Under the pieces are notes generated by a model. The model ran no database searches and was not told the DNA's origin. It was given only the letters and a program-made list of their open reading frames with translations. A program made the position numbers and the translations under genes. Shown one piece after another: positions 1-64,000 of a DNA stretch of 64,000 nt. How positions within the stretch are numbered: position 1 is the first letter of the stretch; every line of letters starts with the position of its first letter. The stretch is from Thermodesulfobacteriota bacterium (GTDB lineage: Bacteria > Desulfobacterota > Desulfobacteria > Desulfobacterales > Desulfosudaceae), in NCBI GenBank assembly GCA_040753795.1, contig JBFMDX010000003.1, positions 124,001 to 188,000 of the forward strand, written 5' to 3'.

Positions 1-1015
1 GAACAGTGCCGGCGGCCTGAAGCTCGAACCGCTTGACGATCTCACGGAGCAGGGCGTTTAGGTCCGTGCGCTGGAAAGCGGGCGCCACCGGACGGGCAAA
101 CATCAAAAAATCTCCGATCAGTCGGTTCAACCGCGCGATCTCATCCTCAATGTAAAAAGCCAGTATATTATCCTTGGGGATGTCAAAATCTTTTCTCAAC
201 ATATCCAGGGAGCTCTTGATGATGCCCAGCGGATTTTTCAGCTCGTGGGCGATCATCAGGGAAAACTCGCCCATTTCGGCCAGGGTCTTGTTCCGCCGGG
301 CCTGCTCCGTGGCTTTTTCCAGGGACAATCGGTGCCGCTCCAGGGAATCCAGCATGACGTTGAAGGCCACCGCCAGTTCCCTGGCTTCGGGCAGATTGCC
401 CGGCTCGGCCCGGGAATTGAAATTGCCCAGGGCCACCCTCCCGGCCGCCTTGGCCAGTTCCTTGACCGGCGCCACCAGGGAGCGGGAGATAAAATAGAAA
501 ACCAGCCCCGCCAGACAGGTCAGGCCGGCGGCGATCCAGATAAAATAGAGGACCATGGTTTCCCAGAGCTGATCGATACCGGCAGTGCTGTACCGGATCT
601 GCACCTGGCCGATCCGTCGTTCCCGGGATTGCCCCTCGTACCCGAAAGCCCGGCTCTCCTCCCGCGTCTCCGCCAGCAATACCGGCGCTTCCATGACGGG
701 AAATTTTTCGGAAAAAACACCGGGTGCCCGGATCATCTCCCGGCCGTTGGCGTCCAGGATCACCACGCCGACCACGTCCCTTTCCGACAGCAGGTTGACG
801 GCCAGCCGCTCGAGCATGGCCCGGTCGTCGAGCAGGATACCCAGTTCGGCGTTGAGGGCCAGATACTTGGCCAGAAACGAAATGTGCTCCTCGAACCGTT
901 TCTGGGCGAACTGGTGGGTGATGCTGACACCGATATAGCTTAACGTCGAGGTGGTCAGCCCGATGATCATCACGGTGGCCAGAAGGACCCTGACATGGAT
1001 GCCCGGATTTTTCAC
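1..1015 (-). CDS. Membrane sensor histidine kinase, 3' end cut by window
   Basis: This gene reads in from position 1015 and runs off the left edge, so the ATPase domain is missing from the window. I see an N-terminal membrane helix (about residues 8-30), an extracytoplasmic sensor region, and a second helix (about 158-180). A HAMP-like linker and a HisKA dimerisation helix follow, with the H-box AHELKNPLGIIK and phospho-acceptor His257. The GTG start overlaps the stop of the upstream binding-protein gene as GTGA, so the two are very probably translationally coupled. A two-component sensor whose input is supplied by the binding protein is an inference from this coupling. No response regulator is visible next to it. 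Confidence 0.85.
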   Translation of the reverse strand, partial: MKNPGIHVRVLLATVMIIGLTTSTLSYIGVSITHQFAQKRFEEHISFLAKYLALNAELGILLDDRAMLERLAVNLLSERDVVGVVILDANGREMIRAPGVFSEKFPVMEAPVLLAETREESRAFGYEGQSRERRIGQVQIRYSTAGIDQLWETMVLYFIWIAAGLTCLAGLVFYFISRSLVAPVKELAKAAGRVALGNFNSRAEPGNLPEARELAVAFNVMLDSLERHRLSLEKATEQARRNKTLAEMGEFSLMIAHELKNPLGIIKSSLDMLRKDFDIPKDNILAFYIEDEIARLNRLIGDFLMFARPVAPAFQRTDLNALLREIVKRFELQAAGTV

Positions 1016-1986
1016 GGTCCCTCCTCGATCGGCGGTGCAGCCGTTTCGGGAACGCCGAGCCCCAGTTTGTTGATCACCCGGCGGTTCCGCCAGACGCGGA
1101 AGACCGGAGACTCTTTTTCACAGGGTCTGCCGCCGAGTACGCCGGCCGCCAGCCGGCCGGTCTGCCGGCCCAGGTCTTTGTAGTCAAAGACAAAAGCCAG
1201 GGCGGCGCCGCTCTCGTAAAAAAACCGGTTATAACCGACCACCGGCACGCCCGCCAGCAGGGCCTCCTTGATAATGTACTGCACGATGCTTTCCGATATG
1301 ACGGTCTGATCGGGAATCAGCCACAGGGCGTCGATATCCTGCCAGTGCTCTTTTAAAACAGCGGGGATATCCTTTTTGGACGAAACCGGCAGGGGAACAA
1401 GGCTCAAATGGAAAGAACCGGCTTCGCTGGCGGCGGTACCTGAAAAATCGCCGTTGCACTGGGGATCGAAGAGAAGACCCAGGCGTTTGACGGCGGGCAG
1501 CCCCCGGGCGATCATCTCGAGCTGCTGGCGCGCCGGTAGATCCAGGGAAACGCCGCAGGCCGTTTCCGCCTTCCGGCACACGCTGGGCGGATTGAGAATC
1601 ATGGAATACATCCAGGGCGGCTTTCCCGGAGATTCCGCCTGAGACACGAGTTTCACGGCTTCCGGCCCGATAGCGATGGAAAGGGCGAATTCCGCGTCGG
1701 TCACCCGCTCCAGAAGAAGGTCGCGGCTTTTCCCCTCGATCTTGGCCAGGGAGAACACCTCAACATCCGCTTTCCCCTCCTCCGCCAGAGCCGCGTTTAT
1801 GCCCTCCACGGCTTCAATATATGGCCGGATATCCTGGGAGACAAAGACCGCCGCCCTGGGCGCACCGGCATCGACCCCGCGCGGACCGATCGCCGCCGGG
1901 AAAGTCAGGCAGAGCAGAAATAAAAGCAGCCGCCCGCTGAAAACGCGCGGCGGGCAGGATTTACGGATAATAGCCGGTACTTTCAA
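1012..1986 (-). CDS. ABC_sub_bind family periplasmic substrate-binding protein
   Basis: The product has 324 residues, with a basic N-terminus and a hydrophobic signal segment (about residues 18-34). A two-lobed binding fold like the uncharacterised ABC substrate-binding family (PF04392/TrpX type) follows. Typical pieces are AAVFVSQDIRPYIEAVEG near the start, a central VKRLGLLFDP turn and a late GVPVVGYNRFF segment. No permease or ATPase gene is adjacent. The next gene is a histidine kinase overlapping by four bases, which suggests a sensory role rather than transport. The start is a TTG at 1986 with no Shine-Dalgarno, because the TTAAGTGR repeat array abuts it directly. The true start is therefore uncertain. 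Confidence 0.7.
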   Translation of the reverse strand: MKVPAIIRKSCPPRVFSGRLLLFLLCLTFPAAIGPRGVDAGAPRAAVFVSQDIRPYIEAVEGINAALAEEGKADVEVFSLAKIEGKSRDLLLERVTDAEFALSIAIGPEAVKLVSQAESPGKPPWMYSMILNPPSVCRKAETACGVSLDLPARQQLEMIARGLPAVKRLGLLFDPQCNGDFSGTAASEAGSFHLSLVPLPVSSKKDIPAVLKEHWQDIDALWLIPDQTVISESIVQYIIKEALLAGVPVVGYNRFFYESGAALAFVFDYKDLGRQTGRLAAGVLGGRPCEKESPVFRVWRNRRVINKLGLGVPETAAPPIEEGP

Positions 1987-2298
1987 TTAAGTGGTTAAGT
2001 TTTAAGTGGTTAAGTTTTAAGTGGTTAAGTTTTAAGTGATTAAGTTTTAAGTGGTTAAGTGATTAAGTGGTTAAGTGATTTAGGTGGTTGTGTCTGTGGG
2101 GCGTAAATCAGATTTTTGGTTTGAGCTCAAGGCACATGAACAGAGATCGTAACACTCGAAAAGAGGTAATGTGAAAACACCCCGATGATGGAAAATAAGA
2201 TCTAAATAAAATCCCATAATCCCATAACCACTTAATCACTTAATCACTTAAAACTTAACCACTTAATCACTTAACCACTTAAAACTTAATCACTTAAA
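1987..2298. repeat. Inverted pair of TTAAGTGR repeat arrays between gspD and the binding-protein gene
   Basis: The non-coding stretch after gspD is bounded by two arrays of short AT-rich units. From 1987 to about 2090 the plus strand reads alternating TTAAGTGG and TTAAGTT units (15-bp period), then pure TTAAGTGG/TTAAGTGA units. From about 2219 to 2298 the same units lie in the opposite orientation, with TTATGGG units at their end. About 130 bases of unremarkable sequence separate the arms. The distal array overlaps the last codons of gspD, so the gspD stop TGA lies inside a repeat unit. Related arrays occur at 52861-52897 and 56394-56441. Confidence 0.85.
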
Positions 2299-4755
2299 CA
2301 CTGTTTTTATGTCGTCAATTTTATTTTTAAACTCGGCGCTGACGGCATCCACATCCTCCAGGCTGGTAATGACATGAGGGGTAATCATGACGATCAGTTC
2401 GGACTTCTTTTCTTCGTCCTCGGCCGTTCCCGTCAGCCAGCGGATGATCGGTATCTTGACCAGCCAGGGGACCCCGGAGGCCGCCTTTTTCTTCTGGTTG
2501 CTGATCAGCCCGCCGATGACAATGGACTGGCTGTGTCTGACCGTCAGGGTCGTCACGATCTTGCGCGTGTCAAAGGAGTAGTAGTCCTCGCCGGCCACTT
2601 TGATCAGAGAGCCCACGTTACTGACCTCCTGATTGATGTCCATGGTGACCAGACCGTATTCATTGATATGCGGGGTAACATCGAGGATAACCCCCGTATC
2701 CCGGTACTCGACACTGGTCTCCAGCACGTTGTCGCCGTCAGTCACGTAGGTGTAATTGGTACTGGGAATGGGCACCTCGGTGGTCACGTCGATTCTGGCC
2801 TGTTTGTTGTCCGAAGCCAGGACGCTGGGGGAGGAAATAATATTGAGCTTGCTGTCGTTGGCCATGGCGTTCAGCGCGGCCAGCCATTCGCTGGAAAAGC
2901 CGACGGCATACTGAAGACCGGAAGATCCGATCTTGGCCGCCAGGGAACCATTATCCGTCCAGTCGCCCTTCTTGAAGGTCCATTCGACGCCCATTTCCAT
3001 CCCCTCCCCCAGGGTCACTTCGGCGATGATCACATCGATCAGGACCTGTCGCGACAGGACATCAAGTCGCTCCAGAATATTTTCGATGAGTTTGTAATCG
3101 CTGGGAATGGCTTCGATGACCAGGGCGTTTCGTATCTGGTCCTCGGTAATCCGGACATCGCCCCGCAAGGTGGACGAGGGGCCCTTTCCGGTTGAAGTCG
3201 TGGTAACCGTGGCCGCCGCCGGTTTGACCGACGTTTCCGGCCTGTCCGTGGTCTCCGCTTTTTCCGTTGTTTCCGTTTTCGACGTCTCTTTTGCCTTGCT
3301 TTTGTAACCTTTGGCAAAGGGATTGGTGGGCACGACTTCCCGCTGATCTTGTTTGATCTGCTCGCCGCTCACGCCGAATATGGCCCGCAGCGTTTCGCCC
3401 AGGTCCACGGCCATGCCGTTTTTCACCGGGTAAACATAAATCTGGGGTCTGGCCCCTTCACTGGGAATATCCAGTTGACGGATCAGGGCATCCACCCGGC
3501 CAAAGACGTCGGCACTCGAACTGACCACCAGCAGGGCATTCATCCATTCAATGGGAATGAACCGGACTTCGCCCTTGGCGCCATCGGGAGAAAGCGGTGC
3601 CACCTTGCCGAGGGTGTCGGCCATATCCGTCGCGTCAACGTTTTCCAGGGTGTAAAACCGGTATGTGGTTTTTTCAAAAATGCTGACGTCAAACACCTCC
3701 ACCAGATTGAGGATTTTGTAAATATTGATCCCCTTATCCACCACCAGCAGGGTGTTGGATGCCCCTTCCGCGATAATCGCGCCATCCGGAGAGACAAAAG
3801 GAGTAATGACCTTGCTGATCTCCTCGGCGGATATGAACCGCAAGGGGATGATCTGGAGAATGATCCGTTCCTCGGGCGGGATGTCCGCGCTATCTCCCGT
3901 CGGCCTCGACGCAATCGGCATTCGCGAAGCATCCTTGAGTTTTACGATACGATAGACGTTTTGTTCCCGGACGGCCGTCAGACCGTTCACCTCCAGCATC
4001 TGGTAAAAAATGGGAAACACATCCGAAGCCTTGATATGACCGGCTGTATGAATGGTCACTTTGCCGGTGATGCCCGGATCGATAATATAGCTGATGTTCA
4101 AATGATCGGCCATGACCCGGACCACGGAAGCCAGGTCGGCGTCGTCAAAATCAAACCGGATCTGACCCGGTCGGTCGGAAGCGCCATGGCCATCCGCTGC
4201 TCCGGGCACGGTCAGGACCGGGATGTCGTCGTCCCCGGTCGCCGGCAACGCCGTTTCTGGCTGGCCGGTTCCCGGTTTGGAAACCGCCGGCTCCTGCGAC
4301 GCGGGCAATGCGACAGAAGGCCGGGTAGACGCCGGCGTCGATAATTCAGCTGCCGGGGCCGTTTCAGGCGCGGGAGACTCGCCGGCCGCCTTGGCCGGGG
4401 AAGCGGTCGGTTCGGGATCTTTTCCCGTCGGCCGTTTCTTTCTTTTCACATAACCAAAGGGAGTGGATATGATCTCATACCCCTCCTCTGCCTGAAGGCC
4501 GCTCTGCTCCGCCGCGGCCGTCCTGGTTTTCTGGCGTTTCACCTCACCGAAGGCGGTGGGTATGGTTTCCGTCTCTCCCTCATCGCCGGCGGAAGTCTTC
4601 CCCGCCACGACGGTAACGGTTCCGGCCGTCTGGTCGGAAGCCGCCGGCAGCGGCGAAACAGAACTGTCCTGGCTCCGGGCAGCGGAGCCGGCGCAACCCG
4701 TGGAGGAAAAAATGAAAAAGAACATGCCACACAGAATCGCTGTCATCGGTTTCAT
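2290..4755 (-). CDS. gspD: Type II secretion secretin GspD
   Basis: This is an 821-residue outer-membrane secretin, the exit pore of the type II secretion system. It starts with a hydrophobic signal ending in SSTGC (Cys21), which suggests a lipoprotein, though the lipobox is imperfect. A long Pro/Ala/Thr-rich linker follows (about 25-190), then N-domains from about residue 197 (RFDFDDADLASVVRVMADH) and the C-terminal secretin domain (about 560-815) with VPWLVKIPIIRWL near the end. The linker holds two copies of a TxFGxVKR motif (T67-R74, T98-R105) that recurs at the C-terminus of GspC. It is the last gene of the gsp run. Its stop codon lies inside a TTAAGTGA repeat unit. Confidence 0.95.
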   Translation of the reverse strand: MKPMTAILCGMFFFIFSSTGCAGSAARSQDSSVSPLPAASDQTAGTVTVVAGKTSAGDEGETETIPTAFGEVKRQKTRTAAAEQSGLQAEEGYEIISTPFGYVKRKKRPTGKDPEPTASPAKAAGESPAPETAPAAELSTPASTRPSVALPASQEPAVSKPGTGQPETALPATGDDDIPVLTVPGAADGHGASDRPGQIRFDFDDADLASVVRVMADHLNISYIIDPGITGKVTIHTAGHIKASDVFPIFYQMLEVNGLTAVREQNVYRIVKLKDASRMPIASRPTGDSADIPPEERIILQIIPLRFISAEEISKVITPFVSPDGAIIAEGASNTLLVVDKGINIYKILNLVEVFDVSIFEKTTYRFYTLENVDATDMADTLGKVAPLSPDGAKGEVRFIPIEWMNALLVVSSSADVFGRVDALIRQLDIPSEGARPQIYVYPVKNGMAVDLGETLRAIFGVSGEQIKQDQREVVPTNPFAKGYKSKAKETSKTETTEKAETTDRPETSVKPAAATVTTTSTGKGPSSTLRGDVRITEDQIRNALVIEAIPSDYKLIENILERLDVLSRQVLIDVIIAEVTLGEGMEMGVEWTFKKGDWTDNGSLAAKIGSSGLQYAVGFSSEWLAALNAMANDSKLNIISSPSVLASDNKQARIDVTTEVPIPSTNYTYVTDGDNVLETSVEYRDTGVILDVTPHINEYGLVTMDINQEVSNVGSLIKVAGEDYYSFDTRKIVTTLTVRHSQSIVIGGLISNQKKKAASGVPWLVKIPIIRWLTGTAEDEEKKSELIVMITPHVITSLEDVDAVSAEFKNKIDDIKTVFK

Positions 4756-4760
4756 ATGCT

Positions 4761-5522
4761 TTATTCCACTCTTCGTTTAATGGGTCCAAACGGCGTATCG
4801 ACAATTTTATATTCGCCGGGTTTTTCGCCGGATCCTGCCGGCGATCCGGGGGCGAACGCGGAAGAGGAAGAAGGTCCCTTTTCAGCCGCCGCCCGCTCGG
4901 CCGGTGCGGCCGGTGCGTCCGGTGCCGCTTCCGGCGCGGCCTTGTCCGATCCGGTCACGACCACCGTGGGCGTCGCCGGCGGCAATTCCTCGCTTTTCAT
5001 GCTGACCGGTTTGTTCTCATCATACAGGAGCACGTCATACCGGTCGGCGCCGTCCTTCAGAACGATCCGGTCCCGGCCGATCTCCGCCACGCTGAAATTG
5101 CCGATGCGGTCGCCCACCCGGACCCATTTGTCTCCGGCTCTAGCGCCGGCGGCTCTGGTTCCGGATTCAGGGTCACTGACAAGGGCCTGGGTCCGGCCGT
5201 CAAGGATCACGATACCGTAAAGATAGATATTCTTCTCGGAAAGACGGGGCCGGCCCGGTCCGGCACCCGCCGCCAGGGGATCCGAACGGTCGGGTGAAAA
5301 CAGGTTTTTTTCGACCACGATACTATAAGCCCCCTCCGGGGACGTCCCCCTTGCAGCCAGACTGACCTCGGGGGACGGGGCTGCCGTGTCCGCGACGGCC
5401 TCAATTTCAGGAATCATTTCGTCCGGTCCCGTCCACACCTCCAAGCTCATGATTCCCGTCAGCACAACGGCGACCGCCAGCGCGAGATTCACCAGCCATA
5501 TTTTCGAAGATGCCGGAAACAT
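4761..5522 (-). CDS. gspC: Type II secretion inner-membrane protein GspC
   Basis: The 253-residue product has one N-terminal membrane helix (about residues 9-28) and a homology-region (HR) domain (about 65-160), recognisable by VVEKNLFSPDRSDP, IYLYGIVILDGRTQALV and WVRVGDRIGNFSV. In the family, HR contacts the secretin N-domains and links the inner-membrane platform to GspD. There is no C-terminal PDZ domain. Instead an Ala/Pro/Ser-rich tail ends in YKIVDTPFGPIKRR, nearly the same motif as in the GspD linker. The gene lies 5 bases upstream of gspD and 9 bases after gspM, consistent with one operon. Confidence 0.88.
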   Translation of the reverse strand: MFPASSKIWLVNLALAVAVVLTGIMSLEVWTGPDEMIPEIEAVADTAAPSPEVSLAARGTSPEGAYSIVVEKNLFSPDRSDPLAAGAGPGRPRLSEKNIYLYGIVILDGRTQALVSDPESGTRAAGARAGDKWVRVGDRIGNFSVAEIGRDRIVLKDGADRYDVLLYDENKPVSMKSEELPPATPTVVVTGSDKAAPEAAPDAPAAPAERAAAEKGPSSSSAFAPGSPAGSGEKPGEYKIVDTPFGPIKRRVE

Positions 5523-5531
5523 TCGCCGTCC

Positions 5532-6185
5532 TCACTCCTTCACTTTTTTCATGATGCCGGCAACGGCCATGTCACACCGGATCATTCCGGGATCCCCGGC
5601 CCCGACGGTGTTGATCCGGATCCACTGTACGGTCAGAAAAAACCGGGGGAACGTCTCAATCCGGTACAGCATATCCTTCAGTTGCCTGGCGGTCAGCGTG
5701 GTACTGATTTGAACCGGCACGCTGATAAACACTTCCGATTCCGTTTTCCCTTCCGGGGACGGCAGCACCTGCATGCTCTTGATCTCGACGCCGCCGGCCT
5801 GGGCGATTTCACCGAGCGCGTTCTGAAGATCCGCCGCCGCCAGGGCCGGGGTCTGCCCGGTTAGCAGACCGGCTTCGGCCTGCTGCAACGATTTTTTCAG
5901 GGTAGACAGCCGGGCCTCCAGGGCGCTCCTGCCGTTGACCACCTGCCGGTACTTGGCGACCCTTTTCCTGGCGGCATCAAGCCCCCCGTCGCCGCCATCC
6001 ATCCCGCCATCGGAAGGATACAGCCGGTACACCAGGCCCAGCAGAAGCAACCCCGCCCCGGCGGCAAGGATATACCGCCTTCGCCTGTCGGCCATGATCT
6101 GCGCCCAGACAGCCGCCGCCCTTTTGACGGCGGGCGATTGCAGGCCGGCCATATACCCTTTTACAACGCTGAGCGGTTTTAACAT
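5532..6185 (-). CDS. gspM: Type II secretion protein GspM
   Basis: The 217-residue product has a cytoplasmic N-terminal stretch, a membrane helix at about 39-56 (YILAAGAGLLLLGLVYRLY), a coiled-coil stretch (about 70-110) and a ferredoxin-like periplasmic domain. The architecture is that of GspM/PilO proteins, which pair with GspL in the inner-membrane platform. The gene begins 2 bases after the end of gspL and is followed by gspC. Sequence conservation in this family is low, so the call rests mostly on architecture and position. Confidence 0.82.
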   Translation of the reverse strand: MLKPLSVVKGYMAGLQSPAVKRAAAVWAQIMADRRRRYILAAGAGLLLLGLVYRLYPSDGGMDGGDGGLDAARKRVAKYRQVVNGRSALEARLSTLKKSLQQAEAGLLTGQTPALAAADLQNALGEIAQAGGVEIKSMQVLPSPEGKTESEVFISVPVQISTTLTARQLKDMLYRIETFPRFFLTVQWIRINTVGAGDPGMIRCDMAVAGIMKKVKE

Positions 6186-6187
6186 GA

Positions 6188-7558
6188 TTATTTTACCGTA
6201 AACCCGATTCGGAACTTTTCCTTGCCGTCATTATCTTTGGTGATGGGAGACAGAAAAGACACCTCCCCCAGCCGGGGAGAGGCCGCCAGAAGCGGAATCA
6301 ACGCCGAGGCTGAATTGGCGGATCCTTCCACGTCTCCCTTGCCGTCAACGATCGAAAACCTGGTGAACCAGGCGTCCGCTGGGACTTCGCCGCTCAATTG
6401 CCGCAGGATTTCCAGTACGGGCACATGGCCCCGGCGCAGGCTGTTGATCGCCTCCAGCCGGACTTCCATCGCCCTGACCTGATCCCGGGTCTGCTGAATC
6501 GTCTCGACTTCCGCGCCAAGCCGTTTGAGTTCAGCCTCCAGCCGGCCGGCAACCCGCCGCTGATGCAAAAAAAGGCTTCCGCCCCACACCAGGGTCGTCA
6601 GCGCCAGGAGACCGATCAGGCCGAACATCGCATAAAAGGCCTTCTTGCTGACTTTTTTCCTGACGCCGGGGGGAAGGAAATTGATGTTCATGGGCGTTTT
6701 CCGGACTCCCTTCAGCGCCAGGCCCCAGGCAACCGCCGGAAGATCCGGGGGCAGGCCGGTTCCGGACAGGTTCGGGGAGACGGGGCTGACATCCTGCCTT
6801 TCCCCGAGCAGTTCAGCCGGGCTGCCGCCAGTCCCGCAGCAGACCACTTCCAGAGGATCCGGATCCGGGCCCAGGGCCTTTCGCAGCAGACTTATTTCGT
6901 CATTGACCAGACCGTGCAGGCGGTTTTCCGGACGATCTGTTTTCACGTGCCGGGAGTAATTCAACAAACCGCCTTTCACCAGGCCCAGCTCAAAATATCC
7001 GTCGCTGATCGATAAAAAGGCCCGGGCATCGGTCTTTTGTCCGGCCGGCTGGCAGAGCAACGCGCCGGCCAGGGCCGTGGAACTGATCTCAACGCCCGAA
7101 ATGCCCAGGCCCAGGCGGTTTTCACCGTCCAGGTACGGGTCGATCCATTCTTTTCTGACGGCGATCAGAAGCACCGTCAGGGTCCCGGATATTTTGTCTT
7201 CGGCAATGATCTGAAAATCATAATAGATATCAGCGATGTCCAGCGGCACGTACTTTTCCATTTCATAGGCCAGGGAGCCCCGCAGATTCTCTTTCACGGC
7301 CAGCGGCAGTTCGATATAGCGAAGTATCGCCCGATCCCGCTGAATACCCAGAAAAATATCGGCCGACAGGATCCCGTGAGCGTTTAAAAACCCGTTGACC
7401 AGCCGGCTGATTTCAATGGCTTTATCTTTATGCCCCTCCTTTTCGAGAAGGTAGGCGGCATGCCCGGCAAAGGAGAACCCCTTGAGCGTTCTTCTCAGGT
7501 AAACCAGCGAAACCCGGTTATTTTCGATATTGACGCCGACGCTTGCCTGCAAGTACAA
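6188..7558 (-). CDS. gspL: Type II secretion platform protein GspL (PilM-PilN-like)
   Basis: The 456-residue product combines a cytoplasmic actin-like PilM/GspL domain (about 1-300), a single membrane helix (about 310-330, FGLIGLLALTTLVWGG) and a periplasmic PilN-like domain with a coiled coil (about 335-456). GspL couples the GspE ATPase to the membrane platform through its cytoplasmic domain. The start is a TTG at 7558 supported by an AGGGGG ribosome-binding site about 8 bases upstream. The 82-base gap to gspK is the largest inside the secretion run. Confidence 0.85.
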   Translation of the reverse strand: MYLQASVGVNIENNRVSLVYLRRTLKGFSFAGHAAYLLEKEGHKDKAIEISRLVNGFLNAHGILSADIFLGIQRDRAILRYIELPLAVKENLRGSLAYEMEKYVPLDIADIYYDFQIIAEDKISGTLTVLLIAVRKEWIDPYLDGENRLGLGISGVEISSTALAGALLCQPAGQKTDARAFLSISDGYFELGLVKGGLLNYSRHVKTDRPENRLHGLVNDEISLLRKALGPDPDPLEVVCCGTGGSPAELLGERQDVSPVSPNLSGTGLPPDLPAVAWGLALKGVRKTPMNINFLPPGVRKKVSKKAFYAMFGLIGLLALTTLVWGGSLFLHQRRVAGRLEAELKRLGAEVETIQQTRDQVRAMEVRLEAINSLRRGHVPVLEILRQLSGEVPADAWFTRFSIVDGKGDVEGSANSASALIPLLAASPRLGEVSFLSPITKDNDGKEKFRIGFTVK

Positions 7559-7640
7559 AACAAAAACCCCCTGATTGACATTTTATCCGGTCAGTCACAC
7601 GTTCTGCAAGAAACGCGCCCATAACGAACAGATATCACGG

Positions 7641-8657
7641 TTACGACCGGTATTCAAGATCATCGATCCACTGGATGATTTCGTATCCTTTTGGCAGCGA
7701 CCGCCCGATTTTCACCACCGCCTGCACTCCCTGCCGGGTCCGGCTCTCCGGAAGCATTCCCGTCGAACGGATGATGTAATAGGGAGATGGCTTTAAGGTG
7801 ATATAGGACGAAATAGCCGCGTAGCTATCGGAACCGACCACGGCAAAGACTTCGGGCAGGGACTGGAAATCCTTTTTCTCCCGAAAGGCGATAATGGCCC
7901 GGACCGCCTCCTCCGTCATTCCCGGAAAAGACCGCAGCATCCGGGGAGAAGCGGCATTGATGTTGATGCGGTGGAAGTCCGCCTCATATCTCCGCAGCGT
8001 TCCTTCTTCTACCCGTTTTTCCATCTCCTGGTAAACCGACACCATCTCCCGCAGCCCGCCGTAAAAAATTTCCGGGGTGACGCCTCTTACCAGCAGCAAT
8101 TCCTCAATGGTGGTAAAGTCTCCATTTTTGCATTGATAGGGTTCGGGCAGGGCCAGGTAATATTCATTTTCCGCGCCATTGACATGCCGAAGCCCGTCCT
8201 TGTCCCGCCAGTCCAGGATGGAATCCACAATGATGTCACGGGTCTCCTGGCTGATCGAAAAACCATTCAGCATCATTCGCAACAGGGGCACGCCGGCCCG
8301 GTTCAGGTTGACCTTTCCGCTCTCATTCTCTTTTTCCACCTTGAACCGGCCGTTTCCGTAAGGGACCGGGGGGATATCGACATTGAACCGCCGCCGGTCA
8401 CCGGCCGGTTCCCCGCCGCCGCCGGGCATCTGCTCCACTCCCCGGGTCAGGTCATCCATGACCAGTTCCCCGACGGCCCAGGACACCCCGGCCACGGCGA
8501 TATAGTAGGCTTCCGTCCCCTCCTTGAAATTGCGGGTCACATTCACTTCCGTGCGGACGGCATGGCAGAACTCTCCGGCAATGACCGTGAGCAGGGCCAT
8601 GACCCACAGGACCAGAAAGAGCGCGATACCGCGCTGGTTTTTTAAAAGACGTGTCAT
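7641..8657 (-). CDS. gspK: Type II secretion minor pseudopilin GspK
   Basis: The 338-residue product begins with a type IV pilin-like N-terminus (NQRGIALFLVLWVMALLTVIAGEF), whose hydrophobic helix follows a short basic leader for prepilin peptidase. Two helix-hairpin-helix-like segments typical of GspK follow (TTIEELLLVRGVTPEIFYG near 190; NINAASPRMLRSFPGMTEEA near 245). GspK caps the pseudopilus tip with GspI and GspJ, which lie just upstream here. No prepilin peptidase (gspO/pilD) gene is present in this window. Confidence 0.9.
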   Translation of the reverse strand: MTRLLKNQRGIALFLVLWVMALLTVIAGEFCHAVRTEVNVTRNFKEGTEAYYIAVAGVSWAVGELVMDDLTRGVEQMPGGGGEPAGDRRRFNVDIPPVPYGNGRFKVEKENESGKVNLNRAGVPLLRMMLNGFSISQETRDIIVDSILDWRDKDGLRHVNGAENEYYLALPEPYQCKNGDFTTIEELLLVRGVTPEIFYGGLREMVSVYQEMEKRVEEGTLRRYEADFHRININAASPRMLRSFPGMTEEAVRAIIAFREKKDFQSLPEVFAVVGSDSYAAISSYITLKPSPYYIIRSTGMLPESRTRQGVQAVVKIGRSLPKGYEIIQWIDDLEYRS

Positions 8658-8685
8658 GGGGTATACCCGTTACCCGATCCGGGAA

Positions 8686-9372
8686 TTATCTTCCCGCGGC
8701 GGCGATCATATAAATCGGCGCCCTGGATTCGCTCCCTTTCACCATGATCCGGACGGCCCGGGGTGGCGCCGTTTCAACGGCCGGATCCCAGGTTTCCTGC
8801 CACGGGGCCTCCCGATTATCGGGACGGCTTTTCAGATAAGAAAATTCGATACGTTCCGCTCCGGAAAGAAGCTCGGCATAACCGGCGCCATCCATGTTCC
8901 GGGCAGCCGCCGTTCCGCCGGCCTGAACGACTTCCGTCTCGGAAAAAACGAGGCGCTCCGCCGGTCCCCCGCTCTTGTCCCGGTCAACGGCATAGGTCAC
9001 GTAAGCCAGGCCGTTCAGGCTGCCGGGAACCAGGGAAACATGAGATACAAAGGCCATGGACCTGGGGCCGCCCCGGAACAGGACCTCCTGACCATTCGGG
9101 TCCAGGACCTCCGTGGCGCAAACGGAGGCCAGCTGACGCCGGAGCAGATCCAGTACGATGCGCTGCCGCTGGCGGGCGTCCAGATCGTTCTCGCCCTTTT
9201 CCCAGGCCCGGACACCGACCCGGAAACCGCCGAACAGGATCACCACCATCATGGCCAGGATGGTCATGGAGATCATCAGTTCCAGGAGGGTAAAACCGCT
9301 CCCGGCGGGGATCTGCCGGGGAACTGGCCGCCCCTCCCTGCCGGTATGGATCATGATGCCGGCATTGCGCAT
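8686..9372 (-). CDS. gspJ: Type II secretion minor pseudopilin GspJ
   Basis: The product is a 228-residue prepilin-like protein. The cleavage site and helix are seen in GSGFTLLELMISMTILAMM. I place the start at the ATG at 9372, which overlaps the gspI stop as ATGA. A longer reading from 9450 lies almost entirely inside gspI and would give an implausible leader. GspJ is part of the GspI-J-K tip complex of the pseudopilus. Coupling by a 4-base overlap is typical of the minor pseudopilin block. Confidence 0.9.
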   Translation of the reverse strand: MRNAGIMIHTGREGRPVPRQIPAGSGFTLLELMISMTILAMMVVILFGGFRVGVRAWEKGENDLDARQRQRIVLDLLRRQLASVCATEVLDPNGQEVLFRGGPRSMAFVSHVSLVPGSLNGLAYVTYAVDRDKSGGPAERLVFSETEVVQAGGTAAARNMDGAGYAELLSGAERIEFSYLKSRPDNREAPWQETWDPAVETAPPRAVRIMVKGSESRAPIYMIAAAGR

Positions 9373-9767
9373 CAGATCCGGCCTCCTTCCGGGGCAACCA
9401 GCTTGATGGTGCTGACGGTAAAGTGCTTTTCCTTTTCCCCTTCCTGCCATCCCACCTCAACCTTGATATCGTAAGCATAAAAAGGAACGGGGGCGTCGCC
9501 CGTATCGACGATCTCTAGGCGCCGGGCTTCCGAACGCCATTTAAAACCGTCCTCAAATTCTCCGGAAATGACGCCCTGGCTGAGCGCTTCGGCCAGCAGG
9601 ATCTCGTCCATCTTTTCCCGCGCATAAAATATCCCGCGGGTGTACCGGTCCGACAGCCGGCTGGATTTCAGCCCTCCCGAGAAGAGCTGCAGAATCACCA
9701 CCAGGGAAACGGCCAGGATGGACATGGCGACCAGGACTTCGATCAGGGTAAAACCTTTTTTCATCAC
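9372..9767 (-). CDS. gspI: Type II secretion minor pseudopilin GspI
   Basis: The 131-residue product has a class III signal (MMKKGFTLIEVLVAMSILAV) cleaved after the Gly and followed by the pilin helix. The length is that usual for GspI. The start overlaps the gspH stop by four bases and the stop overlaps the gspJ start by three, so the three genes are translationally coupled. GspI nucleates the tip complex with GspJ and GspK in the family. Confidence 0.9.
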   Translation of the reverse strand: MMKKGFTLIEVLVAMSILAVSLVVILQLFSGGLKSSRLSDRYTRGIFYAREKMDEILLAEALSQGVISGEFEDGFKWRSEARRLEIVDTGDAPVPFYAYDIKVEVGWQEGEKEKHFTVSTIKLVAPEGGRI

Positions 9768-10348
9768 GCCGTCACCCTGAAAAGCCGCACCGATCCGGTG
9801 ATCATGTCGACGGAGACCCGGTATCGCCGGCCTTGCGTGTTGACCACCGTTATCTCGCCGCCGCTGCTGCCGCCGCCGGGAAAAAAATAGACCGGAAAAA
9901 GGCCGGTCTGGAAGCGGTCCCCCCGGAAGGTTCCCTCGGCCAGCCTGACGCCATCGGGCGGAAGATAGGTCCTGAAATCTTTCTGCCGGTCTAAAGACGC
10001 CAGCAGCTTGCGCTCCATGGTTACCCGATGGTTGACGCGGAAGTCTCCCATGGTAAGAGGGGGGTCCACAATGACCAGGCGGTTTTTGTCCAGATCAAAC
10101 AGGGCGGCGTAAACCGTCTTTTCCGCCGCAGCCCGGCTTCTGGCGTACCGCAGGGACGCCGAGATGGTCCGGGCCGTTGTCTTCAGTTCCAGATTACCCA
10201 GTGGCCCGGACAATCGGGGAACGATCAGGGCGGACATCAGACTGATAATGGCCAGTACGACGATCAGCTCGAGCAGCGTAAAGCCGCCCGGATACCGGGA
10301 GCGCAGGCGTTCCGCCCCGGCGGCCTTAATTCGTCCAGCTGACCACAT
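9764..10348 (-). CDS. gspH: Type II secretion minor pseudopilin GspH
   Basis: The product has 194 residues when started at the ATG at 10348, which overlaps the end of gspG by 23 bases. A reading from 10438 would overlap gspG by over 110 bases and is less likely. The prepilin motif is GGFTLLELIVVLAIISLMSA, preceded by an unusually long leader of about 20 residues. A beta-rich C-terminal domain typical of GspH follows (LFDLDKNRLVIVDPP, FFPGGGSSGGEITV). Confidence 0.85.
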   Translation of the reverse strand: MWSAGRIKAAGAERLRSRYPGGFTLLELIVVLAIISLMSALIVPRLSGPLGNLELKTTARTISASLRYARSRAAAEKTVYAALFDLDKNRLVIVDPPLTMGDFRVNHRVTMERKLLASLDRQKDFRTYLPPDGVRLAEGTFRGDRFQTGLFPVYFFPGGGSSGGEITVVNTQGRRYRVSVDMITGSVRLFRVTA

Positions 10349-10748
10349 CTCTGTCCTCGCCTTCTCCGCCGGGCTGGCCGTCGGCCCCCAGGGAGTAAAT
10401 GTCATAATCACCGTGCCGTCCGGGGGATTCATAGACATAGGAACGTCCCCAGGGATCTAAAGGGATTTCCTTGGCAAGATAGGGTCCGTCCCACCCGTCC
10501 ACGCCCTCGGGCTTGACCCGGAGGGCGCCGAACCCCTGCGGGGTGGTCGGATAACGGCCGACGTCGAGCCGGTAGGTATCCAGACCCGTTTCAAAAAGCG
10601 CGATCTGGGCCTTGGCGGCTTTCAGTTTGGAAGAACCGACCTTGTTCCACATTTTCGGGCCGACCAGGGCCGCCAGCAGTCCCAGGATGACCATGACAAT
10701 CAGCAGTTCAATCAGGGTAAACCCCTTTTCGTTTCTTGAAATATTCAT
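10326..10748 (-). CDS. gspG: Type II secretion major pseudopilin GspG
   Basis: The 140-residue product is the major subunit of the pseudopilus. The leader and helix read KGFTLIELLIVMVILGLLAA. The characteristic GspG signature YPTTPQGFGAL follows, then DPWGRSYVYESPG and an acidic C-terminal loop (DGQPGGEGEDRDVVSW) that binds calcium in known structures. The gene lies 14 bases after gspF and leads the pseudopilin block. Confidence 0.96.
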   Translation of the reverse strand: MNISRNEKGFTLIELLIVMVILGLLAALVGPKMWNKVGSSKLKAAKAQIALFETGLDTYRLDVGRYPTTPQGFGALRVKPEGVDGWDGPYLAKEIPLDPWGRSYVYESPGRHGDYDIYSLGADGQPGGEGEDRDVVSWTN

Positions 10749-10762
10749 GTATTCGCACTCCT

Positions 10763-11992
10763 TCAGAACGGCATGTCGTTCATGCCGAATATGGCCATCA
10801 TCATCGAGATGACGATAAAGCCCACCACCACGCCCATCCCGAGAATCATGGCCGGTTCCAGCAGGCTGACCAGCCGCCGGATCGTTTCCCGGGAGGCCTT
10901 CTCGTAATTTTCCGCCACCCGCAGGAGCATCTCCCCCAGCCGGCCGGTTTCCTCGCCGACGATGATCATCTGAATCGCCAGGGGCGGGAAAGCGGCGATT
11001 TCCGTCAGCGACCGGGAAAGCTTTTCGCCTTTTTTCACCCGGGTATAAACGGCTTCAAGGGCCTCGGAAATCACCCGGTTGCGGATAATGTCCCGGACCA
11101 GGCTCAACGCCTGCAGAATGGGTACGCCGCTCTGTTCCAGCGTGCCCAGGGTGCGCGCGAACCGGGCCACCTCGATTTTTCTGACCAGCTCCCGGACAAC
11201 CGGAAAGCGCATTTTCCACGAGTCCAGGCGCCGGCCGCCGGCGGGTGTTGACAGCCACCGGCGGATAAGGACGAATGCGGCCGCCGTCCCGCCCAGAATC
11301 AGCGGCCACCAGGTTTTCAGGATCGCGCCCAGGGCCAGCAGTATCCGGGTGGATAACGGTATGGCCTGGCCCATGTCGGCAAAAATGACTGAAAATTTAG
11401 GCATGACAAAGGTCAGCAGGATAATAATGGAAACGCCGCCCACCAGCAGCAGGAACAGGGGATAGATCATGGCGGACTTGATGTAGTCCCGGAAATCCTG
11501 GGAACTTTCCATAAAAGCGCCGAGCCTCATGAGCACGTCTTCCAGAACGCCGCCCGCCTCCCCGGCCCGGACCATGCTGACATAAAAGGGAGAAAACACC
11601 CGGGGATATTTTTCCAGGGCCCCGGACAGGAAACTGCCGCTCTGAACGCTTTTGAGAATATCCCGGACGATTTCCCGGAACCGGTCCCCGGCGGCGACAT
11701 CGATCAATATGGCCAGGGCCCGGTCCAGCGGCACCCCGGCCGACAGCAGCGTGGAAAGGTCCTGGGTGAAGGCGACCACCTCCCGGGTGGAGACCCGGTT
11801 GATCAGAAGCGAAAGCGCGCCGGACAGGTCGGCGTTCAGGCCCAGGCGGCTTCCGCCGGCGGGGCTGATCCGGATGGGGATACACTGCATGCCCTGGATC
11901 AAGGCCACGGCGTCCTTCTCGCTGGCGGCGTCCAGGGTACCGGCGATCAGCTTTCCCCCGGCATCGGTGGCTTTATACGAATAGGCGGGCAT
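10763..11992 (-). CDS. gspF: Type II secretion inner-membrane platform protein GspF
   Basis: The 409-residue product is a polytopic membrane protein with two homologous cytoplasmic GspF domains (about 70-190 and 270-395). Its membrane helices lie around residues 170-190, 220-240 and 375-400. The N-terminus AYSYKATDAGGKLIAGTLDA and the segments STLLSAGVPLDRAL and GTLEQSGVPILQAL are family hallmarks. It forms the platform that GspE acts on. A single base separates it from gspE. Confidence 0.95.
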   Translation of the reverse strand: MPAYSYKATDAGGKLIAGTLDAASEKDAVALIQGMQCIPIRISPAGGSRLGLNADLSGALSLLINRVSTREVVAFTQDLSTLLSAGVPLDRALAILIDVAAGDRFREIVRDILKSVQSGSFLSGALEKYPRVFSPFYVSMVRAGEAGGVLEDVLMRLGAFMESSQDFRDYIKSAMIYPLFLLLVGGVSIIILLTFVMPKFSVIFADMGQAIPLSTRILLALGAILKTWWPLILGGTAAAFVLIRRWLSTPAGGRRLDSWKMRFPVVRELVRKIEVARFARTLGTLEQSGVPILQALSLVRDIIRNRVISEALEAVYTRVKKGEKLSRSLTEIAAFPPLAIQMIIVGEETGRLGEMLLRVAENYEKASRETIRRLVSLLEPAMILGMGVVVGFIVISMMMAIFGMNDMPF

Positions 11993-11993
11993 C

Positions 11994-13511
11994 TTATTTC
12001 TCGAGGGTTACCTTCAATACTTCCGGGATGGTGGTGATTCCCCTTTTGACCTTGTCCCAGCCGTCCTGGCGCAGGGTCAGCATCCCCTTTTCCAGGGCCA
12101 CCGTCTTGATCCGTTCGGCGGTGGCCCGGGCCATGATTTCCCGTCGGATATCGTCATCGACAAAAATATACTCGAAAATTCCGATCCGGCCCTTGAACCC
12201 GGTGTGATTGCACTGATCGCAGCCGCTCCCGGCGAAGAACGTCACCCCCCGGATCTCGTCAGGGGATACATTCATCGCTTTGAGCAGCTTGGACTCGGGT
12301 TCGATTTGCCGGCGGCAATGGGGACAGATCACCCGGACCAGGCGCTGGGCCAGGATCCCCAGCAGGGTGGAACTGAGCAGGAAATTCTCCACGCCGATAT
12401 CCAGGAGCCGGGTAATGGCGCCGGCGGCGTCGTTGGTATGCAGGGTGCTGAACAGCAGGTGGCCGGTGAGGGCCGATTGGATGGCGGTCTCGGCGGTTTC
12501 GCGGTCCCGGATTTCCCCGACCAGGATGATGTCCGGGTCCTGGCGCACAATGGAGCGCAGCCCGTTGGCGAAGGTCATGCCGATCTTGGTGTTGACCTGA
12601 ACCTGGTTGACCCCCCGCAGCTGGTACTCCACCGGTTCTTCCAGGGTGATGATCTTGTTCTCCGGGGAATTGACCTTGGCCAGGGTGGTGTAAAGCGTGG
12701 TCGTCTTGCCGCTGCCGGTGGGGCCGGTCACCAGGATCATCCCGTAAGGCTTGGTGATCAGCTCGATATATTGGGGAAGCAGGGTGTCGGGCAGCCCGAG
12801 TTTCTCAAGATCCAGAATCAACGATTCCCGGTCCAGCACCCGCATGACCAGGCTTTCTCCGAACATGGTGGGCAGGGTGGACACCCGGAAATCGATCTCC
12901 CGGTCGAGCACTTTGAGCTTGATTCTCCCGTCCCGGGGCAGCCGCCGTTCGGCGATATCCATTTTGGCCATGATCTTGACCCTGGAAATGATGGCGTCCT
13001 TCAGACGGTTGGGAGGGGATTCCACGTTGTGCAGTACGCCGTCGATGCGGTAGCGGACCTTGAATTCATTTTCAAAGGGCTCGAAATGGAGATCGCTGGC
13101 TCCGGCCTCGACCGCGTTGAGAATCAGCCGGTTGACCAGCCGGATGATGGGGGCTTCGGAAGCGATATCCCGGAGATGATCGGCGTCGATAATGCCCTCC
13201 GAGGTGATATCGTCGGTATCCTTGCCGGCCTCCTCGATGATCATTTCCATGGACTGGCTTCCGGAGCCGTAAAGACGCTCGATGGCCGCCAGGATATCCT
13301 CTTCATTTCCGCGGCAGGCCTCGACACGGAGGTTGCAGGCGAGCTTCAGGGTGTCGAGGGTGTAAAAATCGCCCGGATCGGCCATGGCGATTTTGAGCCG
13401 ATCGCCCTCCAGTACCAGGGGAACAAATTTCGACTGCTTCATGAACAGGACCGGAAGGTTGTCAATCACCACCGGTTTCTCGGGATATTCTTTATAAGAT
13501 ATCGTCGTCAT
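11994..13511 (-). CDS. gspE: Type II secretion ATPase GspE
   Basis: The 505-residue product is the cytoplasmic hexameric ATPase that powers pseudopilus assembly. I see an N-terminal N1E-like region, then the core with Walker A GPTGSGKTTTLYTTL (Lys269), the Asp box GEIRDRETAETAIQ and the His box LLFSTLHTNDAA. A tetracysteine zinc motif follows (CPHC, then CDQC about 35 residues later), as in GspE/PilB proteins. It is the first gene of the gsp run. The 281 bases upstream hold no convincing promoter by eye. Confidence 0.96.
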   Translation of the reverse strand: MTTISYKEYPEKPVVIDNLPVLFMKQSKFVPLVLEGDRLKIAMADPGDFYTLDTLKLACNLRVEACRGNEEDILAAIERLYGSGSQSMEMIIEEAGKDTDDITSEGIIDADHLRDIASEAPIIRLVNRLILNAVEAGASDLHFEPFENEFKVRYRIDGVLHNVESPPNRLKDAIISRVKIMAKMDIAERRLPRDGRIKLKVLDREIDFRVSTLPTMFGESLVMRVLDRESLILDLEKLGLPDTLLPQYIELITKPYGMILVTGPTGSGKTTTLYTTLAKVNSPENKIITLEEPVEYQLRGVNQVQVNTKIGMTFANGLRSIVRQDPDIILVGEIRDRETAETAIQSALTGHLLFSTLHTNDAAGAITRLLDIGVENFLLSSTLLGILAQRLVRVICPHCRRQIEPESKLLKAMNVSPDEIRGVTFFAGSGCDQCNHTGFKGRIGIFEYIFVDDDIRREIMARATAERIKTVALEKGMLTLRQDGWDKVKRGITTIPEVLKVTLEK

Positions 13512-13792
13512 TTCTTTTTCTTATACCAGTTCCCAATCAAAGCGCTATTAAGCGCCCTCTAAAAATTGCTTTCGGGCTCGATTTGTGTGTTGCGCTCAAA
13601 TTTCGGGCTGCGTCACCGGACCTACCTTATTAATAATAGAACACGGCACCGGACTTTTTATCATCCATGCATAAAACATGCCCGCGATAAATAAAACAAC
13701 TTTTTAACGGGGGCGTGTCTTTTGTTAACCGCGCCAGAGGATTCAGCGCCTTGTCAAGGAGAATACGGGTAAAGGCCATTGATGGACAGCAG
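13512..13792. other. Intergenic region between gspE and fcl, nothing clear
   Basis: This 281-base gap must hold the gsp promoter, because transcription runs to lower coordinates from here, and the 3' end of the fucose-synthase transcript. I see a short GCGCT-ATTA-AGCGC dyad near 13538 and an AT-rich patch at 13625-13660. I see no recognisable terminator with a T-tract and no confident promoter. Confidence 0.4.
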
Positions 13793-14755
13793 TTAAAAAA
13801 CACCGGCCTCCAGACACCACCGGTAAGTCCGGGTGATGCCGTCTTTAAGAGAAATCGAGGCCTGCCACCCCAGGGCGCTCATCCGGGAAACATCCAGGAG
13901 CTTCTGAAAAGTACCATCGGGCCGGGAGGCGTCAAAGACGATATCTCCTTCAAAACCGACGATATCCCTGACCATACGGGCCAGCTCGGCGATGGTAATG
14001 TCCCGTCCCGCACCGACATTCACCAGGGGGGTAACGCCGCCGGCGGTGAGGGAGAGGTAGGCGTCGTCCGGCAGATTGAGGGTGAAAAAACAGGCGGCCG
14101 CCAGATCGTCCGCGTGCAGAAACTCGCGACGGGGTCGGCCGGTTCCCCATACCTCCACCTGATGTCTGCCGGCAACCCTGGCCTCGTGGAATTTCCGGAT
14201 GAGGGCGGGCAGGGCATGACTGGTCTCCAGGTCGAAATTGTCCCGGAGTCCGTAGAGGTTGGTCGGCATGAGGGTGATATAGCGCGTGCCGTATTGACGG
14301 TTATAGGACTGGCACATTTTGATGCCGGCAATTTTGGCCACGGCGTAAGGTTCATTGGTGGCCTCCAGCGGTCCGGTCAGCAGATGATCTTCTCTCATCG
14401 GCTGGGGACATTCCCGCGGATAGATGCAGGATGAGCCCAGAAACACCAGCCGGCGCACGCCGACGGTATAAGCGGCGTGGATGATGTTGGTCTGGATGGC
14501 CAGATTGGTATAAATGAATTCGGCCGGATAGGTGTGGTTGGCCATGATACCGCCCACCCGGGCGGCCGCCATGATCACAACCTCGGGACGGGTTTTCCGG
14601 AAAAACGCCTCGGTATCGGCCTGGCGGGTCAGGTCCAGCTCGTCATGAGTCCGGACGATCAGGTTCCGGAACCCTTCGGCCTGGAACTTATCCGTGATGG
14701 CCGACCCCGCCAGACCGCGGTGCCCGGCGATGTAAATAACCGTGTCTCTGTTCAT
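13793..14755 (-). CDS. fcl: GDP-L-fucose synthase
   Basis: This is a 320-residue short-chain dehydrogenase-type epimerase/reductase. It converts GDP-4-keto-6-deoxymannose to GDP-L-fucose using NADPH. The N-terminal Rossmann motif is GHRGLAGSAI and the catalytic Ser-Tyr-Lys triad is visible as LGSSCIYP with YAVAKIAG. The ATG at 14755 gives the family length. A TTG 33 bases upstream is possible but less likely. It follows gmd by 42 bases, so the pair makes GDP-fucose from GDP-mannose, probably for surface polysaccharide. Confidence 0.92.
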   Translation of the reverse strand: MNRDTVIYIAGHRGLAGSAITDKFQAEGFRNLIVRTHDELDLTRQADTEAFFRKTRPEVVIMAAARVGGIMANHTYPAEFIYTNLAIQTNIIHAAYTVGVRRLVFLGSSCIYPRECPQPMREDHLLTGPLEATNEPYAVAKIAGIKMCQSYNRQYGTRYITLMPTNLYGLRDNFDLETSHALPALIRKFHEARVAGRHQVEVWGTGRPRREFLHADDLAAACFFTLNLPDDAYLSLTAGGVTPLVNVGAGRDITIAELARMVRDIVGFEGDIVFDASRPDGTFQKLLDVSRMSALGWQASISLKDGITRTYRWCLEAGVF

Positions 14756-14797
14756 ACGACCATTATCCGCAAGGCGCCCCGCCTGCAAGGCCCGGGC

Positions 14798-15961
14798 CTA
14801 CATGCGCTCCTCGACACTGTCCGGAAGGGGATATCCGCTGGCGCGGCAAACCGCTTCCCGGCAGGCGTCCCGGAAGTCCCAGTCCACCATCTCCTCGACC
14901 AGTTCGTCAAAAGATATTTCGGGTACCCACCCCAGTTCCCGGCGAGCCTTGGCGGCATCCCCGATCAGAGAGACCACGTCGGCCGGCCGGAAATACGACG
15001 GATCGACAAAGATAATCGGTCGTCCCGGCGTCAGGCGTTTTAATTCATCCGCCCGGCCGTATTTTCCCACCAGCGGCGCGTCCGGGATCAGGCTGTCCAC
15101 CACGCCCTGTTCATCAATGCCGCGGCCTTTCCAGGCCAGGCGGATGCCCGCCCGGGCAAAGGCGTTATCACAGAAATCCCGCACCGAGCGCTGTTGCCCG
15201 GTAGCCACCACGTAATCATCGGGCCGATCCTGCTGCAGCATCAGCCACTGCGCCCGGACGTAATCTCTGGCATGGCCCCAGTCCCGGAGGGAGTCCAGGT
15301 TGCCCAGGTAGAGACAATCCTGGATACCGCCGGCAATGCGAGCGGCCGCCCGGGTGATCTTTCGGGTGACGAAGGTTTCGCCCCGGATGGGGGATTCGTG
15401 GTTGAAGAGGATCCCGTTGCAGGCGAACATGCCGTAGGCCTCCCGGTAATTGACCGTGCACCAGTAGGCATACAGCTTGGCGCAGCCATAGGGTGACCGG
15501 GGATAAAAAGGCGTCTTCTCGGTCTGAGGCGTCTGCTGCACTTTCCCGTAAAGCTCCGAGGTCGAGGCCTGGTAAAACCGGACCTCCTTTTCCACGCCCA
15601 GAATCCGGGCCGCTTCCAGCAGTCGCAGGGCACCGACCCCGTCCACGTCGGCCGTGTATTCCGGCGATTCGAACGACACCTTGACGTGGCTCTGGGCACC
15701 CAGGTTATAAATTTCATCCGGCTGCACGTCCTGGATGATACGGATCAGATTGGTGGCGTCGGTCAGGTCTCCGTAGTGCATGAAAAAACGGACATCCTTT
15801 TCGTGGGGGTCATGGTACAAATGATCGACCCGGGCGGTGTTGAGCAGGGATGCCCGCCGCTTGATGCCGTGAATTTCGTACCCCTTGTTCAGCAGAAATT
15901 CCGCCAGATAGGCGCCGTCCTGCCCGGTGATTCCGGTTATCAGTGCTTTTTTCCGTTTCAT
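14798..15961 (-). CDS. gmd: GDP-mannose 4,6-dehydratase
   Basis: The 387-residue product is an extended short-chain dehydrogenase with the NADP-binding motif [16 protein letters not shown] and the active-site [10 protein letters not shown]. The early substrate segment is [11 protein letters not shown]. It catalyses the first step from GDP-mannose toward GDP-fucose and other 6-deoxyhexoses. The length is slightly above the usual 345-375. Its neighbour fcl uses the product. Confidence 0.94.
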
Positions 15962-16012
15962 TGGGTCAGGTGTCTCTTTCCATCATGAAGATGAGTCAGA
16001 AGATGGGCCGGG

Positions 16013-16963
16013 TCAATCCCGGAGCACGGATTCAAAGTAAGCGATGGTTTTTTTCAGACCTTCCTTCAGTGGAACCGTCGGTTCCCATCCCAGTCGCTGC
16101 CCGGCCAGGGTGATGTCCGGCCGGCGCCGCCGGGGATCATCCGCCGGCAGCGGTTTATAGACGATGGCTGATCGCGACCCGGTCAGGTCGATGACGGCCT
16201 CGGCCAGTTCCCGTACCGTCATCTCGGCGGGATTGCCCAGGTTGACCGGGCCGGTAAAATTTTCCGCGGCCATCATCCGCACCAGTCCTTCCACCAGATC
16301 ATCGACATAGCAGAAGGACCGGGTCTGGGAGCCGTCTCCGTAAACGGTGATATCCCGGCCGGTCAGGGCGGCCATGATGAAATTGCTGACCACCCGGCCG
16401 TCATCCGGATGCATCCGGGGGCCGTAGGTATTGAATATGCGGACCACCCGGATATCCACGCCGTTCTGGCGGTGATAATCGAAAAAGAGGGTTTCGGCGC
16501 AGCGTTTGCCCTCGTCATAGCAGGCCCGCGGGCCGATGGGGTTGACATGCCCCCGGTAATCTTCCGTCTGGGGATGGACCTCCGGATCGCCGTAGACTTC
16601 GCTGGTGGACGCCTGGAGAATTCGGGCGCGGACCCGCTTGGCCAGGCCCAGCATATGAATGGCGCCGAGAACGTTGGTTTTGATGGTCTTGACCGGATTG
16701 TACTGGTAGTGCACCGGAGAAGCCGGGCAGGCCATATTATAAATCCGGTCCACCTCGATCACCAGCGGATTCACCAGGTCGTGCCGCAGGAGTTCGAAAC
16801 CGGGGTTGTCCAGCAGATGGGCGATATTACGCCTCCGGCCGGTAAAAAAATTATCCAGGCAGACCACCTCGCTGCCGTCCGCCAGCAACCGCTCGCACAG
16901 ATGGGAGCCGATAAAACCGGCCCCGCCGGTGACCAGAATCCGTTGTTTATCATAAATATTCAC
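16013..16963 (-). CDS. UDP-glucuronate decarboxylase (UDP-xylose synthase)
   Basis: The 316-residue NAD-dependent enzyme converts UDP-glucuronate to UDP-xylose. The Rossmann motif is [16 protein letters not shown], the signature CPASPVHYQ is typical of UXS, and the catalytic Tyr-Lys reads [10 protein letters not shown]. The GTG start at 16963 is chosen because AAGGAG lies 8 bases upstream. Longer readings from 17083 lack that support and include the flanking palindrome. Together with the UDP-glucose dehydrogenase just upstream it would make UDP-xylose from UDP-glucose. Confidence 0.9.
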
Positions 16964-17022
16964 CCGTCCGACTCCTTCTTCCATCCGTGATCGATCCAAA
17001 CAGGAAAAATTCGAGCAAACCG

Positions 17023-17163
17023 CCACTTTCGATGGCGAAGAGAAAAGCCCGAGATCAAGGCGCGCAAATTCCGAGGAATGCAACGTACTTGACCGTACGT
17101 GAAATTCCGAGGGATGCGGCGCAACGCCGATATCGGGTTTTTCGCTTCGCCATCAGAAATGGA
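17023..17163. repeat. Long imperfect palindrome between ugd and UDP-xylose synthase
   Basis: The outer arms pair GATGGCGAAGAGAAAAGCCC on the left with the complement of a matching stretch near 17132-17154 on the right. The centre is ACGTAC-TTGACC-GTACGT at 17083-17100. Inside lies a direct repeat of AATTCCGAGGRATGC, one copy on each side of the centre. The right arm covers the stop codon of the UDP-glucose dehydrogenase gene. It looks like a mobile or structured intergenic repeat rather than a simple terminator, since no T-tract follows. Confidence 0.75.
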
Positions 17164-18535
17164 CCAGGGGGGGCCGCCCGGCCGTGTAAACATTAAACCC
17201 GATTTCATAAAGCCGGCGATGATCGATGACATTACGGCCATCGAAGAAAAAGGCCGGCTTTTCCATGGTCTGATATATCTTTTCGTAATCCAGCTTCTGA
17301 TACAGATCCCACTCGGTCACCAGGGCAATGGCGTGGCAGCCTTCCGCGGCCCGGTATGGATCCTCGGAATAGGAGATCCAGTCCTTGCCCTCGCCGAAGG
17401 TCTTTCTGGCATTATCCAGGGCTTTCGGATCGGTAATCACCGGGCGGGCGCCTTCGGCCAGGAGCCGCTTGACCACGTCGATGGCCGGCGCTTCCCGGAT
17501 ATCGCCGGTGTCCGGCTTGAAGGCGAAACCGAAGATGGCGATCTTCTTTTCCGCCAGGGTACCGAACATGGCCCTGACCATGCGGTGCACAAAGCGCTCC
17601 TTCTGCCGCTCGTTTATCCCTACCACGCTCTCCCAGTAATCCGCCTCGCTGTCGGCGCCGAACTCCCGGCACAGATAGACCAGGCTCAATATGTCTTTTT
17701 TGAAACAGGAGCCGCCGAATCCCAGGCCGGCTTTCAAAAACCGGTCGCCGATGCGACCGTCCATGCCCACGGCCCGGGAGACTTCCGATACATCCGCGCC
17801 GGTGTTCTCGCAGATATTGGCGATGGTGTTGATGGAAGAAACGCGCTGGGCCAGAAAGGCGTTGGAGGCCAGCTTGGCCAGTTCGCTGCTCCAGATGTTG
17901 GAGGTCAGAATCCGGTCGCGGCTGACCCAGTTGGCGTAGACGTCGACCAGCGCGTCCCTGGCGAGGAGGCCGCTTTCGGTCTGGCGGGATCCGATCAGAA
18001 CCCGGTCCGGATGCTCCAGGTTGGCGACGGCAGTGCCTTCGGCCAGAAATTCGGGATTGGACAGAACCTCAAACCGGTCTTTTCCCCCGTCAACGGACAG
18101 GATCCGCTCCATGGCCTGGGCCGTCCGGACCGGCACCGTACTCTTCTCCACCACGATTTTGGGCGTCGTGGACCACTGCCGAAGCTGACGGGCGATATTT
18201 TCCCAGTAACGAAGGTCCGCGGCCATGCCGGCACCCACGCCCGAAGTCTTGGTGGGCGTGTTGACGCTGACGAAAATAATTTCCGCCTCGGACACAGCCG
18301 CCTGAACATCCGTGGAAAAAAAAAGATTCTTCCCCCGGACGGCGGTTACAATTTCATTCAATCCCGGCTCATAGACCGGCAGACGGTCTGAATTCCAGGC
18401 CGCGATCTTGCCCTGGTCGACATCCACCACGATGACTTTGTACTGCGGGCACTTGGAAGCGATGACCGCCATGGTCGGGCCGCCGACATATCCGGCGCCG
18501 ATGCAAAGAATACATTTTTCAAAATCGCGGCTCAT
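17153..18535 (-). CDS. ugd: UDP-glucose 6-dehydrogenase, eukaryote-like type
   Basis: The product has 460 residues from the ATG at 18535, which has GAGGAG three bases upstream. It oxidises UDP-glucose to UDP-glucuronate with two NAD+. The Rossmann motif CIGAGYVGGPTMAVIASKCP and the active-site region GFGGSCFKKDILSLVYLCR (catalytic Cys) resemble the animal/plant branch of the family more than the E. coli Ugd branch. The C-terminal UDP-binding domain contains FDGRNVID. Its product feeds the decarboxylase encoded next. Confidence 0.92.
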   Translation of the reverse strand: MSRDFEKCILCIGAGYVGGPTMAVIASKCPQYKVIVVDVDQGKIAAWNSDRLPVYEPGLNEIVTAVRGKNLFFSTDVQAAVSEAEIIFVSVNTPTKTSGVGAGMAADLRYWENIARQLRQWSTTPKIVVEKSTVPVRTAQAMERILSVDGGKDRFEVLSNPEFLAEGTAVANLEHPDRVLIGSRQTESGLLARDALVDVYANWVSRDRILTSNIWSSELAKLASNAFLAQRVSSINTIANICENTGADVSEVSRAVGMDGRIGDRFLKAGLGFGGSCFKKDILSLVYLCREFGADSEADYWESVVGINERQKERFVHRMVRAMFGTLAEKKIAIFGFAFKPDTGDIREAPAIDVVKRLLAEGARPVITDPKALDNARKTFGEGKDWISYSEDPYRAAEGCHAIALVTEWDLYQKLDYEKIYQTMEKPAFFFDGRNVIDHRRLYEIGFNVYTAGRPPLVHF

Positions 18536-18563
18536 GCACTCCTCTTTCTTGAGCTGATATCCA

Positions 18564-19250
18564 TCAGACTTTGTTGATTTCGGCAATCATCTCCGCGATG
18601 GTCGAGGCCATGCGGGCCGAAGGGGGGTCACCGCCATCGGCGGCGCCCGGTGCCACGTTTTCTTCCGAGGAGCCGGCCGCTTTTTCGATGTCGGCAGCGG
18701 CATAGGCGCCCTCTTGTTGAGCGGCATCGTCAACCGCGCTACCGGAAGCCGCATAGGCATAATGCCCGGTTTCCGGGATGCCCTTCCCCGACTCCTGCCC
18801 GGTGGCGGCATCGGCATATTCACCGGCCTCATAAGCCGCCGCATATGATGTCTTCTCCCGGCAGGTGTAAGCGTAATGACCGTCGTCCGGGATCACCTCA
18901 TCCGCGGCCTTGCCTTCAGGAGCATAGGCGTAGTAGCCGCTTTCCGGCGTTTCCGCGTCGGTTTTGCCGGCCCCTTCGCCGGCCGCCGACGGCACGATCT
19001 CCAGGCACAAGCCCTGGCGGTTGAACATCAGCGACAGGGTCACCACGGCTTCATATTCGATCTGATAAGCCACCTGATTGTCATGCACCACCAGTTCCCC
19101 GCCCCGGCAGGTCAGGCGGTCGCCGTCCAACTCCATCTGGTACTTGGCGGACAGCATTTTCCGCATGACATCCCGGTCCAGATCGCCGGAGATCATCTCC
19201 AGCAACTCTTTCTCCCGGTTTTTAATTACATCGGAATTAGTTACCCTCAC
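18564..19250 (-). CDS. Hypothetical protein with Tyr/Ala repeat region
   Basis: I do not recognise this 228-residue protein. Residues 1-85 look like a folded, mixed-charge domain (MISGDLDRDVMRKMLSAKYQ and a predicted beta segment VVTLSLMFNRQGLCLEIVP). From about 100 to 195 it carries imperfect repeats built on Y-Y-A-Y or H-Y-A-Y (GYYAYAPEGKAAD, GHYAYTCREK, GHYAYAASGSAVDD, GAYAAADIEKAAG). There is no signal peptide or membrane helix. The GTG start has GGGAGGG 7 bases upstream. It lies between a ParA-like ATPase and ugd. A partner or cargo of the ATPase is possible but unsupported. Confidence 0.65.
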   Translation of the reverse strand: MRVTNSDVIKNREKELLEMISGDLDRDVMRKMLSAKYQMELDGDRLTCRGGELVVHDNQVAYQIEYEAVVTLSLMFNRQGLCLEIVPSAAGEGAGKTDAETPESGYYAYAPEGKAADEVIPDDGHYAYTCREKTSYAAAYEAGEYADAATGQESGKGIPETGHYAYAASGSAVDDAAQQEGAYAAADIEKAAGSSEENVAPGAADGGDPPSARMASTIAEMIAEINKV

Positions 19251-19323
19251 CGGTCATCCCTCCCTTTTCAAAATGAGCCGACGGATCGCGTGAATCAGCC
19301 CCGTCCAAACGGTTCCATGGTGT

Positions 19324-20082
19324 TCAGCGACTCAGCAGTTCGGCCGTTACCTCCAGGTATCTTTCCGAAGCCGTTGACATGACATCCCGAAGTACCGCCG
19401 GCGGCTCATGATACGATCCGCTCGCCGGTGTCTCGCTCTTGGGAATCATCGTATTCAGAACAACGGTCTGGATTCCCGCCAATACCTCTTCAGAAAAAAT
19501 TCCGCTGGCTTCCTGCCAGCCGTCGCAATGGGTAAACACGACTCCGGCGATGGTCAAGTCTCGACGCCGCTGTTTTTTGACGTCGGCCACCACCGGCAGC
19601 AGGGCTTCCAGCGCCGATTGCGCCCCCGGCCGGCAGGGCAATGGAATCAGAACGGACGCCGACGCGGACAGCGCGCATATCGTGAGCGGGCCCAGCGAAG
19701 AGGCGGAATCGATCAGGATGTGATCAAACTCCCCGGCTAGGGGTTCAAGTTTGCGGCTCAGCCGACCGATTTTATCCGGAACGGACAGCATGTCCTGTTC
19801 AGCCATGAACAGATCAGTCCCGGCGGGAATAACCTTGAGAAAATCAAGGGCGGTGCCCGCCGCGACGGACGCAAAATCCGCCCGATCCGATAAAAAAGCG
19901 TTCAGCCCCGGGCGGGAAACGGCATCCGGCGGAAGCAGGCAGGAAGTGGCGCCCCCCTGCGGATCACCGTCCACCAGCAGCGTCTTCTTCTCCATCAGTG
20001 CCAGGCAGGCCGCGATATTGACCGCCAGGGCGGTTTTACCGGAGCCCTGCCGTGGATTGGCAACGGTCACGATTTTTTTCAT
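19324..20082 (-). CDS. ParA/MinD-family ATPase with altered Walker A
   Basis: The 252-residue product starts MKKIVTVANPRQGSGKTAL. This aligns with the deviant Walker A of ParA proteins, but the signature lysine of KGGxGKT is Arg11 and the first Gly is Gln12. Lys16 and Thr17 remain. The Walker A' and B equivalents are TLLVDGDPQGGATS and HILIDSASSLG. No ParB or parS-like site is adjacent, so chromosome segregation is unlikely. It may position a surface or polysaccharide machine or be a BY-kinase-like or secretion-linked ATPase. The neighbouring repeat protein lies 73 bases downstream. Confidence 0.8.
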   Translation of the reverse strand: MKKIVTVANPRQGSGKTALAVNIAACLALMEKKTLLVDGDPQGGATSCLLPPDAVSRPGLNAFLSDRADFASVAAGTALDFLKVIPAGTDLFMAEQDMLSVPDKIGRLSRKLEPLAGEFDHILIDSASSLGPLTICALSASASVLIPLPCRPGAQSALEALLPVVADVKKQRRRDLTIAGVVFTHCDGWQEASGIFSEEVLAGIQTVVLNTMIPKSETPASGSYHEPPAVLRDVMSTASERYLEVTAELLSR

Positions 20083-20263
20083 AATTACCTGTTCAGATTG
20101 TATTTTACATTTAGGATGTCTGGCAACTTATCATATTTCATCAGGCAAAGTACAGCCTTTTTTCCTCCGGATGCCGATACCCATGGCCGGGTTTTTAAGT
20201 TGCAGCCGGCGGCGGGATGGTATACGTTCAGATATCTCATGGAAAAAGGGGTCAGGCTATCTT

Positions 20264-21979
20264 ATGTCTCACGAACCGATGACGCCCCGGGCAAAAGAAA
20301 AGCTGTATGTCCGGACCGCCCTGATCCTGATCCTCCTGCTGATGACGCTGCTGCGACTCGGCTATTCTCTCCAGGTTTGTCACTACCCCGGATTCGGCCG
20401 CTTTCTGCATCCTGACGATCAGGCCTACTATCACGCGACAGCGCTGAAGATTGCCGACGGCCATGTCCTCGGTGAAGACGGGGTCATAACCCGGGCGCCC
20501 GGTTACTTATATTTTGTGGGAGCCCTATATCATTTTCTGGCTCCGGACCCCGGTGTGGCGGCTGTGATCCAGTGGTGCCTGGGCGTACTGACCGGGCTGA
20601 TGATCTACCTGCTGGCCCGACGGCTGTTCACGGAAAAAACGGCTCTGACGGCCGCCCTGTTTTACGCGCTCTATCTTCCGGCGCTTTGCTATGAAGGCGC
20701 GCTGTTAATGGCGTCCCTGCTGACCTTCCTGCTGACCGCCGGATTATATTGCCTGGTCCGGTCGGTTCAGGACGGTTCACCCAGGTATCTGATCCTGTCC
20801 GGCGCTCTTTACGGCTGGGCTTTTTTATGCCGCCCCAACAATCTTGCCCTGTTCCTTGCCGGGTTGGCGTTTCTGGGATGGAGCCGCGGCGGCAAACGGG
20901 CCATGTTCCGTTTCACGGCGCCAGCGGGAGCCCTGTACGGGCTGCTCATGATACGAAATTATCTGGCCGGCGCTGATCTTCTGGCCATAACCAGCCAGGG
21001 ACGTCATGTCATGATGAACAGCCACTATCATCAGGCAGCCGGCGTTTTCTGGCGCTGGCCGGACAGCTGGAACAACCTTTTAAATCAGCACGGAAACAGC
21101 CTGTGGGGGTTTCTGTCATTTCTGGCAAAAGATATCGTTGATCACTGGCCGGACTGGATCGGTCTTCAGTTTTCCAAGCTGTATGCCTTTTTTTTTAATT
21201 ACGAATTTTCCCAGTTTATTGATTTTTATGCCCAGCAGGAAGTGCTGCCCATACTGCGGCTGCCTTCCGTCTCTCTTGGTATTCTATCGCCGCTGACAAT
21301 TGCGGGGCTGGTATTCCTGTGGCGGGATCGCGGAGGAAAATATCACCGGCCGCTGACGCTTTATTTTATAACCGGGGTTCTGTCCGTCGTATTCTTTTAC
21401 GTTCTCAGCCGTTTCCGGATGCCCCTGATACCGCTGTTCTGTATTATCAGCGCCACCGCTCTGTGGCGGCTGCCCCGGATCTCTTCCGGCCTGGGGTGGA
21501 AAGGCCGAATCGGCCTGGCGGCCCTTCTGATCCTTCTGTTTTTCGCGCTTAACGCCGAATCCAGACGGACGGCTTATGCGGCGCGGTCCATGCCGATCGC
21601 CATTTACAACCGGGGCGTCCATTACCAGGCCGGGCAACAGTATGCCCGGGCGGCAGCGGATTTCCAGCGGGTTTATTCCAGCCTGGGAAAAGACACGGAT
21701 CCTGAATTCTATTTCGCGGTAGCCATGAGCCTGGCCGATTGCCAGGAGCGACTGAAGAAGCCCGGCCGGGCCGCTGCCGTCTGGCACGATCTGATCATGA
21801 AATTCCCGGATCGTGAACAACCGTATTGTCTGTTAGGCCGTTATTACGCGGAACGGGGTCGATATGATCAGGCGCTGCTTTTTCTCAATCAGGCCCTCGA
21901 ACTCCGTCCTGACGACAAGGTGCGTCGTGCCGTGGAAAAAATCCGGCAACATGCTGCCGCCATTGAAAAGGCCCACTGA
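20264..21979 (+). CDS. GT39-like membrane glycosyltransferase with TPR tail
   Basis: The 571-residue product (ATG at 20264) starts with a membrane helix (about 13-32). An extracytoplasmic loop with the paired acidic residues HPDDQAYYH follows, as in ArnT/PMT-type lipid-linked sugar transferases. Roughly eight further helices run to about residue 445. The last 130 residues form soluble TPR repeats (YNRGVHYQAGQQYARAAADF; YCLLGRYYAERGRYDQALLF). A role in glycosylating a surface polymer or protein is inferred from fold and from the nucleotide-sugar genes nearby. An upstream in-frame extension to 19751 is a shadow of the ParA-like gene. Confidence 0.78.
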   Translation: MSHEPMTPRAKEKLYVRTALILILLLMTLLRLGYSLQVCHYPGFGRFLHPDDQAYYHATALKIADGHVLGEDGVITRAPGYLYFVGALYHFLAPDPGVAAVIQWCLGVLTGLMIYLLARRLFTEKTALTAALFYALYLPALCYEGALLMASLLTFLLTAGLYCLVRSVQDGSPRYLILSGALYGWAFLCRPNNLALFLAGLAFLGWSRGGKRAMFRFTAPAGALYGLLMIRNYLAGADLLAITSQGRHVMMNSHYHQAAGVFWRWPDSWNNLLNQHGNSLWGFLSFLAKDIVDHWPDWIGLQFSKLYAFFFNYEFSQFIDFYAQQEVLPILRLPSVSLGILSPLTIAGLVFLWRDRGGKYHRPLTLYFITGVLSVVFFYVLSRFRMPLIPLFCIISATALWRLPRISSGLGWKGRIGLAALLILLFFALNAESRRTAYAARSMPIAIYNRGVHYQAGQQYARAAADFQRVYSSLGKDTDPEFYFAVAMSLADCQERLKKPGRAAAVWHDLIMKFPDREQPYCLLGRYYAERGRYDQALLFLNQALELRPDDKVRRAVEKIRQHAAAIEKAH

Positions 21980-22080
21980 TAAACCCGGATTGGAATGAGG
22001 AGCAGGGTAGAATCGGGAGAATCCGGTCCGGTGACGGATGTAACGCTTTCAACATATGCGGCCGCTAAAGCGCTTGTCTC

Positions 22081-22109
22081 TTGACACCCCATGCGCGATT
22101 CATTATAAA
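22081..22109 (+). promoter_or_regulatory. Sigma70-like promoter for the response regulator
   Basis: A perfect -35 TTGACA (22081-22086), a 17-base spacer and a -10 TATAAA (22104-22109) lie about 65 bases upstream of the GTG start of the response regulator. This is a near-consensus housekeeping promoter read by eye. Confidence 0.65.
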
Positions 22110-22175
22110 TAGCCAAACACGCCCGAAAACATAATCATGAGCCATCATGCTCTATATATTAAGGTATGACAACCG

Positions 22176-22925
22176 GTGAAAAAAGTTCTCATCGTCGACG
22201 ATGATGCGGTTTCCAGAGGTCTGTTATCCCGGGTCATGAAACCCTATGCTCAGGATTTTGAGATACTGACCGCGCAGAACGGCGAAGAGGCCGCCTATCT
22301 GATGACCGAACACACCATCGACCTGATCATCAGCGATCTGGAAATGCCTGTCATGGATGGCCTGCAGTTACTGGAGTACATGGACAAGAACTACCCGGGG
22401 ACGCCGGTGTTCATCATGACCGCCTTCGGATCGAAAGAAATCGAGGAGAAGGTCATGGCGCTGGGCGCCTTTAAATATCTTGAAAAACCGCTCAACATGG
22501 ATATCCTGACGGACGCGGTCTTCGAGCAGCTCAACGCCGGCGCCGAAGGACGGATTTCCGGCATCAGCCTTTCCTCCTTCCTGCAGCTGCTGGAAATGGA
22601 AAAGAAAACGGCCACCATCAAAATCACCTCCGGGGACAAGACCGGCAACCTGTACTTCCGGGAAGGCAATCTCATCAACGCCGCCACCGGCCAGCTGATG
22701 GGATTGAAAGCCGCCCTTGAGCTGCTGACCTGGGACAAGATCATCATCGAGGTCGAGGGGGTCTGCCGCAAACGGGACAACGTTATCAAGCAGCCGCTGA
22801 TGAACATGCTCATGTCCGCCATGCAGATGAAAGACGAGAAGGAATCGGAGAAGAAGGTCGCCAAGACGCCGCTGCGTCCCCTGACGGATTTTTCCGCCCG
22901 CCGCGACAAACGGCAATTAAAATAA
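22176..22925 (+). CDS. Response regulator with DUF4388-type output domain
   Basis: The 249-residue product has a receiver domain (1-118) with the acidic pair Asp8-Asp9, phospho-acceptor Asp54 in LIISDLEMP, the Thr switch in FIMTAFG and the Lys in LEKPLN. A C-terminal domain (about 125-230; SLSSFLQLLEMEKKTATIKI, GNLYFREGNLINAATG) matches the PatA/DUF4388 pattern seen in deltaproteobacterial signalling proteins. It has no DNA-binding domain, so output is probably by protein contact. The GTG start has AAGG 11 bases upstream. No kinase is adjacent. Confidence 0.88.
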   Translation: MKKVLIVDDDAVSRGLLSRVMKPYAQDFEILTAQNGEEAAYLMTEHTIDLIISDLEMPVMDGLQLLEYMDKNYPGTPVFIMTAFGSKEIEEKVMALGAFKYLEKPLNMDILTDAVFEQLNAGAEGRISGISLSSFLQLLEMEKKTATIKITSGDKTGNLYFREGNLINAATGQLMGLKAALELLTWDKIIIEVEGVCRKRDNVIKQPLMNMLMSAMQMKDEKESEKKVAKTPLRPLTDFSARRDKRQLK

Positions 22926-22984
22926 GGCACGGCGTGCCGTGCCCCCTGCGGCTCGTTTCCCCCGGCGGCCCGCCGGTCGCCCCC

Positions 22985-23824
22985 CTACTTCTGATACATG
23001 ACGCTCAGCGCCCGGGTCGTTTCCGTCAGGGCCTGGTCGCAGAATTCCTTACCGAAAAAAGCGCCGATGGACTTCATGTAGGACAGGGTTCGCTCCATAT
23101 CCTTCCCGGCAAACGCCCGGCGGGTTTCCTCCATGGCGTCGGAAAAGCGCCTCACCATCTCAGGGGCATGCCGGTTATCCCTGACCAGTTCCGCGTACAG
23201 GGTGATATCCTGGGAAAAAAGACGGCCGATCAGATCGACGTTGATCCGGAAAATGGGCGTCGCGAAGAGGAAGGCCTCCTGCGGCGTCACCTCCAGGTGC
23301 TGTAGCATCCGGCCCAGGGAAAGGGTCAGAAAATGCATCAGGCTCTGGGCCATGGCCATCTTGCGGTCATGCTCGGCCGGATCCATGCGGGTAACCACGC
23401 CGCCGCCGGCCGCAAACAGTCCCTCAAGCCAGGGCAGCCAGCCGTGAAGATCCCGGGCCGGACAGACAATGACATTCAGCCCCTGAAGAGAAGGGGTATT
23501 GGGCGCGAACATGGGGTGGGTGCCGATGACATCGGCCCGGGTGGCTGCGGCCATACGGGCGACGATGGCCTCCTTCTGGGAGCAGAAGTCCACCAGCAAC
23601 TGGTCCTCCCGCAGGGCGGGGCCGATGGATTCGATAATCTCCAGGGCCGGGTTAAGCGGGGTGCTGATGGCCACCACCCGGCACTGCCTGGCCAGGTCAT
23701 GGTAAGTCAGGGCCGTTTTTCTGCCGGCGATGAGCACCCGGTGTCCGCAATCCGTGAAATATTTTTCAAACCAGCGGCCCATGCCGCCGGTGCCGCCGAT
23801 GATCCCGATCGTCACACTGTCCAT
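22985..23824 (-). CDS. tyrA: Prephenate dehydrogenase
   Basis: This is a 279-residue NAD(P)-dependent dehydrogenase that commits prephenate to tyrosine. The nucleotide motif is [13 protein letters not shown]. The family segments [15 protein letters not shown] and [10 protein letters not shown] carry the catalytic His region, and a helical dimerisation domain follows. There is no ACT domain or chorismate-mutase fusion; the mutase is on PheA upstream. It is the last gene of the aromatic operon and overlaps aroC by 13 bases. Confidence 0.93.
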
Positions 23825-24873
23825 TGAATCGCTTTCTGTCTGAGAAGATGATCCGCCAGAACCAGGCAGAGCATGGCCTCACAAACCACGTTAATGCGGG
23901 GAATGGCGGCGATATCGTGCCGGCCCTTCACGGAAATCACGGCGGGGTTGCCGTCCCGGTCGATGGTTCGCTGTTCCCTGGCGATGGAGGGAATAGGCTT
24001 GACCGCCACCCGCGCCACGATCTCGTCGCCATTGGAAATGCCGGCCAGAATACCGCCGGCATTATTGGAGGCGAACCCGTCCGGCATGATTTCGTCATTG
24101 TTTTCCGATCCCAGGCGGGCGGCGGCCGAAAAACCGGCACCGATCTCCACGCCCTTGACGGCGCCGATGCTCATCAGGGCCTTGGCGATATCAGCGTCCA
24201 GCTTATCGAAAACCGGTTCCCCCAGGCCGGCGGGGACACCGGCGGCCTTTACCGCCACTATGCCTCCCAGGGAGTCTCCCCGCGCCCGGACCTCGGCTAC
24301 ACGTGCTTCCATCTTCAGGGCGGCTGCGGAATCCGGGCAGCAGAAAAGGTTTTGACCGGCCTCCGCCAGATCAACCGTGGCCGCGGCAATACCGCCCAGT
24401 TCCTGCGTATAGGAACAGACCGTTATTCCCGCCCGTTCCAGAACCGCCCGGGCCACGGCGCCGCCAGCTACCCGGGCCAGGGTCTCCCGGGCCGAAGCCC
24501 GGCCGCCGCCCCGCCAGTCCCTGACGCCGTACTTGCGGGTATACGTTATATCCCCGTGACCCGGCCGGAAAAGACCGGCATAGGGAGCATAAGCCGAAGA
24601 ATCGGCGTCCCGGTTTTCAGCCATGATCAGGATCGGCGTTCCGGTGGTGACGCCTTCGAAAATGCCCGACAGGATGACGGCCCGGTCCTCCTCCCGGCGT
24701 TTCGTGCTGGTTCCGACCCCGCCCGGCCGGCGGCGATCCAGCATGGCCTGAATCACGGTTTGGTCCAGAGGGATGCCCGGCGGGCAGCCGTCGACCACCA
24801 CGCCCATGGCCGGACCGTGAGACTCCCCCCAGGTGGTAACGCGAAACAGCCTTCCCCACGTATTGCCAGACAT
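23812..24873 (-). CDS. aroC: Chorismate synthase
   Basis: The 353-residue FMN-dependent enzyme converts 5-enolpyruvylshikimate-3-phosphate to chorismate. Recognisable signatures are the N-terminal [20 protein letters not shown], the central [20 protein letters not shown] and the late RHDIAAIPR. The length is normal. It ends inside the start of tyrA and begins 3 bases after aroK, consistent with tight coupling. Confidence 0.97.
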
Positions 24874-24876
24874 GAT

Positions 24877-25416
24877 CTATCCTTTCCCGGCGACCTCGTC
24901 GATAATGCGCCGGCAGACATCCTCCACCGGCAGCCCGTCGGTGTCAACGCAAAAATCCATGGCCCGCCGGTATAACGGCATCCGCTCCGCCAGTGTTTTG
25001 GCGATTTCGTCCCGCAGCGGCAGGGCGGTCAGCCCCGGGCGGGAGACGGCGGTGACGGGGTCCGCCGCCATGCGGCGGGCGATGGTCTCTTCCGAGGCCG
25101 TCAGCCAGACCACCAGGCCGCGTGCTTTCATGACCGCCACGTTCTCGGATTTGAGGACAACACCGCCCCCGGTGGCGATCACCTGGTCACCGCCCCGGGC
25201 GATGGTTTTCAGGATAGCGGTCTCCTGCCGGCGGAATTCATCCCAACCATACGCGGCCACATACTCGGAAATGATGCCGTGCCGGGCGGTAAACCAGTCA
25301 TCGGCGTCCACGAATCGCTTTCCGGTCAGTTCCGCCAGCCGCATCCCCACACTCGTCTTGCCGGTGCAGCGGTATCCGATGAGAAAAATATTGGTCTCTT
25401 CCGGTTTACGGTCCAT
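24877..25416 (-). CDS. aroK: Shikimate kinase
   Basis: The product has 179 residues when started at the ATG at 25416, inside the last codons of aroA (11-base overlap). The P-loop GYRCTGKTSVG, the shikimate-binding DADDWF and GGGVVLKSENV, and the lid RMAADP are all present. It phosphorylates shikimate at O3 using ATP. The reading from 25479 lies within aroA and is rejected. Confidence 0.95.
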   Translation of the reverse strand: MDRKPEETNIFLIGYRCTGKTSVGMRLAELTGKRFVDADDWFTARHGIISEYVAAYGWDEFRRQETAILKTIARGGDQVIATGGGVVLKSENVAVMKARGLVVWLTASEETIARRMAADPVTAVSRPGLTALPLRDEIAKTLAERMPLYRRAMDFCVDTDGLPVEDVCRRIIDEVAGKG

Positions 25417-26668
25417 AGAGTGTCTCAAATACCCGCCAGAAATCAGGAAAGGATTTCTCCACGCAGGTCTCGTCTTCAATAATCACTCCCGGCGTGACCA
25501 GTCCGGCCACGGCAAAACTCATGGCCATGCGGTGGTCATTGGCCGGATCGATGCGCGCTCCCGTCGGACGCCCGCCCATAACAGTCAGGCCGACATGGTC
25601 GTCCATGGCGACGATCCCCATCCGGGCCAGATTTCCGGCCACCACCGCCAGCCGGTCGCTTTCCTTGGCTTTCAGGTGGGCCACGTTCCGGATGACCGTC
25701 GTGCCCCGGGCGAAGGCCGCCACCACCGCCAGGGTCGGCACCACGTCGGGCATGTCCGCCATGTCCACTTCCACGGATACCAGCCGGCCGCCGGTCACGC
25801 TGATGCCGTCGGATTCATGGTCGACCCGGCAACCCATGGCCTCGAGCACTTCCAGGAAGCGGATATCCCCCTGCCCTGAAGCCCTCGACATGCCCAGCAC
25901 CTTGACGGTGGCGCCGGTGACGGCGGCCGCGGCCCAGAAGTAGCTGGCCTGGGAGGCATCCGCCTCCACGACATACCGGCCGGCATGATAACACTGGCCG
26001 CCGACCACGCGGAAACGGGCGTACCGGTTTCTGTCCAGTTCCACCCCGAATCTTTCCATGATGCTGACCGTCAGGTCGATGTAAGGTTTGGAAACCGGCC
26101 CTTCCACCACGGATATATCCAGTCCTTCCTTAATATAGGGGCCGATCAGGAGAAGGGCCGACAGAAACTGGCTGCTTAGCCCGCATTTGAGGTCAATATG
26201 CCCGCCGGTGATGTCCCGGCCGTCAACGGACAGGGGCGGGAACCCTTTCTGGTTCAGGCTGCGGGCGGAAACACCGATCCGGTTTAAGCCGTCCAGCAGG
26301 TCGCCGATGGGCCGCTGCTGCATCCGCTCGGTACCGGTGAGGATGTAAGGTCCCTCACCCAGTGCCGCCACCGCGGTCAGCAGCCGCATGGAAGTGCCGG
26401 AGTTGCCCAGAAAGAGGGGATCATGACAGGCCGTCAGCCGGCCGCCGGTGCCGTACACCGTCGTCGTGCCGTTACTCTCATCGAAGCGGACCCCCATCTG
26501 CGTCAGGGCCTGCCGGGTCAGGTGCGTATCTTCGCTGTGCAGGCAGTTTTCCAATTCGCAGACGCCGTCGGAAAGAGCCGCGGCGATCAGGCAGCGGTGG
26601 GTATAGCTCTTTGAGCCCGGCACGGTTACCGCGCAGTTTCTGATCTTACTCGTTTTTATTTCAATCAT
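25406..26668 (-). CDS. aroA: 5-enolpyruvylshikimate-3-phosphate synthase
   Basis: The 420-residue two-domain enzyme joins shikimate-3-phosphate and PEP. Key stretches are the N-terminal VPGSKSYTHRCLIAAALS, the LFLGNSGTSMRLLTAVAAL loop and the C-terminal NDHRMAMSFAVAGL. These are the EPSP synthase signatures. It follows aroE by 35 bases in the operon and overlaps aroK. Confidence 0.97.
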   Translation of the reverse strand: MIEIKTSKIRNCAVTVPGSKSYTHRCLIAAALSDGVCELENCLHSEDTHLTRQALTQMGVRFDESNGTTTVYGTGGRLTACHDPLFLGNSGTSMRLLTAVAALGEGPYILTGTERMQQRPIGDLLDGLNRIGVSARSLNQKGFPPLSVDGRDITGGHIDLKCGLSSQFLSALLLIGPYIKEGLDISVVEGPVSKPYIDLTVSIMERFGVELDRNRYARFRVVGGQCYHAGRYVVEADASQASYFWAAAAVTGATVKVLGMSRASGQGDIRFLEVLEAMGCRVDHESDGISVTGGRLVSVEVDMADMPDVVPTLAVVAAFARGTTVIRNVAHLKAKESDRLAVVAGNLARMGIVAMDDHVGLTVMGGRPTGARIDPANDHRMAMSFAVAGLVTPGVIIEDETCVEKSFPDFWRVFETLYGP

Positions 26669-26703
26669 GGCGCTCTGCCCTGTTTTTATCGATTAGGCGT
26701 CCA

Positions 26704-27528
26704 TTATTCTTCATCGGTCTGTAATGCCACCAGTACCGCCTGTCGCATGACCTCCACCGGCGCCGGCCGGCCGGTCCAGGCTTCAAACTGGGCGGCGCCC
26801 TGATAAACGAACATGGCCAGCCCGTCGATGGTTTCACAACCGCATTCGGCGGCTTCCTTGAGCAGCCGGGTTTTCAAGGGGTTATAAACAATATCCATGA
26901 CCACCCCGCCCGGTCTGAACCACTCCCGTGGAACCGGCGATACATCGCTGTCCGGCGCCATTCCCACCGGCGAGGTATTGATCAGGACATCCCACTCGCA
27001 GGATCCGGCTTCGGCCACGGCCAGGGCGTCGCCGCCGAAGTCCCGGGCCAGGGGTTTGGCCCCGGCCACGGTCAGGTCGGCGATCAGCAGCCGGCCGCCC
27101 TCGCGGGCCACGCCGTAAGCCACGGCCCGGGCCGCGCCGCCGGCCCCGATCACCAGGACGGTGCGACCGCGGACAACGGTCTTTTCCAGCAGCGCCCGGA
27201 TCGCCCCCTGCCAGTCCGTATTATGACCGACCAGGCGGCCGTCGCGGTTGACGACGGTGTTGACGGCGCCGATGCGGCGGGCCTCCTCATCCACCTCGTC
27301 CAGGTGGGCCATGGCGGACACCTTGTGGGGAATGGTGATGCTGGCGCCGCCGATGCCCAGGGCGCGGATACCGCCGACAGCGCCGGCAATATCCTTCACC
27401 CGGAAAGCGACATAGGCGTCGTTGATGCCGGCGGCGGCAAAGGCGGCATTGTGCATGACCGGGCTCCGGCTGTGGGCCACCGGATCCCCCAGAACGCAGT
27501 AAACCGTCGATTTGGCGTTAATGGCCAT
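26704..27528 (-). CDS. aroE: Shikimate dehydrogenase
   Basis: The 274-residue NADPH enzyme reduces 3-dehydroshikimate. Substrate residues are in VLGDPVAHSRSPVMHNAAF and SITIPHK (catalytic Lys). The NADP motif is GAGGAARAVAYG, followed by LINTSPVGM. The ATG at 27528 is chosen because a GGAGG overlapping the pheA stop lies about 9 bases upstream. A longer open frame to 28131 lies inside pheA. No 3-dehydroquinate dehydratase domain is fused, and none is found elsewhere in the window. Confidence 0.96.
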   Translation of the reverse strand: MAINAKSTVYCVLGDPVAHSRSPVMHNAAFAAAGINDAYVAFRVKDIAGAVGGIRALGIGGASITIPHKVSAMAHLDEVDEEARRIGAVNTVVNRDGRLVGHNTDWQGAIRALLEKTVVRGRTVLVIGAGGAARAVAYGVAREGGRLLIADLTVAGAKPLARDFGGDALAVAEAGSCEWDVLINTSPVGMAPDSDVSPVPREWFRPGGVVMDIVYNPLKTRLLKEAAECGCETIDGLAMFVYQGAAQFEAWTGRPAPVEVMRQAVLVALQTDEE

Positions 27529-27533
27529 CTTGC

Positions 27534-28637
27534 TTATCCTCCCATCGTCGCCACGGGATAAGAGCCGAGCACTTTGAGGAACTGACAGCTGTCCTTCATG
27601 CGGGCCAGGGTCCCTTTTACAGGCTCCTCCTCGGCATGTCCCAGAAGATCGACGAAGAAAACATAACTCCAGTTCTCGTATTTGGCCGGCCGGGATTCCA
27701 GCTTGATCATGTTGACTCCCGCTTCGGCGATGGGGCCAAGGGCCTTGAACAGGGCGCCGGGCACATGGGCCGTGACGAACATGAGCGACGTCTTGTCGTT
27801 GCCGGTGACCGGCACGCGCTCGTTGCCGATCACCAGAAAACGGGTAGTGTTGCGGGCGACATCCTGGATCCGGGAGGCCACCACCTGCAACCCGTATATC
27901 CGTCCGGCTTCCCCGCCGGCGATGGCGCCGGCCCGGTCGGCGGTCAGGGCCATTTTGGCGGCCTGGGCGTTGCTGCTGCACTCCACCAGGTCCGCCTCCG
28001 GCAGGTGCTTGCCGAGCCAGCGGCGGCATTGCGCGAAGGTCTGTGGATGGGAATAGATCGTGCGGATGTCCTCCATCCGGCCCGAACGCGACAGCAGATC
28101 GTGGGAAATGACCAGGTAGATCTCTCCGCATATCTTCAGGTCGGCCTCCTGGAACAGGTCCAGGGTATGGTTCACCGCCCCTTCGATGGAGTTCTCCACC
28201 GGCACGACGCCATAGCGGCTGGCGCCCTTTTCCACCTCGTCGAACACGTCCTTGATGCTCGGCTGGGGAACCAGCCGGTCGTATGTTTCAAAATACTCAA
28301 GAGCGGCAAAATGGGTGAAGGTCGCCTCCGGTCCCAGATAGGAAATCACCCGGGGTTCCTGGAGCTGCCGGGAGGCGGCGATGATTTCGGAAAAAATCCG
28401 CTTCAGGCCGTCATTGGCAAGCGGCCCGGGGTTCCGGGCGGCCAGGGCCCGTAGCATTTGATCCTCCCGGGCCTTGTCCACGATGGCGTGGCCGGCCGCA
28501 GCCTTGTACTCGCCGATCCGCCGGGCCAGGGACAGCCTTTCGTTGAGCTGGTCCAGAATCCTGGCGTCAATGGCATCGATATCCCGGCGGACGGCTGCAA
28601 TCCGCTGCCGGGTTTCATCCTCTTTATTCGGGTTCAT
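27534..28637 (-). CDS. pheA: Bifunctional chorismate mutase / prephenate dehydratase
   Basis: The 367-residue P-protein has an AroQ-type chorismate mutase helix bundle (1-90; RRDIDAIDARILDQLNERL). Next comes a prephenate dehydratase domain (about 95-275; YLGPEATFTHFAAL, VVPVENSIEGAV, TTRFLVIG). The C-terminal ACT domain (about 285-360) has the allosteric ESRP motif, so feedback inhibition by phenylalanine is expected. It sits centrally in the aromatic operon, and tyrA at the operon end uses the same prephenate. Confidence 0.96.
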   Translation of the reverse strand: MNPNKEDETRQRIAAVRRDIDAIDARILDQLNERLSLARRIGEYKAAAGHAIVDKAREDQMLRALAARNPGPLANDGLKRIFSEIIAASRQLQEPRVISYLGPEATFTHFAALEYFETYDRLVPQPSIKDVFDEVEKGASRYGVVPVENSIEGAVNHTLDLFQEADLKICGEIYLVISHDLLSRSGRMEDIRTIYSHPQTFAQCRRWLGKHLPEADLVECSSNAQAAKMALTADRAGAIAGGEAGRIYGLQVVASRIQDVARNTTRFLVIGNERVPVTGNDKTSLMFVTAHVPGALFKALGPIAEAGVNMIKLESRPAKYENWSYVFFVDLLGHAEEEPVKGTLARMKDSCQFLKVLGSYPVATMGG

Positions 28638-28695
28638 GATCGTTTTCCGTTCGCGTTACCCTGGTTGACGGTACCCGGGGGAAGCCACCCGGCGT

Positions 28696-29688
28696 CTATT
28701 TTTCCGTTATGGTTTCTTCAATCCGGTAACCGAAATGCCGGCCCCCCGCCTCCATGGACACCAGCACCCCGTCACCGGGTTTCAAGGTCACCACCGATAC
28801 CGGTTTGCCGTCCGGAGCGGTCAGACGGATGGTCTCGGCGTTCTGCACGATGGTGGTAATGGCACTGCCCTCGCAGACCGCCTTGACCAGCATGAGTGGC
28901 CGCTTTTCGATCTTCAGCCGACCCACCACGGCATCGGTCGTGTTGCCCTGGTAGTCGGTGATGAAAATCCGGTCTCCGGCGGCCAGTTCCGACAGGTAGC
29001 GCGTCTTTCCGCCCGGCACCCGGGTATAGGCGTGGACCGGACCGGCGTTGACGCGAAACGGCCGCGGCGCGACGTAAGGATTGACGACACTTTCCGAATG
29101 GACCAGGAAAAGGGCCCGGTTGCTGTTGCCCACCAGCATGCCCTGGCCTTCGGTCATGGCGGTGCAGGTGTCCACGCAGACCCGGTCGCCCATGCCGACG
29201 GCGATGATATCCGTTATTTCCGCCGCCTGAAGCGGCGTCCGTTCAGGCGCCCCGCGGACCTCCTCCAGGGCCTTCTTCAGTTCGGCCGGATCGGGTACAT
29301 CCAGCAGTAGGCGGCTGACCCCCTTCTCCAGAATGCCCATCGCGGTACGGGCTTCCGCGGCGCTGGCCACCCGCGTGATGACATCGGCCCCCCTGGCGAT
29401 GAGATTTTCCAGGGGAATGATGGTCCAGTCCCGGCACTGCAGAATCACTTTTTTATCCCGGCAGAGCCGAAGGATCTCCTCTTCATCGGCGCCGGAAGTG
29501 ATTTCAAACACGACTACCTCCTCGCCGAGTTTCAGGTCCCCGTCTTCGGCGATGGTGTCAATCCGGCCCAGTTCCTTGACCTTATGGGAATATCCCGGCG
29601 GCACCAGAATACCGTCAGCCCCCCCCTCCAGCGCGGTCGTCACCATTTTCTTGTTCCAGGGATCGACCTTTACCCAGATTGTCCGCAT
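28696..29688 (-). CDS. 3-dehydroquinate synthase II (archaeal type)
   Basis: The 330-residue product belongs to the family that forms 3-dehydroquinate from 2-amino-3,7-dideoxy-D-threo-hept-6-ulosonate by NAD-dependent oxidative deamination and cyclisation. It replaces the classical AroB route that starts from DAHP. Recognisable stretches are MRTIWVKVDPWNKKMVTTAL, ILQCRDWTIIPLENLIA, GMGDRVCVDTCTAM and VNAGPVHAYTRVPGGKTRYL. One base separates it from the ADH synthase gene. Confidence 0.94.
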   Translation of the reverse strand: MRTIWVKVDPWNKKMVTTALEGGADGILVPPGYSHKVKELGRIDTIAEDGDLKLGEEVVVFEITSGADEEEILRLCRDKKVILQCRDWTIIPLENLIARGADVITRVASAAEARTAMGILEKGVSRLLLDVPDPAELKKALEEVRGAPERTPLQAAEITDIIAVGMGDRVCVDTCTAMTEGQGMLVGNSNRALFLVHSESVVNPYVAPRPFRVNAGPVHAYTRVPGGKTRYLSELAAGDRIFITDYQGNTTDAVVGRLKIEKRPLMLVKAVCEGSAITTIVQNAETIRLTAPDGKPVSVVTLKPGDGVLVSMEAGGRHFGYRIEETITEK

Positions 29689-29689
29689 G

Positions 29690-30511
29690 CTATTTCCCCT
29701 TCCCGCGGCTTGGTTGTTTGAGCATTTTCAAAGCCCGTTCCACGCTGGCGCCGTCATTGACCACGGCCGCGATGGCGGCCACCATCCGAGCCGGATGGGC
29801 ATGCTGGAAAACGTTCCGGCCGATAGACACACCGGCGCCGCCGGCGTCGACCGACCCCCGGACCATCTCCAGGATAGCCCGGTCCGAGTCCATCTTGGGT
29901 CCGCCGGCGATGACCACCGGCACGGCGCACCCGGCCACCACCTCGCGGAAGGTGGCGACGCTGCCGGTGTAGGAGACCTTGACGATATCGGCACCGAGTT
30001 CGTCGCCCACCCGGGCGGCGTGTTTGATAAAGGAAACATCGTATTCGTTTTTGATCTTCTCTCCCCGGGGATAGATCATGGCCAGCAGCGGCATGCCCCA
30101 CTCCCGGGCGTCCGAGCTGATCCGGCCGAAATCGTGGAGCATCTGTTTCTCGTCCCGGTCGCCGATGTTGACGTGAATGGAAACACCGTCGGCGCCCAGT
30201 TTGACCGCTTCCTCAACCGTACACACCAGTGTCTTGGCGTTGGGCGTCGGCGACAGGCTGGTCGAAGCCGACAGGTGGATAATCAGCCCGATGTCCCGTC
30301 CCCGGCCGCGATGCCCCTTGCCGACCAGGCCTTTATGTTCCACCACGGCATTGGCGCCGCCTTCGGCCACCAGGCCGACGGCGGTCCGGATGTCGATCAC
30401 CCCGGCGATGGGCCCCACGGACACGCCGTGATCCATGGGGACGATGACCGTTCGGCCGGTGTCCCGATTCATTAATCGTTCCAGCCTGATTTTTTTGCCC
30501 AGAATCGTCAT
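29690..30511 (-). CDS. 2-amino-3,7-dideoxy-D-threo-hept-6-ulosonate (ADH) synthase
   Basis: The 273-residue class I aldolase-fold enzyme is the first step of the archaeal-type shikimate pathway, condensing an aspartate-semialdehyde-derived unit with a 6-deoxy-5-ketofructose-phosphate-type donor. The family start is [15 protein letters not shown]. The Schiff-base Lys is expected in [15 protein letters not shown], and the phosphate-binding region is [12 protein letters not shown] with [11 protein letters not shown]. An AGGAGG site precedes the ATG. It is the first structural gene of the operon and lies just behind the attenuator at 30563-30714. Confidence 0.93.
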
Positions 30512-30562
30512 TTTTTTCCCTCCTGTTTTTTCGTAAACGCCGGGACCGGACGCCCGCGAAAC

Positions 30563-30600
30563 AAAAAAGCCGCGGGCTTGTTTTCGATCCGCCCGCGGCT
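30563..30600 (-). terminator. Intrinsic terminator of the aromatic attenuator
   Basis: A perfect 10-bp stem, AGCCGCGGGC (30600-30591) and GCCCGCGGCT (30577-30568), encloses a 13-base A-rich loop and runs into six T residues on the minus strand. It stands about 50 bases before the ADH synthase start, so it must act as a conditional terminator for the operon behind it. Confidence 0.92.
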
Positions 30601-30627
30601 TTGTTTACTTTTTGTTGTTAATCGGAC

Positions 30628-30714
30628 TCAGCGCACCACAGGCAGACCGGTATTAAAGTAGTAATACCAGAAGTAGCAAAAATAAAATCTGTCTGCCCGG
30701 AGGAACGCGTTCAT
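30628..30714 (-). CDS. Aromatic leader peptide (28 aa)
   Basis: This is a short ORF of ATG, 27 further codons and TGA. The peptide begins MNAFLRADR. Residues 10-20 read FYFCYFWYYYF, that is 4 Phe, 5 Tyr and 1 Trp in 11 positions. The peptide then ends NTGLPVVR. Such a run is extremely unlikely by chance and is the hallmark of a ribosome-stalling leader. All three aromatic amino acids are represented, which fits control of the common pathway rather than one branch. The ribosome-binding site is weak by eye (GAAAGC before the ATG). It is followed by the terminator at 30563-30600. Confidence 0.9.
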   Translation of the reverse strand: MNAFLRADRFYFCYFWYYYFNTGLPVVR

Positions 30715-30763
30715 GCTGCTTTCAATCAGATTTTTACTATTTATTCATACAAACTTTTTTCTG

Positions 30764-30792
30764 CTCCTATCCGACCGGCGTGGAAAAGTCAA
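30764..30792 (-). promoter_or_regulatory. Candidate promoter of the aromatic operon
   Basis: On the minus strand TTGACT (30792-30787) is followed after 17 bases by TAGGAG (30769-30764). The -35 is good and the -10 is poor. Transcription would start about 40-45 bases before the leader ATG, a sensible distance for an attenuator. No other convincing pair lies closer. Confidence 0.4.
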
Positions 30793-30814
30793 GCGTTTTT
30801 TACATTTTAAAAAC

Positions 30815-30843
30815 TTTTTATCCGGCCGGGAACCGGATATAAT
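30815..30843 (+). promoter_or_regulatory. Candidate promoter with overlapping dyad for the small membrane protein
   Basis: A perfect -10 TATAAT (30838-30843) has a weak -35 TTTTTA (30815-30820) 17 bases upstream. An inverted repeat TATCCGG-N7-CCGGATA (30819-30839) fills the spacer and touches the -10, the position of a repressor operator. The element faces away from the aromatic operon promoter. Confidence 0.5.
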
Positions 30844-30897
30844 ATATAGAAGAACATAAGGCCCATAAGGGTATGCCAATCAGACAGGAGGTATGTT

Positions 30898-31116
30898 ATG
30901 CGCGGCGCCTTTTTAGTGCTCACCCTCATCGCCCTGCTGATCGTGGGGCTGCTGGTGATCAAAAACATGGAAAGCGACAGGAGCGATAACGAAGTCCAGC
31001 AGGTGGAGTCACTTCAGAAAGCCAGGGAAACCGCCCGGCAGGTCGATGACCAGACCAGAGACATTCAGCGGCGCGCCCGGGAAGCCACCCGGGGGCTGCA
31101 GCAGCAGGGCCAATGA
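30898..31116 (+). CDS. Small single-pass membrane protein
   Basis: The 72-residue product has a membrane helix at about 4-22 (AFLVLTLIALLIVGLLVI). A highly charged, probably coiled-coil tail follows (QQVESLQKARETARQVDDQ...), rich in Gln, Arg and Glu. The ribosome-binding site CAGGAGG is strong and well spaced. It is transcribed divergently from the aromatic operon and convergently with the acyl-CoA synthetase gene, whose stop is 10 bases away. I recognise no family. A structural or phage-shock-like membrane role would be a guess. Confidence 0.7.
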   Translation: MRGAFLVLTLIALLIVGLLVIKNMESDRSDNEVQQVESLQKARETARQVDDQTRDIQRRAREATRGLQQQGQ

Positions 31117-31126
31117 AGCCGGGGGA

Positions 31127-32980
31127 TCAACCCCGCTGCTTGACATCCTTCCAGAACGGCTCTTCCAGTTTCCGTTTGATGAGCTTGCCGTCGATATGGC
31201 GGGGCAGTTCGTCATAGACAACAAACTCCTTGGGAATCTTGAAGCCTTTCAACCCCCGCTGCCGGCAGAACTCCCTGATCTCGTCAGCGGTGGCGGTTTC
31301 CCCCTCTTGCAGCTGGATACAGGCCAGAGGGACTTCGCCCAGGTCCGGATCCGGCGCCCGGATGACGGCCACGTCGGCGATCTTGGGATGGTTGACCAGA
31401 ACATTTTCGATTTCCAGAGGGAAAATATTGACGCCTCCGGATATGATCATCTCCTTGATCCGGCCGGTCAGATAGAGGAAACCGTCCGCGTCCACATAAC
31501 CGATCAGCTTGTCGTTATACCACTCCACCCCGTTGACGATCTTGTGGTTGTCCTTGAGCTTCTCCTCCGACCCGGGGTATCGCAGGGACATGGTCCCGAC
31601 GGTTCTGCCCAGCACGAGCCCTTCCTGGCCGGGACCGCAGACGACGTCGTTGATGTCGTCGTAGATCAGGATATCCCCGCAGCGGGCCTTGCCCACGCTG
31701 TTGACCCGCTCGGGTTTTTCCAGATAATCCTCCGGCAGCAGCAGGGTGATGACCGCGCTCTCGGAGCTGCCGTAATATTCGTGAAAAACCGGCTGCCGGG
31801 CGCCCTGTTTCATGAATAGATCGTTAATGGCGGTTTTCACGTCAGGCGGGCAGGGCGCGGCTGCTGAAAACAGGGCCCGCATGGAGCTCAAATCATAACG
31901 GCCCTTGACCTCCTCCGGCAGGGCCAGAATTCGCTGGAGGATGGTGGGCACCGCGAAGGCCCAGGAGATGCGTTCCTTTTCGATCATGCGCAGGTATTTT
32001 TCCGGATCGAACTTTCTCATCAGCACGGCAGTGGCCCCGAGCAGCAGGCAGGGGGCGTACCCGGCCGCGGTGCCGGCGTGGTAGAGGGGAGTGACGATGA
32101 GGGAACGGATGTTGCCGTATACCGGGTCCTTGATGGAGGCGCAGCCGTAATAATGAAAATAGCTGTACTGCATGATCATGTACTTCAGATAATCGGCCAG
32201 GCTGCTCCGGGGCGCCTCCACCTTATCGCTGAGCAGGTAGCTGAAGCTGTCATAGAGATTGGAGCTCTTGGGGATGCCGGTCGTCCCGCCGGTATAGGGG
32301 TTGATGGCCACGATAAAACTGGTCTTCTCGGGCACGTCGGCCGGGCTGCCGCTGATGACCGCCTCGTAACTTTCCACGCCCGGCGGCGGCGTCCCTCCGC
32401 CGACCATGATAAACCGCTCCACGCTGACCAGATCGTTCTTGATGGCCATGATGCGGTCGGCAAAGGCGCTGTCGAATATGAACACTTTGGGGGCGCGCAG
32501 CTTGATGGTTTCGCGCAGTTCCTGGCCGTCCAGATGCCAGTTGACCGGCGGAAACGGAGTCCCGATCAGGCAGGCGGCGTAAAAGCACTCGAAAAACTCG
32601 GCGCAGTTGTAAAGCATGCAGCCGACGCGGTCCCCGGGCTTGGCGCCGTATGACTGAAAGGCGTTGGCCAGGCTCAGGACCCGGTCGTGCATCTGCGCGA
32701 AGGTGAAGCGCCGGTCGCCGTCCACAATGGCCTCACGGTCACCGAGAACCTCCCAGGCGGAAAGAAAGGCGTTGGCCGTTAAATCGCCCAGACGGAATTG
32801 GGCAAGGTCCGAAAATGTTTTACGGAATCCGCCTCTGGCCGCCGCCTTGCCGGTCATCTTCAACAGGTTGACCACGCCCAATTGTTTTCTGATGGTTTTA
32901 TTGAAACCCCAGAACGCCTCCATGCCCACCACCCCGGCCATGGCCCCGACCATACTTTTCAAAGACTTGTCAGCGCCCAT
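31127..32980 (-). CDS. AMP-forming acyl-CoA synthetase
   Basis: The 617-residue member of the adenylate-forming superfamily activates a carboxylic acid to its CoA thioester. The P-loop-like motif is NPYTGGTTGIPKSSNLYDS, the A5-like motif is FHEYYGSSESAVI, and the C-terminal hinge and Lys motif are GRIKEMIISGGVNIFPLEIE and DGKLIKRKLEE. The first 50 residues are an extension before the core that may be amphipathic. The substrate cannot be read from sequence. A 521-base gap with two large hairpins precedes it. Confidence 0.9.
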   Translation of the reverse strand: MGADKSLKSMVGAMAGVVGMEAFWGFNKTIRKQLGVVNLLKMTGKAAARGGFRKTFSDLAQFRLGDLTANAFLSAWEVLGDREAIVDGDRRFTFAQMHDRVLSLANAFQSYGAKPGDRVGCMLYNCAEFFECFYAACLIGTPFPPVNWHLDGQELRETIKLRAPKVFIFDSAFADRIMAIKNDLVSVERFIMVGGGTPPPGVESYEAVISGSPADVPEKTSFIVAINPYTGGTTGIPKSSNLYDSFSYLLSDKVEAPRSSLADYLKYMIMQYSYFHYYGCASIKDPVYGNIRSLIVTPLYHAGTAAGYAPCLLLGATAVLMRKFDPEKYLRMIEKERISWAFAVPTILQRILALPEEVKGRYDLSSMRALFSAAAPCPPDVKTAINDLFMKQGARQPVFHEYYGSSESAVITLLLPEDYLEKPERVNSVGKARCGDILIYDDINDVVCGPGQEGLVLGRTVGTMSLRYPGSEEKLKDNHKIVNGVEWYNDKLIGYVDADGFLYLTGRIKEMIISGGVNIFPLEIENVLVNHPKIADVAVIRAPDPDLGEVPLACIQLQEGETATADEIREFCRQRGLKGFKIPKEFVVYDELPRHIDGKLIKRKLEEPFWKDVKQRG

Positions 32981-33120
32981 CCTCTTCCCCCTGTCTTCCG
33001 ATAAACTTCTTCTCCACGACTACACCCGGCACAACACCGGGTGTAATGGATTTCTTGTTTTTATTTTTAAGCCGGTATCGACGAACCGGGCATCCGGTTT
33101 TTTCTTCCCCGTCATAAGGA

Positions 33121-33297
33121 AGCGCCCGGGTGTGACTTTGCCAGCGACGTTGATTGTTTGCGGGAATAAATTCATCAAAAGCCGAAGCGCGGAAATTTCA
33201 AATTATTTGAGGCCGACAGGCCGAGTTTTTGAAATTTCAGCGAAGGCGTTTGATGAATCCCGCAAACGATCAGGAGCAAGAAGTCACTCCGGGCGCT
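33121..33297. repeat. Long imperfect palindrome (element A)
   Basis: A 177-base inverted repeat lies upstream of the acyl-CoA synthetase gene. Outer arms: AGCGCCCGGGTGTGACTT with AAGTCACTCCGGGCGCT. Middle arms: TTGTTTGCGGGAATAAATTC with GAATCCCGCAAACGA. Inner arms: GGAAATTTCAAA with TTTGAAATTTCA. The core is GGCC-GACA-GGCC. Arms of about 75 bases with small mismatches would fold into one long hairpin in RNA or as a cruciform. No ORF fits it. Confidence 0.8.
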
Positions 33298-33351
33298 GCG
33301 AATCCCGATCTTTAAAACCGACGCCCCCTTGAAAAATGAACACAGCCGCTA

Positions 33352-33446
33352 AAAAGGGCTGAAGGGACTTCGCGTTAAAAAATTGCCCGTTGTCCGAGGG
33401 CGAAGCCCGAGTTCGAGCAATTTAGCGAAGGGCATTCAGCCCGCCC
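33352..33446. repeat. Second palindrome of the same plan (element B)
   Basis: GGGCTGAAGGGACTTCGCG and AAAAAATTGC on the left pair with GCAATTTAGCGAAG and TTCAGCCC on the right. The core is GGGC-GAA-GCCC. It shares with element A the core-side pattern CGAGTT...AATTT(C)AGCGAAGG, although the arm sequences differ. It sits between element A and the stop of the ferredoxin gene. The remainder of the 32981-33501 gap shows nothing else. Confidence 0.7.
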
Positions 33447-33501
33447 GAAATGATCGTGGAGCGAACAAAACGATCTTTTTACGGCGCCATCATGGGCGTT
33501 G

Positions 33502-34590
33502 TTATTTAACAAACTGGCTGTAATCCACGCCCCTGGACTGGGCCCGCTTCTCAAACCACTGGTCTTCGTTCTGCGGCGGCAGTTCCCGTTCGGCCGGCGC
33601 CTTGGCCACCAGCGTGATGGCCTCGGTGGGGCAGGTGGTAACGCACAGGCCGCAGCCGATGCATTGTTTCTCGATCACCCGGTATTCGCCGTCCTTCTCC
33701 TCCACCGCCCCGACCTGGCACCGCTCATCAGCGCAGACACCGCACTGGATACAGGCGTCCTGATCAATGAGGGCGTAATAGTTGGACTTGATCATGGGCG
33801 ACGGATCCAGCTTCCATTCGTTGATCGAACGCAGCAGGCCGCAGCAGCAGCCGCAGCAGTTGCAGATGAAATCCTGACCGTCGACCACGTTCCGGGACAG
33901 ATGCACCAGTCCGGCCTCCTCGGCCTTGCGCAGGACATCATAGGCTTCGGCCTTGGTGATCTTCCGGCCCCAGGGATGATCGTCGAACACGCCGGGAACC
34001 GGCGCCACGGCCAGACAAACCTCCAGGGGCTTTGTGCAGCCCCGGTCCAGCATCCGCTGCTCTTTCTTGCAGATACAGTCGTTGACCGCGAAATCCTGTC
34101 CGTTTTCGATAATATGAGAGACCCGGTCGTAGGTCAGGGCTTCCTGTGAATCGGCCAGCTTTTCCTCGATGGGGATGGTCCGCATGAGGGCCGGGCCGTT
34201 CTGGAAAAACTGGGCGCCGAAATGGGGCATGTAGGCTTCGCACAACTCCACAAACTCCCGGTCCATGCGGTCGATCTGGAATTCATACAGGCCGAAGACC
34301 CAGGGCATCATTTTATAGATTCTCGTGCCGCCGAGGCTGACACCGAAGACCAGTCCCCGCCGCCACATGGCGTCCAGTTGCTTCGCCAGGGCTTCCACCG
34401 GCCGGCCTGTCCGTTTGGCGATCTGATCCACGTTTTCAAAATTCAGTTTCAGCTGGCAGAACAGCTCCGCCTCATCCGGTTCGAACATTTTCTTCAGAAT
34501 TTTAATCTCCACGCCGCTTTCCGTTCTCGGATAACCGTTCGGCAGCGTGTCCAGCACTTCGGCCAGCTTTTCGTAAATCGCGTCGCTCAT
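33502..34590 (-). CDS. 4Fe-4S ferredoxin-type protein with winged-helix-like N-terminus
   Basis: The 362-residue product opens with a possible winged-helix region (about 15-110; KLNFENVDQIAKRTGRPVEAL). A cysteine-rich middle follows (NDCICKKEQRMLDRGC near 195 and ICNCCGCCCGLL near 252). A C-terminal pair of 4Fe-4S motifs is also present (CIQCGVCADERC and CIGCGLCVTTCP, about 278-325). At least two and perhaps four clusters can be bound. It is likely an electron-transfer or redox-sensing protein, and the partner is unknown. The gene is 42 bases after the PPi-PFK gene, so they may be co-transcribed. Confidence 0.8.
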   Translation of the reverse strand: MSDAIYEKLAEVLDTLPNGYPRTESGVEIKILKKMFEPDEAELFCQLKLNFENVDQIAKRTGRPVEALAKQLDAMWRRGLVFGVSLGGTRIYKMMPWVFGLYEFQIDRMDREFVELCEAYMPHFGAQFFQNGPALMRTIPIEEKLADSQEALTYDRVSHIIENGQDFAVNDCICKKEQRMLDRGCTKPLEVCLAVAPVPGVFDDHPWGRKITKAEAYDVLRKAEEAGLVHLSRNVVDGQDFICNCCGCCCGLLRSINEWKLDPSPMIKSNYYALIDQDACIQCGVCADERCQVGAVEEKDGEYRVIEKQCIGCGLCVTTCPTEAITLVAKAPAERELPPQNEDQWFEKRAQSRGVDYSQFVK

Positions 34591-34632
34591 CTTGGATTTT
34601 CCTCTCTTGTATGGATATTTCCCACGGCGCCG

Positions 34633-36735
34633 TCACGAAGAAAGAGACGAATCCGCCAGGGAGTTCAGCAGCAGGGTCAGCGGCCGGTCCTCTTCATGCT
34701 GGCCGTCCAGGGATACGGGGGCGGGTGTCCGGAAACAGTCCTCGCCGGGCTCGGCCGCCAGCCAGTGTTCCCGCAGGGCCTTGACCGCCAGGAAAGCCGG
34801 CGAGCCCGTATCCACCACGCTCTTTTCCAGCACCAGGGACAGTTTCCCCTTTCTCTCCTCCAGGCGCATGAGCGGGGCAATGGGAATACCGATGGGTTCC
34901 CAGTGGTCAAAGCCCTTTTCCAGATTTTTGATGGCCGCCATCTGCCCGGTGGCGCCGTTGGCGACCAGTGAAAAGACGGTCAGGCCCAGGTTATAGGTAT
35001 AGGTGCAGTCAAACCGGGTCGGATTATTGCCCCGGCCGTCATAACCGTAAAAATGGTCCTGGGTCTTGAAACTGGGCACCGACTGGTTGTAAATCGTCTC
35101 GATGGCCGTTGGGACCTTGTCGTTTTCCTGAATGACGCCGCCCCGGACCAGTTCACTGGTCAGCGTCTTCTTGGACATGATGCCCTTTTTGAACAGCAGG
35201 TAATCCGACTTCCAGTTCTTGAACAGCAAGGGGCCGAAATACTCGGCGTCCAGCCCGTCGCGGGTCAGAGTTTCCTCAAAATGCTGCCGGCGGATGCCGA
35301 TCCGGTACTCGCCGTTTTCCTTGAGGATCTTGAGGTAGTCCTTGACCAGGCCCATGATGACCTTTTCCGTGTCCACCTGGGAAAAGGGAAAGTTCCCGTG
35401 GCTGTCCCGTTCCATAAGCAGCCCTTCCTGGAAAAAAGGCGGCAGGTCGTTGAAAAGGTCGTCGTCGCGGGTATTCCAGGTGGTGTAGTCCTTCTGCTCC
35501 CGGAACCGCCTTTCCAGACGCCGCAGGTAGTCAAGCTTGTCCTCCAGTTTCGGGAAATCGTCGTGAAACTGGGTATCATGGGTGGCGTTGTATTCCCCGA
35601 GAATGGCATTGAGCTTGATGATGAACACCTGGATCTCGTTGATGAATTCCAGCAGGCCCTCGGGGATCACGATGACGCCGTAATTCTTGCCCACCGCTGC
35701 CCGCCGGACGATGGCGTCACAGATCAAACGGGACAGGTGACGCAGGGTCATGCCGAAGGCGCTGTAATCGACCGTCCCTTCCTTATCGGCTTTTTCCAGG
35801 CGCCGGTGATCCACGTAACCGGCCAGATCCTCCCCGATAAAGGTCAGGTTGGGATGGGTCTGCAGGGCCACCTCCAGGGCCAGGTGGCTGGCCACCCGCC
35901 CCATCACCTTGCAGATATGCCAGTATTTGACGTCCGAACTGCTGTCCGTGCAGAGGTTGCCGATCTGGGTGGCAAAGGACCGGGCGGCGGAATGAAATCC
36001 GAACGACATGGCGCACAGCACCTGCCCCTCATCATCCCTGACCTGGATATCCCCGTCAATGGTCTTGGGCACGCCGATGACCTGGACGCCGTCCTTGAGC
36101 AGTTCCTGGGCGAGAAAGGCGGCGTTGGTATTGGAGTCGTCCCCGCCCACGATGACCAGCGCGTTCAATGCCAGTTCCCGGCAGGTTGCCCTGGCCAGGT
36201 ACATTTTCTTGGGGGTGTCGATCTTGGTGCGGCCGGTCTTGATCATGGAAAACCCGCCGAGATTACGGTAGGCGTCCACCATCTCCGCCGTGATCTCGAC
36301 GTAATCCCCCTCGATGACGCCGTCCGGGCCGAGGATGAAACCGAAGACCCGCGTTTCGGGGTTGACTTTTTTGGCCGCGTCAAAAAGGCCGGCAATGACA
36401 TTATGGCCGCCCGGAGCCGGTCCGCCGGAAAACACAATACCGATATTGCGCCGGGCGGTGTAGCGATTCTTGAAATCTTCCGACGGTGAATTCTGGCGCG
36501 TAATTTTCAAAACGGTGTTGCCGATGATGTCCGGCAATTGCCGTTCGGCTTCGCGGTCGATCGTAAACTTGAAGCCCGGCATGGTCTGGACCGTTGTACA
36601 CGATCCGTCGAACACCGGACACACGTCCGGAGCAAAATGGCGGCGGGCCGCCATTTCCGCGCTGACGTCGCAGACGACCTGGCTGACCTTCTTCTGCTTC
36701 AGAAAATTCTCAATATTGACATTTTCACGGGTCAT
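34633..36735 (-). CDS. pfp: Pyrophosphate-dependent 6-phosphofructokinase
   Basis: The 700-residue product is a long-form PPi-PFK that interconverts fructose-6-phosphate and fructose-1,6-bisphosphate with PPi. The phosphate donor site reads VGGDDSNTNAA (Asp199-Asp200), the form found in PPi-users rather than the GGDGS of ATP-users. The catalytic loop is PKTIDGD (223-229). The first about 95 residues precede the core motif NIGIVFSGGPAPGGHN, and the C-terminal part is long, so it is larger than most bacterial enzymes (about 400-560). The enzyme is reversible and common in anaerobes. Confidence 0.92.
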   Translation of the reverse strand: MTRENVNIENFLKQKKVSQVVCDVSAEMAARRHFAPDVCPVFDGSCTTVQTMPGFKFTIDREAERQLPDIIGNTVLKITRQNSPSEDFKNRYTARRNIGIVFSGGPAPGGHNVIAGLFDAAKKVNPETRVFGFILGPDGVIEGDYVEITAEMVDAYRNLGGFSMIKTGRTKIDTPKKMYLARATCRELALNALVIVGGDDSNTNAAFLAQELLKDGVQVIGVPKTIDGDIQVRDDEGQVLCAMSFGFHSAARSFATQIGNLCTDSSSDVKYWHICKVMGRVASHLALEVALQTHPNLTFIGEDLAGYVDHRRLEKADKEGTVDYSAFGMTLRHLSRLICDAIVRRAAVGKNYGVIVIPEGLLEFINEIQVFIIKLNAILGEYNATHDTQFHDDFPKLEDKLDYLRRLERRFREQKDYTTWNTRDDDLFNDLPPFFQEGLLMERDSHGNFPFSQVDTEKVIMGLVKDYLKILKENGEYRIGIRRQHFEETLTRDGLDAEYFGPLLFKNWKSDYLLFKKGIMSKKTLTSELVRGGVIQENDKVPTAIETIYNQSVPSFKTQDHFYGYDGRGNNPTRFDCTYTYNLGLTVFSLVANGATGQMAAIKNLEKGFDHWEPIGIPIAPLMRLEERKGKLSLVLEKSVVDTGSPAFLAVKALREHWLAAEPGEDCFRTPAPVSLDGQHEEDRPLTLLLNSLADSSLSS

Positions 36736-36889
36736 TGGGGCCTCCGCTCTTACCCTGACAGGTTATGGAAATAATTATATGGATGAAAAATTAATAGAAA
36801 ATAATGTCCGGAACGTTGTTAATTTACTCGCCGGCCTTATTTTATGTCAAGCAATATCGTCGGCTCAAACGCGAATGAAACCGCGGCCT

Positions 36890-36917
36890 TTGAAACGCGT
36901 TCGGATTATTGTATACT
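36890..36917 (+). promoter_or_regulatory. Candidate promoter of hsp20-lon
   Basis: TTGAAA (36890-36895), a 16-base spacer and TATACT (36912-36917) lie about 50 bases before the hsp20 start. The -35 CTTTGAAA partly fits a heat-shock sigma-32 -35 (CTTGAAA), but the -10 is of the housekeeping type. I therefore call it sigma70-like with possible dual use. Confidence 0.55.
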
Positions 36918-36967
36918 ATCATGAAAGGCACCATATGCGAGACATATCGTAACCACAGGAGAAGGAA

Positions 36968-37420
36968 ATGGATTACATCAAGATTCGCTTGAGCGCGGAC
37001 CTCGACCAGGCCGGTAAAGGGTTGCGGAGAACGCTGGACGACATCTTCGGCGGCGCCAGCCCTATTTTTTACCAGTTGAGCAGAACCTGGAAACCCCAGA
37101 TGGACCTGTTTGAAACCGCCGATGAGATCAAAATCATCGCCACCGTGGCCGGCGTGGAAAAGGAGTCCATGGAAATCGAAATCAATGAACGGGCGGTACG
37201 AATTTCCGGCGACCGCCGTCCGCCCTCTTCGGTTTCGGAAGCGACCTTCTGCCTGGCGGAGATCCAGTACGGAAAGTTTGAGCGCATCCTGTTTCTGCCC
37301 AAGCCCATAGACACGGAGCGGGTTTCCGCCTCTCTTTCCGCCGGAATTCTTCAAATCACCATGGTCAAGCAGCGGGCCCGCAAGTCGCTGAAAGTCACCA
37401 TTCGAGACGAAGATGAATAA
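36968..37420 (+). CDS. Small heat-shock protein (Hsp20/alpha-crystallin)
   Basis: The 150-residue cytoplasmic chaperone has a short N-terminal arm and an alpha-crystallin domain (about 42-140). Typical features are PQMDLFETADEIKIIATVAG at the start of the domain and YGKFERILFLPKPID with LSAGILQI near the end. The C-terminal I-x-I-type anchor is weak (VTIRDEDE). AGGAG precedes the ATG. Lon follows 39 bases later in the same direction, giving a holdase-protease stress unit. Confidence 0.92.
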   Translation: MDYIKIRLSADLDQAGKGLRRTLDDIFGGASPIFYQLSRTWKPQMDLFETADEIKIIATVAGVEKESMEIEINERAVRISGDRRPPSSVSEATFCLAEIQYGKFERILFLPKPIDTERVSASLSAGILQITMVKQRARKSLKVTIRDEDE

Positions 37421-37459
37421 ACGGCACCGAACGGCAACCCCGCTGACAGTGGAGGAATA

Positions 37460-39955
37460 ATGAACGACCAGAGCACCAAGGAGACCAACGGGAACACTTC
37501 GGAAAAATACCCCGATAAGATCCCGCTCATACCGATTGCCGACGGCATCCTCTTCCCCCGGATGGTGATCCCGATCGTCGTCGGGCAGAAGGAATATGTC
37601 AAAATGATTGACGGCGTCATGGCCGGCAACCGCATGATCGGCCTGGTGGCGGCAAAAGTACAGGAACGAAAGGAGCGATACCACGCCGAAGATCTTCATG
37701 ACATCGGCACGCTTTCCCTGATTCTGAAAATGGCCAAGGATGAAGAGGACAAAATTCACCTCATGATCCAGGGACTGAGCCGGATCAGAATCAAGCGGAT
37801 CACCAGCGACGCGCCCTTCATGGAAGCCCTTATTGAAGCCATACCGGACCCGGAGAATAAAGACACGGAAACCGAAGGGCTGATGGCCAACCTGACCAAG
37901 ATATTCCAGGACATCGTGCGCATCTCCCCGGTCATCCCCAACGAACTCGGTCCCATGTCCGCCACCATCGAGGACCCGGGCACGCTGGCGGACATGATCA
38001 CCTCCACCATCAACTGTTCCCTGGAGGAAAAGCAGAACGTCCTGGCTTCCCTGGACATCAAGGATCGGTTGCGGAAAACAACCCGGCTGGCCAACCATCA
38101 GGTGGAAGTGCTCAAACTGGGCGACAAGATCCAGTCCCAGGTCAAGGAAGACATGAACCAGCAGCAGAAGGAATTTTATCTGCGCAAGCAGCTGAAGGCC
38201 ATCAAGGACGAACTGGGCGAAAAAGACGACACCAGCGTTGAGGTTGATGAATACAGGAAGAAAATCGAAGCCAGGAAAATGCCCGAGGAGGCGCACAAGG
38301 CCGCCATGCGCGAACTGGACCGGTTCTCCCGCATGCACCCCTCCTCCTCCGAATACACGGTTTCGTCCACCTACCTGGACTGGCTGACGGAGCTTCCCTG
38401 GAACGAAAGTTCGGAGGATAAGCTGGACATCAAGGCGGCCCGGGCCATCCTGGACAAGGACCATTTCGGCCTGGAAAAACCCAAGAAGCGTATCCTCGAA
38501 TATCTGGCCGTGAGAAAGCTGAACCCCGGCTCAAAAGGGCCCATCCTCTGCTTTGCCGGACCTCCGGGAACCGGCAAGACCTCCCTGGGCCGGTCCATCG
38601 CCCGCGCCCTGGGCCGGGAATTCGTGCGGATTTCCCTGGGCGGGGTCCGGGATGAAGCCGAAATCCGCGGTCACCGCCGCACCTATGTCGGCGCCCTGCC
38701 GGGCCGGATCATCCAGGAAATGCGCAAATCCGGCAAAAACAACCCGGTCTTCATGATGGACGAAATCGACAAGGTCGGCGCCGATTTCAAGGGTGACCCC
38801 TCCTCGGCCCTGCTGGAGGTTCTCGACCCGGAACAAAACTATTCCTTTGCCGATCACTACCTGGACGTCTCCTTCGACCTGTCCAAGGTCATGTTCATCG
38901 GCACTGCCAACATCATCGACACCATCCCGCCGGCCCTGAGGGACCGCATGGAAATCATCGATCTGCGAGGATACACCCTGGAAGAAAAAATAAAGATCGC
39001 CACCCACTACCTCATTCCCCGGCAGCGCAAAGAAAACGGCTTGACCGCCGGCCAGATCTCCTTTTCTAAAAACGCCATCCACCGCATCATCTCGGATTAT
39101 ACCAGGGAGGCCGGGCTGCGGAACGCGGAAAGGGAGATCGCCTCGGTCTGCCGGGGGGTGGCCGCGAAAATCGCCGAAGGCGTCCCGGTTTCTCCGTCCA
39201 TTAAAGTCGAGCATCTGCGGGAGTATCTGGGACCAGTCCGATATACCTCGGAAGCCGGCGAAAATTCCCTGTCGCCCGGTGTCGTCATGGGCCTGGCCTG
39301 GACACCGGTGGGCGGAGAAATCCTCTTTATTGAAGCCACCGCCATGAAAGGCAAAAAAGGGATGACCCTGACCGGCCAGCTGGGTGATGTCATGAAAGAG
39401 TCGGCTATGGCGGCCTTGAGCTTTATCCGGGCCAACGCGAAAAAATACGGTATTGACGAGGAGTTTTACGAAAAATCAGACTTTCATATTCATGTCCCCT
39501 CCGGCGCCATTCCCAAGGACGGACCGTCGGCCGGCGTCACCATCCTGACGGCCCTGGTGTCGCTGCTGACCGGGCAGCGGGTAAAAGAAAAACTGGCCAT
39601 GACCGGCGAGATCACCCTGCGGGGCAAGGTCATGCCCATCGGTGGGGTCAAGGAAAAGGTCATCGCGGCCCACCGGGCCGGCATCAAGGAGGTCGTCCTG
39701 CCGGCCGGCAATGAAAAGGACACCGAGGAAATCCCGGCCAAGGTCAAGAAAGACCTGGCCTTTCATTATGCCGCCACCATGGATGACGTCCTGAACTTCG
39801 CCTTACCGAAAAAAGGATCGGCAAAAAAGAAGAAAGCCCCGGCAAAAAAAGCCCCGGCAAAAAAAGCCCCGGGGAAAAAGGCGCCGAAGAAGACGATCCC
39901 GGCAAAAAAACGTCCGGACGGACGGGCAAAAAAAAATAATGTTGCCCGGGATTGA
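37460..39955 (+). CDS. lon: ATP-dependent Lon protease with H1-like basic tail
   Basis: The 831-residue product is a hexameric AAA+ protease. It has the N-terminal substrate domain (1-220) and an AAA+ module with Walker A GPPGTGKTSLG from Gly367 and Walker B PVFMMDEIDKVG. The C-terminal protease domain has the Ser-Lys dyad (Ser690 in PKDGPSAGV; Lys about 733 in GGVKEKV). Residues about 782-831 form an extra tail of repeated KAPAKK/KAPGKK units, with 18 Lys and 3 Arg in 50 residues, resembling histone H1 or AlgP tails. This extends the protein well beyond the usual 780-810. The ribosome-binding site is GGAGG. Confidence 0.97.
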   Translation: MNDQSTKETNGNTSEKYPDKIPLIPIADGILFPRMVIPIVVGQKEYVKMIDGVMAGNRMIGLVAAKVQERKERYHAEDLHDIGTLSLILKMAKDEEDKIHLMIQGLSRIRIKRITSDAPFMEALIEAIPDPENKDTETEGLMANLTKIFQDIVRISPVIPNELGPMSATIEDPGTLADMITSTINCSLEEKQNVLASLDIKDRLRKTTRLANHQVEVLKLGDKIQSQVKEDMNQQQKEFYLRKQLKAIKDELGEKDDTSVEVDEYRKKIEARKMPEEAHKAAMRELDRFSRMHPSSSEYTVSSTYLDWLTELPWNESSEDKLDIKAARAILDKDHFGLEKPKKRILEYLAVRKLNPGSKGPILCFAGPPGTGKTSLGRSIARALGREFVRISLGGVRDEAEIRGHRRTYVGALPGRIIQEMRKSGKNNPVFMMDEIDKVGADFKGDPSSALLEVLDPEQNYSFADHYLDVSFDLSKVMFIGTANIIDTIPPALRDRMEIIDLRGYTLEEKIKIATHYLIPRQRKENGLTAGQISFSKNAIHRIISDYTREAGLRNAEREIASVCRGVAAKIAEGVPVSPSIKVEHLREYLGPVRYTSEAGENSLSPGVVMGLAWTPVGGEILFIEATAMKGKKGMTLTGQLGDVMKESAMAALSFIRANAKKYGIDEEFYEKSDFHIHVPSGAIPKDGPSAGVTILTALVSLLTGQRVKEKLAMTGEITLRGKVMPIGGVKEKVIAAHRAGIKEVVLPAGNEKDTEEIPAKVKKDLAFHYAATMDDVLNFALPKKGSAKKKKAPAKKAPAKKAPGKKAPKKTIPAKKRPDGRAKKNNVARD
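39835..39880 (+). repeat. 15-bp tandem repeat encoding KAPAK in lon
   Basis: About three direct copies of GCCCCGGCAAAAAAA encode the basic tail of Lon. Each copy contains a run of seven A, so strand slippage could change copy number or shift frame near the very end of the protein. Confidence 0.8.
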
Positions 39956-40078
39956 TCAACCTGAAAGAAGCGGACTTTTAAAGAGGCTTCCGGATTTGAC
40001 AAAAATCCGGCGCATCAATAATATTTAAGGGTATCTCTAAAAATTGCCCTTACAAAAAATCAATCGGGAGGAGCGGGT

Positions 40079-40201
40079 ATGTCTAAAGCAGCGGATGTCA
40101 AAAAAGACGTGAAGAAGAAAGCGCAGAAAACCACCAAGGAAAAAAAACAGGCCAAACTGGAAAAAAAGAAGGAAAAGGAGAAAGCCAGGCAGATGCCTTA
40201 A
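40079..40201 (+). CDS. 40-residue lysine-rich basic protein
   Basis: This short ORF has a good GGGAGGAG ribosome-binding site 5-6 bases before the ATG. It begins MSKAADVKKDVKKKAQKTTK and continues with alternating Lys and Glu, ending ARQMP. Lysine makes up 16 of 40 residues. It is predicted to be a single charged helix with no membrane segment. It lies about 120 bases downstream of lon on the same strand. A dyad CCGGATTT-GACA-AAATCCGG (near 39990) without a T-tract lies between them. DNA or RNA binding is plausible from charge only. Confidence 0.6.
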   Translation: MSKAADVKKDVKKKAQKTTKEKKQAKLEKKKEKEKARQMP

Positions 40202-40229
40202 AGGCCGGTCCGGCTTGGCATCGCCCTTT

Positions 40230-40793
40230 TTATTTCCATTCGATCTTGATCTCGAAAAAATCGCCTTTTTGGGCCACCTTCGAGGATACGTTTCTGCCGC
40301 CGGTAAGTCCGGCCAGTTCGTATAAAGCCCCGGCGACCGTGTGGGCGATGACGCCGGCGACTTCACTGCCTTTCACTTCTGGATTGGCGTTGGTATACAG
40401 AAACGACAGCCAGCCATGACCGTTTTTGATCCGTCCGGTTTCAGCGCTGGAATAGGCGCCGCCGAAAAACGCCTTACGGCGGATCAGAAACCGTTCCATG
40501 CTGGCGCCCGGATCTCCCGGGACAATGATAAACTTGTATACCTGGGCCAGGTTGTGCGCGGCAATTTTCCCGAAATCAAAGCAGACATTAAGATCGGATT
40601 GAGCGACCACTTTGAAAACAGCGTAGGACAGCCGGTAGAAAAAATCACCGGGATACCACTGGGTGGCCAGAATTTCGCTGTTGATAATGTCCCAGTCTTC
40701 CGGCTTCAGGTAATCGTTCCAGGCAAGCTGCGGTTCCTTGCGCACGATCTTGACCAGATCCGTCAAGACCGTCCCCTTGACCGTGATCTCCAT
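40230..40793 (-). CDS. Hypothetical protein, unknown family
   Basis: The 187-residue product starts from the ATG at 40793, which has a strong GGAGGAGG site. A longer reading to 40877 has none. There is no signal peptide or membrane helix. The pattern of helices followed by a beta-rich C-terminal half (WYPGDFFYRLSYAVFKVVA; RFLIRRKAFFGGAYSS; GDFFEIKIEW) is faintly like the V4R/heme-NO-binding-like or DUF2378-type folds of deltaproteobacteria. I cannot confirm this. It is convergent with the Lys-rich gene and solitary in its orientation. Confidence 0.65.
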   Translation of the reverse strand: MEITVKGTVLTDLVKIVRKEPQLAWNDYLKPEDWDIINSEILATQWYPGDFFYRLSYAVFKVVAQSDLNVCFDFGKIAAHNLAQVYKFIIVPGDPGASMERFLIRRKAFFGGAYSSAETGRIKNGHGWLSFLYTNANPEVKGSEVAGVIAHTVAGALYELAGLTGGRNVSSKVAQKGDFFEIKIEWK

Positions 40794-41115
40794 ATTCCCT
40801 CCTCCCTGGCGATTTCTTTTTAAGTCCGGCCCCGGGAACATCCGTTCGGACTCTGCCCCATTAAAACCGCCAGCCATTCATGTAAACTACACATACCGGA
40901 CAGTTTGCCGGAAAAACGCTGTTTCCGGGGTCGACGGAAGCCCCCACTTCCATCACCCCAATTTTAACCACCCCACGAACAAAACAAATATCGCGATTCA
41001 TCAATTGATGTCAATGATTATGTTGCCTGTTCCGTTATTTCTGTTGCAATGCCTCCCGGCAAATGATATGACGCCAGGCATATTTTGATAGTGTCAGGAG
41101 TTATGAAACAGGCTT

Positions 41116-41155
41116 AAGCCACCCAGACTCTGATGTCTGCGGTGGCTTTTTTATT
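41116..41155 (+). terminator. Strong intrinsic terminator without an obvious upstream gene
   Basis: AAGCCACCCAGAC and GTCTGCGGTGGCTT form a stem of about 13 bp with one bulge and a TCTGAT loop, followed by T6ATTTT on the plus strand. The nearest plus-strand gene upstream ends about 900 bases away, beyond a minus-strand gene. Either a short RNA starts in 40800-41100 or the terminator insulates pabA. The rest of the 40794-41218 gap has a 12-bp palindrome CATCAATTGATG near 41000 and nothing else clear. Confidence 0.8.
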
Positions 41156-41157
41156 TT

Positions 41158-41229
41158 GGGGACACCATACTTAATTCCACCGAATTAAAGATGGCGCCCC
41201 CGGCTTAGGGAATTAAGTATGGTGTCCCC
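41158..41229. repeat. Perfect 21-bp inverted repeat (REP/RAYT-like) overlapping the pabA start
   Basis: GGGGACACCATACTTAATTC+C (41158-41178) is exactly complementary to the stretch at 41209-41229 that ends ATGGTGTCCCC, with a 30-base spacer. Sequences of this ATGGTGTCCCC kind recur beside REP-associated tyrosine transposases in many bacteria. That is recall, not a search. No transposase gene is in the window, so this would be a non-autonomous copy. Confidence 0.8.
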
Positions 41230-41791
41230 AAAACTATTGATGATCGACAACTACGATTCCTTCACCTACAACCTGGTCCAGTTGTTCCTGGGATTTGATC
41301 TGGACATAACGGTGCGGCGGAACGACCGCGTCACCATTGAAGAAATCGAACTGATGCAACCGGATTACCTGGTTATCAGTCCGGGACCAAAGGCGCCGCA
41401 ACAGGCCGGCCTGTCCGTTGACATCATCCGCGCCTTTTGCGGCCGGATGCCGATCCTGGGCGTCTGCCTGGGCATGCAGTGCATCAACGAAGCCTTCGGC
41501 GGCCGCACGGTCCGGGCGCCCCTGCCGGTCCACGGCAAGACCGACGCCGTCTTCCATGACGGCGGCCCTATTTTCGCCGGCATCCCCTCGCCCTTTACCG
41601 CGGCCCGCTATCATTCCCTGGCCGTGGAGCCGGACAGCAACCGGCTGGCCGTGTCCGCGGAAACCGCCGACCATGTCGCCATGGCGATCCATCATCCGGA
41701 TTATCCCCTGTTCGGGGTCCAGTTTCACCCGGAGAGTTTTCTCACGGAACACGGCGCACGCCTGGCGGAAAACTTTCTGGCCGCGGGATAA
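41219..41791 (+). CDS. pabA: Glutamine amidotransferase, PabA/TrpG type
   Basis: The 190-residue class I amidotransferase supplies ammonia to the chorismate-using partner. The Cys-His-Glu triad is seen in GVCLGMQCINEAFGG and FGVQFHPESFLTEHG. The conserved start of the fold is LLMIDNYDSFTYNLVQ. The first listed ATG (41219) lies inside the inverted repeat, so the first seven codons are repeat-derived. The ATG at 41240 would remove them, leaving 183 residues. Seven bases separate it from the pabB-pabC fusion gene, hence the PabA rather than TrpG call. Confidence 0.88.
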   Translation: MVSPKLLMIDNYDSFTYNLVQLFLGFDLDITVRRNDRVTIEEIELMQPDYLVISPGPKAPQQAGLSVDIIRAFCGRMPILGVCLGMQCINEAFGGRTVRAPLPVHGKTDAVFHDGGPIFAGIPSPFTAARYHSLAVEPDSNRLAVSAETADHVAMAIHHPDYPLFGVQFHPESFLTEHGARLAENFLAAG

Positions 41792-41798
41792 AAATATA

Positions 41799-44024
41799 AT
41801 GGAACAATTGCTACAAGCCCTTCCGAGACCGGTCGGCGTCATCTCGAGGGCCGTATCCATCGACCGGCCGTTTCTTGATTTCGCCGCTCCCTATGCGGCC
41901 CTTCCGGGAACAGTGCTGCTGGCCAGCGGCGGTCCTTCGGACTGCGCTCGCTATCATATCCTGGCCGCCCGCCCATGGCTAACGATAACGGCCAAAAACG
42001 GTGCGGTCACCCTGCGGACGGAAAAGCAAACCGCGACCTTTGATCTGCACCCTTTAGCAGCCGTCAAACAGATCCTGTCCCGATTCCGCCAGGATGACCC
42101 GCGACTGCCCGGTCCCGTGGCTGCCGGACTTTTCGGCTACCTGGCTTATGATTTCAAGGACAGCCTGGAAACCCTGCCCCGGACATCCGTCGACGACCTG
42201 GGCCTGCCGGATATGTATCTGACGGCGCCGCGACTGATCCTGATTCATGACCGCCAGACTTCGGAAACGACGGCCCACATTCCCTGCTTCTCTGCAATTG
42301 CACATAACACGATGCCTGACGACTTGTTGATGCCCCCTCCCTTGGCGGCGGAAACCTCCGGCTATACCGTCGGCCGGCCGGAGTCCGACTTCACCGAAAC
42401 CGGTTACCGGGAAGCGGTAAAAAAATGTATCGACTACATCGCCGCCGGCGATGTCTACCAGGTCAATCTTTCCCAGCGGTTTTCAGCCGCTTTTTCCGGC
42501 GACCCTTACCGGCTGTTTCTCGACCTGTTCGCGAAAAACCCGGCCGCCTTTTTCGCCTTTATCCATGCCGGCGACCATCATATCGTTTCCACCTCACCGG
42601 AGCTGTTTATCCGGCAGAGGGGCCGGCAACTTGAAACCCGGCCCATCAAGGGCACCCGGCCCCGGGGCAGGACGCCGGATGAAGACCGGGCCAACAGCGC
42701 CGCCCTTCTCTCCAGCTCCAAGGACACGGCCGAACTGTCCATGATCGTCGACCTGCTGCGTAACGACCTGGGCCGGGTCTGCCGGGGCGGCAGCGTGCGG
42801 GTCACCGGGCATAAGCAACTGGAAGCCTACGACAATGTTTTCCACCTGGTGTCCACGGTAGAGGGTGAACTGCGCGATGACGCCGACGGGGCCGACATCA
42901 TCGCCGCCACGTTTCCCGGCGGCTCTATCACGGGATGCCCCAAGATCCGGGCCATGGAAATTATCGACGAACTGGAACCCTGCCGCCGGCACGTCTATAC
43001 AGGCTCCATCGGTTACATCGGCTTTCACGATTCCATGGACCTGTCCATCGCCATCCGCACGGCCATTATCCGCGGTAATCGACTTTACTATTCCGCCGGC
43101 GGCGGCATTGTATTTGACTCCGACCCGGCCGACGAATACCGCGAGACCCTGGCCAAGGCAGCCACGGTACTGAACATCCTGGACAAAGGGACAGACGCAA
43201 AAGACGACCGGCCCTGGCGCTGGATCAACGGCCGGCTGTCGCGGGAGGAGACCGTTCCCATGGCCGTGTCCTCGCCGGGATTCCAGTATGGTGCCGGCCT
43301 GTTTGAAACCATCCGCGTTGACAACGGCCGGCCGCGGTTGCTGGCCGAGCACCTGGAACGGTTTACGGCCTCCTGGCAGGCCCTGTTTTCAACACCGCCG
43401 CCGGACATCACCTGGCCGGCGGTCATCGATCAGGTGCTGAAGGAAAACCGTTTAACCGAAGGGCCGGCGGCCATAAAAATAATGGCCGTCCTCGGCGCCC
43501 GGGAACAGCCGCCCTATGATCACACCCTGGTGGTGACGGCGCGGCCTTATGTCCATCGCCTGATTGCGCTGGAAAAAGATGGCCTGGACCTGGGCGTTTA
43601 TCCCCATCCCCGACTGACAGCCACGGCCGACCATAAAACCATGAACTACCTTTATTATTACCTAGCCGGGAAATGGGCCGCGGCCGCGGGAAAAGACGAA
43701 GCCATCATCTTAAACCCCGACGGCACCGTCTCGGAGACCAACACGGCCAGCATTCTGCTGGTCAGCGGACGTACCGTGACCGTCCCGCTCTCGCCCTGCG
43801 TCCTGCCCGGCGTCACGCAGAGGGCGGCCCTGAATTTTCTAACCGGCCAGGGGTATGACGTCCGGCAGGCGGCGGTAACGCCGGCGGAATGCCTTGAAGC
43901 CGGAGCCGTGCTGCTGACCAACGCCCTCATGGGCGCCGTGCCTGTCTCAAGCATCGACGGGAAAAAAACCGGAATGCCCACCGGGCTTTGTCGTGAAATC
44001 AACCATCACCTGGGATGTGAATAA
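41799..44024 (+). CDS. pabBC: Aminodeoxychorismate synthase component I fused to aminodeoxychorismate lyase
   Basis: The 741-residue fusion (ATG at 41799) has a PabB half (1-460). It contains the chorismate-binding core with VYQVNLSQRFSAAF, RPIKGTRPRGRTPDEDRANS and FPGGSITGCPKIRAMEIIDE. After a short linker comes a class IV aminotransferase-fold PabC half (about 470-741). That half starts WINGRLSREETVPMAVSSPG and includes the PLP Lys region ADHKTMNYLYYYLA and the SETNTASILLV loop. With PabA it would make p-aminobenzoate for folate from chorismate in one complex. Confidence 0.93.
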   Translation: MEQLLQALPRPVGVISRAVSIDRPFLDFAAPYAALPGTVLLASGGPSDCARYHILAARPWLTITAKNGAVTLRTEKQTATFDLHPLAAVKQILSRFRQDDPRLPGPVAAGLFGYLAYDFKDSLETLPRTSVDDLGLPDMYLTAPRLILIHDRQTSETTAHIPCFSAIAHNTMPDDLLMPPPLAAETSGYTVGRPESDFTETGYREAVKKCIDYIAAGDVYQVNLSQRFSAAFSGDPYRLFLDLFAKNPAAFFAFIHAGDHHIVSTSPELFIRQRGRQLETRPIKGTRPRGRTPDEDRANSAALLSSSKDTAELSMIVDLLRNDLGRVCRGGSVRVTGHKQLEAYDNVFHLVSTVEGELRDDADGADIIAATFPGGSITGCPKIRAMEIIDELEPCRRHVYTGSIGYIGFHDSMDLSIAIRTAIIRGNRLYYSAGGGIVFDSDPADEYRETLAKAATVLNILDKGTDAKDDRPWRWINGRLSREETVPMAVSSPGFQYGAGLFETIRVDNGRPRLLAEHLERFTASWQALFSTPPPDITWPAVIDQVLKENRLTEGPAAIKIMAVLGAREQPPYDHTLVVTARPYVHRLIALEKDGLDLGVYPHPRLTATADHKTMNYLYYYLAGKWAAAAGKDEAIILNPDGTVSETNTASILLVSGRTVTVPLSPCVLPGVTQRAALNFLTGQGYDVRQAAVTPAECLEAGAVLLTNALMGAVPVSSIDGKKTGMPTGLCREINHHLGCE

Positions 44025-44188
44025 AAAGGCCCTCCCTCCACACCTTCGGGCCGATGCTTCGATCTATCCGTATCACTGACAGGCCTTCTCCCCGTGGATG
44101 ATACGACACGGGAATGCGCTGTGACTGGAAATCATGACATTGTCTTGCGCCATCAAATCGGATATCAGCCGCCGCCGGGCTGCCGTGG

Positions 44189-44217
44189 TTGACACACCAG
44201 AACCGCCTTGCTATTGA
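44189..44217 (+). promoter_or_regulatory. Sigma70-like promoter for the flavin oxidoreductase
   Basis: TTGACA (44189-44194), a 17-base spacer and TATTGA (44212-44217) lie about 65 bases upstream of the ATG at 44283. The rest of the 258-base gap after the pab genes shows a GGCCC/GGGCC dyad close to the pabBC stop but no T-tract. Confidence 0.6.
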
Positions 44218-44282
44218 TATAAAAAAATGTCGTCAACAGGGGATTTCATAAGGATAAACCAGTACCGGCGGGAGAAACAGTC

Positions 44283-45533
44283 ATGGAGAAAGTTGCGATC
44301 ATCGGCGGCGGCGTGGCCGGCCTTACGGCGGGATACCTTTTACACGACCTTTACGATATCACCCTGTTTGAAAAGGACAATCGCCTCGGCGGCAATGTCT
44401 ACACGTTGAAAACATCAAACGGCGAGGAACTCGACGCCACCGTCTTCTTCTATTCGAAAAGAGAGTACCCCCACTTCTGCAAGTTGTTAAAGAAGCTCGG
44501 CATCAAATTCCCGACCCTGCCGCTGGAAGGAGCCAGCCAGTCGTTCTTCAATATTAAAACGAAACGCAGTTATTTTATGAGCTGCGACATCACCACCCCC
44601 CGGAACACTTTCAGCCTGAAAAACATCAAGGGCGTTTTCCACCAGGCCATCGTTGTCAGAAACTACAACAAGGGCATTCGGATGTACCGCGAGGGAAAGA
44701 TGAAGGGGCTAACACTCAGGCAGGCCCTGCCGCTGCTGCCGTCGCTCAAGGACGATGTGCTCAAGCTGGCGATTTTCCCGATCTGCATCATGACCTCCAT
44801 GTCCTGGGACGACCTGATGGGGGCGCCCGCCGAGTTCGTGTTCGCCAAAATCGAAAAGCAGTTCGGAAGCTTCAGGAGCTTCGTCTCCTGGCGGCTGTTT
44901 CCCTGCAAGACCCGCGAATACGTCGAAAAACTGGCCGCGCCCCTGGGCGACAGGATCAAGTTGAACGCGAAAATCCAGACGGTCCGGCGGGACGAAAACG
45001 GCGTGACGGTGAGCATGGAGGACGGCACAGCGCATGCCTTCGACAAGGTCATTTTCGCCTGCCCCGCCGACCGCGCCCTGGCCATGATCGAAAATCCCAC
45101 CGGAGACGAAAAGCGGTTGCTGGGGGCGTGGCGGTACAATGACGGCCTGGTGGTGGTCCACCGCGATAAAAACCACTATCCGCCCGAGGACCTCTGGGCC
45201 ATGTACAGCTATCTTTACACCGACGACAACGGGAAAATAGACACGTCCATCAACGCCCACTACCGGTTCCAGCGGGGTGTCCCCAGAGACAGCATGTTCA
45301 TGGGAACGCAGTACCCCAATGTGGAAATCGACAAGAACCTGATCGAGTTTCAGAAAGTGTTCCGGACACCGATTTACGACCATGCCTCGACCGCGACGAT
45401 CAAGGAACTGCCCTCGCTGAACGGCAAAATGAGAACCTATTTCTGCGGCTCCCATTTCGGTTTCGGGCTCCACGAAGACGCGGTCAAGTCGGCGGTGAAC
45501 GTCAGCCGGATGCTGGGCGCCCGGTGGGATTAA
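44283..45533 (+). CDS. FAD-dependent amine-oxidase/protoporphyrinogen-oxidase-like protein
   Basis: The 416-residue flavoprotein has an N-terminal dinucleotide-binding motif KVAIIGGGVAGLTAGYLLHD with the acidic end FEKDNRLGGNV. A second FAD region is DKVIFACPADRALAMI, and the C-terminal GSHFGFGLHEDAVKSAVNVS motif is typical of the NAD(P)-binding-8/amine oxidase superfamily. The substrate is unknown; carotenoid, porphyrin or sterol-like oxidations all occur in the family. GGGAG precedes the ATG. It is convergent with the MEMO-AMMECR1 gene. Confidence 0.85.
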   Translation: MEKVAIIGGGVAGLTAGYLLHDLYDITLFEKDNRLGGNVYTLKTSNGEELDATVFFYSKREYPHFCKLLKKLGIKFPTLPLEGASQSFFNIKTKRSYFMSCDITTPRNTFSLKNIKGVFHQAIVVRNYNKGIRMYREGKMKGLTLRQALPLLPSLKDDVLKLAIFPICIMTSMSWDDLMGAPAEFVFAKIEKQFGSFRSFVSWRLFPCKTREYVEKLAAPLGDRIKLNAKIQTVRRDENGVTVSMEDGTAHAFDKVIFACPADRALAMIENPTGDEKRLLGAWRYNDGLVVVHRDKNHYPPEDLWAMYSYLYTDDNGKIDTSINAHYRFQRGVPRDSMFMGTQYPNVEIDKNLIEFQKVFRTPIYDHASTATIKELPSLNGKMRTYFCGSHFGFGLHEDAVKSAVNVSRMLGARWD

Positions 45534-45543
45534 CGCCGGGATA

Positions 45544-47142
45544 TCATTCCGTCTCGCCGAAAACCTGGGCGGTATAGACCTGAAACCGCGCCCCCTGTTT
45601 CCAGCCGTCCGCCGGCAGTCCCGCCTTCATGGCGAGGTGAGACAGCATGGCGGCCAGATCCCAGCCCTGTTCGGGCGCAACCTGCGGCAGAAAGGTGGCC
45701 CGGCGATTTCCTTTTTCAAGGATCACGCCGTCCCTGCCCACGACGATGTCGTTGCAGGAATCCACGTAACGCGGCATGGAAAGAACGGAAATTTCAATGG
45801 CTATTGCCGGCAGCTCTTCCGGCCGCACCTCGGGAAAACGCGGGTCCTGGGTGGCGGAGACGGCCGCCTGCCTGGCCACGATCTCCGCCAGCGGGGTATT
45901 GGGTTCGAACCAGCCCATGCAGCCGCGCAGCGCCCCGTTGATGGTCAGCGTCACAAAAACCCCGCGTTTGGATTGAAGCTGCGGATTCTCTGAATCGGGC
46001 GTGTATGTCTTGCCCGTGCGGATATAGGTTTCCAGGGATTTTCTGGCAATGGCCAGAAGTTCTTTCTGAGACGCTTCGGTGAGATCACCGCCGTAATGGG
46101 GTTTCATGCTTTTTTCCTCCGGCGGCGCCGACACGGCCGCCTCTTTCGGATTGACGTTTATCAGTGTGTTTTTACCCTTCTTGTCAACCAGCGCCACGGC
46201 CATATAGCCGACGACGCCGTTGCCGGTCGGGCCGAACGTATCCTGCGACGTGGCATATTTGAGAACGAGGGCCTCGTCAGCGCCGAGGGCCCCGGCCGCG
46301 CGCAAAACGACCTGCACGGCGCCGAACCCGCAAAGCTTGCGGCCGGACGAATCGCCTTGCATCATTTGCGCGATACCGTCCGCGTCAAACGCGGTCACGC
46401 GGCTGATGGTTTCGGCGTCAATGCGGTTGGCTTCATCCTGGGGCCAGAAATGCGACATGTCGGAACTGGCCACAAGCAGGACGTTTTTGCCTTTCAGCGC
46501 CCTGGCGAGCGCGTCCGAAAGGATATTGATATTCTCCGGCGTCTGACTGCCGAACAGGATGGGAACGAGCGTGAACCCGGAAAGCGTCATCTGGAGGAAA
46601 GGCAGCTGGTTGTCGAGGGAATGTTCACCGACGAAAATGGCCGGATCGTATTTGATGACGGGGTTTTCGGCCATGATCGCGGCGGCCAGATCCGCGTCAA
46701 CCGGGATATCACCGAGCGGCGTGCGGAACGTGCCGGCCTGATGGACCGCGATTTCCGGCGCAAACTCATGATGGGAAAACCCGACCACGACGACCGAATC
46801 AAAATGCAGCCCTTCCAGTTGTTTATAGGCATGCGCGGCGACCGGTCCGGAAAAGGGATAACCCGCATGCGGCGCGATCAGCGCGACAATACGGTCCGTT
46901 ATCTGTCCGCCTTCGGCCTTATCGAGAAAGCCTTTAACCATGTTGCGCAATTTTGCCGGATCGTCAGGATACCACCGGCCCGCGCTGGTGCAGGTAAAAA
47001 CCGGCTCTTTCGGCCCGGACGCCGGTGGCGCGTTTGCGGCGGGCGGGCTGTTCTTTTCCGCGTTTTCCGCCCTGGCGCAGGCGCCGGTAGAAAATATCAG
47101 GCACATAACCGCGCACATCACGGCAACGATTTTTATTTTCAT
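45544..47142 (-). CDS. Exported MEMO-AMMECR1 fusion protein
   Basis: The 532-residue product starts with a signal peptide (KIKIVAVMCAVMCLIFSTGA, with ACARA for cleavage; possibly a lipoprotein). A MEMO domain follows (about 45-330; ALIAPHAGYPFSG, VVGFSHHEFAP, DMSHFWP, KLCGFGAVQVVL) that retains the His, His and Cys positions used for metal binding in MEMO1. The AMMECR1 domain spans about 345-530 (KRGVFVTLTINGALRGCMGW). The AmmeMemoRadiSam set normally includes a radical SAM partner, which is not in this window. A perfect AGGAGGGAG site supports the start. Confidence 0.88.
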   Translation of the reverse strand: MKIKIVAVMCAVMCLIFSTGACARAENAEKNSPPAANAPPASGPKEPVFTCTSAGRWYPDDPAKLRNMVKGFLDKAEGGQITDRIVALIAPHAGYPFSGPVAAHAYKQLEGLHFDSVVVVGFSHHEFAPEIAVHQAGTFRTPLGDIPVDADLAAAIMAENPVIKYDPAIFVGEHSLDNQLPFLQMTLSGFTLVPILFGSQTPENINILSDALARALKGKNVLLVASSDMSHFWPQDEANRIDAETISRVTAFDADGIAQMMQGDSSGRKLCGFGAVQVVLRAAGALGADEALVLKYATSQDTFGPTGNGVVGYMAVALVDKKGKNTLINVNPKEAAVSAPPEEKSMKPHYGGDLTEASQKELLAIARKSLETYIRTGKTYTPDSENPQLQSKRGVFVTLTINGALRGCMGWFEPNTPLAEIVARQAAVSATQDPRFPEVRPEELPAIAIEISVLSMPRYVDSCNDIVVGRDGVILEKGNRRATFLPQVAPEQGWDLAAMLSHLAMKAGLPADGWKQGARFQVYTAQVFGETE

Positions 47143-47226
47143 CCGGCTCCCTCCTGTTTTCGCCTTCCCCGGTTTTTAAGGCTCATGGGGAAACGATCCG
47201 TTCTGGCGTTCCGGCCGTTACCGCGC

Positions 47227-48894
47227 CTATTTCCGATAGTGCTCGCGGTAGTCTTCCCGGACAACTTTCTTATTCATCTTGCCGACGCTGGTTTTAGGGA
47301 TCTGGTCAACCACCAGGACCTCGTCGGGCAACTGCCATTTGGCGAATGATCGGGCCAAATGGTCCTTGATGTCTTCGGGCGAAACCCGGTTCTTTTCCTC
47401 CGGCCGCAGGACCACCAGCGCCAGGGGTCTTTCTTCCCACCTGGGATGGGCGATACCCACCACCACCGCCTCCAGGACAGCCGGGTGGGACATGATCTCG
47501 TTTTCCATGTCCACGGAACTGATCCATTCACCGCCGCTCTTGATGACGTCCTTGAGACGGTCGGTGATCTTGAGGTAGCCGTCGGCGTCGATGGTGCCGA
47601 CATCACCGCTGCGCCAGTAGCCGTCGGCAGTGAACTGGGCTTCCGATCCCGGGGCGTCGTGGTATCGCCCCGTGATCCAGGGCCCCCGCATGAGCACCTC
47701 ACCCGGCGTTTTACCGTCGTGGGATATTTCCAGGCCGGCGGCGTCCACCACCTTTACATCCAGGCCCACCACGGGCAGGCCCTGCTTCTTTTTCAGTTCC
47801 CACTTTTGGGTTTCATCCAGCCGGGCTTCCAGCCAGGGCATGATGCGGTTGACGGTCACCAGGGGCGTGGTCTCGGTGGCACCGTAGGCGTGAATGATTT
47901 CCACCCCGGTCAGATCCCAGAATCCCTTCATCATGGACACCGGCGGTTCGCTGGCGCCGGACAGAAAGCGCGCCCCTTTCAGTTCCGGTTTCCGGTCCAG
48001 CTTCCGGATGTACTCCAGCAGCGGCATGAAGATGGCCGGGGCCCCGGCGCTGACCGTGACCTTCTGCTCCACGATCAGCCGGCAGAGTCCCTCCAGTGTA
48101 TCCAGGGTGTACATGCCGGGGAAGACCAGCCGCGCGCCCGCCATGGTGGCCGCCTGGCTGAGGCCCCAGCCCAGGGCGTGGAACATGGGGACGATCTGGC
48201 AGTACGTGTCCCGGGGGGAGATCTCCGTGTTGACGCCGATGGCGCAGGAGTGCAGGTAAACGTCCCGGTGGGAGTAGTAAACCCCTTTGGGTCTGCCGGT
48301 GGTGCCGGTGGTGTAGCAGGCCGCGTAGGCCGAAGTCTCGTCCATGTGGGGCCAGGCAAAATCCGGAGACGATCCGGCGATCAGGTCCTCGTATGAATAG
48401 AGGTTCTTCAGGTCGGTCTTTACTTCCGCCAGTTTTTTGCCGGGCATGGTGATGACGACAAAGGCCTTGATGTTCCGGCACAGGGGCGCCACGGCGTGGG
48501 CGATGGGCAGCAGGGTCTCGTCCACGATGATAAAGTCGGCCTGGCTGTGATCGATCACATAGGCCAGATCCGGGGGCGACAGACGAAGATTGAGCAGCAG
48601 CATGACCGCGCCTGTTCCGGGCAGGCCGAAATAAATTTCATAATTTTCATGACTGTTCCAGGCCAGGACGCCGACCCGGTCGCCCACCCGGACGCCGATA
48701 TGGCGCAGACCGTTGGCCAGCCGCTTCATGCGCTCATATGCCTCGGCGTAGGTATACCGGTAAAGGCCGCCGTCCAGCCGCCGGCTGACGATCTCCTGCC
48801 CGCCGAAGACGCGGGCCGCGTGTTTGACGATGCTGGTGACGTTGAGCTGGTAGTTGTCCTGACTGGTCGCGGGAAAGCCTTTGACAATTTCCAT
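47227..48894 (-). CDS. Medium/long-chain acyl-CoA synthetase
   Basis: The 555-residue AMP-forming ligase has the adenylation motif CYTTGTTGRPKGVYYSHRD, the A5 motif HAYGATETTPLVTVN, YWRSGDVGTIDADGYL, DRLKDVIKSGGEWISSVDME and the C-terminal PKTSVGKMNKKVVRE with the catalytic Lys. It is closer to the fatty-acyl FadD-like branch than the 617-residue enzyme at 31 kb. AAGGAG lies before the ATG. It may work with the thiolases and other acyl-CoA enzymes of this end of the window. Confidence 0.92.
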   Translation of the reverse strand: MEIVKGFPATSQDNYQLNVTSIVKHAARVFGGQEIVSRRLDGGLYRYTYAEAYERMKRLANGLRHIGVRVGDRVGVLAWNSHENYEIYFGLPGTGAVMLLLNLRLSPPDLAYVIDHSQADFIIVDETLLPIAHAVAPLCRNIKAFVVITMPGKKLAEVKTDLKNLYSYEDLIAGSSPDFAWPHMDETSAYAACYTTGTTGRPKGVYYSHRDVYLHSCAIGVNTEISPRDTYCQIVPMFHALGWGLSQAATMAGARLVFPGMYTLDTLEGLCRLIVEQKVTVSAGAPAIFMPLLEYIRKLDRKPELKGARFLSGASEPPVSMMKGFWDLTGVEIIHAYGATETTPLVTVNRIMPWLEARLDETQKWELKKKQGLPVVGLDVKVVDAAGLEISHDGKTPGEVLMRGPWITGRYHDAPGSEAQFTADGYWRSGDVGTIDADGYLKITDRLKDVIKSGGEWISSVDMENEIMSHPAVLEAVVVGIAHPRWEERPLALVVLRPEEKNRVSPEDIKDHLARSFAKWQLPDEVLVVDQIPKTSVGKMNKKVVREDYREHYRK

Positions 48895-48985
48895 GAAGGT
48901 CTCCTTTCTCAGATGCGTAACATTCGCTGCGTTCCGCCTGCCGGCAGCCCTAACCCTCGCACTTCGTTTTTCTCATGGCATCCGG

Positions 48986-50143
48986 TTAATACATCGACCG
49001 CCGCAGCAACCGGATCACCCGACCGCGCAGGACTATGGCGTTCTCCGGGCACATTTCCTGGCAGCAGTAGCAGCTGATGCACTTGTTCTTATCGGCCTGG
49101 GGGCATTCCCCCGGTTTGACGGTCATGGCTCCCGTGGGGCAGTGCTCCACGCACAGACGGCAACGCTTGCAGGCGGCCTCGTCAATTTCGGGAAGGCAGT
49201 TGATCCAGCGCGACAGAAACCGGTTCAGAACGATGCCCATCAGGCCGGGAACAAAGGTGGCCGGCATGACAAAATCCCTGACCGGCACGAAATCTCCGTT
49301 GACAATGATTTCATCGGCGTCGATGGCGCCAAGGCCCCTGGCGGCAGCCACAGCCAGATGAGGAATGGCTTGCGGGTCTTTTCCCACCAGGCGCAAAGCG
49401 ATCGCGTCCAGGCAGACGGCATTGTCGGCGGCCATTATTTTTCCCACCCGGCGCGGCCGGCCGTTGCTCGGCCCGTTTCCCTCCATGGCCTCCACCGCGT
49501 CCATGATGTTGAACTCCGGCGGCCGGATGGCATAAATGTCCACCAACGCTTCGGCAAAGCGCCGCGGCGTCACGGCCCGGGCGTGAATCCGCATCTTGTC
49601 CCCGCCGGTCACATAACCAAAGGTATTTTTCACGGCACCGGTGTAAAAGGTCAGGCCATGGGTCTTGAGCTTGGGAAGATTGACGACGATGTCGGCCGTC
49701 AGCACATCCTCTGAAATCATGGCATGACCGATACCCCGGCCGGGCAGTTCATGGCGCACCGGTTTTCCGCCCAGGTGGATAAAGCAGTCGCCGGCGGCGT
49801 CCATTATCCCTGAAATCCGGGCGGCCTCGTCGGACCGGCCGTAACCATGGACACCGGAATTGTCGCCCACCATGACCTCGGCCCCGCCTTTTTTCAGCCG
49901 CGCGACCACGGCGGCGATCACGGAAGGATGGGTGGTCACGGCCTTTTCCGGCCTGTGGCCGCCGAGGATGTTGGGCTTGACCAGAACCCGTTTGCCGGTC
50001 AATTCCAGGGGAAAAGCCTCAAACGCGGCCTCCACGGCCGCGGACATAGAGCCGTCCCGATAATCGGCGTCAACCATCATGACCCGGTGAGGGGCTGTGC
50101 TGATATTTTTGCTGGTCATGGATCGGTCTTCCCGTTCACCCAT
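48986..50143 (-). CDS. DUF362 protein with two 4Fe-4S motifs
   Basis: The 385-residue product has an N-terminal DUF362 domain (about 15-310; LTGKRVLVKPNILGGHRPEK, TADIVVNLPKLKTHGLTFYT). A C-terminal ferredoxin module follows (about 320-375; CKRCRLCVEHCP and CISCYCCQEMCP). Such proteins are frequent in anaerobes, but their function is unsettled. The start may be the ATG at 50119 instead, since neither has a strong ribosome-binding site. The convergent/divergent context gives no partner; a TIM-barrel isomerase gene lies 37 bases upstream on the same strand. Confidence 0.87.
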   Translation of the reverse strand: MGEREDRSMTSKNISTAPHRVMMVDADYRDGSMSAAVEAAFEAFPLELTGKRVLVKPNILGGHRPEKAVTTHPSVIAAVVARLKKGGAEVMVGDNSGVHGYGRSDEAARISGIMDAAGDCFIHLGGKPVRHELPGRGIGHAMISEDVLTADIVVNLPKLKTHGLTFYTGAVKNTFGYVTGGDKMRIHARAVTPRRFAEALVDIYAIRPPEFNIMDAVEAMEGNGPSNGRPRRVGKIMAADNAVCLDAIALRLVGKDPQAIPHLAVAAARGLGAIDADEIIVNGDFVPVRDFVMPATFVPGLMGIVLNRFLSRWINCLPEIDEAACKRCRLCVEHCPTGAMTVKPGECPQADKNKCISCYCCQEMCPENAIVLRGRVIRLLRRSMY

Positions 50144-50180
50144 AATGATATGATGTCAAAAAAAGCATTTTGTTCTGTAA

Positions 50181-51005
50181 TTATAAACCCATCAGCGACT
50201 TGAAGTACGCCAGGCTCTGGCGGGCCGCCTCTGGATCGGTGCCCACCTTGACCACCTCCAGGATAACGATGCCGTCGAAAGTCCTGATAAAATCAAGGCA
50301 GGGCGAATAGTCGAAATTGCCCGTGCCGATAATCAGATGGTCATCGGTCTGTCCGAAATTGTCGGTAAAATGGACCTGCCGGGCATAGGGGCCGAGTTTG
50401 GCGATGGCCGCCTCCAGTTCGTTGTTCAGCCGAGCGTGCCCGACATCGATGCAGAAGGACAGGGCCGGCGAATTGACGGCCTTGCGGATGGTCAGCAGAT
50501 CATCGACATTGCGATCGATGGCGTTATGCTCGTAACCGATGTTCTCCAGGCAGAGGGTGATCCCCCGGGACAGGGCCCGGGCCGCTATCTTTTCCAGGGA
50601 CTCGATGTTGTACTCCCACTGGATCTCGGCGATCTGGGGGATTTTCTTGCGGAAGTTACGGGACAGGACATAAAGACCGTTATGGATGGTCACGTTTTTA
50701 CCGCCGATATCGGCGCACAGGTCAATGGCGTCCGACACCTGGCGTATGGACTCGGCCCGCACACCCGGGTTCAGGGCGGCGATGTTCAGGCTGGTAAAGG
50801 GCGCGTGCACGGAAACCATCAGGCCCGCGGACTCAACCAGCCGCCTGGCCTCCTTGCGGTCAAACGCACTCACCTGGTCGCACAGGCACTGGGGAAACTC
50901 TCCGGACAACTCAAAGGCGTCGTATCCGAGTTCGATGGCGACCGCCATGGCCTCCCGCATGGGTAACAGCATCACGGCGATGCCGGACATGCCGATTCGG
51001 GGCAT
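50181..51005 (-). CDS. Sugar phosphate isomerase/epimerase-like TIM barrel
   Basis: The 274-residue product is of the AP-endonuclease-2 fold (xylose-isomerase-like TIM barrel). Typical segments are MVSVHAPFTSLNIAALNPG, VTIHNGLYVLS, LCLENIGYEHNAID, SFCIDVGHARLN and RQVHFTDNFGQTDDH, whose His, Glu and Asp residues would hold a metal ion. The substrate is unknown. AAGGTGAT precedes the ATG. It is likely co-transcribed with the DUF362 gene. Confidence 0.82.
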   Translation of the reverse strand: MPRIGMSGIAVMLLPMREAMAVAIELGYDAFELSGEFPQCLCDQVSAFDRKEARRLVESAGLMVSVHAPFTSLNIAALNPGVRAESIRQVSDAIDLCADIGGKNVTIHNGLYVLSRNFRKKIPQIAEIQWEYNIESLEKIAARALSRGITLCLENIGYEHNAIDRNVDDLLTIRKAVNSPALSFCIDVGHARLNNELEAAIAKLGPYARQVHFTDNFGQTDDHLIIGTGNFDYSPCLDFIRTFDGIVILEVVKVGTDPEAARQSLAYFKSLMGL

Positions 51006-51183
51006 AACAGATCACCTTTCGATAATTGTTGGGATCAGGGCATTCAGTGGGAACAGTTTTTCACCGGCTGATGTTTCTGTCAAATGAAATTGTTTTCCGC
51101 CAGGACGATGTAGGGGAAACCTTCAGGTTTCCCGGTTTGCAGGCTGCCTGAAGGTCCGCCCCTACCTGTGCGATAAGCGCGGG

Positions 51184-52710
51184 CTACAGGGGTTTGAAGG
51201 TGTTGACCATGCCTTCCTGGGAAACAGTCCCCGGGACGTCGAAAAAGTCCTCGCGGGTCATGGCGGCCAGCAGGTCAGGATCCTTGGGCGTAAAGGCCGC
51301 GAACCGCCGGCCGTCTTCGGTCCGGCCGATGATGATGCCCGAATCCGGCTCGTTGCGCTGATTAAAAGTCACGGTATAGGTCTCGATCAGCCCGGTCCCG
51401 GTGGGATCTTCGGCTGCCTCCGGCATGAGGCGGTCGTCCACGGTTCGCTGGCAGCGGTCGAAATCCTCGCGCCAGGGCGTTCCCACCACCGGCGCGGTGC
51501 TGTAAACGGCAGCGCAGTGCTTGGTCAGATAAAAGGAGTTGCCGGTCACCAGTCCCCGGCTGCCGGGCCTGGCCCGCAGGACCTCGACCATCCGGGCGAT
51601 GGCGTGCATGACATAGTTATTGCCGGGACCGCCAAAGTACGGCAGCCCGCCGGTAACCGTCAGGTCCCGGTCGGCATCCGGCGACAGGCCCAGCATGTCC
51701 CGGGTGATCTGGATGGAAGAAGGAAAGCAGCTGTAAATATCAAAATAATCGATGCCATCCGGCGTCAAACCGGTATCGGAAAAAACACGGTCGCCGATGG
51801 CCCGGACAGCGGGCGAACTGTAATAATTTTCGCGGGTGAGCACATGCCAGTGATCGTGGGCCTCGGCGTATCCGTGAAGGTACACCGGTTTGTCGCCGCC
51901 GACCCCCAGCCGCTTTGCCTCTCCGGCGGAAGTCACGATCAGGGCGGCGGACTGATTGACCATCAGCATGGAATTCATCAGTTTGGTATAGGGAAGCGCC
52001 GTGTTGCGGTTGGCCGGGGAAACCGTAATTATTTCCTCGGGCGTGCGGAATTGCGGAAACCAGGCCAGAGGGTTTGCCGCGGCCACCGCTGAAAACCGGC
52101 TCATCAGACGGCCGACGGCCAGCAGATGATCATGCAGGGAACGGTTATAATATTTGCGCAGGGCGTTTTCGAACAGGGGATAGACATAAGGCGGTACGGA
52201 CAGGCTGTGGGCGTGCTCGCTGTTGGTGGCGCCATCCGCAGGCCCGACGGTTGAAAACAGGGCCGGCGTTTCCCGGTTTGTTTCGACGCCCCAGTTCAGC
52301 TTCAAGCCGAGGCGCCCGGCATCGAGCTTGGTCCGCTGGGCTTCAGCGCCGGCCATCACCACCAGACGGGCCTTGCCGTCGGCGATCAGCCCGGCGGCAT
52401 GGGCCAGCATGCACTGGGGCGAAGTGCCGCCGAACCCGGACATGACGCAGACGGCCGGTCCGGCGTTGATGGCGTCGGCCAGGCACCCGGCCGGATTGCT
52501 CATACCGTCATCCGTGAACATCGTCGTGACCATGACATGATCGGCGGTTTTCAGAATGGCCTCGGCAATACCGGCGTCTCCGGCGGCCAGCTTCACCGCG
52601 TCAAGCATGAGCTCCAGGGGCGAGCGCGCCTTATCCGGCGGTACGTCCTTTTCCGTGATCTGCCCGACGCCGATGATGACGGGGGTGTTGTCTGTGCTAT
52701 CGCTATTCAT
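51184..52710 (-). CDS. Thiolase-like protein lacking the usual nucleophilic Cys
   Basis: The 508-residue product has thiolase-fold elements: GVGQITEKDVPPDKARSPLE at the start, GKARLVVMAGAEAQRT after the nucleophile loop and a C-terminal FGGPGNNYVMHAIARMVEVL. Where SCP2-type thiolases carry Cys in the ENAC(S/C)S loop, this protein reads VMSGFGGTSPQCM, so the nucleophile seems absent or moved. The last 110 residues form an OB-like tail seen in some acetyl-CoA acetyltransferase-like proteins. It is followed by a 190-base gap and a bona fide thiolase upstream on the same strand. Confidence 0.78.
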   Translation of the reverse strand: MNSDSTDNTPVIIGVGQITEKDVPPDKARSPLELMLDAVKLAAGDAGIAEAILKTADHVMVTTMFTDDGMSNPAGCLADAINAGPAVCVMSGFGGTSPQCMLAHAAGLIADGKARLVVMAGAEAQRTKLDAGRLGLKLNWGVETNRETPALFSTVGPADGATNSEHAHSLSVPPYVYPLFENALRKYYNRSLHDHLLAVGRLMSRFSAVAAANPLAWFPQFRTPEEIITVSPANRNTALPYTKLMNSMLMVNQSAALIVTSAGEAKRLGVGGDKPVYLHGYAEAHDHWHVLTRENYYSSPAVRAIGDRVFSDTGLTPDGIDYFDIYSCFPSSIQITRDMLGLSPDADRDLTVTGGLPYFGGPGNNYVMHAIARMVEVLRARPGSRGLVTGNSFYLTKHCAAVYSTAPVVGTPWREDFDRCQRTVDDRLMPEAAEDPTGTGLIETYTVTFNQRNEPDSGIIIGRTEDGRRFAAFTPKDPDLLAAMTREDFFDVPGTVSQEGMVNTFKPL

Positions 52711-52860
52711 GATGTAAGCAATCCTTTTTTTCCCAATCTCCCGTCAAAGAACAAGTCAGGATCCGAGGGGTCGAGGGGTCGAGGAGGCAGAGGATTTGCC
52801 CGTGCCACCCTTTAGCCCCTTAAGCCCCCTTAAAACCCTAACACCATAACACTTTAAAGC

Positions 52861-52897
52861 CTTAACCACTTAATCACTTAACCACTTAATCACTTTT
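52861..52897 (-). repeat. TTAAGTGR repeat array behind the thiolase gene
   Basis: On the minus strand, starting 4-6 bases after the thiolase stop, the sequence reads AAAAGTGA then TTAAGTGG, TTAAGTGA, TTAAGTGG, TTAAGG. Degenerate TTATGG/TTAGGG units continue to about 52820. The order (TTAAGTG units, then TTATGG) is the same as behind gspD and at 56394-56441. The rest of the 52711-52860 gap has nothing clear. Confidence 0.8.
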
Positions 52898-52900
52898 CCT

Positions 52901-54166
52901 TTAAAAATCGGCCTGCAAAATGGTGATAACCATGGCCGCCTCTTCAATGCCGATGTTGCCGCCGCCGTTCTCGGCCAGGGCAGTGCGGGCATTCTGGACC
53001 TGCCGGCCGCCGGCTTCACCGCGCAGCTGCCAGACCAGTTCCGCGATCTGGCCGGCGCCGGTGGCGCCCACGGGATGGCCCTTGGACTCCAGGCCGCCGG
53101 AGGGGTTGATGGGCAGCTTGCCGCCCAGGGTGGAATGGCCCTGTTCGGCAAAAATCCCGCCTTCACCCCGGGGGCAGAAGCCCATGGACTCGGCCTGAAT
53201 CACTTCACCAAAAGCGGTGGCGTCGTGGAATTCAGCCACATCGATATCCTCGGGGCCGACGCCGGCCTTTTCATAAGCGATTTTGGCCAGGCGCTCGCCG
53301 AGATCCGGATCGTCAAAGCCCCGGTCCATGCCGCCGCCCAGCACCGTGGCCAGAATCTTGACCGGTTTGGACACGCCCAGTTTCTTGACATAGTCTTTGG
53401 AGCAGATGATCAGGGCCGCCGCGCCGTCGCCCACCGGGGAGCACATGGGCTGGGTCAGGGGATAGGCGATCAGCGGGGCCGCCAGCACCTCGTCCACGGT
53501 CATGGGCTTCTGATACTGAGCGTAGGGATTGTGCACGCTGTGGTTATGATTTTTAGCGCTGACACAGGCCAGCTGCCGCTGGGTCAGGCCGTATTTGTCC
53601 ATGTGCAGCCGGGTGCCCATGGCATATATTTCCATAAAGGCGCTGCCGCCCTTGGATTTCTTTTCGCCCTTACTTTCGTCTTTGGTTTCGCCCCGGGCCT
53701 CGGCCTCCTTGCGTTTTCTCTCGGCGTCGGCCTTCATGGCCGCCACGAGGGCCTCGACGATCTCCACGTCCGCCGAAGATGAAAAAAGCTTGAGCCGTTT
53801 CTCCCGGTCTTCCATGAACATCTTTTCCATGCCCAGCACCAGGCCCACGTCATGCAGACCCAGGGCCACGTCCATCCAGGCCACCTGCAGGGCCGTGGCC
53901 GATGAACAGCAGGCGTTCTCCACGTTGGTCACCGGAATGTTGCCGATGCCCATGGCCCGCAGCACCACCTCGCCCCGGATGGATTCCTGGCCGGTCACCA
54001 GCCCCTGATAGGCGTTGCCGACCACCGCCACCTGGATCTTGTCCTTGGTGATCCCGGCATGTTCCAGAGCACGGTTGACCGCCTCCCCCGCCAGGCTCTT
54101 CATGTTCCTGTCCATATGTTTGCCGAACTTGGTCATCCCCGCGCCGATCACATAAACGTCACGCAT
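52901..54166 (-). CDS. SCP2-type thiolase / lipid-transfer-like thiolase
   Basis: The 421-residue product (ATG at 54166 with AAGGAG 7 bases upstream; a GTG three bases earlier is too close) has the nucleophile loop VTNVENACCSSATALQVAW. The histidine regions are IDVAEFHDATAFGEVIQAES and NPSGGLESKGHPVGATGAGQ. It would act in acyl-CoA chain cleavage or condensation. An Ala/Lys/Glu-rich insertion around 150-180 is a surface loop. Its neighbour at 51184 may be a non-catalytic partner. Confidence 0.88.
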   Translation of the reverse strand: MRDVYVIGAGMTKFGKHMDRNMKSLAGEAVNRALEHAGITKDKIQVAVVGNAYQGLVTGQESIRGEVVLRAMGIGNIPVTNVENACCSSATALQVAWMDVALGLHDVGLVLGMEKMFMEDREKRLKLFSSSADVEIVEALVAAMKADAERKRKEAEARGETKDESKGEKKSKGGSAFMEIYAMGTRLHMDKYGLTQRQLACVSAKNHNHSVHNPYAQYQKPMTVDEVLAAPLIAYPLTQPMCSPVGDGAAALIICSKDYVKKLGVSKPVKILATVLGGGMDRGFDDPDLGERLAKIAYEKAGVGPEDIDVAEFHDATAFGEVIQAESMGFCPRGEGGIFAEQGHSTLGGKLPINPSGGLESKGHPVGATGAGQIAELVWQLRGEAGGRQVQNARTALAENGGGNIGIEEAAMVITILQADF

Positions 54167-54275
54167 CACAGACTCCTTTTCTTATCATTGCATTTTTGTT
54201 GAAAATGGTCGACACCAAGTAAACATTACAAAGTTGAACTTTAAACTAAACAACTTCCAAATAGCAAGAGACTAT

Positions 54276-54304
54276 TTCAAAAAAGAATGAAGCCTGTATA
54301 TAAT
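54276..54304 (+). promoter_or_regulatory. Promoter suggesting a leaderless MBL transcript
   Basis: A perfect TATAAT (54299-54304) with TTCAAA (54276-54281) 17 bases upstream stands only 7 bases before the ATG at 54312. Transcription starting the usual 6-8 bases after the -10 would begin at or next to the start codon. No Shine-Dalgarno is present. Confidence 0.6.
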
Positions 54305-54311
54305 AAATGAA

Positions 54312-55298
54312 ATGGAAGAAATATACCCCGACATTTTCATGATCACCGAAACCGGCACCCTGGGCGCCCTCATGCCGCCGGTGAATATCTATGTGCTGAC
54401 AGGTCCCGACGGCCTGATCTTTGACGCCGGGTACGGACGGAAAAAAATCCTGGAACACCTGGGCAAGGAACTGCATCGAATCAGGGAACGGGTCCTGTCC
54501 AGAGGCGGCCGGTGTACCATCACCCGGGCCCTGCCCAGCCACAGTCATCCCGACCACATCTCCGGCCTGCCTTATCTGAAACGGGAGTTCGGCGTCCGCA
54601 CCCTGCTGACGGAAAAGATGGCCGCCAGCATGAGTTCCCGGAAACACTACTACAAGGTCGCGGCCGACAGCGGCGGCGGCGCCGGCCCGGCGGAACGGCT
54701 GCTGACCACCGTTGTGCTGAAATATTTCCAGCCGGCCCTGCTGGGAACCCGGTTTTCCCGGAACCCGGATGAAATCCTCGGTGAAGACGCCGAGTTGTCC
54801 GTCAACGGCGAGCCCTGGCGGATTATGCCGGCGCCCGGCCACTGCGATGACCATATCTTCCTATATAATGAAGCCCGGGGCATCCTCTTTTCCGGGGACA
54901 ACATCATGCGCTCGGTCACCACCTGGCTCGGCCCGCCTCGATCCGATCTTAAAGCCTATGAGCGGACCCTGGAACAGGTCCTGGCCCTGCCGAGTCTTAA
55001 CCTGATCTTGAGCGCCCACGGCAGCCCCATCACCGATCCAAGGCCCCGGGTCCGGGAACTGCTGGATCACCGCGCGGAACGCACCCGGGAAGTGCTGGCC
55101 CTGATCAAAGGCGCCGGGCCGACAGGCCTGACGATCAAGGAGATCCTGCTGCGGCTTTACACCGGAGCCGAATCCCAGAAACGGCTCTTTGCCGAAGGCT
55201 GGGTCCGGCTGACCCTGGAGTATCTGGAAAAACGGGGGGAGGTCGAAAGCACCGGTTCCGGCATGGGCAAAGCCGCCGCATATCGCGCCGTCTCCTGA
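54312..55298 (+). CDS. Metallo-beta-lactamase-fold hydrolase
   Basis: The 328-residue product has the metal motif SHSHPDH (His77, His79, Asp81, His82), a downstream PAPGHCDDH His and GILFSGDNIM Asp. These are the ligands of a dinuclear metal site in this fold. The C-terminal 80 residues look like a winged-helix domain (GLTIKEILLRLYTG; LTLEYLEKRGEVESTG), as in LACTB2-like hydrolases. The substrate is unknown; thioester, RNA or lactone hydrolysis are all possible. It is divergent from the thiolase gene. Confidence 0.88.
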   Translation: MEEIYPDIFMITETGTLGALMPPVNIYVLTGPDGLIFDAGYGRKKILEHLGKELHRIRERVLSRGGRCTITRALPSHSHPDHISGLPYLKREFGVRTLLTEKMAASMSSRKHYYKVAADSGGGAGPAERLLTTVVLKYFQPALLGTRFSRNPDEILGEDAELSVNGEPWRIMPAPGHCDDHIFLYNEARGILFSGDNIMRSVTTWLGPPRSDLKAYERTLEQVLALPSLNLILSAHGSPITDPRPRVRELLDHRAERTREVLALIKGAGPTGLTIKEILLRLYTGAESQKRLFAEGWVRLTLEYLEKRGEVESTGSGMGKAAAYRAVS

Positions 55299-55349
55299 AC
55301 GGCACCTGTTTGATCCCCGAGCCACCTGGGGTTGGCCTGGGCCACCTTT

Positions 55350-56255
55350 TTACAAAGACAGATTGCGGTCCAGTTCCGCCACCCGTCTGTCCTTGTCTTC
55401 CCACAGGACGTTGACCCATTCCTGGAAGCGATCACGAAAGGCTTCATCCTCGAAGTAATCACCGATCAGTTCTTCGGTGATGGGGATGGTTTCCACATGG
55501 ACCCGGACACAGGTGACCCGGCCGCAGAGAAAATCCCAGAAACTTTTCGGCCCCGGCGGGTAGGCGATGGTAACATTGACGATGCTGTTGAGGTGCTCCC
55601 CCATGGCGGCCAGGACAAAGGCGATACCCCCGGCCTTGGGCCGCAGCAGGCGGTTATAGGGCGACTGCTGGGACTTGTGCTTGTGGTCGGTGAACCGCGT
55701 GCCTTCCAGAAAGTTCATGACCGAAACCGGCATTTCGGAAAACTTCCGGCAGGCCTTGCGGGTGATCTCGATATCCTTGCCCTTCAGGTGCGGATTCTTT
55801 TTGATAAATTCACTGGTATAGCGTTTCATGAAAGGGAAATCCAGGGCCCACCAGGCCAGCCCGAGAACGGGCACCCAGATCAGTTCTTTTTTTAGAAAAA
55901 ATTTTAAAAAGGGAATCCGGCGGTAAAACACCCGCTGGAGAACCAGAATATCCACCCAGGTCTGATGGTTGCTGATGACCAGGTACCAGTCATTCTGCGT
56001 CAGCCCTTCCAGGCCGTCGGTGACAATGGTGAGCCGGTTGAAGAGATCCTGGTTGATATTGTTGCAGCGGATCCAGGCAAAGGAGATGTGGATCAGCACC
56101 CGGTTGCACAGTCGCCGGAAAACGGGAACGGGAATAAGGAATTTGACGATGGCCACCGCAAACAGCGGGATGCACCAGAACACGGTGTTGATCACATATA
56201 GAATGAACGACAGGGATCCCTTGACCGTCGCCGGCAAAAAAGAAAACATATTCAT
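55350..56255 (-). CDS. PlsC-family acyltransferase (YihG-like)
   Basis: The 301-residue membrane-associated acyltransferase has N-terminal hydrophobic helices (about 12-42) and the catalytic block NHQTWVD (His97, Asp102). The acceptor motif is NFLEGTRFT, followed by KAGGIAFVLAAMG. It probably transfers a fatty acyl group to a lysophospholipid-like acceptor. The second ATG (56249) has GAGAGG 6 bases upstream and may be the true start, two residues later. Confidence 0.9.
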   Translation of the reverse strand: MNMFSFLPATVKGSLSFILYVINTVFWCIPLFAVAIVKFLIPVPVFRRLCNRVLIHISFAWIRCNNINQDLFNRLTIVTDGLEGLTQNDWYLVISNHQTWVDILVLQRVFYRRIPFLKFFLKKELIWVPVLGLAWWALDFPFMKRYTSEFIKKNPHLKGKDIEITRKACRKFSEMPVSVMNFLEGTRFTDHKHKSQQSPYNRLLRPKAGGIAFVLAAMGEHLNSIVNVTIAYPPGPKSFWDFLCGRVTCVRVHVETIPITEELIGDYFEDEAFRDRFQEWVNVLWEDKDRRVAELDRNLSL

Positions 56256-56393
56256 CCTCTCCGCTGCAGCATGCGTTTGACGTTTCAGCCCCCCCTATAC
56301 ATTGCCGGGGACAAGGCAAATTTCTCCTCTTATAAAAGAGAACACCGGCTGACGACCAACGGTTTTTGGCTGTTTACAAATGTTTTACAATTG

Positions 56394-56441
56394 GGAAGTG
56401 ATTAAGTGATTAAGTGATTAAGTGGTTAAGTGGTTATGGGG
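56394..56441 (+). repeat. Third TTAAGTGR repeat array
   Basis: On the plus strand the sequence reads GAAGTGA, TTAAGTGA, TTAAGTGA, TTAAGTGG, TTAAGTGG, TTATGGGG. This is five near-identical 8-base units ending in the TTATGG unit. It lies between the divergent acyltransferase and moeA genes. The rest of that 391-base gap (56256-56646) shows AT-rich sequence and no clear promoter or RNA. Confidence 0.85.
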
Positions 56442-56646
56442 GGCAGGATTCAGAAGCGGTCTTTAACAAAAGTGTGTTCATAAAATGTTCATAACTTGCC
56501 AATGGTTTGGATTGTTTGCTTATTGTGAGATGGGATCATGAATGTCCGTAAATGGCGGCGGGGAGATGAATTTTGCCGTTATTGATTATGAAATGAGATG
56601 GATGGACATGTTGATAAGATGTTCACAACATGTTAGCATCCGTGCC

Positions 56647-57861
56647 ATGAAAAAATTCATTGGTTACGAAGAGGCCCTGAAACTTACCCTGGACCATGTC
56701 GGCCCCATCGGCTCGGAAATGGTCGAACTGCATCATCTGACCGGCCGGATCCTGGCCGCCGACCTGGCCGCCCGTGTCGACAGCCCGTCCATCAACGCTT
56801 CCCTGAAAGACGGCTATGCCGTCTGCTCGCGCGACCTGAGCCAGGCCTCACCCGAGCATCCGGTGACCCTGTCCCTGACCGGGAGCGTTTCAGCCGGCAA
56901 TTCCTCAAAGTTCAGCGTTTCGCCCGGGCAGGCCGTCCGGATCACCACCGGCGCGTCGCTGCCCGATGGCGCGGATGCCGTTCTATCCGAGGAGTTCACC
57001 GTTTTAAAGGACAACCATGTCATCTGCTCGAACACGGCCGATCCGGGGAGAAACATTCTCCCTCGGGGAACCGATATCCGCCGAGGCGAAACCGTTGCCG
57101 TTAAGCTTGAAAAAATCACCCCGGCCCTGACCGGACTGATGGCCACCGCCGGCCTGGAAAAAGCCGAAGTTTACAAACTGCCCGGCGTGGCCGTCATCGC
57201 CACCGGCGACGAGGTGGTGGCACCCGGCCAGCCCCTGCCCGACGGCATGCTGTACGCCAGCAATCTGGTGGAAATCTGTTCCTGGCTGACCCACCATCAG
57301 ATTACCTGCCGGGTGGACATGGCCAGGGACCGGCAGGCCGACATCATCCGCGCCATCAGTGAAGCCCTGCCCCATGTAGACGCCGTCATCACCAGCGGCG
57401 GCATCTGGGGCAGCGAACGCGACCTGCTGGCCGGAGTCCTCAATGACCTGGGCTGGCAAGGCATCTACCACCGGGTCCGCATCGGTCCCGGCAAGGCCAT
57501 CGCCTTCGGCCTGCTCCAGGGCAAGCCCTTTTTCTGCCTGCCCGGCGGTCCGCCGTCCAACGAGATGGCCTTTCTCCAGCTCACCCTGCCCGGGCTGCTG
57601 AAGATGAAAGGCGAGCCCGCCATGCCCTTCCCCACCGCCGCCGCCCTGCTGACGGAAACGGTCCGGGGCGACCGGGAGTGGACCCAGTTCATCCACGCCC
57701 GGGTCGAGCGCCGGGGCCGGGATCTGCTGGTGACGCCTTTCAAACCGGCAAGCCGCCTGCAGTCCATGGCCAGGAAAACCGCCCTGATCAAGATCCCGGA
57801 AGGAACGGAAGAACTGCCGGCCGGAGCACTAGCCGAAATTCAATTACTGCAAGGTATGTAG
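56647..57861 (+). CDS. moeA: Molybdopterin molybdenumtransferase
   Basis: The 404-residue product (ATG at 56647) inserts molybdate into adenylylated molybdopterin. Typical segments are DSPSINASLKDGYAVCSRDL, TGASLPDGADAV, GVAVIATGDEVVAPGQPLPDG and TSGGIWGSERD. The late FCLPGGPPSNEMAFLQLTLP is also family-typical. A reading from 56542 adds 35 unsupported residues. It provides cofactor for molybdo- or tungsto-enzymes. tatA, needed for export of folded cofactor enzymes, follows. Confidence 0.94.
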   Translation: MKKFIGYEEALKLTLDHVGPIGSEMVELHHLTGRILAADLAARVDSPSINASLKDGYAVCSRDLSQASPEHPVTLSLTGSVSAGNSSKFSVSPGQAVRITTGASLPDGADAVLSEEFTVLKDNHVICSNTADPGRNILPRGTDIRRGETVAVKLEKITPALTGLMATAGLEKAEVYKLPGVAVIATGDEVVAPGQPLPDGMLYASNLVEICSWLTHHQITCRVDMARDRQADIIRAISEALPHVDAVITSGGIWGSERDLLAGVLNDLGWQGIYHRVRIGPGKAIAFGLLQGKPFFCLPGGPPSNEMAFLQLTLPGLLKMKGEPAMPFPTAAALLTETVRGDREWTQFIHARVERRGRDLLVTPFKPASRLQSMARKTALIKIPEGTEELPAGALAEIQLLQGM

Positions 57862-58039
57862 CCGGATGTCGCCTTGCGCTCCCCGACCGCAACCGGTATG
57901 ACATTCGATACATTTGACCGGGTATTGACTTTCCTTGATCTGCGATGGTAAGGAGAAGGCACTGGCCGTTATTTAAAAAACATTCACCCGCACGCGGTGA
58001 TAGGCAAGACCCGGCTCACAGCCGGACAGGAGGTCGCTC

Positions 58040-58219
58040 ATGTTTGGAATCGGAATGCCGGAACTCATCATTATCCTGGTCATCGTGCTCCTGATTTTCG
58101 GAGTCGGCAAACTGCCGGAAATCGGGTCAGGTCTTGGAAAGGCGATTAAGGACTTCAAGAAATCAACTTCCGAAATCGATGATGACAAGACTAAAAAGCT
58201 GGAAAACGGCAAACAATAG
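58040..58219 (+). CDS. tatA: Twin-arginine translocase subunit TatA/E
   Basis: The 59-residue product has the N-terminal membrane helix [19 protein letters not shown], the hinge [20 protein letters not shown] with the conserved FG/PE elements, and a short charged tail. GGAGG lies about 6 bases before the ATG. The length is at the short end of TatA/TatE. No tatC is in the window. It follows moeA by 178 bases, containing a CCGGCT/AGCCGG dyad near 58012. Confidence 0.93.
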
Positions 58220-58244
58220 TATCGCTCCCGTCTCCATCAACACC

Positions 58245-58388
58245 ATGAACGGCCGCGAAAACAGCACAAATTCAATGGTCCAAAGGCCTATTCACCCACC
58301 GACCTGCGGACAGTCAGGATCAGATAATGCCGCCGGGAAACCGATCGGGCTGGAGATCCTTCTTCCCGGCAAGGAAACCATGTTTTGA
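58245..58388 (+). CDS. Possible 47-residue ORF coupled to the TPR gene
   Basis: This short ORF runs between tatA and the TPR gene. Its product would be polar, begin MNGRENSTNSMVQRP and end LLPGKETMF. Its stop TGA overlaps the TTG start of the TPR gene as TTGA, which is the only positive sign. It has no ribosome-binding site and no recognisable family, so it may be a chance frame. Confidence 0.3.
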   Translation: MNGRENSTNSMVQRPIHPPTCGQSGSDNAAGKPIGLEILLPGKETMF

Positions 58389-58924
58389 CCAATGATCTGC
58401 CGCAACGGGTATCCGAGCTGAACGAAAAAGCGCGCCAATGCCTGGAAAACAATGACCTGCCCGGCGCGCTCTTGTTTTTCACCGAGGCACTGGAACACCT
58501 GACGCGACCGGACCAGGCCGCGGCCAGGGCAGGGATACTGAACAATATCGGTCATGCCGTCAATTCCCTGGGACGGCCGGAGGAAGCCCTGGCCGCCTTT
58601 GGCCAGGCGGCCGATCTTTATGCGGCGGCAAGCGACGTGGCCGCTTACGGCTGGCAGCTGGCCAACATCGGGTCGGTGCTGCGGGACCGGAAGGAACACG
58701 CCGGGGCCATAAAGATGTACGAACAGGCCCTGGCGGCGCTTACACGGGCCAAAAACGAGACGGGCCGGGCCGACCAGTTATCCAACCTGGGCTATTCCCA
58801 TACCCGGGCCGGGAACCGGGATCAGGCGCGCGACTGTTTCCTTCAGGCGCTGAATATCTATGAGCGCCTCGACGAAGAACGAAAGGCCGCCCTGGTGCGC
58901 CGCAACCTGTCGGCCCTGGGATAA
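58385..58924 (+). CDS. TPR-repeat protein
   Basis: The 179-residue soluble protein has about four tetratricopeptide repeats (LPGALLFFTEALEHL; PEEALAAFGQAADLYA; HAGAIKMYEQALAAL; RDQARDCFLQALNIYE). The start is TTG at 58385, with AAGGA 9 bases upstream. The ATG five bases earlier is out of frame. A scaffold role is likely, but the partner is unknown. The gene is convergent with the epimerase gene, 3 bases apart. Confidence 0.82.
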   Translation: MTNDLPQRVSELNEKARQCLENNDLPGALLFFTEALEHLTRPDQAAARAGILNNIGHAVNSLGRPEEALAAFGQAADLYAAASDVAAYGWQLANIGSVLRDRKEHAGAIKMYEQALAALTRAKNETGRADQLSNLGYSHTRAGNRDQARDCFLQALNIYERLDEERKAALVRRNLSALG

Positions 58925-58927
58925 GGG

Positions 58928-59848
58928 CTAATAACGCTTCGACTGCCACCATTGCCAGGTCCGGCCCATGCCTTCCGCGAAGGGGGTATATTCAAAATCA
59001 AGGGCGCGCGCCAGTTTTTCACCGGACACGATGATGTGGCTGTCCAGGGGAAACGGCAGGGGAATCCGTCGGGCCTCGATCTCCCCGATACCCAGGGGCA
59101 GAACGGGAATGCGTTCGGCGGTTATCTCTTCCAGGACCTCCGCGTAGCGGGCATAGGAAACCAGGTCCGGCGCGGCCGCGTTAAAGATGGCGTCCCGGGC
59201 CGGTCCGGCATTCAGGCAGCGGATAATGATCCGGGCCAGATCGTCAACCAGCAGAAACTGAAAAAGCGCCAGCCCCTTTTCCGGAATTACCACCGTATCC
59301 CCATTTTGTATCCGGTCGAAAAAATAGCTTTCCCGCGGGGCGTAATTGTACCGGCCGTAAATAATGACCGGACGAAGGATGGTCCAGGCCATGCCGGCGG
59401 CCCGGCACTTTTCCTTCACCACTGACTCCGCCCGGCACTTGTCAAAGCCGTAATCGGCGGCCGGTCCCAGCTCCGGCTGGGGCGTTGTCAACAGGGGTGA
59501 ATTTTCCAGCAGCGGCAGGCTCCGGCTGTTGCCGTAAACACTGGCCGTGCTGATGAAAATATAATGGGCCGCCGTACCCGGGGCCAGGGCCGACAGCAGA
59601 ATATCCACGTCCCGGCCGGTGTATCCGCAGAAATCGACCACCCCGGCCCATCGCTCAGGCGGGATCGCCCGGCCCAGGGCCTCCGGGTCATGACGGTCGG
59701 CCCGGAGTTCGGTGACGCCCTCAAGATGGAGGGGCCGGTTGCCGCGGTTTAGCACAAACAGCCGGAAGTCCCCGGTTTTGCGCATTTCCTCGACCAGAAC
59801 CCGGCCGGCGAAATAGCTGCCGCCGATGATCAGCACCGCTGGCTTCAT
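58928..59848 (-). CDS. NAD-dependent epimerase/dehydratase family protein
   Basis: The 306-residue product (ATG at 59848) is an extended short-chain dehydrogenase with the nucleotide motif LIIGGSYFAGRVLVEEM. The catalytic Ser/Tyr/Lys region is departed from type: ISTASVYGNS and YGFDKCRAE supply Ser, Tyr and Lys in spaced order. It resembles the CSP41/isoflavone-reductase-like branch rather than a named sugar epimerase. It is last in a minus-strand run starting with the carboxyltransferase gene. Confidence 0.82.
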   Translation of the reverse strand: MKPAVLIIGGSYFAGRVLVEEMRKTGDFRLFVLNRGNRPLHLEGVTELRADRHDPEALGRAIPPERWAGVVDFCGYTGRDVDILLSALAPGTAAHYIFISTASVYGNSRSLPLLENSPLLTTPQPELGPAADYGFDKCRAESVVKEKCRAAGMAWTILRPVIIYGRYNYAPRESYFFDRIQNGDTVVIPEKGLALFQFLLVDDLARIIIRCLNAGPARDAIFNAAAPDLVSYARYAEVLEEITAERIPVLPLGIGEIEARRIPLPFPLDSHIIVSGEKLARALDFEYTPFAEGMGRTWQWWQSKRY

Positions 59849-59864
59849 GGCCTTGCTTCCTTTT

Positions 59865-60794
59865 TCAGCCGATCCAGACATCGCGCTCCCGCAGGCCCGG
59901 GTGTTGAATGCGGCGCTGGACTTCCGGGCCGTGGTCGGCCAGAAAATCGCCGGTCCCCTCCGTCAGGGCCTCCGCCCGCAGAACGCCGACCAGGTCGGCG
60001 CAAAGGGACTCGATGAGTTCCCGGCAGCGGGCCGGGTCCGCCGCCTCCCCCATCAGGCGCGTGATCTTGTCCAGGCTGGCGGGGCCGAGCAGCGGCAGGG
60101 TTGACGCCGCCCGGCCGACCCATTTATAAAAAGGCAGGTATCGCTTGTTGAGCAGAAAGACGGCGGAAAAATAATCGGCGCAGAATTTGGTCATGGCATA
60201 ACGGGCGCCGAAGACATCGCCTCTTTTGACGCAGCGGGGGTAGTTGTACTGGCCGGACTGGCCGATGGTCATGCAGCGGGAGGCGATCTTTTTCAGCCGC
60301 ACGTCCTCGGGGTAGAAATCCAGCAGCACCCGCCGGCGCCGGGAAAATTCATCCGGCGGGTCGGTGAACACTTCACCGTTGGTGCAGGCCGCCAGGGCGG
60401 TTTCCGGGAGCATCAGCCAGTCTTCGGGATCATCCGGCGGCTGCCCGCAACCGATAAAACGCCGGTAAAAGGCCCCGATTTCAAAGACGCAGACGCGATC
60501 CTGCCCCCACCGGCTTTGGCGGCGGGGACCGAATCCCTCGAACACCGTCGGCAGCCCGTCAATGGCTTCCTGCAATGCCGGCCCGAAAGCGAGGTAATCG
60601 TCAGCCGTCAGCCAGACGCAGAAGCCCGGCCCCCAGTCGTGATCGCGGGACAGTTCGTCGTCGAATCCGAAACATTCCGAACCGTCTCCCACCAGGCCGG
60701 CGGCAATGCGGTCGCGCACGTGACCGAACCGGCTTTCGATCAGCGGCAGGCCGTGGGCCTCAAAATATTTTCTGGATAATGTCAGGCCCTGCAT
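59865..60794 (-). CDS. DUF4037 nucleotidyltransferase-like protein
   Basis: The 309-residue product has an N-terminal nucleotidyltransferase-like segment with acidic residues (LVGDGSECFGFDDELSRDHDWG). A helical C-terminal region follows (YNYPRCVKRGDVFGARYAMTKFC; PALGPASLDK-like region near 240), as in DUF4037 proteins. The usual G-S...D-x-D arrangement is only partly recognisable. No toxin-antitoxin partner is evident. It overlaps none of its neighbours (16 and 14 bases apart). Confidence 0.75.
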   Translation of the reverse strand: MQGLTLSRKYFEAHGLPLIESRFGHVRDRIAAGLVGDGSECFGFDDELSRDHDWGPGFCVWLTADDYLAFGPALQEAIDGLPTVFEGFGPRRQSRWGQDRVCVFEIGAFYRRFIGCGQPPDDPEDWLMLPETALAACTNGEVFTDPPDEFSRRRRVLLDFYPEDVRLKKIASRCMTIGQSGQYNYPRCVKRGDVFGARYAMTKFCADYFSAVFLLNKRYLPFYKWVGRAASTLPLLGPASLDKITRLMGEAADPARCRELIESLCADLVGVLRAEALTEGTGDFLADHGPEVQRRIQHPGLRERDVWIG

Positions 60795-60808
60795 AAGGCA
60801 TCTTTCGA

Positions 60809-61219
60809 TCAGACGCCCTGGCCCAGGTCCAGAATAGGCCGCGCCTCCAGAATGTCGAATACCACCAGATGCTTGAGCATATCGGCCGCGCCCCCGATGC
60901 GGGCCCGGATTTCAGCCAGGCGCGCCTCGAACCGGGGGCCGGAATCCGCCGTCCGCGCGACTTTCACATACAGCCGGCAGCCCTTCATGCCCATGCCCGT
61001 GCCGCCGTGCATAATAATGAGAAAGGCGGCCTGGGGGTTATGACTCAGGTTGGCCCAGGTACGGTTGTCTCCCAGCAGCATGCTGACGCGGTCGTCTCCA
61101 TCCAGGGCCGGGGACCCGAACGCGGCCACGTTTACCTTTCCGTCGGCACCGGCCGTGGCCAGGATGTTGGTCCGCTCCCGGCTGGCGAAAAACTGTTTTA
61201 CGGTATCACTGACTTGCAT
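60809..61219 (-). CDS. Pyridoxamine 5'-phosphate oxidase-like flavin-fold protein
   Basis: The product has 136 residues from the ATG at 61219; the frame upstream is a shadow of the hydratase gene. It is a split-barrel FMN-binding-like protein (ILATAGADGKVNVAAFGSPA, VSMLLGDNRTWANLSHNP, AAFLIIMHGG). The fold covers PNPOx-like and heme- or F420-linked oxidoreductases, so the reaction is open. It lies 19 bases downstream of the enoyl-CoA hydratase family gene. Confidence 0.8.
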   Translation of the reverse strand: MQVSDTVKQFFASRERTNILATAGADGKVNVAAFGSPALDGDDRVSMLLGDNRTWANLSHNPQAAFLIIMHGGTGMGMKGCRLYVKVARTADSGPRFEARLAEIRARIGGAADMLKHLVVFDILEARPILDLGQGV

Positions 61220-61238
61220 GGTCACTCCTTCCTCCGGA

Positions 61239-62030
61239 TCAACGGCCTTTGAATTGCGGCTCCCGCTTTTCCAGAAAAGCGCCGAAGCCTTCGATGATGT
61301 CTTCGGTCTTGCGGCACATTTCCAGCACATAACACTCGTAATCCAGGGCCTGCTCAAGGTCCCAGCGATAAAAATTCTGCAGGCCGCGCTTGGCAAAGGC
61401 AATGGGGATGGGCGCGTTTTTCGCTATCCTGACGGCCATCTCCCGGGCGGCCTCGACCAGCTGGTCCTGGGGCACCAGTTTATTGACCAGCCCGATGCGG
61501 AAGGCTTCTTCGGCCTTGACGATTTCGGCGCTGAAAATCAGTTCCGCGGCCTTGGCGTAGCCCACCAGCCGGGGCAGAAAATAAATGCCGCCCCAGTCCG
61601 GATGGACCCCCCGGCGGGTGAACACCTGGGCGAACCGCGCCTGGTCCCCGGCAAGGCGGATATCACAGGCCAGGGCCAGGTTGCAGCCCCCGCCGGCGGC
61701 CATGCCGTTGACCGCGGCGATGACCGGTTTTTCCATGCGGTTGATGGCCAGGACCGCCTCGCACATGGCCGGCCGCCGGCTGGAGACGGTCGCTTCCAGG
61801 GCCTTGGTTTCCCCGTCGGCAAACTCCTGGACATCGCCGCCGGTGCAGAACCATTTTCCCGTGCCGGTGATGACCACCACCCGGACATCATTATCACCGG
61901 CGGCAGCGTTCAGGGCCTGGACGATCTGCTGGCGCATGTAACCGCCGAAGGCGTTGTACCGCTCCGGCCGGTTCAGGGTGATCCAGGCGACATGGTCCTT
62001 TGTTTCCGTGAGAATATAATTATCCGTCAT
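61239..62030 (-). CDS. Enoyl-CoA hydratase/isomerase family protein
   Basis: The 263-residue crotonase-fold protein has the oxyanion-hole loop VVVITGTGKWFCTGGDVQEF and AAGGGCNLALACDIRLAG. At the second catalytic glutamate position the text is GVHPDWGGIYFLPRLVG, with Asp-Trp in place of Glu. Hydration may therefore not be its reaction, and an isomerase or hydrolase role is possible. It overlaps the nitronate-monooxygenase-like gene by 11 bases. Confidence 0.88.
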   Translation of the reverse strand: MTDNYILTETKDHVAWITLNRPERYNAFGGYMRQQIVQALNAAAGDNDVRVVVITGTGKWFCTGGDVQEFADGETKALEATVSSRRPAMCEAVLAINRMEKPVIAAVNGMAAGGGCNLALACDIRLAGDQARFAQVFTRRGVHPDWGGIYFLPRLVGYAKAAELIFSAEIVKAEEAFRIGLVNKLVPQDQLVEAAREMAVRIAKNAPIPIAFAKRGLQNFYRWDLEQALDYECYVLEMCRKTEDIIEGFGAFLEKREPQFKGR

Positions 62031-62985
62031 GACTCTCCTTGGAATGAAACAGCGCGGCCAGATTTCGGGAAAGGGCGGCCGCGCCGGTTGTAATCTCCTC
62101 CATTACCGCCGCCACATCGGCAATCGTCCGGACCAGTCCGGCGATCTGCCCGCAGGGCATGACGGCCGTGTCGGCGTTGCCGCCGGCCTGGACATAAGTG
62201 GCGTCGCCGCCGGAGATCATCTTCCGGTCGGCCTCGGCCTGGTCCATGCCCGCCACCATGGCGGTAACGGCATTGCGCATCACCCGGATGGGCATGGCGT
62301 CCTTGCCCAGCAGCAGGGTGGCGTCGCATCCGGCGGCGGCGATCATGTCCTTGAAAAAACCGGGCACCGGCGCCTGAACGGTGGCCACGAAGCGGGTGCC
62401 GATTTCGACCCCTTCAGCGCCCAGGGCAAACGCCGCCACCACACCGCGGGCGTCGGCGATACCGCCGGCGGCGATGACCGGAATGGACAGGGCATCCACC
62501 AACTGCGGCACCAGGCACATGGTGGTGATCTTCTCCCGGCCCACGTGACCGCCGGCCTCAAACCCCATGGCAATAACGGCGTCCACCCCGGCGTCCTGGG
62601 CCTTTTTCCCCATGGCCACGCTGGACACCTTGTGAGCCACCCGTAGACCGGCCGGTTTGGCCCGCTCCATAATCCTGGCCGGATTGCCGGCCGAGGTGGT
62701 AATCGTTTTAACGCCGGCTTCGATGGCGGCTTCCAGCGCCTCCAGGGCGTTGGGCCGGTAAACCGGGATATTGACGCCCACCGGTCGGTCGGTGATGGCC
62801 CGGGCAATGCCGATTTCCCGTTTGATTTCCTCTTTTTCAAGGCCCGAGGCGGCGATCTGTCCGAACCCGCCGGCCGCGGAAACAGCCCCGGCCATGGCGC
62901 CCAGGGTGATCTGCCGCATGGGCCCCAGGGACACGGGATAACGGGTGCCGAAAATGTCCGTGACCCGGTTGGCAAAAAAATTCAT
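62020..62985 (-). CDS. Nitronate monooxygenase-family flavoprotein
   Basis: The 321-residue TIM-barrel FMN protein is of the NPD/2-nitropropane dioxygenase family. Signs are RYPVSLGPMRQITLGAMAGA, VNIPVYRPNALEALE, IAMGFEAGGHVGRE and IPVIAAGGIADARG. Members also act as enoyl-ACP reductases (FabK) and other redox enzymes, so the physiological reaction is uncertain. It stands between a carboxyltransferase and a hydratase family gene, suggesting an acyl-CoA pathway. Confidence 0.88.
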   Translation of the reverse strand: MNFFANRVTDIFGTRYPVSLGPMRQITLGAMAGAVSAAGGFGQIAASGLEKEEIKREIGIARAITDRPVGVNIPVYRPNALEALEAAIEAGVKTITTSAGNPARIMERAKPAGLRVAHKVSSVAMGKKAQDAGVDAVIAMGFEAGGHVGREKITTMCLVPQLVDALSIPVIAAGGIADARGVVAAFALGAEGVEIGTRFVATVQAPVPGFFKDMIAAAGCDATLLLGKDAMPIRVMRNAVTAMVAGMDQAEADRKMISGGDATYVQAGGNADTAVMPCGQIAGLVRTIADVAAVMEEITTGAAALSRNLAALFHSKESHDG

Positions 62986-62997
62986 GTCGGTCTTTCT

Positions 62998-64000
62998 TTA
63001 CAAAGGAATATTGCCATGCCGCTTGTCGGCCCGCGGTCGTTTTTTGGCGGCCAGCATGGCCAGGGCCCGGATGACATACCGCCGGGTTTCCGCCGGGGTG
63101 ATCACGTCCTCCACGTTGATGTTGGAGGATATATCGTAAATGGGATTGGCGTAGGATTCACGGTACTCCTTGAGCTTCTGATCCAGAAATCCGGGCTCGG
63201 CGGCCCGCTCGTGGCTCCCGAACAGGAGCATGACCGACTGTTCGGCCCCGAGAATACCGGTCTCCATGGTCGGCCAGTACAGCACCAGGTCGGAGCCCAG
63301 CCCCGGCAGAATGCCCATGCCCAGGTTGCCGCCGCCGTAGGCCTTGCGCAGGGCGATGCAAATCCGCGGCACGGTGGCCTCGCACAGGGCATAAAGCACT
63401 TTGGCCCCGTGCCGGATGATGCCGGTATGTTCCTGGCTCGATCCCGGCATATAGGCCGGCGTGTCCGCCAGGATCAGCAGGGGAATGTTGAAGGCGTCGC
63501 AGAAGCGGATGAACCGGGCCTGCTTGTCGGAGCTGTCCACCGTCAGCGACCCGGCCATGACCATGGGCTGGTTGGCCACGATGCCCACGGTTTTCCCGTC
63601 CAGGCGGCCGAAGCCGGTGATCATTTCCCCGGCAAACTCCTTTTTGACTTCCATGAAATCATGGTTGTCGACGATGGCGTGAATGACCCGGCGCATGTCA
63701 TAGGGCTGATTGGGATGGGCCGGCAGAATGTCGTTTAGCTCAGGGCAGGCGCGGTCAGGTTCGTCGCCGGTTGGGACCACTGGCGGCTGCTCATGGCAGT
63801 TGGCCGGCAGGAATGAGAGCAGCCGGCGTATTTCGGACAGACAGCCGGTCTCGTCGGGGCAGCGAAAATCGCAGGTCCCGGTTTTCTGGGCGTGAACCCT
63901 GGCCCCGCCCAGCTCTTCAATGCCGATATCCTCACCGGTGACCATTTTCACCACCATGGGGCCGGTGATGAACATGTGACTGATATTGTCGACCATGAAA
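62998..64000 (-). CDS. Acyl-CoA carboxylase carboxyltransferase subunit, 5' end beyond window
   Basis: The visible 334 or so residues are the middle and C-terminal part of a biotin-dependent carboxyltransferase. They include MFITGPMVVKMVTGE, EELGGARVHAQKTGTCDF, CDAFNIPLLILADTPAYMPG, KAYGGGNLGMG and GILGAEQSVMLLFG. Family members (propionyl-CoA, methylcrotonyl-CoA or glutaconyl-CoA type) have about 500-520 residues, so about 170 residues lie beyond 64000. The ATG seen at 63996 is internal. Substrate type cannot be settled here. Confidence 0.9.
   Translation of the reverse strand, partial: FMVDNISHMFITGPMVVKMVTGEDIGIEELGGARVHAQKTGTCDFRCPDETGCLSEIRRLLSFLPANCHEQPPVVPTGDEPDRACPELNDILPAHPNQPYDMRRVIHAIVDNHDFMEVKKEFAGEMITGFGRLDGKTVGIVANQPMVMAGSLTVDSSDKQARFIRFCDAFNIPLLILADTPAYMPGSSQEHTGIIRHGAKVLYALCEATVPRICIALRKAYGGGNLGMGILPGLGSDLVLYWPTMETGILGAEQSVMLLFGSHERAAEPGFLDQKLKEYRESYANPIYDISSNINVEDVITPAETRRYVIRALAMLAAKKRPRADKRHGNIPL

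Follow-up and report, generated by a model that had tools for sequence, protein, structure and literature searches.

The stretch of DNA analysed here (64,000 nucleotides, referred to as the window) very probably carries a trp-type ribosome-mediated transcription attenuator, recognised from its sequence, in front of an operon for 2-amino-3,7-dideoxy-D-threo-hept-6-ulosonate (ADH) synthase, the shikimate pathway and the Phe and Tyr branches, whose aromatic genes seem to be copied only when Phe or Tyr run short. The element is widespread in the phylum, though not universal. Moreover, sequence comparison and folding models of the relatives lead us to favour, on balance, a strand relay by which one leader would switch two terminators in most of them, though not in the window's own family.

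The operon had been presented in a preliminary description as an eight-gene aromatic operon behind the leader, and domain matches were obtained for all eight genes, which lie on the same strand as the leader (minus) in the order adhS, dhqS, pheA, aroE, aroA, aroK, aroC and tyrA. The first gene, encoding ADH synthase (29690-30511; TIGR01949, 371 bits against a cut-off of 299), starts 51 nt from the end of the terminator U-tract and is followed by those for type II 3-dehydroquinate synthase (dhqS, 28696-29688; NF002627, PF01959), chorismate mutase/prephenate dehydratase (pheA, CM-PDT, 27534-28637; domain matches), shikimate dehydrogenase (aroE, 26704-27522; NF001319 and TIGR00507 matching residues 204-471 and 210-470 of a longer ORF), EPSP synthase (aroA, 25406-26668; TIGR01356), shikimate kinase (aroK/aroL, 24877-25395; PF01202, with the best NCBIfam model, NF002988, below its cut-off at 148 of 161 bits), chorismate synthase (aroC, 23812-24873; TIGR00033) and prephenate dehydrogenase (tyrA, 22985-23824; PF02153 and PF20463, with no NCBIfam model above its cut-off among the matches listed). 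The starts of aroE and aroK were deduced from the domain matches. The genome of the window also encodes two ADH synthase-like paralogues (G000:C19:20703-21488 and G000:C4:202521-203300, 57 and 55% identity), the upstream regions of which have no aromatic leader. A trpE-like open frame of 889 aa found in the window at 41919-43175 on the plus strand (TIGR00564, 388.6 bits, under the cut-off) possibly corresponds, as a guess, to an aminodeoxychorismate synthase.

The leader peptide ORF (MNAFLRADRFYFCYFWYYYFNTGLPVVR, 30628-30714, minus strand) is conserved in relatives. It had been described as 28 codons long with 4 Phe, 5 Tyr and 1 Trp codon in 11 positions, which agrees with the sequence: its regulatory codons 10 to 20 (30655-30687, minus strand) read F Y F C Y F W Y Y Y F and include, besides those ten aromatics, one Cys; a fifth Phe is codon 4, and this aromatic run is conserved. 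The stop codon had been said to lie close behind the switch segment (segment 2), as attenuation needs, and it does so, beginning 4 nt past it, so that a terminating ribosome would cover segment 2. Upstream, a probable -35 hexamer TTGACT (30787-30792) and a weak, probable -10 hexamer TAGGAG (30764-30769), both on the minus strand, were recognised by eye, with a 17-nt spacer as in L003 and L004, the other two members of the window's family; the arrangement TTGAC-17 nt-TA is common to the three. A consensus promoter scan returned no site upstream of the leader, the promoter assignment resting on inspection and comparison.

The elements expected of an attenuator are arranged around this ORF, all on the minus strand. 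Segment 1 (GGGCAGAC, 30691-30698), the partner of segment 2, appears in the minimum free energy (MFE) structure and is backed by the 1:2 swap test described below. The pause stem anticipated for this region (GGGCAGAC with GTCTGCC, plus GGTATTA/TAATACC) is indeed part of the MFE structure, the GGTATTA/TAATACC portion forming an inner hairpin within it (30649-30668). Segment 2, the switch segment TCTGCCTGTGGT (30635-30646), is supported by duplex and swap tests and can form 12 pairs with segment 3 (GCCGCGGGCGGA, 30588-30599), which acts both as antiterminator partner and as 5' arm of the terminator. All 12 pairs of this 2:3 helix, four of them G-U as read from the sequence, form, and when the leader tail was shuffled, 2 of 2000 sequences gave an equally strong duplex with the terminator arm, which bears out the 12-bp antiterminator proposed earlier. 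The intrinsic terminator hairpin of segments 3:4 (T1, 30566-30602) has a stability of -23.8 kcal/mol, a loop of 13 and 12 pairs (9 G/C plus AAA/TTT), and is followed by a U6 tract (30563-30568), the first three U of which also pair with AAA; of the "perfect 10-bp terminator with U6" announced beforehand, the terminator and its U6 thus stood, while the helix proved slightly longer. Folding of the 155-nt leader, as had been suggested, yielded an MFE of -55.9 kcal/mol containing pause stem and terminator, against -37.9 +/- 3.9 for shuffled sequences (z -4.6, 0 of 200 as good).

In the proposed mechanism, the sensor would read charged tRNA-Phe and tRNA-Tyr (plus one Trp codon in the window species). 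Under good charging the ribosome would get to the stop codon and cover segment 2, letting the terminator 3:4 form, whereas a stall in the aromatic run would leave segment 2 free to pair with segment 3, and RNA polymerase would read on; without translation, 1:2 would form and the terminator as well. When the leader was masked to 12 nt past codon 16 and the polymerase placed before segment 4, the MFE structure was the antiterminator; with segment 4 emerged, the terminator was more stable than the antiterminator. Partition-function calculations gave the window terminator a probability, P(T1), of 1.0 with the ribosome at the stop codon, going only down to 0.64 with the ribosome stalled mid-run, while in L003 and L004 the stalled values were 0.05 and 0.01. 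The window therefore combines the features of the trp type, namely a leader ORF rich in end-product codons, an intrinsic terminator before the first gene, a 2:3 helix exclusive with 1:2 and 3:4, and a stop codon beside segment 2, from which we infer stalling and read-through at the leader.

The alignment of regions upstream of ADH synthase genes in other Desulfobacterota, proposed as a check, revealed a conserved leader and terminator. A first scan of genome contigs took the best 80 of 502 ADH synthase loci, mostly from Desulfobacterales and other Desulfobacterota, and 80 further upstream stretches were added from a class-wide search in which ADH synthase was detected at E<=1e-100 in 157 of 374 genomes (matches with coordinates like those of earlier loci being skipped). 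After removal of 36 exact duplicates (last 200 nt) and of L105 and L108, whose gene start was not located, 152 distinct upstream regions were available. Under the stricter ORF rule, 126 of these have an ORF with at least 7 aromatics in 11 residues, compared with 4 of 760 dinucleotide shuffles and 3 of 152 regions read on the reverse strand. Five or more aromatics in 11 residues are encoded by a small ORF in 143 regions, a weak criterion by itself which 137 of 760 shuffles also reach, and such a leader is combined with a U-tailed hairpin in 141; L086 and L087 were counted as false leaders because they have no terminator after the ORF. No leader was found in nine of the 152 regions, two of which have less than 100 nt of upstream DNA. 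At the level of the phylum, 75 of 297 genomes gave an ADH synthase match, 65 of them outside the window's order, and among 40 upstream regions from outside the order (four of which repeat earlier loci) 22 have at least 7 aromatics plus a terminator, three have 6 and 15 have no leader. Leaders were found in other classes of the phylum too.

The helices themselves are also maintained in relatives. In swap tests bearing on the covariation that the preliminary description had proposed to look for, helices formed with a segment of the same locus were more stable than those formed with the segment of another: -20.5 versus -16.4 kcal/mol for 1:2 (138 loci, 0 of 3000 swaps) and -20.2 versus -17.9 kcal/mol for 2:3 (51 loci, 0 of 5000), although shared ancestry is still contained in the swap tests, as it is in the Fisher test given below. 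In constrained folding of 125 loci, mean P(T1) was 0.99 with the ribosome at the stop codon and 0.66 when stalled; it was lower by more than 0.3 in the stalled state in 43 loci and higher by that much in none, with a stalled median of 0.92 at equilibrium. One group of loci, with a single terminator (L049, L057, L062, L063, L070, L072, L078, L079, L084 and L085), shows by eye different segments around the aromatic run, GTCGAGG/CCTCGAC, and mostly a long terminator loop, which may hold the antiterminator partner. Taken together, the conserved leader and terminator and the fit of each helix to its own partner support the ribosome-mediated attenuator build that had been proposed before this pathway-entry gene. 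A lack of aromatic run and terminator in related genomes, which the preliminary description had named as refuting it, was thus not observed.

Two readings that would dispense with a ribosome-controlled switch are both most improbable. Were the hairpins terminators of the usual kind, with an ORF that encodes a small protein or arose by chance, the short length of the ORF would be accommodated, and nothing else would be: its position, its aromatic content, the antiterminator complementarity and the conservation all speak against it. Control of the terminator by a riboswitch, a T-box or an RNA-binding protein, with the ORF secondary, is just as hard to sustain: nothing was found in its favour, and no Rfam family, T-box included, reached its gathering score in the window or in the upstream regions of 10 relatives (Phe_leader, RF01859, scored 19.1 bits against 55, and the best sub-threshold match, the trpB motif RF04312, 26.2 bits against 59). 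Moreover, the conserved part consists of the coding run and the pairing segments, and group C loci keep the aromatic run though their flanking segments differ.

The amino acids to which the attenuator would respond deserve a finer distinction. The leader had been called tri-aromatic, a term that holds for Phe and Tyr, which are near-universal, and only in part for Trp: across 141 leaders the run contains on average 3.2 Phe, 4.6 Tyr and 0.7 Trp, with Phe in 140, Tyr in 141, Trp in 87 and all three in 86. The regulatory run of these leaders is also strongly biased in its codons (TTT 423 versus TTC 28; TAT 527 versus TAC 120). The preferred reading of the ADH operon leader is that of a gauge for Phe and Tyr in which a Trp codon is optional, and sensing of Phe plus Tyr fits the operon because it carries pheA and tyrA. 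There is about an even chance that the leader senses Phe and Tyr only, the Trp codon of the window being incidental. In keeping with this, L004, from the window's own family, has Arg at the Trp position, and the trp operon of the window genome is preceded by a separate leader (...NWWWRAW...) with a terminator behind it, before trpE; at least three Trp in 9 residues occur upstream in 27 of 30 trpE loci, that of the window genome among them (the best 30 from 108 genomes with a match, out of 117). On the other hand, a Trp codon does recur inside the run of those 87 leaders, and the operon also feeds Trp synthesis.

Most relatives differ from the window in having a second U-tailed hairpin (T2) between leader and gene. 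Counting U-tailed hairpins of -8 kcal/mol or better in 143 loci, two were found in 97, three in one, one in 43 and none in two. L011, L048 and L045, the last from Desulfonema magnum, are examples of the tandem arrangement of leader, T1 and T2. In the 101 loci with both T1 and T2 (-5 kcal/mol or better; L125 was left out for want of an anchor), T2 is typically GGCCGTGGA...TTCACGGCC-U, starts a median of 8 nt after T1 and ends a median of 29 nt before the gene (30 nt or less in 54 loci, 45 nt or less in 72), which leaves little room for a promoter behind T2 in most of them, so that the operon presumably must be read through it. In 16 of 147 genomes the exact T2 pattern was matched, at 19 places altogether, and the reversed pattern used as control gave none; 14 of the matches lie before ADH synthase and 5 before trpE as judged from coordinates compared by eye. 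On this distribution, the idea that T2 is a terminator in general use in these genomes was rejected. Of the 30 trpE loci, 28 likewise carry at least two U-tailed hairpins, and the trp leader of the window genome (L090, G000:C4:93000-101500) has two tandem hairpins before trpE, whereas in the aromatic operon of the window, L003 and L004 there is T1 only and no second U-tailed hairpin. In ten loci (L064, L080, L163, L171, L179, L180, L190, L191, L192 and L195) it is hairpin 1 that lacks the U-tract: of the 8 bases behind it only 1-3 are T, and a U-tailed T2 follows, as though the attenuator's first stage had been converted into a pure relay; in L171 and L179 the best hairpin found differs from the GCCGTGG one. 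L039, L047 and L051, each with one distant terminator, were not counted as relay cases. The single U-tailed hairpin detected in L183 and L199 extends from GCGGC-U to GGCCGC (or a similar sequence) and corresponds to the helix T1-3':T2-5' itself; these may be degenerate or misread tandem loci.

How a single leader could govern both terminators is suggested by the complementarity between the 3' arm of T1 and the 5' arm of T2. In the relay considered here, segment 2 would take the 5' arm of T1, and the freed 3' arm would pair with the 5' arm of T2; one stalled ribosome would thereby disarm both terminators, which would otherwise form in turn. Core positions 1-7 of T1-3':T2-5' are paired in 92-100% of the 101 loci, and in the swap test (the same 51 loci as for 2:3) own partners gave -16.3 versus -14.9 kcal/mol for swapped ones (0 of 5000), a shuffled T2 arm giving -7.0 kcal/mol against T1-3'. 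In the trp set the corresponding values were -13.9 and -12.7 kcal/mol (15 of 5000; 27 of the 30 loci, L233, L246 and L247 giving no pair, and L226, paired with the wrong hairpin, being kept). Direct pairing of segment 2 with T2 was considered and rejected, with a mean of -11.5 against -21.0 kcal/mol for T1: segment 2 fits T1 better by more than 3 kcal/mol in 92 of 101 loci and T2 better by that margin in none.

At position 7, T1-3'/T2-5' is C/G in 81 of the 101 loci, U/A in 10, C/A in 5, U/G in 2 and other in 3, the C/A mismatches being those of L144 (whose second hairpin was probably assigned wrongly), L149, L150, L151 and L182. Among the 78 loci whose T2 3' arm has U at this position, T2's own pair is G-U in 64, so the G of T2-5' is better explained by the C of T1-3'. 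When only loci with G in T1-5' are taken, the counts become C/G 80, C/A 5, U/G 1 and U/A 6 (Fisher 4e-6). In L031, L034, L061, L067, L071 and L123, T1-3' and T2-5' depart together from the majority while T1-5' is unchanged; the same U/A state was seen by eye in L298 and L300, from another family, and in the trp locus L242, next to U/G in L297 and C/A in the trp locus L238. Pagel's test, run on a tree built from 110 ADH synthases (74 of them with data; 19 of 20 added gene stretches used, L204 left out), favoured a dependent over an independent model at position 7 (LR 22.8, p 1.4e-4; 6.15 being the highest of 20 simulated nulls), and position 5 gave a weaker signal (LR 8.9, p 0.06; highest of 20 nulls 6.28). 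Counted on strongly supported branches alone, position 7 offers 2 (b) or 4 (c) independent pairs, which do not suffice for a sign test. As a separate observation, seven loci (L018, L046, L055, L099, L121, L131 and L145) have an A.C mismatch in T1 at core position 4 and an intact T1-3':T2-5' pair.

Folding models point in the same direction as long as transcription is still in progress. With the polymerase in the T2 loop, the predicted number of relay pairs had a median of 10.1 in the stalled state versus 0.3 with the ribosome at the stop codon, being higher by more than 3 when stalled in 78 of 102 loci and the reverse in none. Where hairpin 1 has no U-tract, as in the ten loci named above, no connection of leader to terminator other than the relay is evident; between stall and stop the model predicts a difference of at least 0.3 in four of these loci (L080, L180, L190 and L191, three of one genus), one of 0.10-0.16 in two and one not exceeding 0.05 in the other four. 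At full length and equilibrium, mean P(T2) was 0.86 stalled and 0.95 at the stop codon. Since the terminators usually win at equilibrium even when the ribosome is stalled, the model needs co-transcriptional kinetics and the relay must act kinetically; these kinetics we infer.

A T2 uncoupled from the leader, serving as a partial constant terminator that lowers basal expression or overcome by general antitermination, is the rival of the relay, and we regard it as rather unlikely. It would account for the formation of T2 in both states at equilibrium, and the resemblance of T1 and T2, which look like duplicates, means that part of the complementarity comes free and may be a by-product. T2 may be such a duplicate kept similar by gene conversion, but this would by itself leave unexplained the loci in which T1-3' and T2-5' are off the majority and T1-5' is not. 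The same joint change without T1-5' following, together with the likelihood ratio obtained on the tree at position 7, the loci with a U-tract-less hairpin 1 and the confinement of the exact T2 pattern to the two aromatic gene contexts in all 19 cases among 147 genomes, argues against independence of T2 from the leader. With the strand relay retained as the preferred reading, it appears reasonably likely that a class of Desulfobacterota runs its aromatic and trp operons by double-locked attenuators, two terminators being controlled through one leader. With similar likelihood, some lineages without the first U-tract would use the relay alone, and the window's family has no T2 in this operon while the window genome keeps one in trp.

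For sulfate reducers using the ADH route, these observations suggest how pathway entry may be regulated, with one peptide serving as gauge for two end products. If true, the double terminator would provide very low leakage from a single sensor, and the relay would be a natural two-stage transcription switch, for which lineages with two locks, with the first alone or with the second alone would offer a ready-made comparison of the gain and loss of attenuator stages.

With regard to the literature, the main text of PMC2965389 has no word starting with Desulf, delta or aromatic. A search retrieved no description of a Phe/Tyr leader on ADH synthase or of its spread in the phylum, nor any leader peptide with relay-coupled tandem terminators; these results refer to titles and abstract openings among the matches listed, with older subscription surveys of proteobacterial attenuators outside its reach, and do not establish absence from print. 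Among the closest known systems is the enterobacterial trp attenuator (Rfam Trp_leader), which has the same leader ORF, 1:2, 2:3 and 3:4 helices, terminator and stop beside segment 2. The element described here differs from it in having a Phe/Tyr run instead of tandem Trp codons, in controlling, by way of ADH synthase, the shared pathway as well as the Phe and Tyr branches, and, in relatives, in the addition of a second, apparently coupled terminator. The pheA leader (RF01859) is alike in its Phe codons and attenuation logic, and in E. coli it controls a single branch. The earlier contention that known leaders respond to one amino acid was overstated, as the ilvGMEDA and thr leaders of enterobacteria such as E. 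coli combine in one leader codons for several end products, though with branched-chain or Thr/Ile codons and on operons different from this one.

Other systems share particular traits with the element. The uORFC-13-1 motif upstream of aroF in Acholeplasma was proposed to be a Phe-codon leader adjoining a terminator, and it likewise precedes a pathway-entry enzyme, but this is DAHP synthase in unrelated organisms, and the source passage mentions one or more Phe codons but no run of Tyr (PMC8632094). The trpB ncRNA motif RF04312, presented in PMC11109978 as a riboswitch candidate from Firmicutes and Fusobacteria, also joins a hairpin and a terminator near amino acid genes. As far as the relay is concerned, the nearest counterpart is the his attenuator, for which PMC10989985 describes six segments with AB/CD/EF versus BC/DE alternatives and places a uridine run after EF only. 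There, as in the relay proposed here, an upstream ribosome flips a chain of hairpins, and hairpins 4:5 and 5:6 after segment 4 are found in relatives (101 loci), though not in the window. The last hairpin is, however, not the sole terminator in most of them: 98 of 143 loci have at least two that are U-tailed, and about 100 bear U-tails on the equivalents of both CD and EF, unlike the his arrangement as given in PMC10989985. The window, as well as L003 and L004, is without the last two segments and keeps one U-tailed hairpin, while the closest match to his is offered by the ten loci without a hairpin 1 U-tract, in which the last hairpin alone is a terminator.
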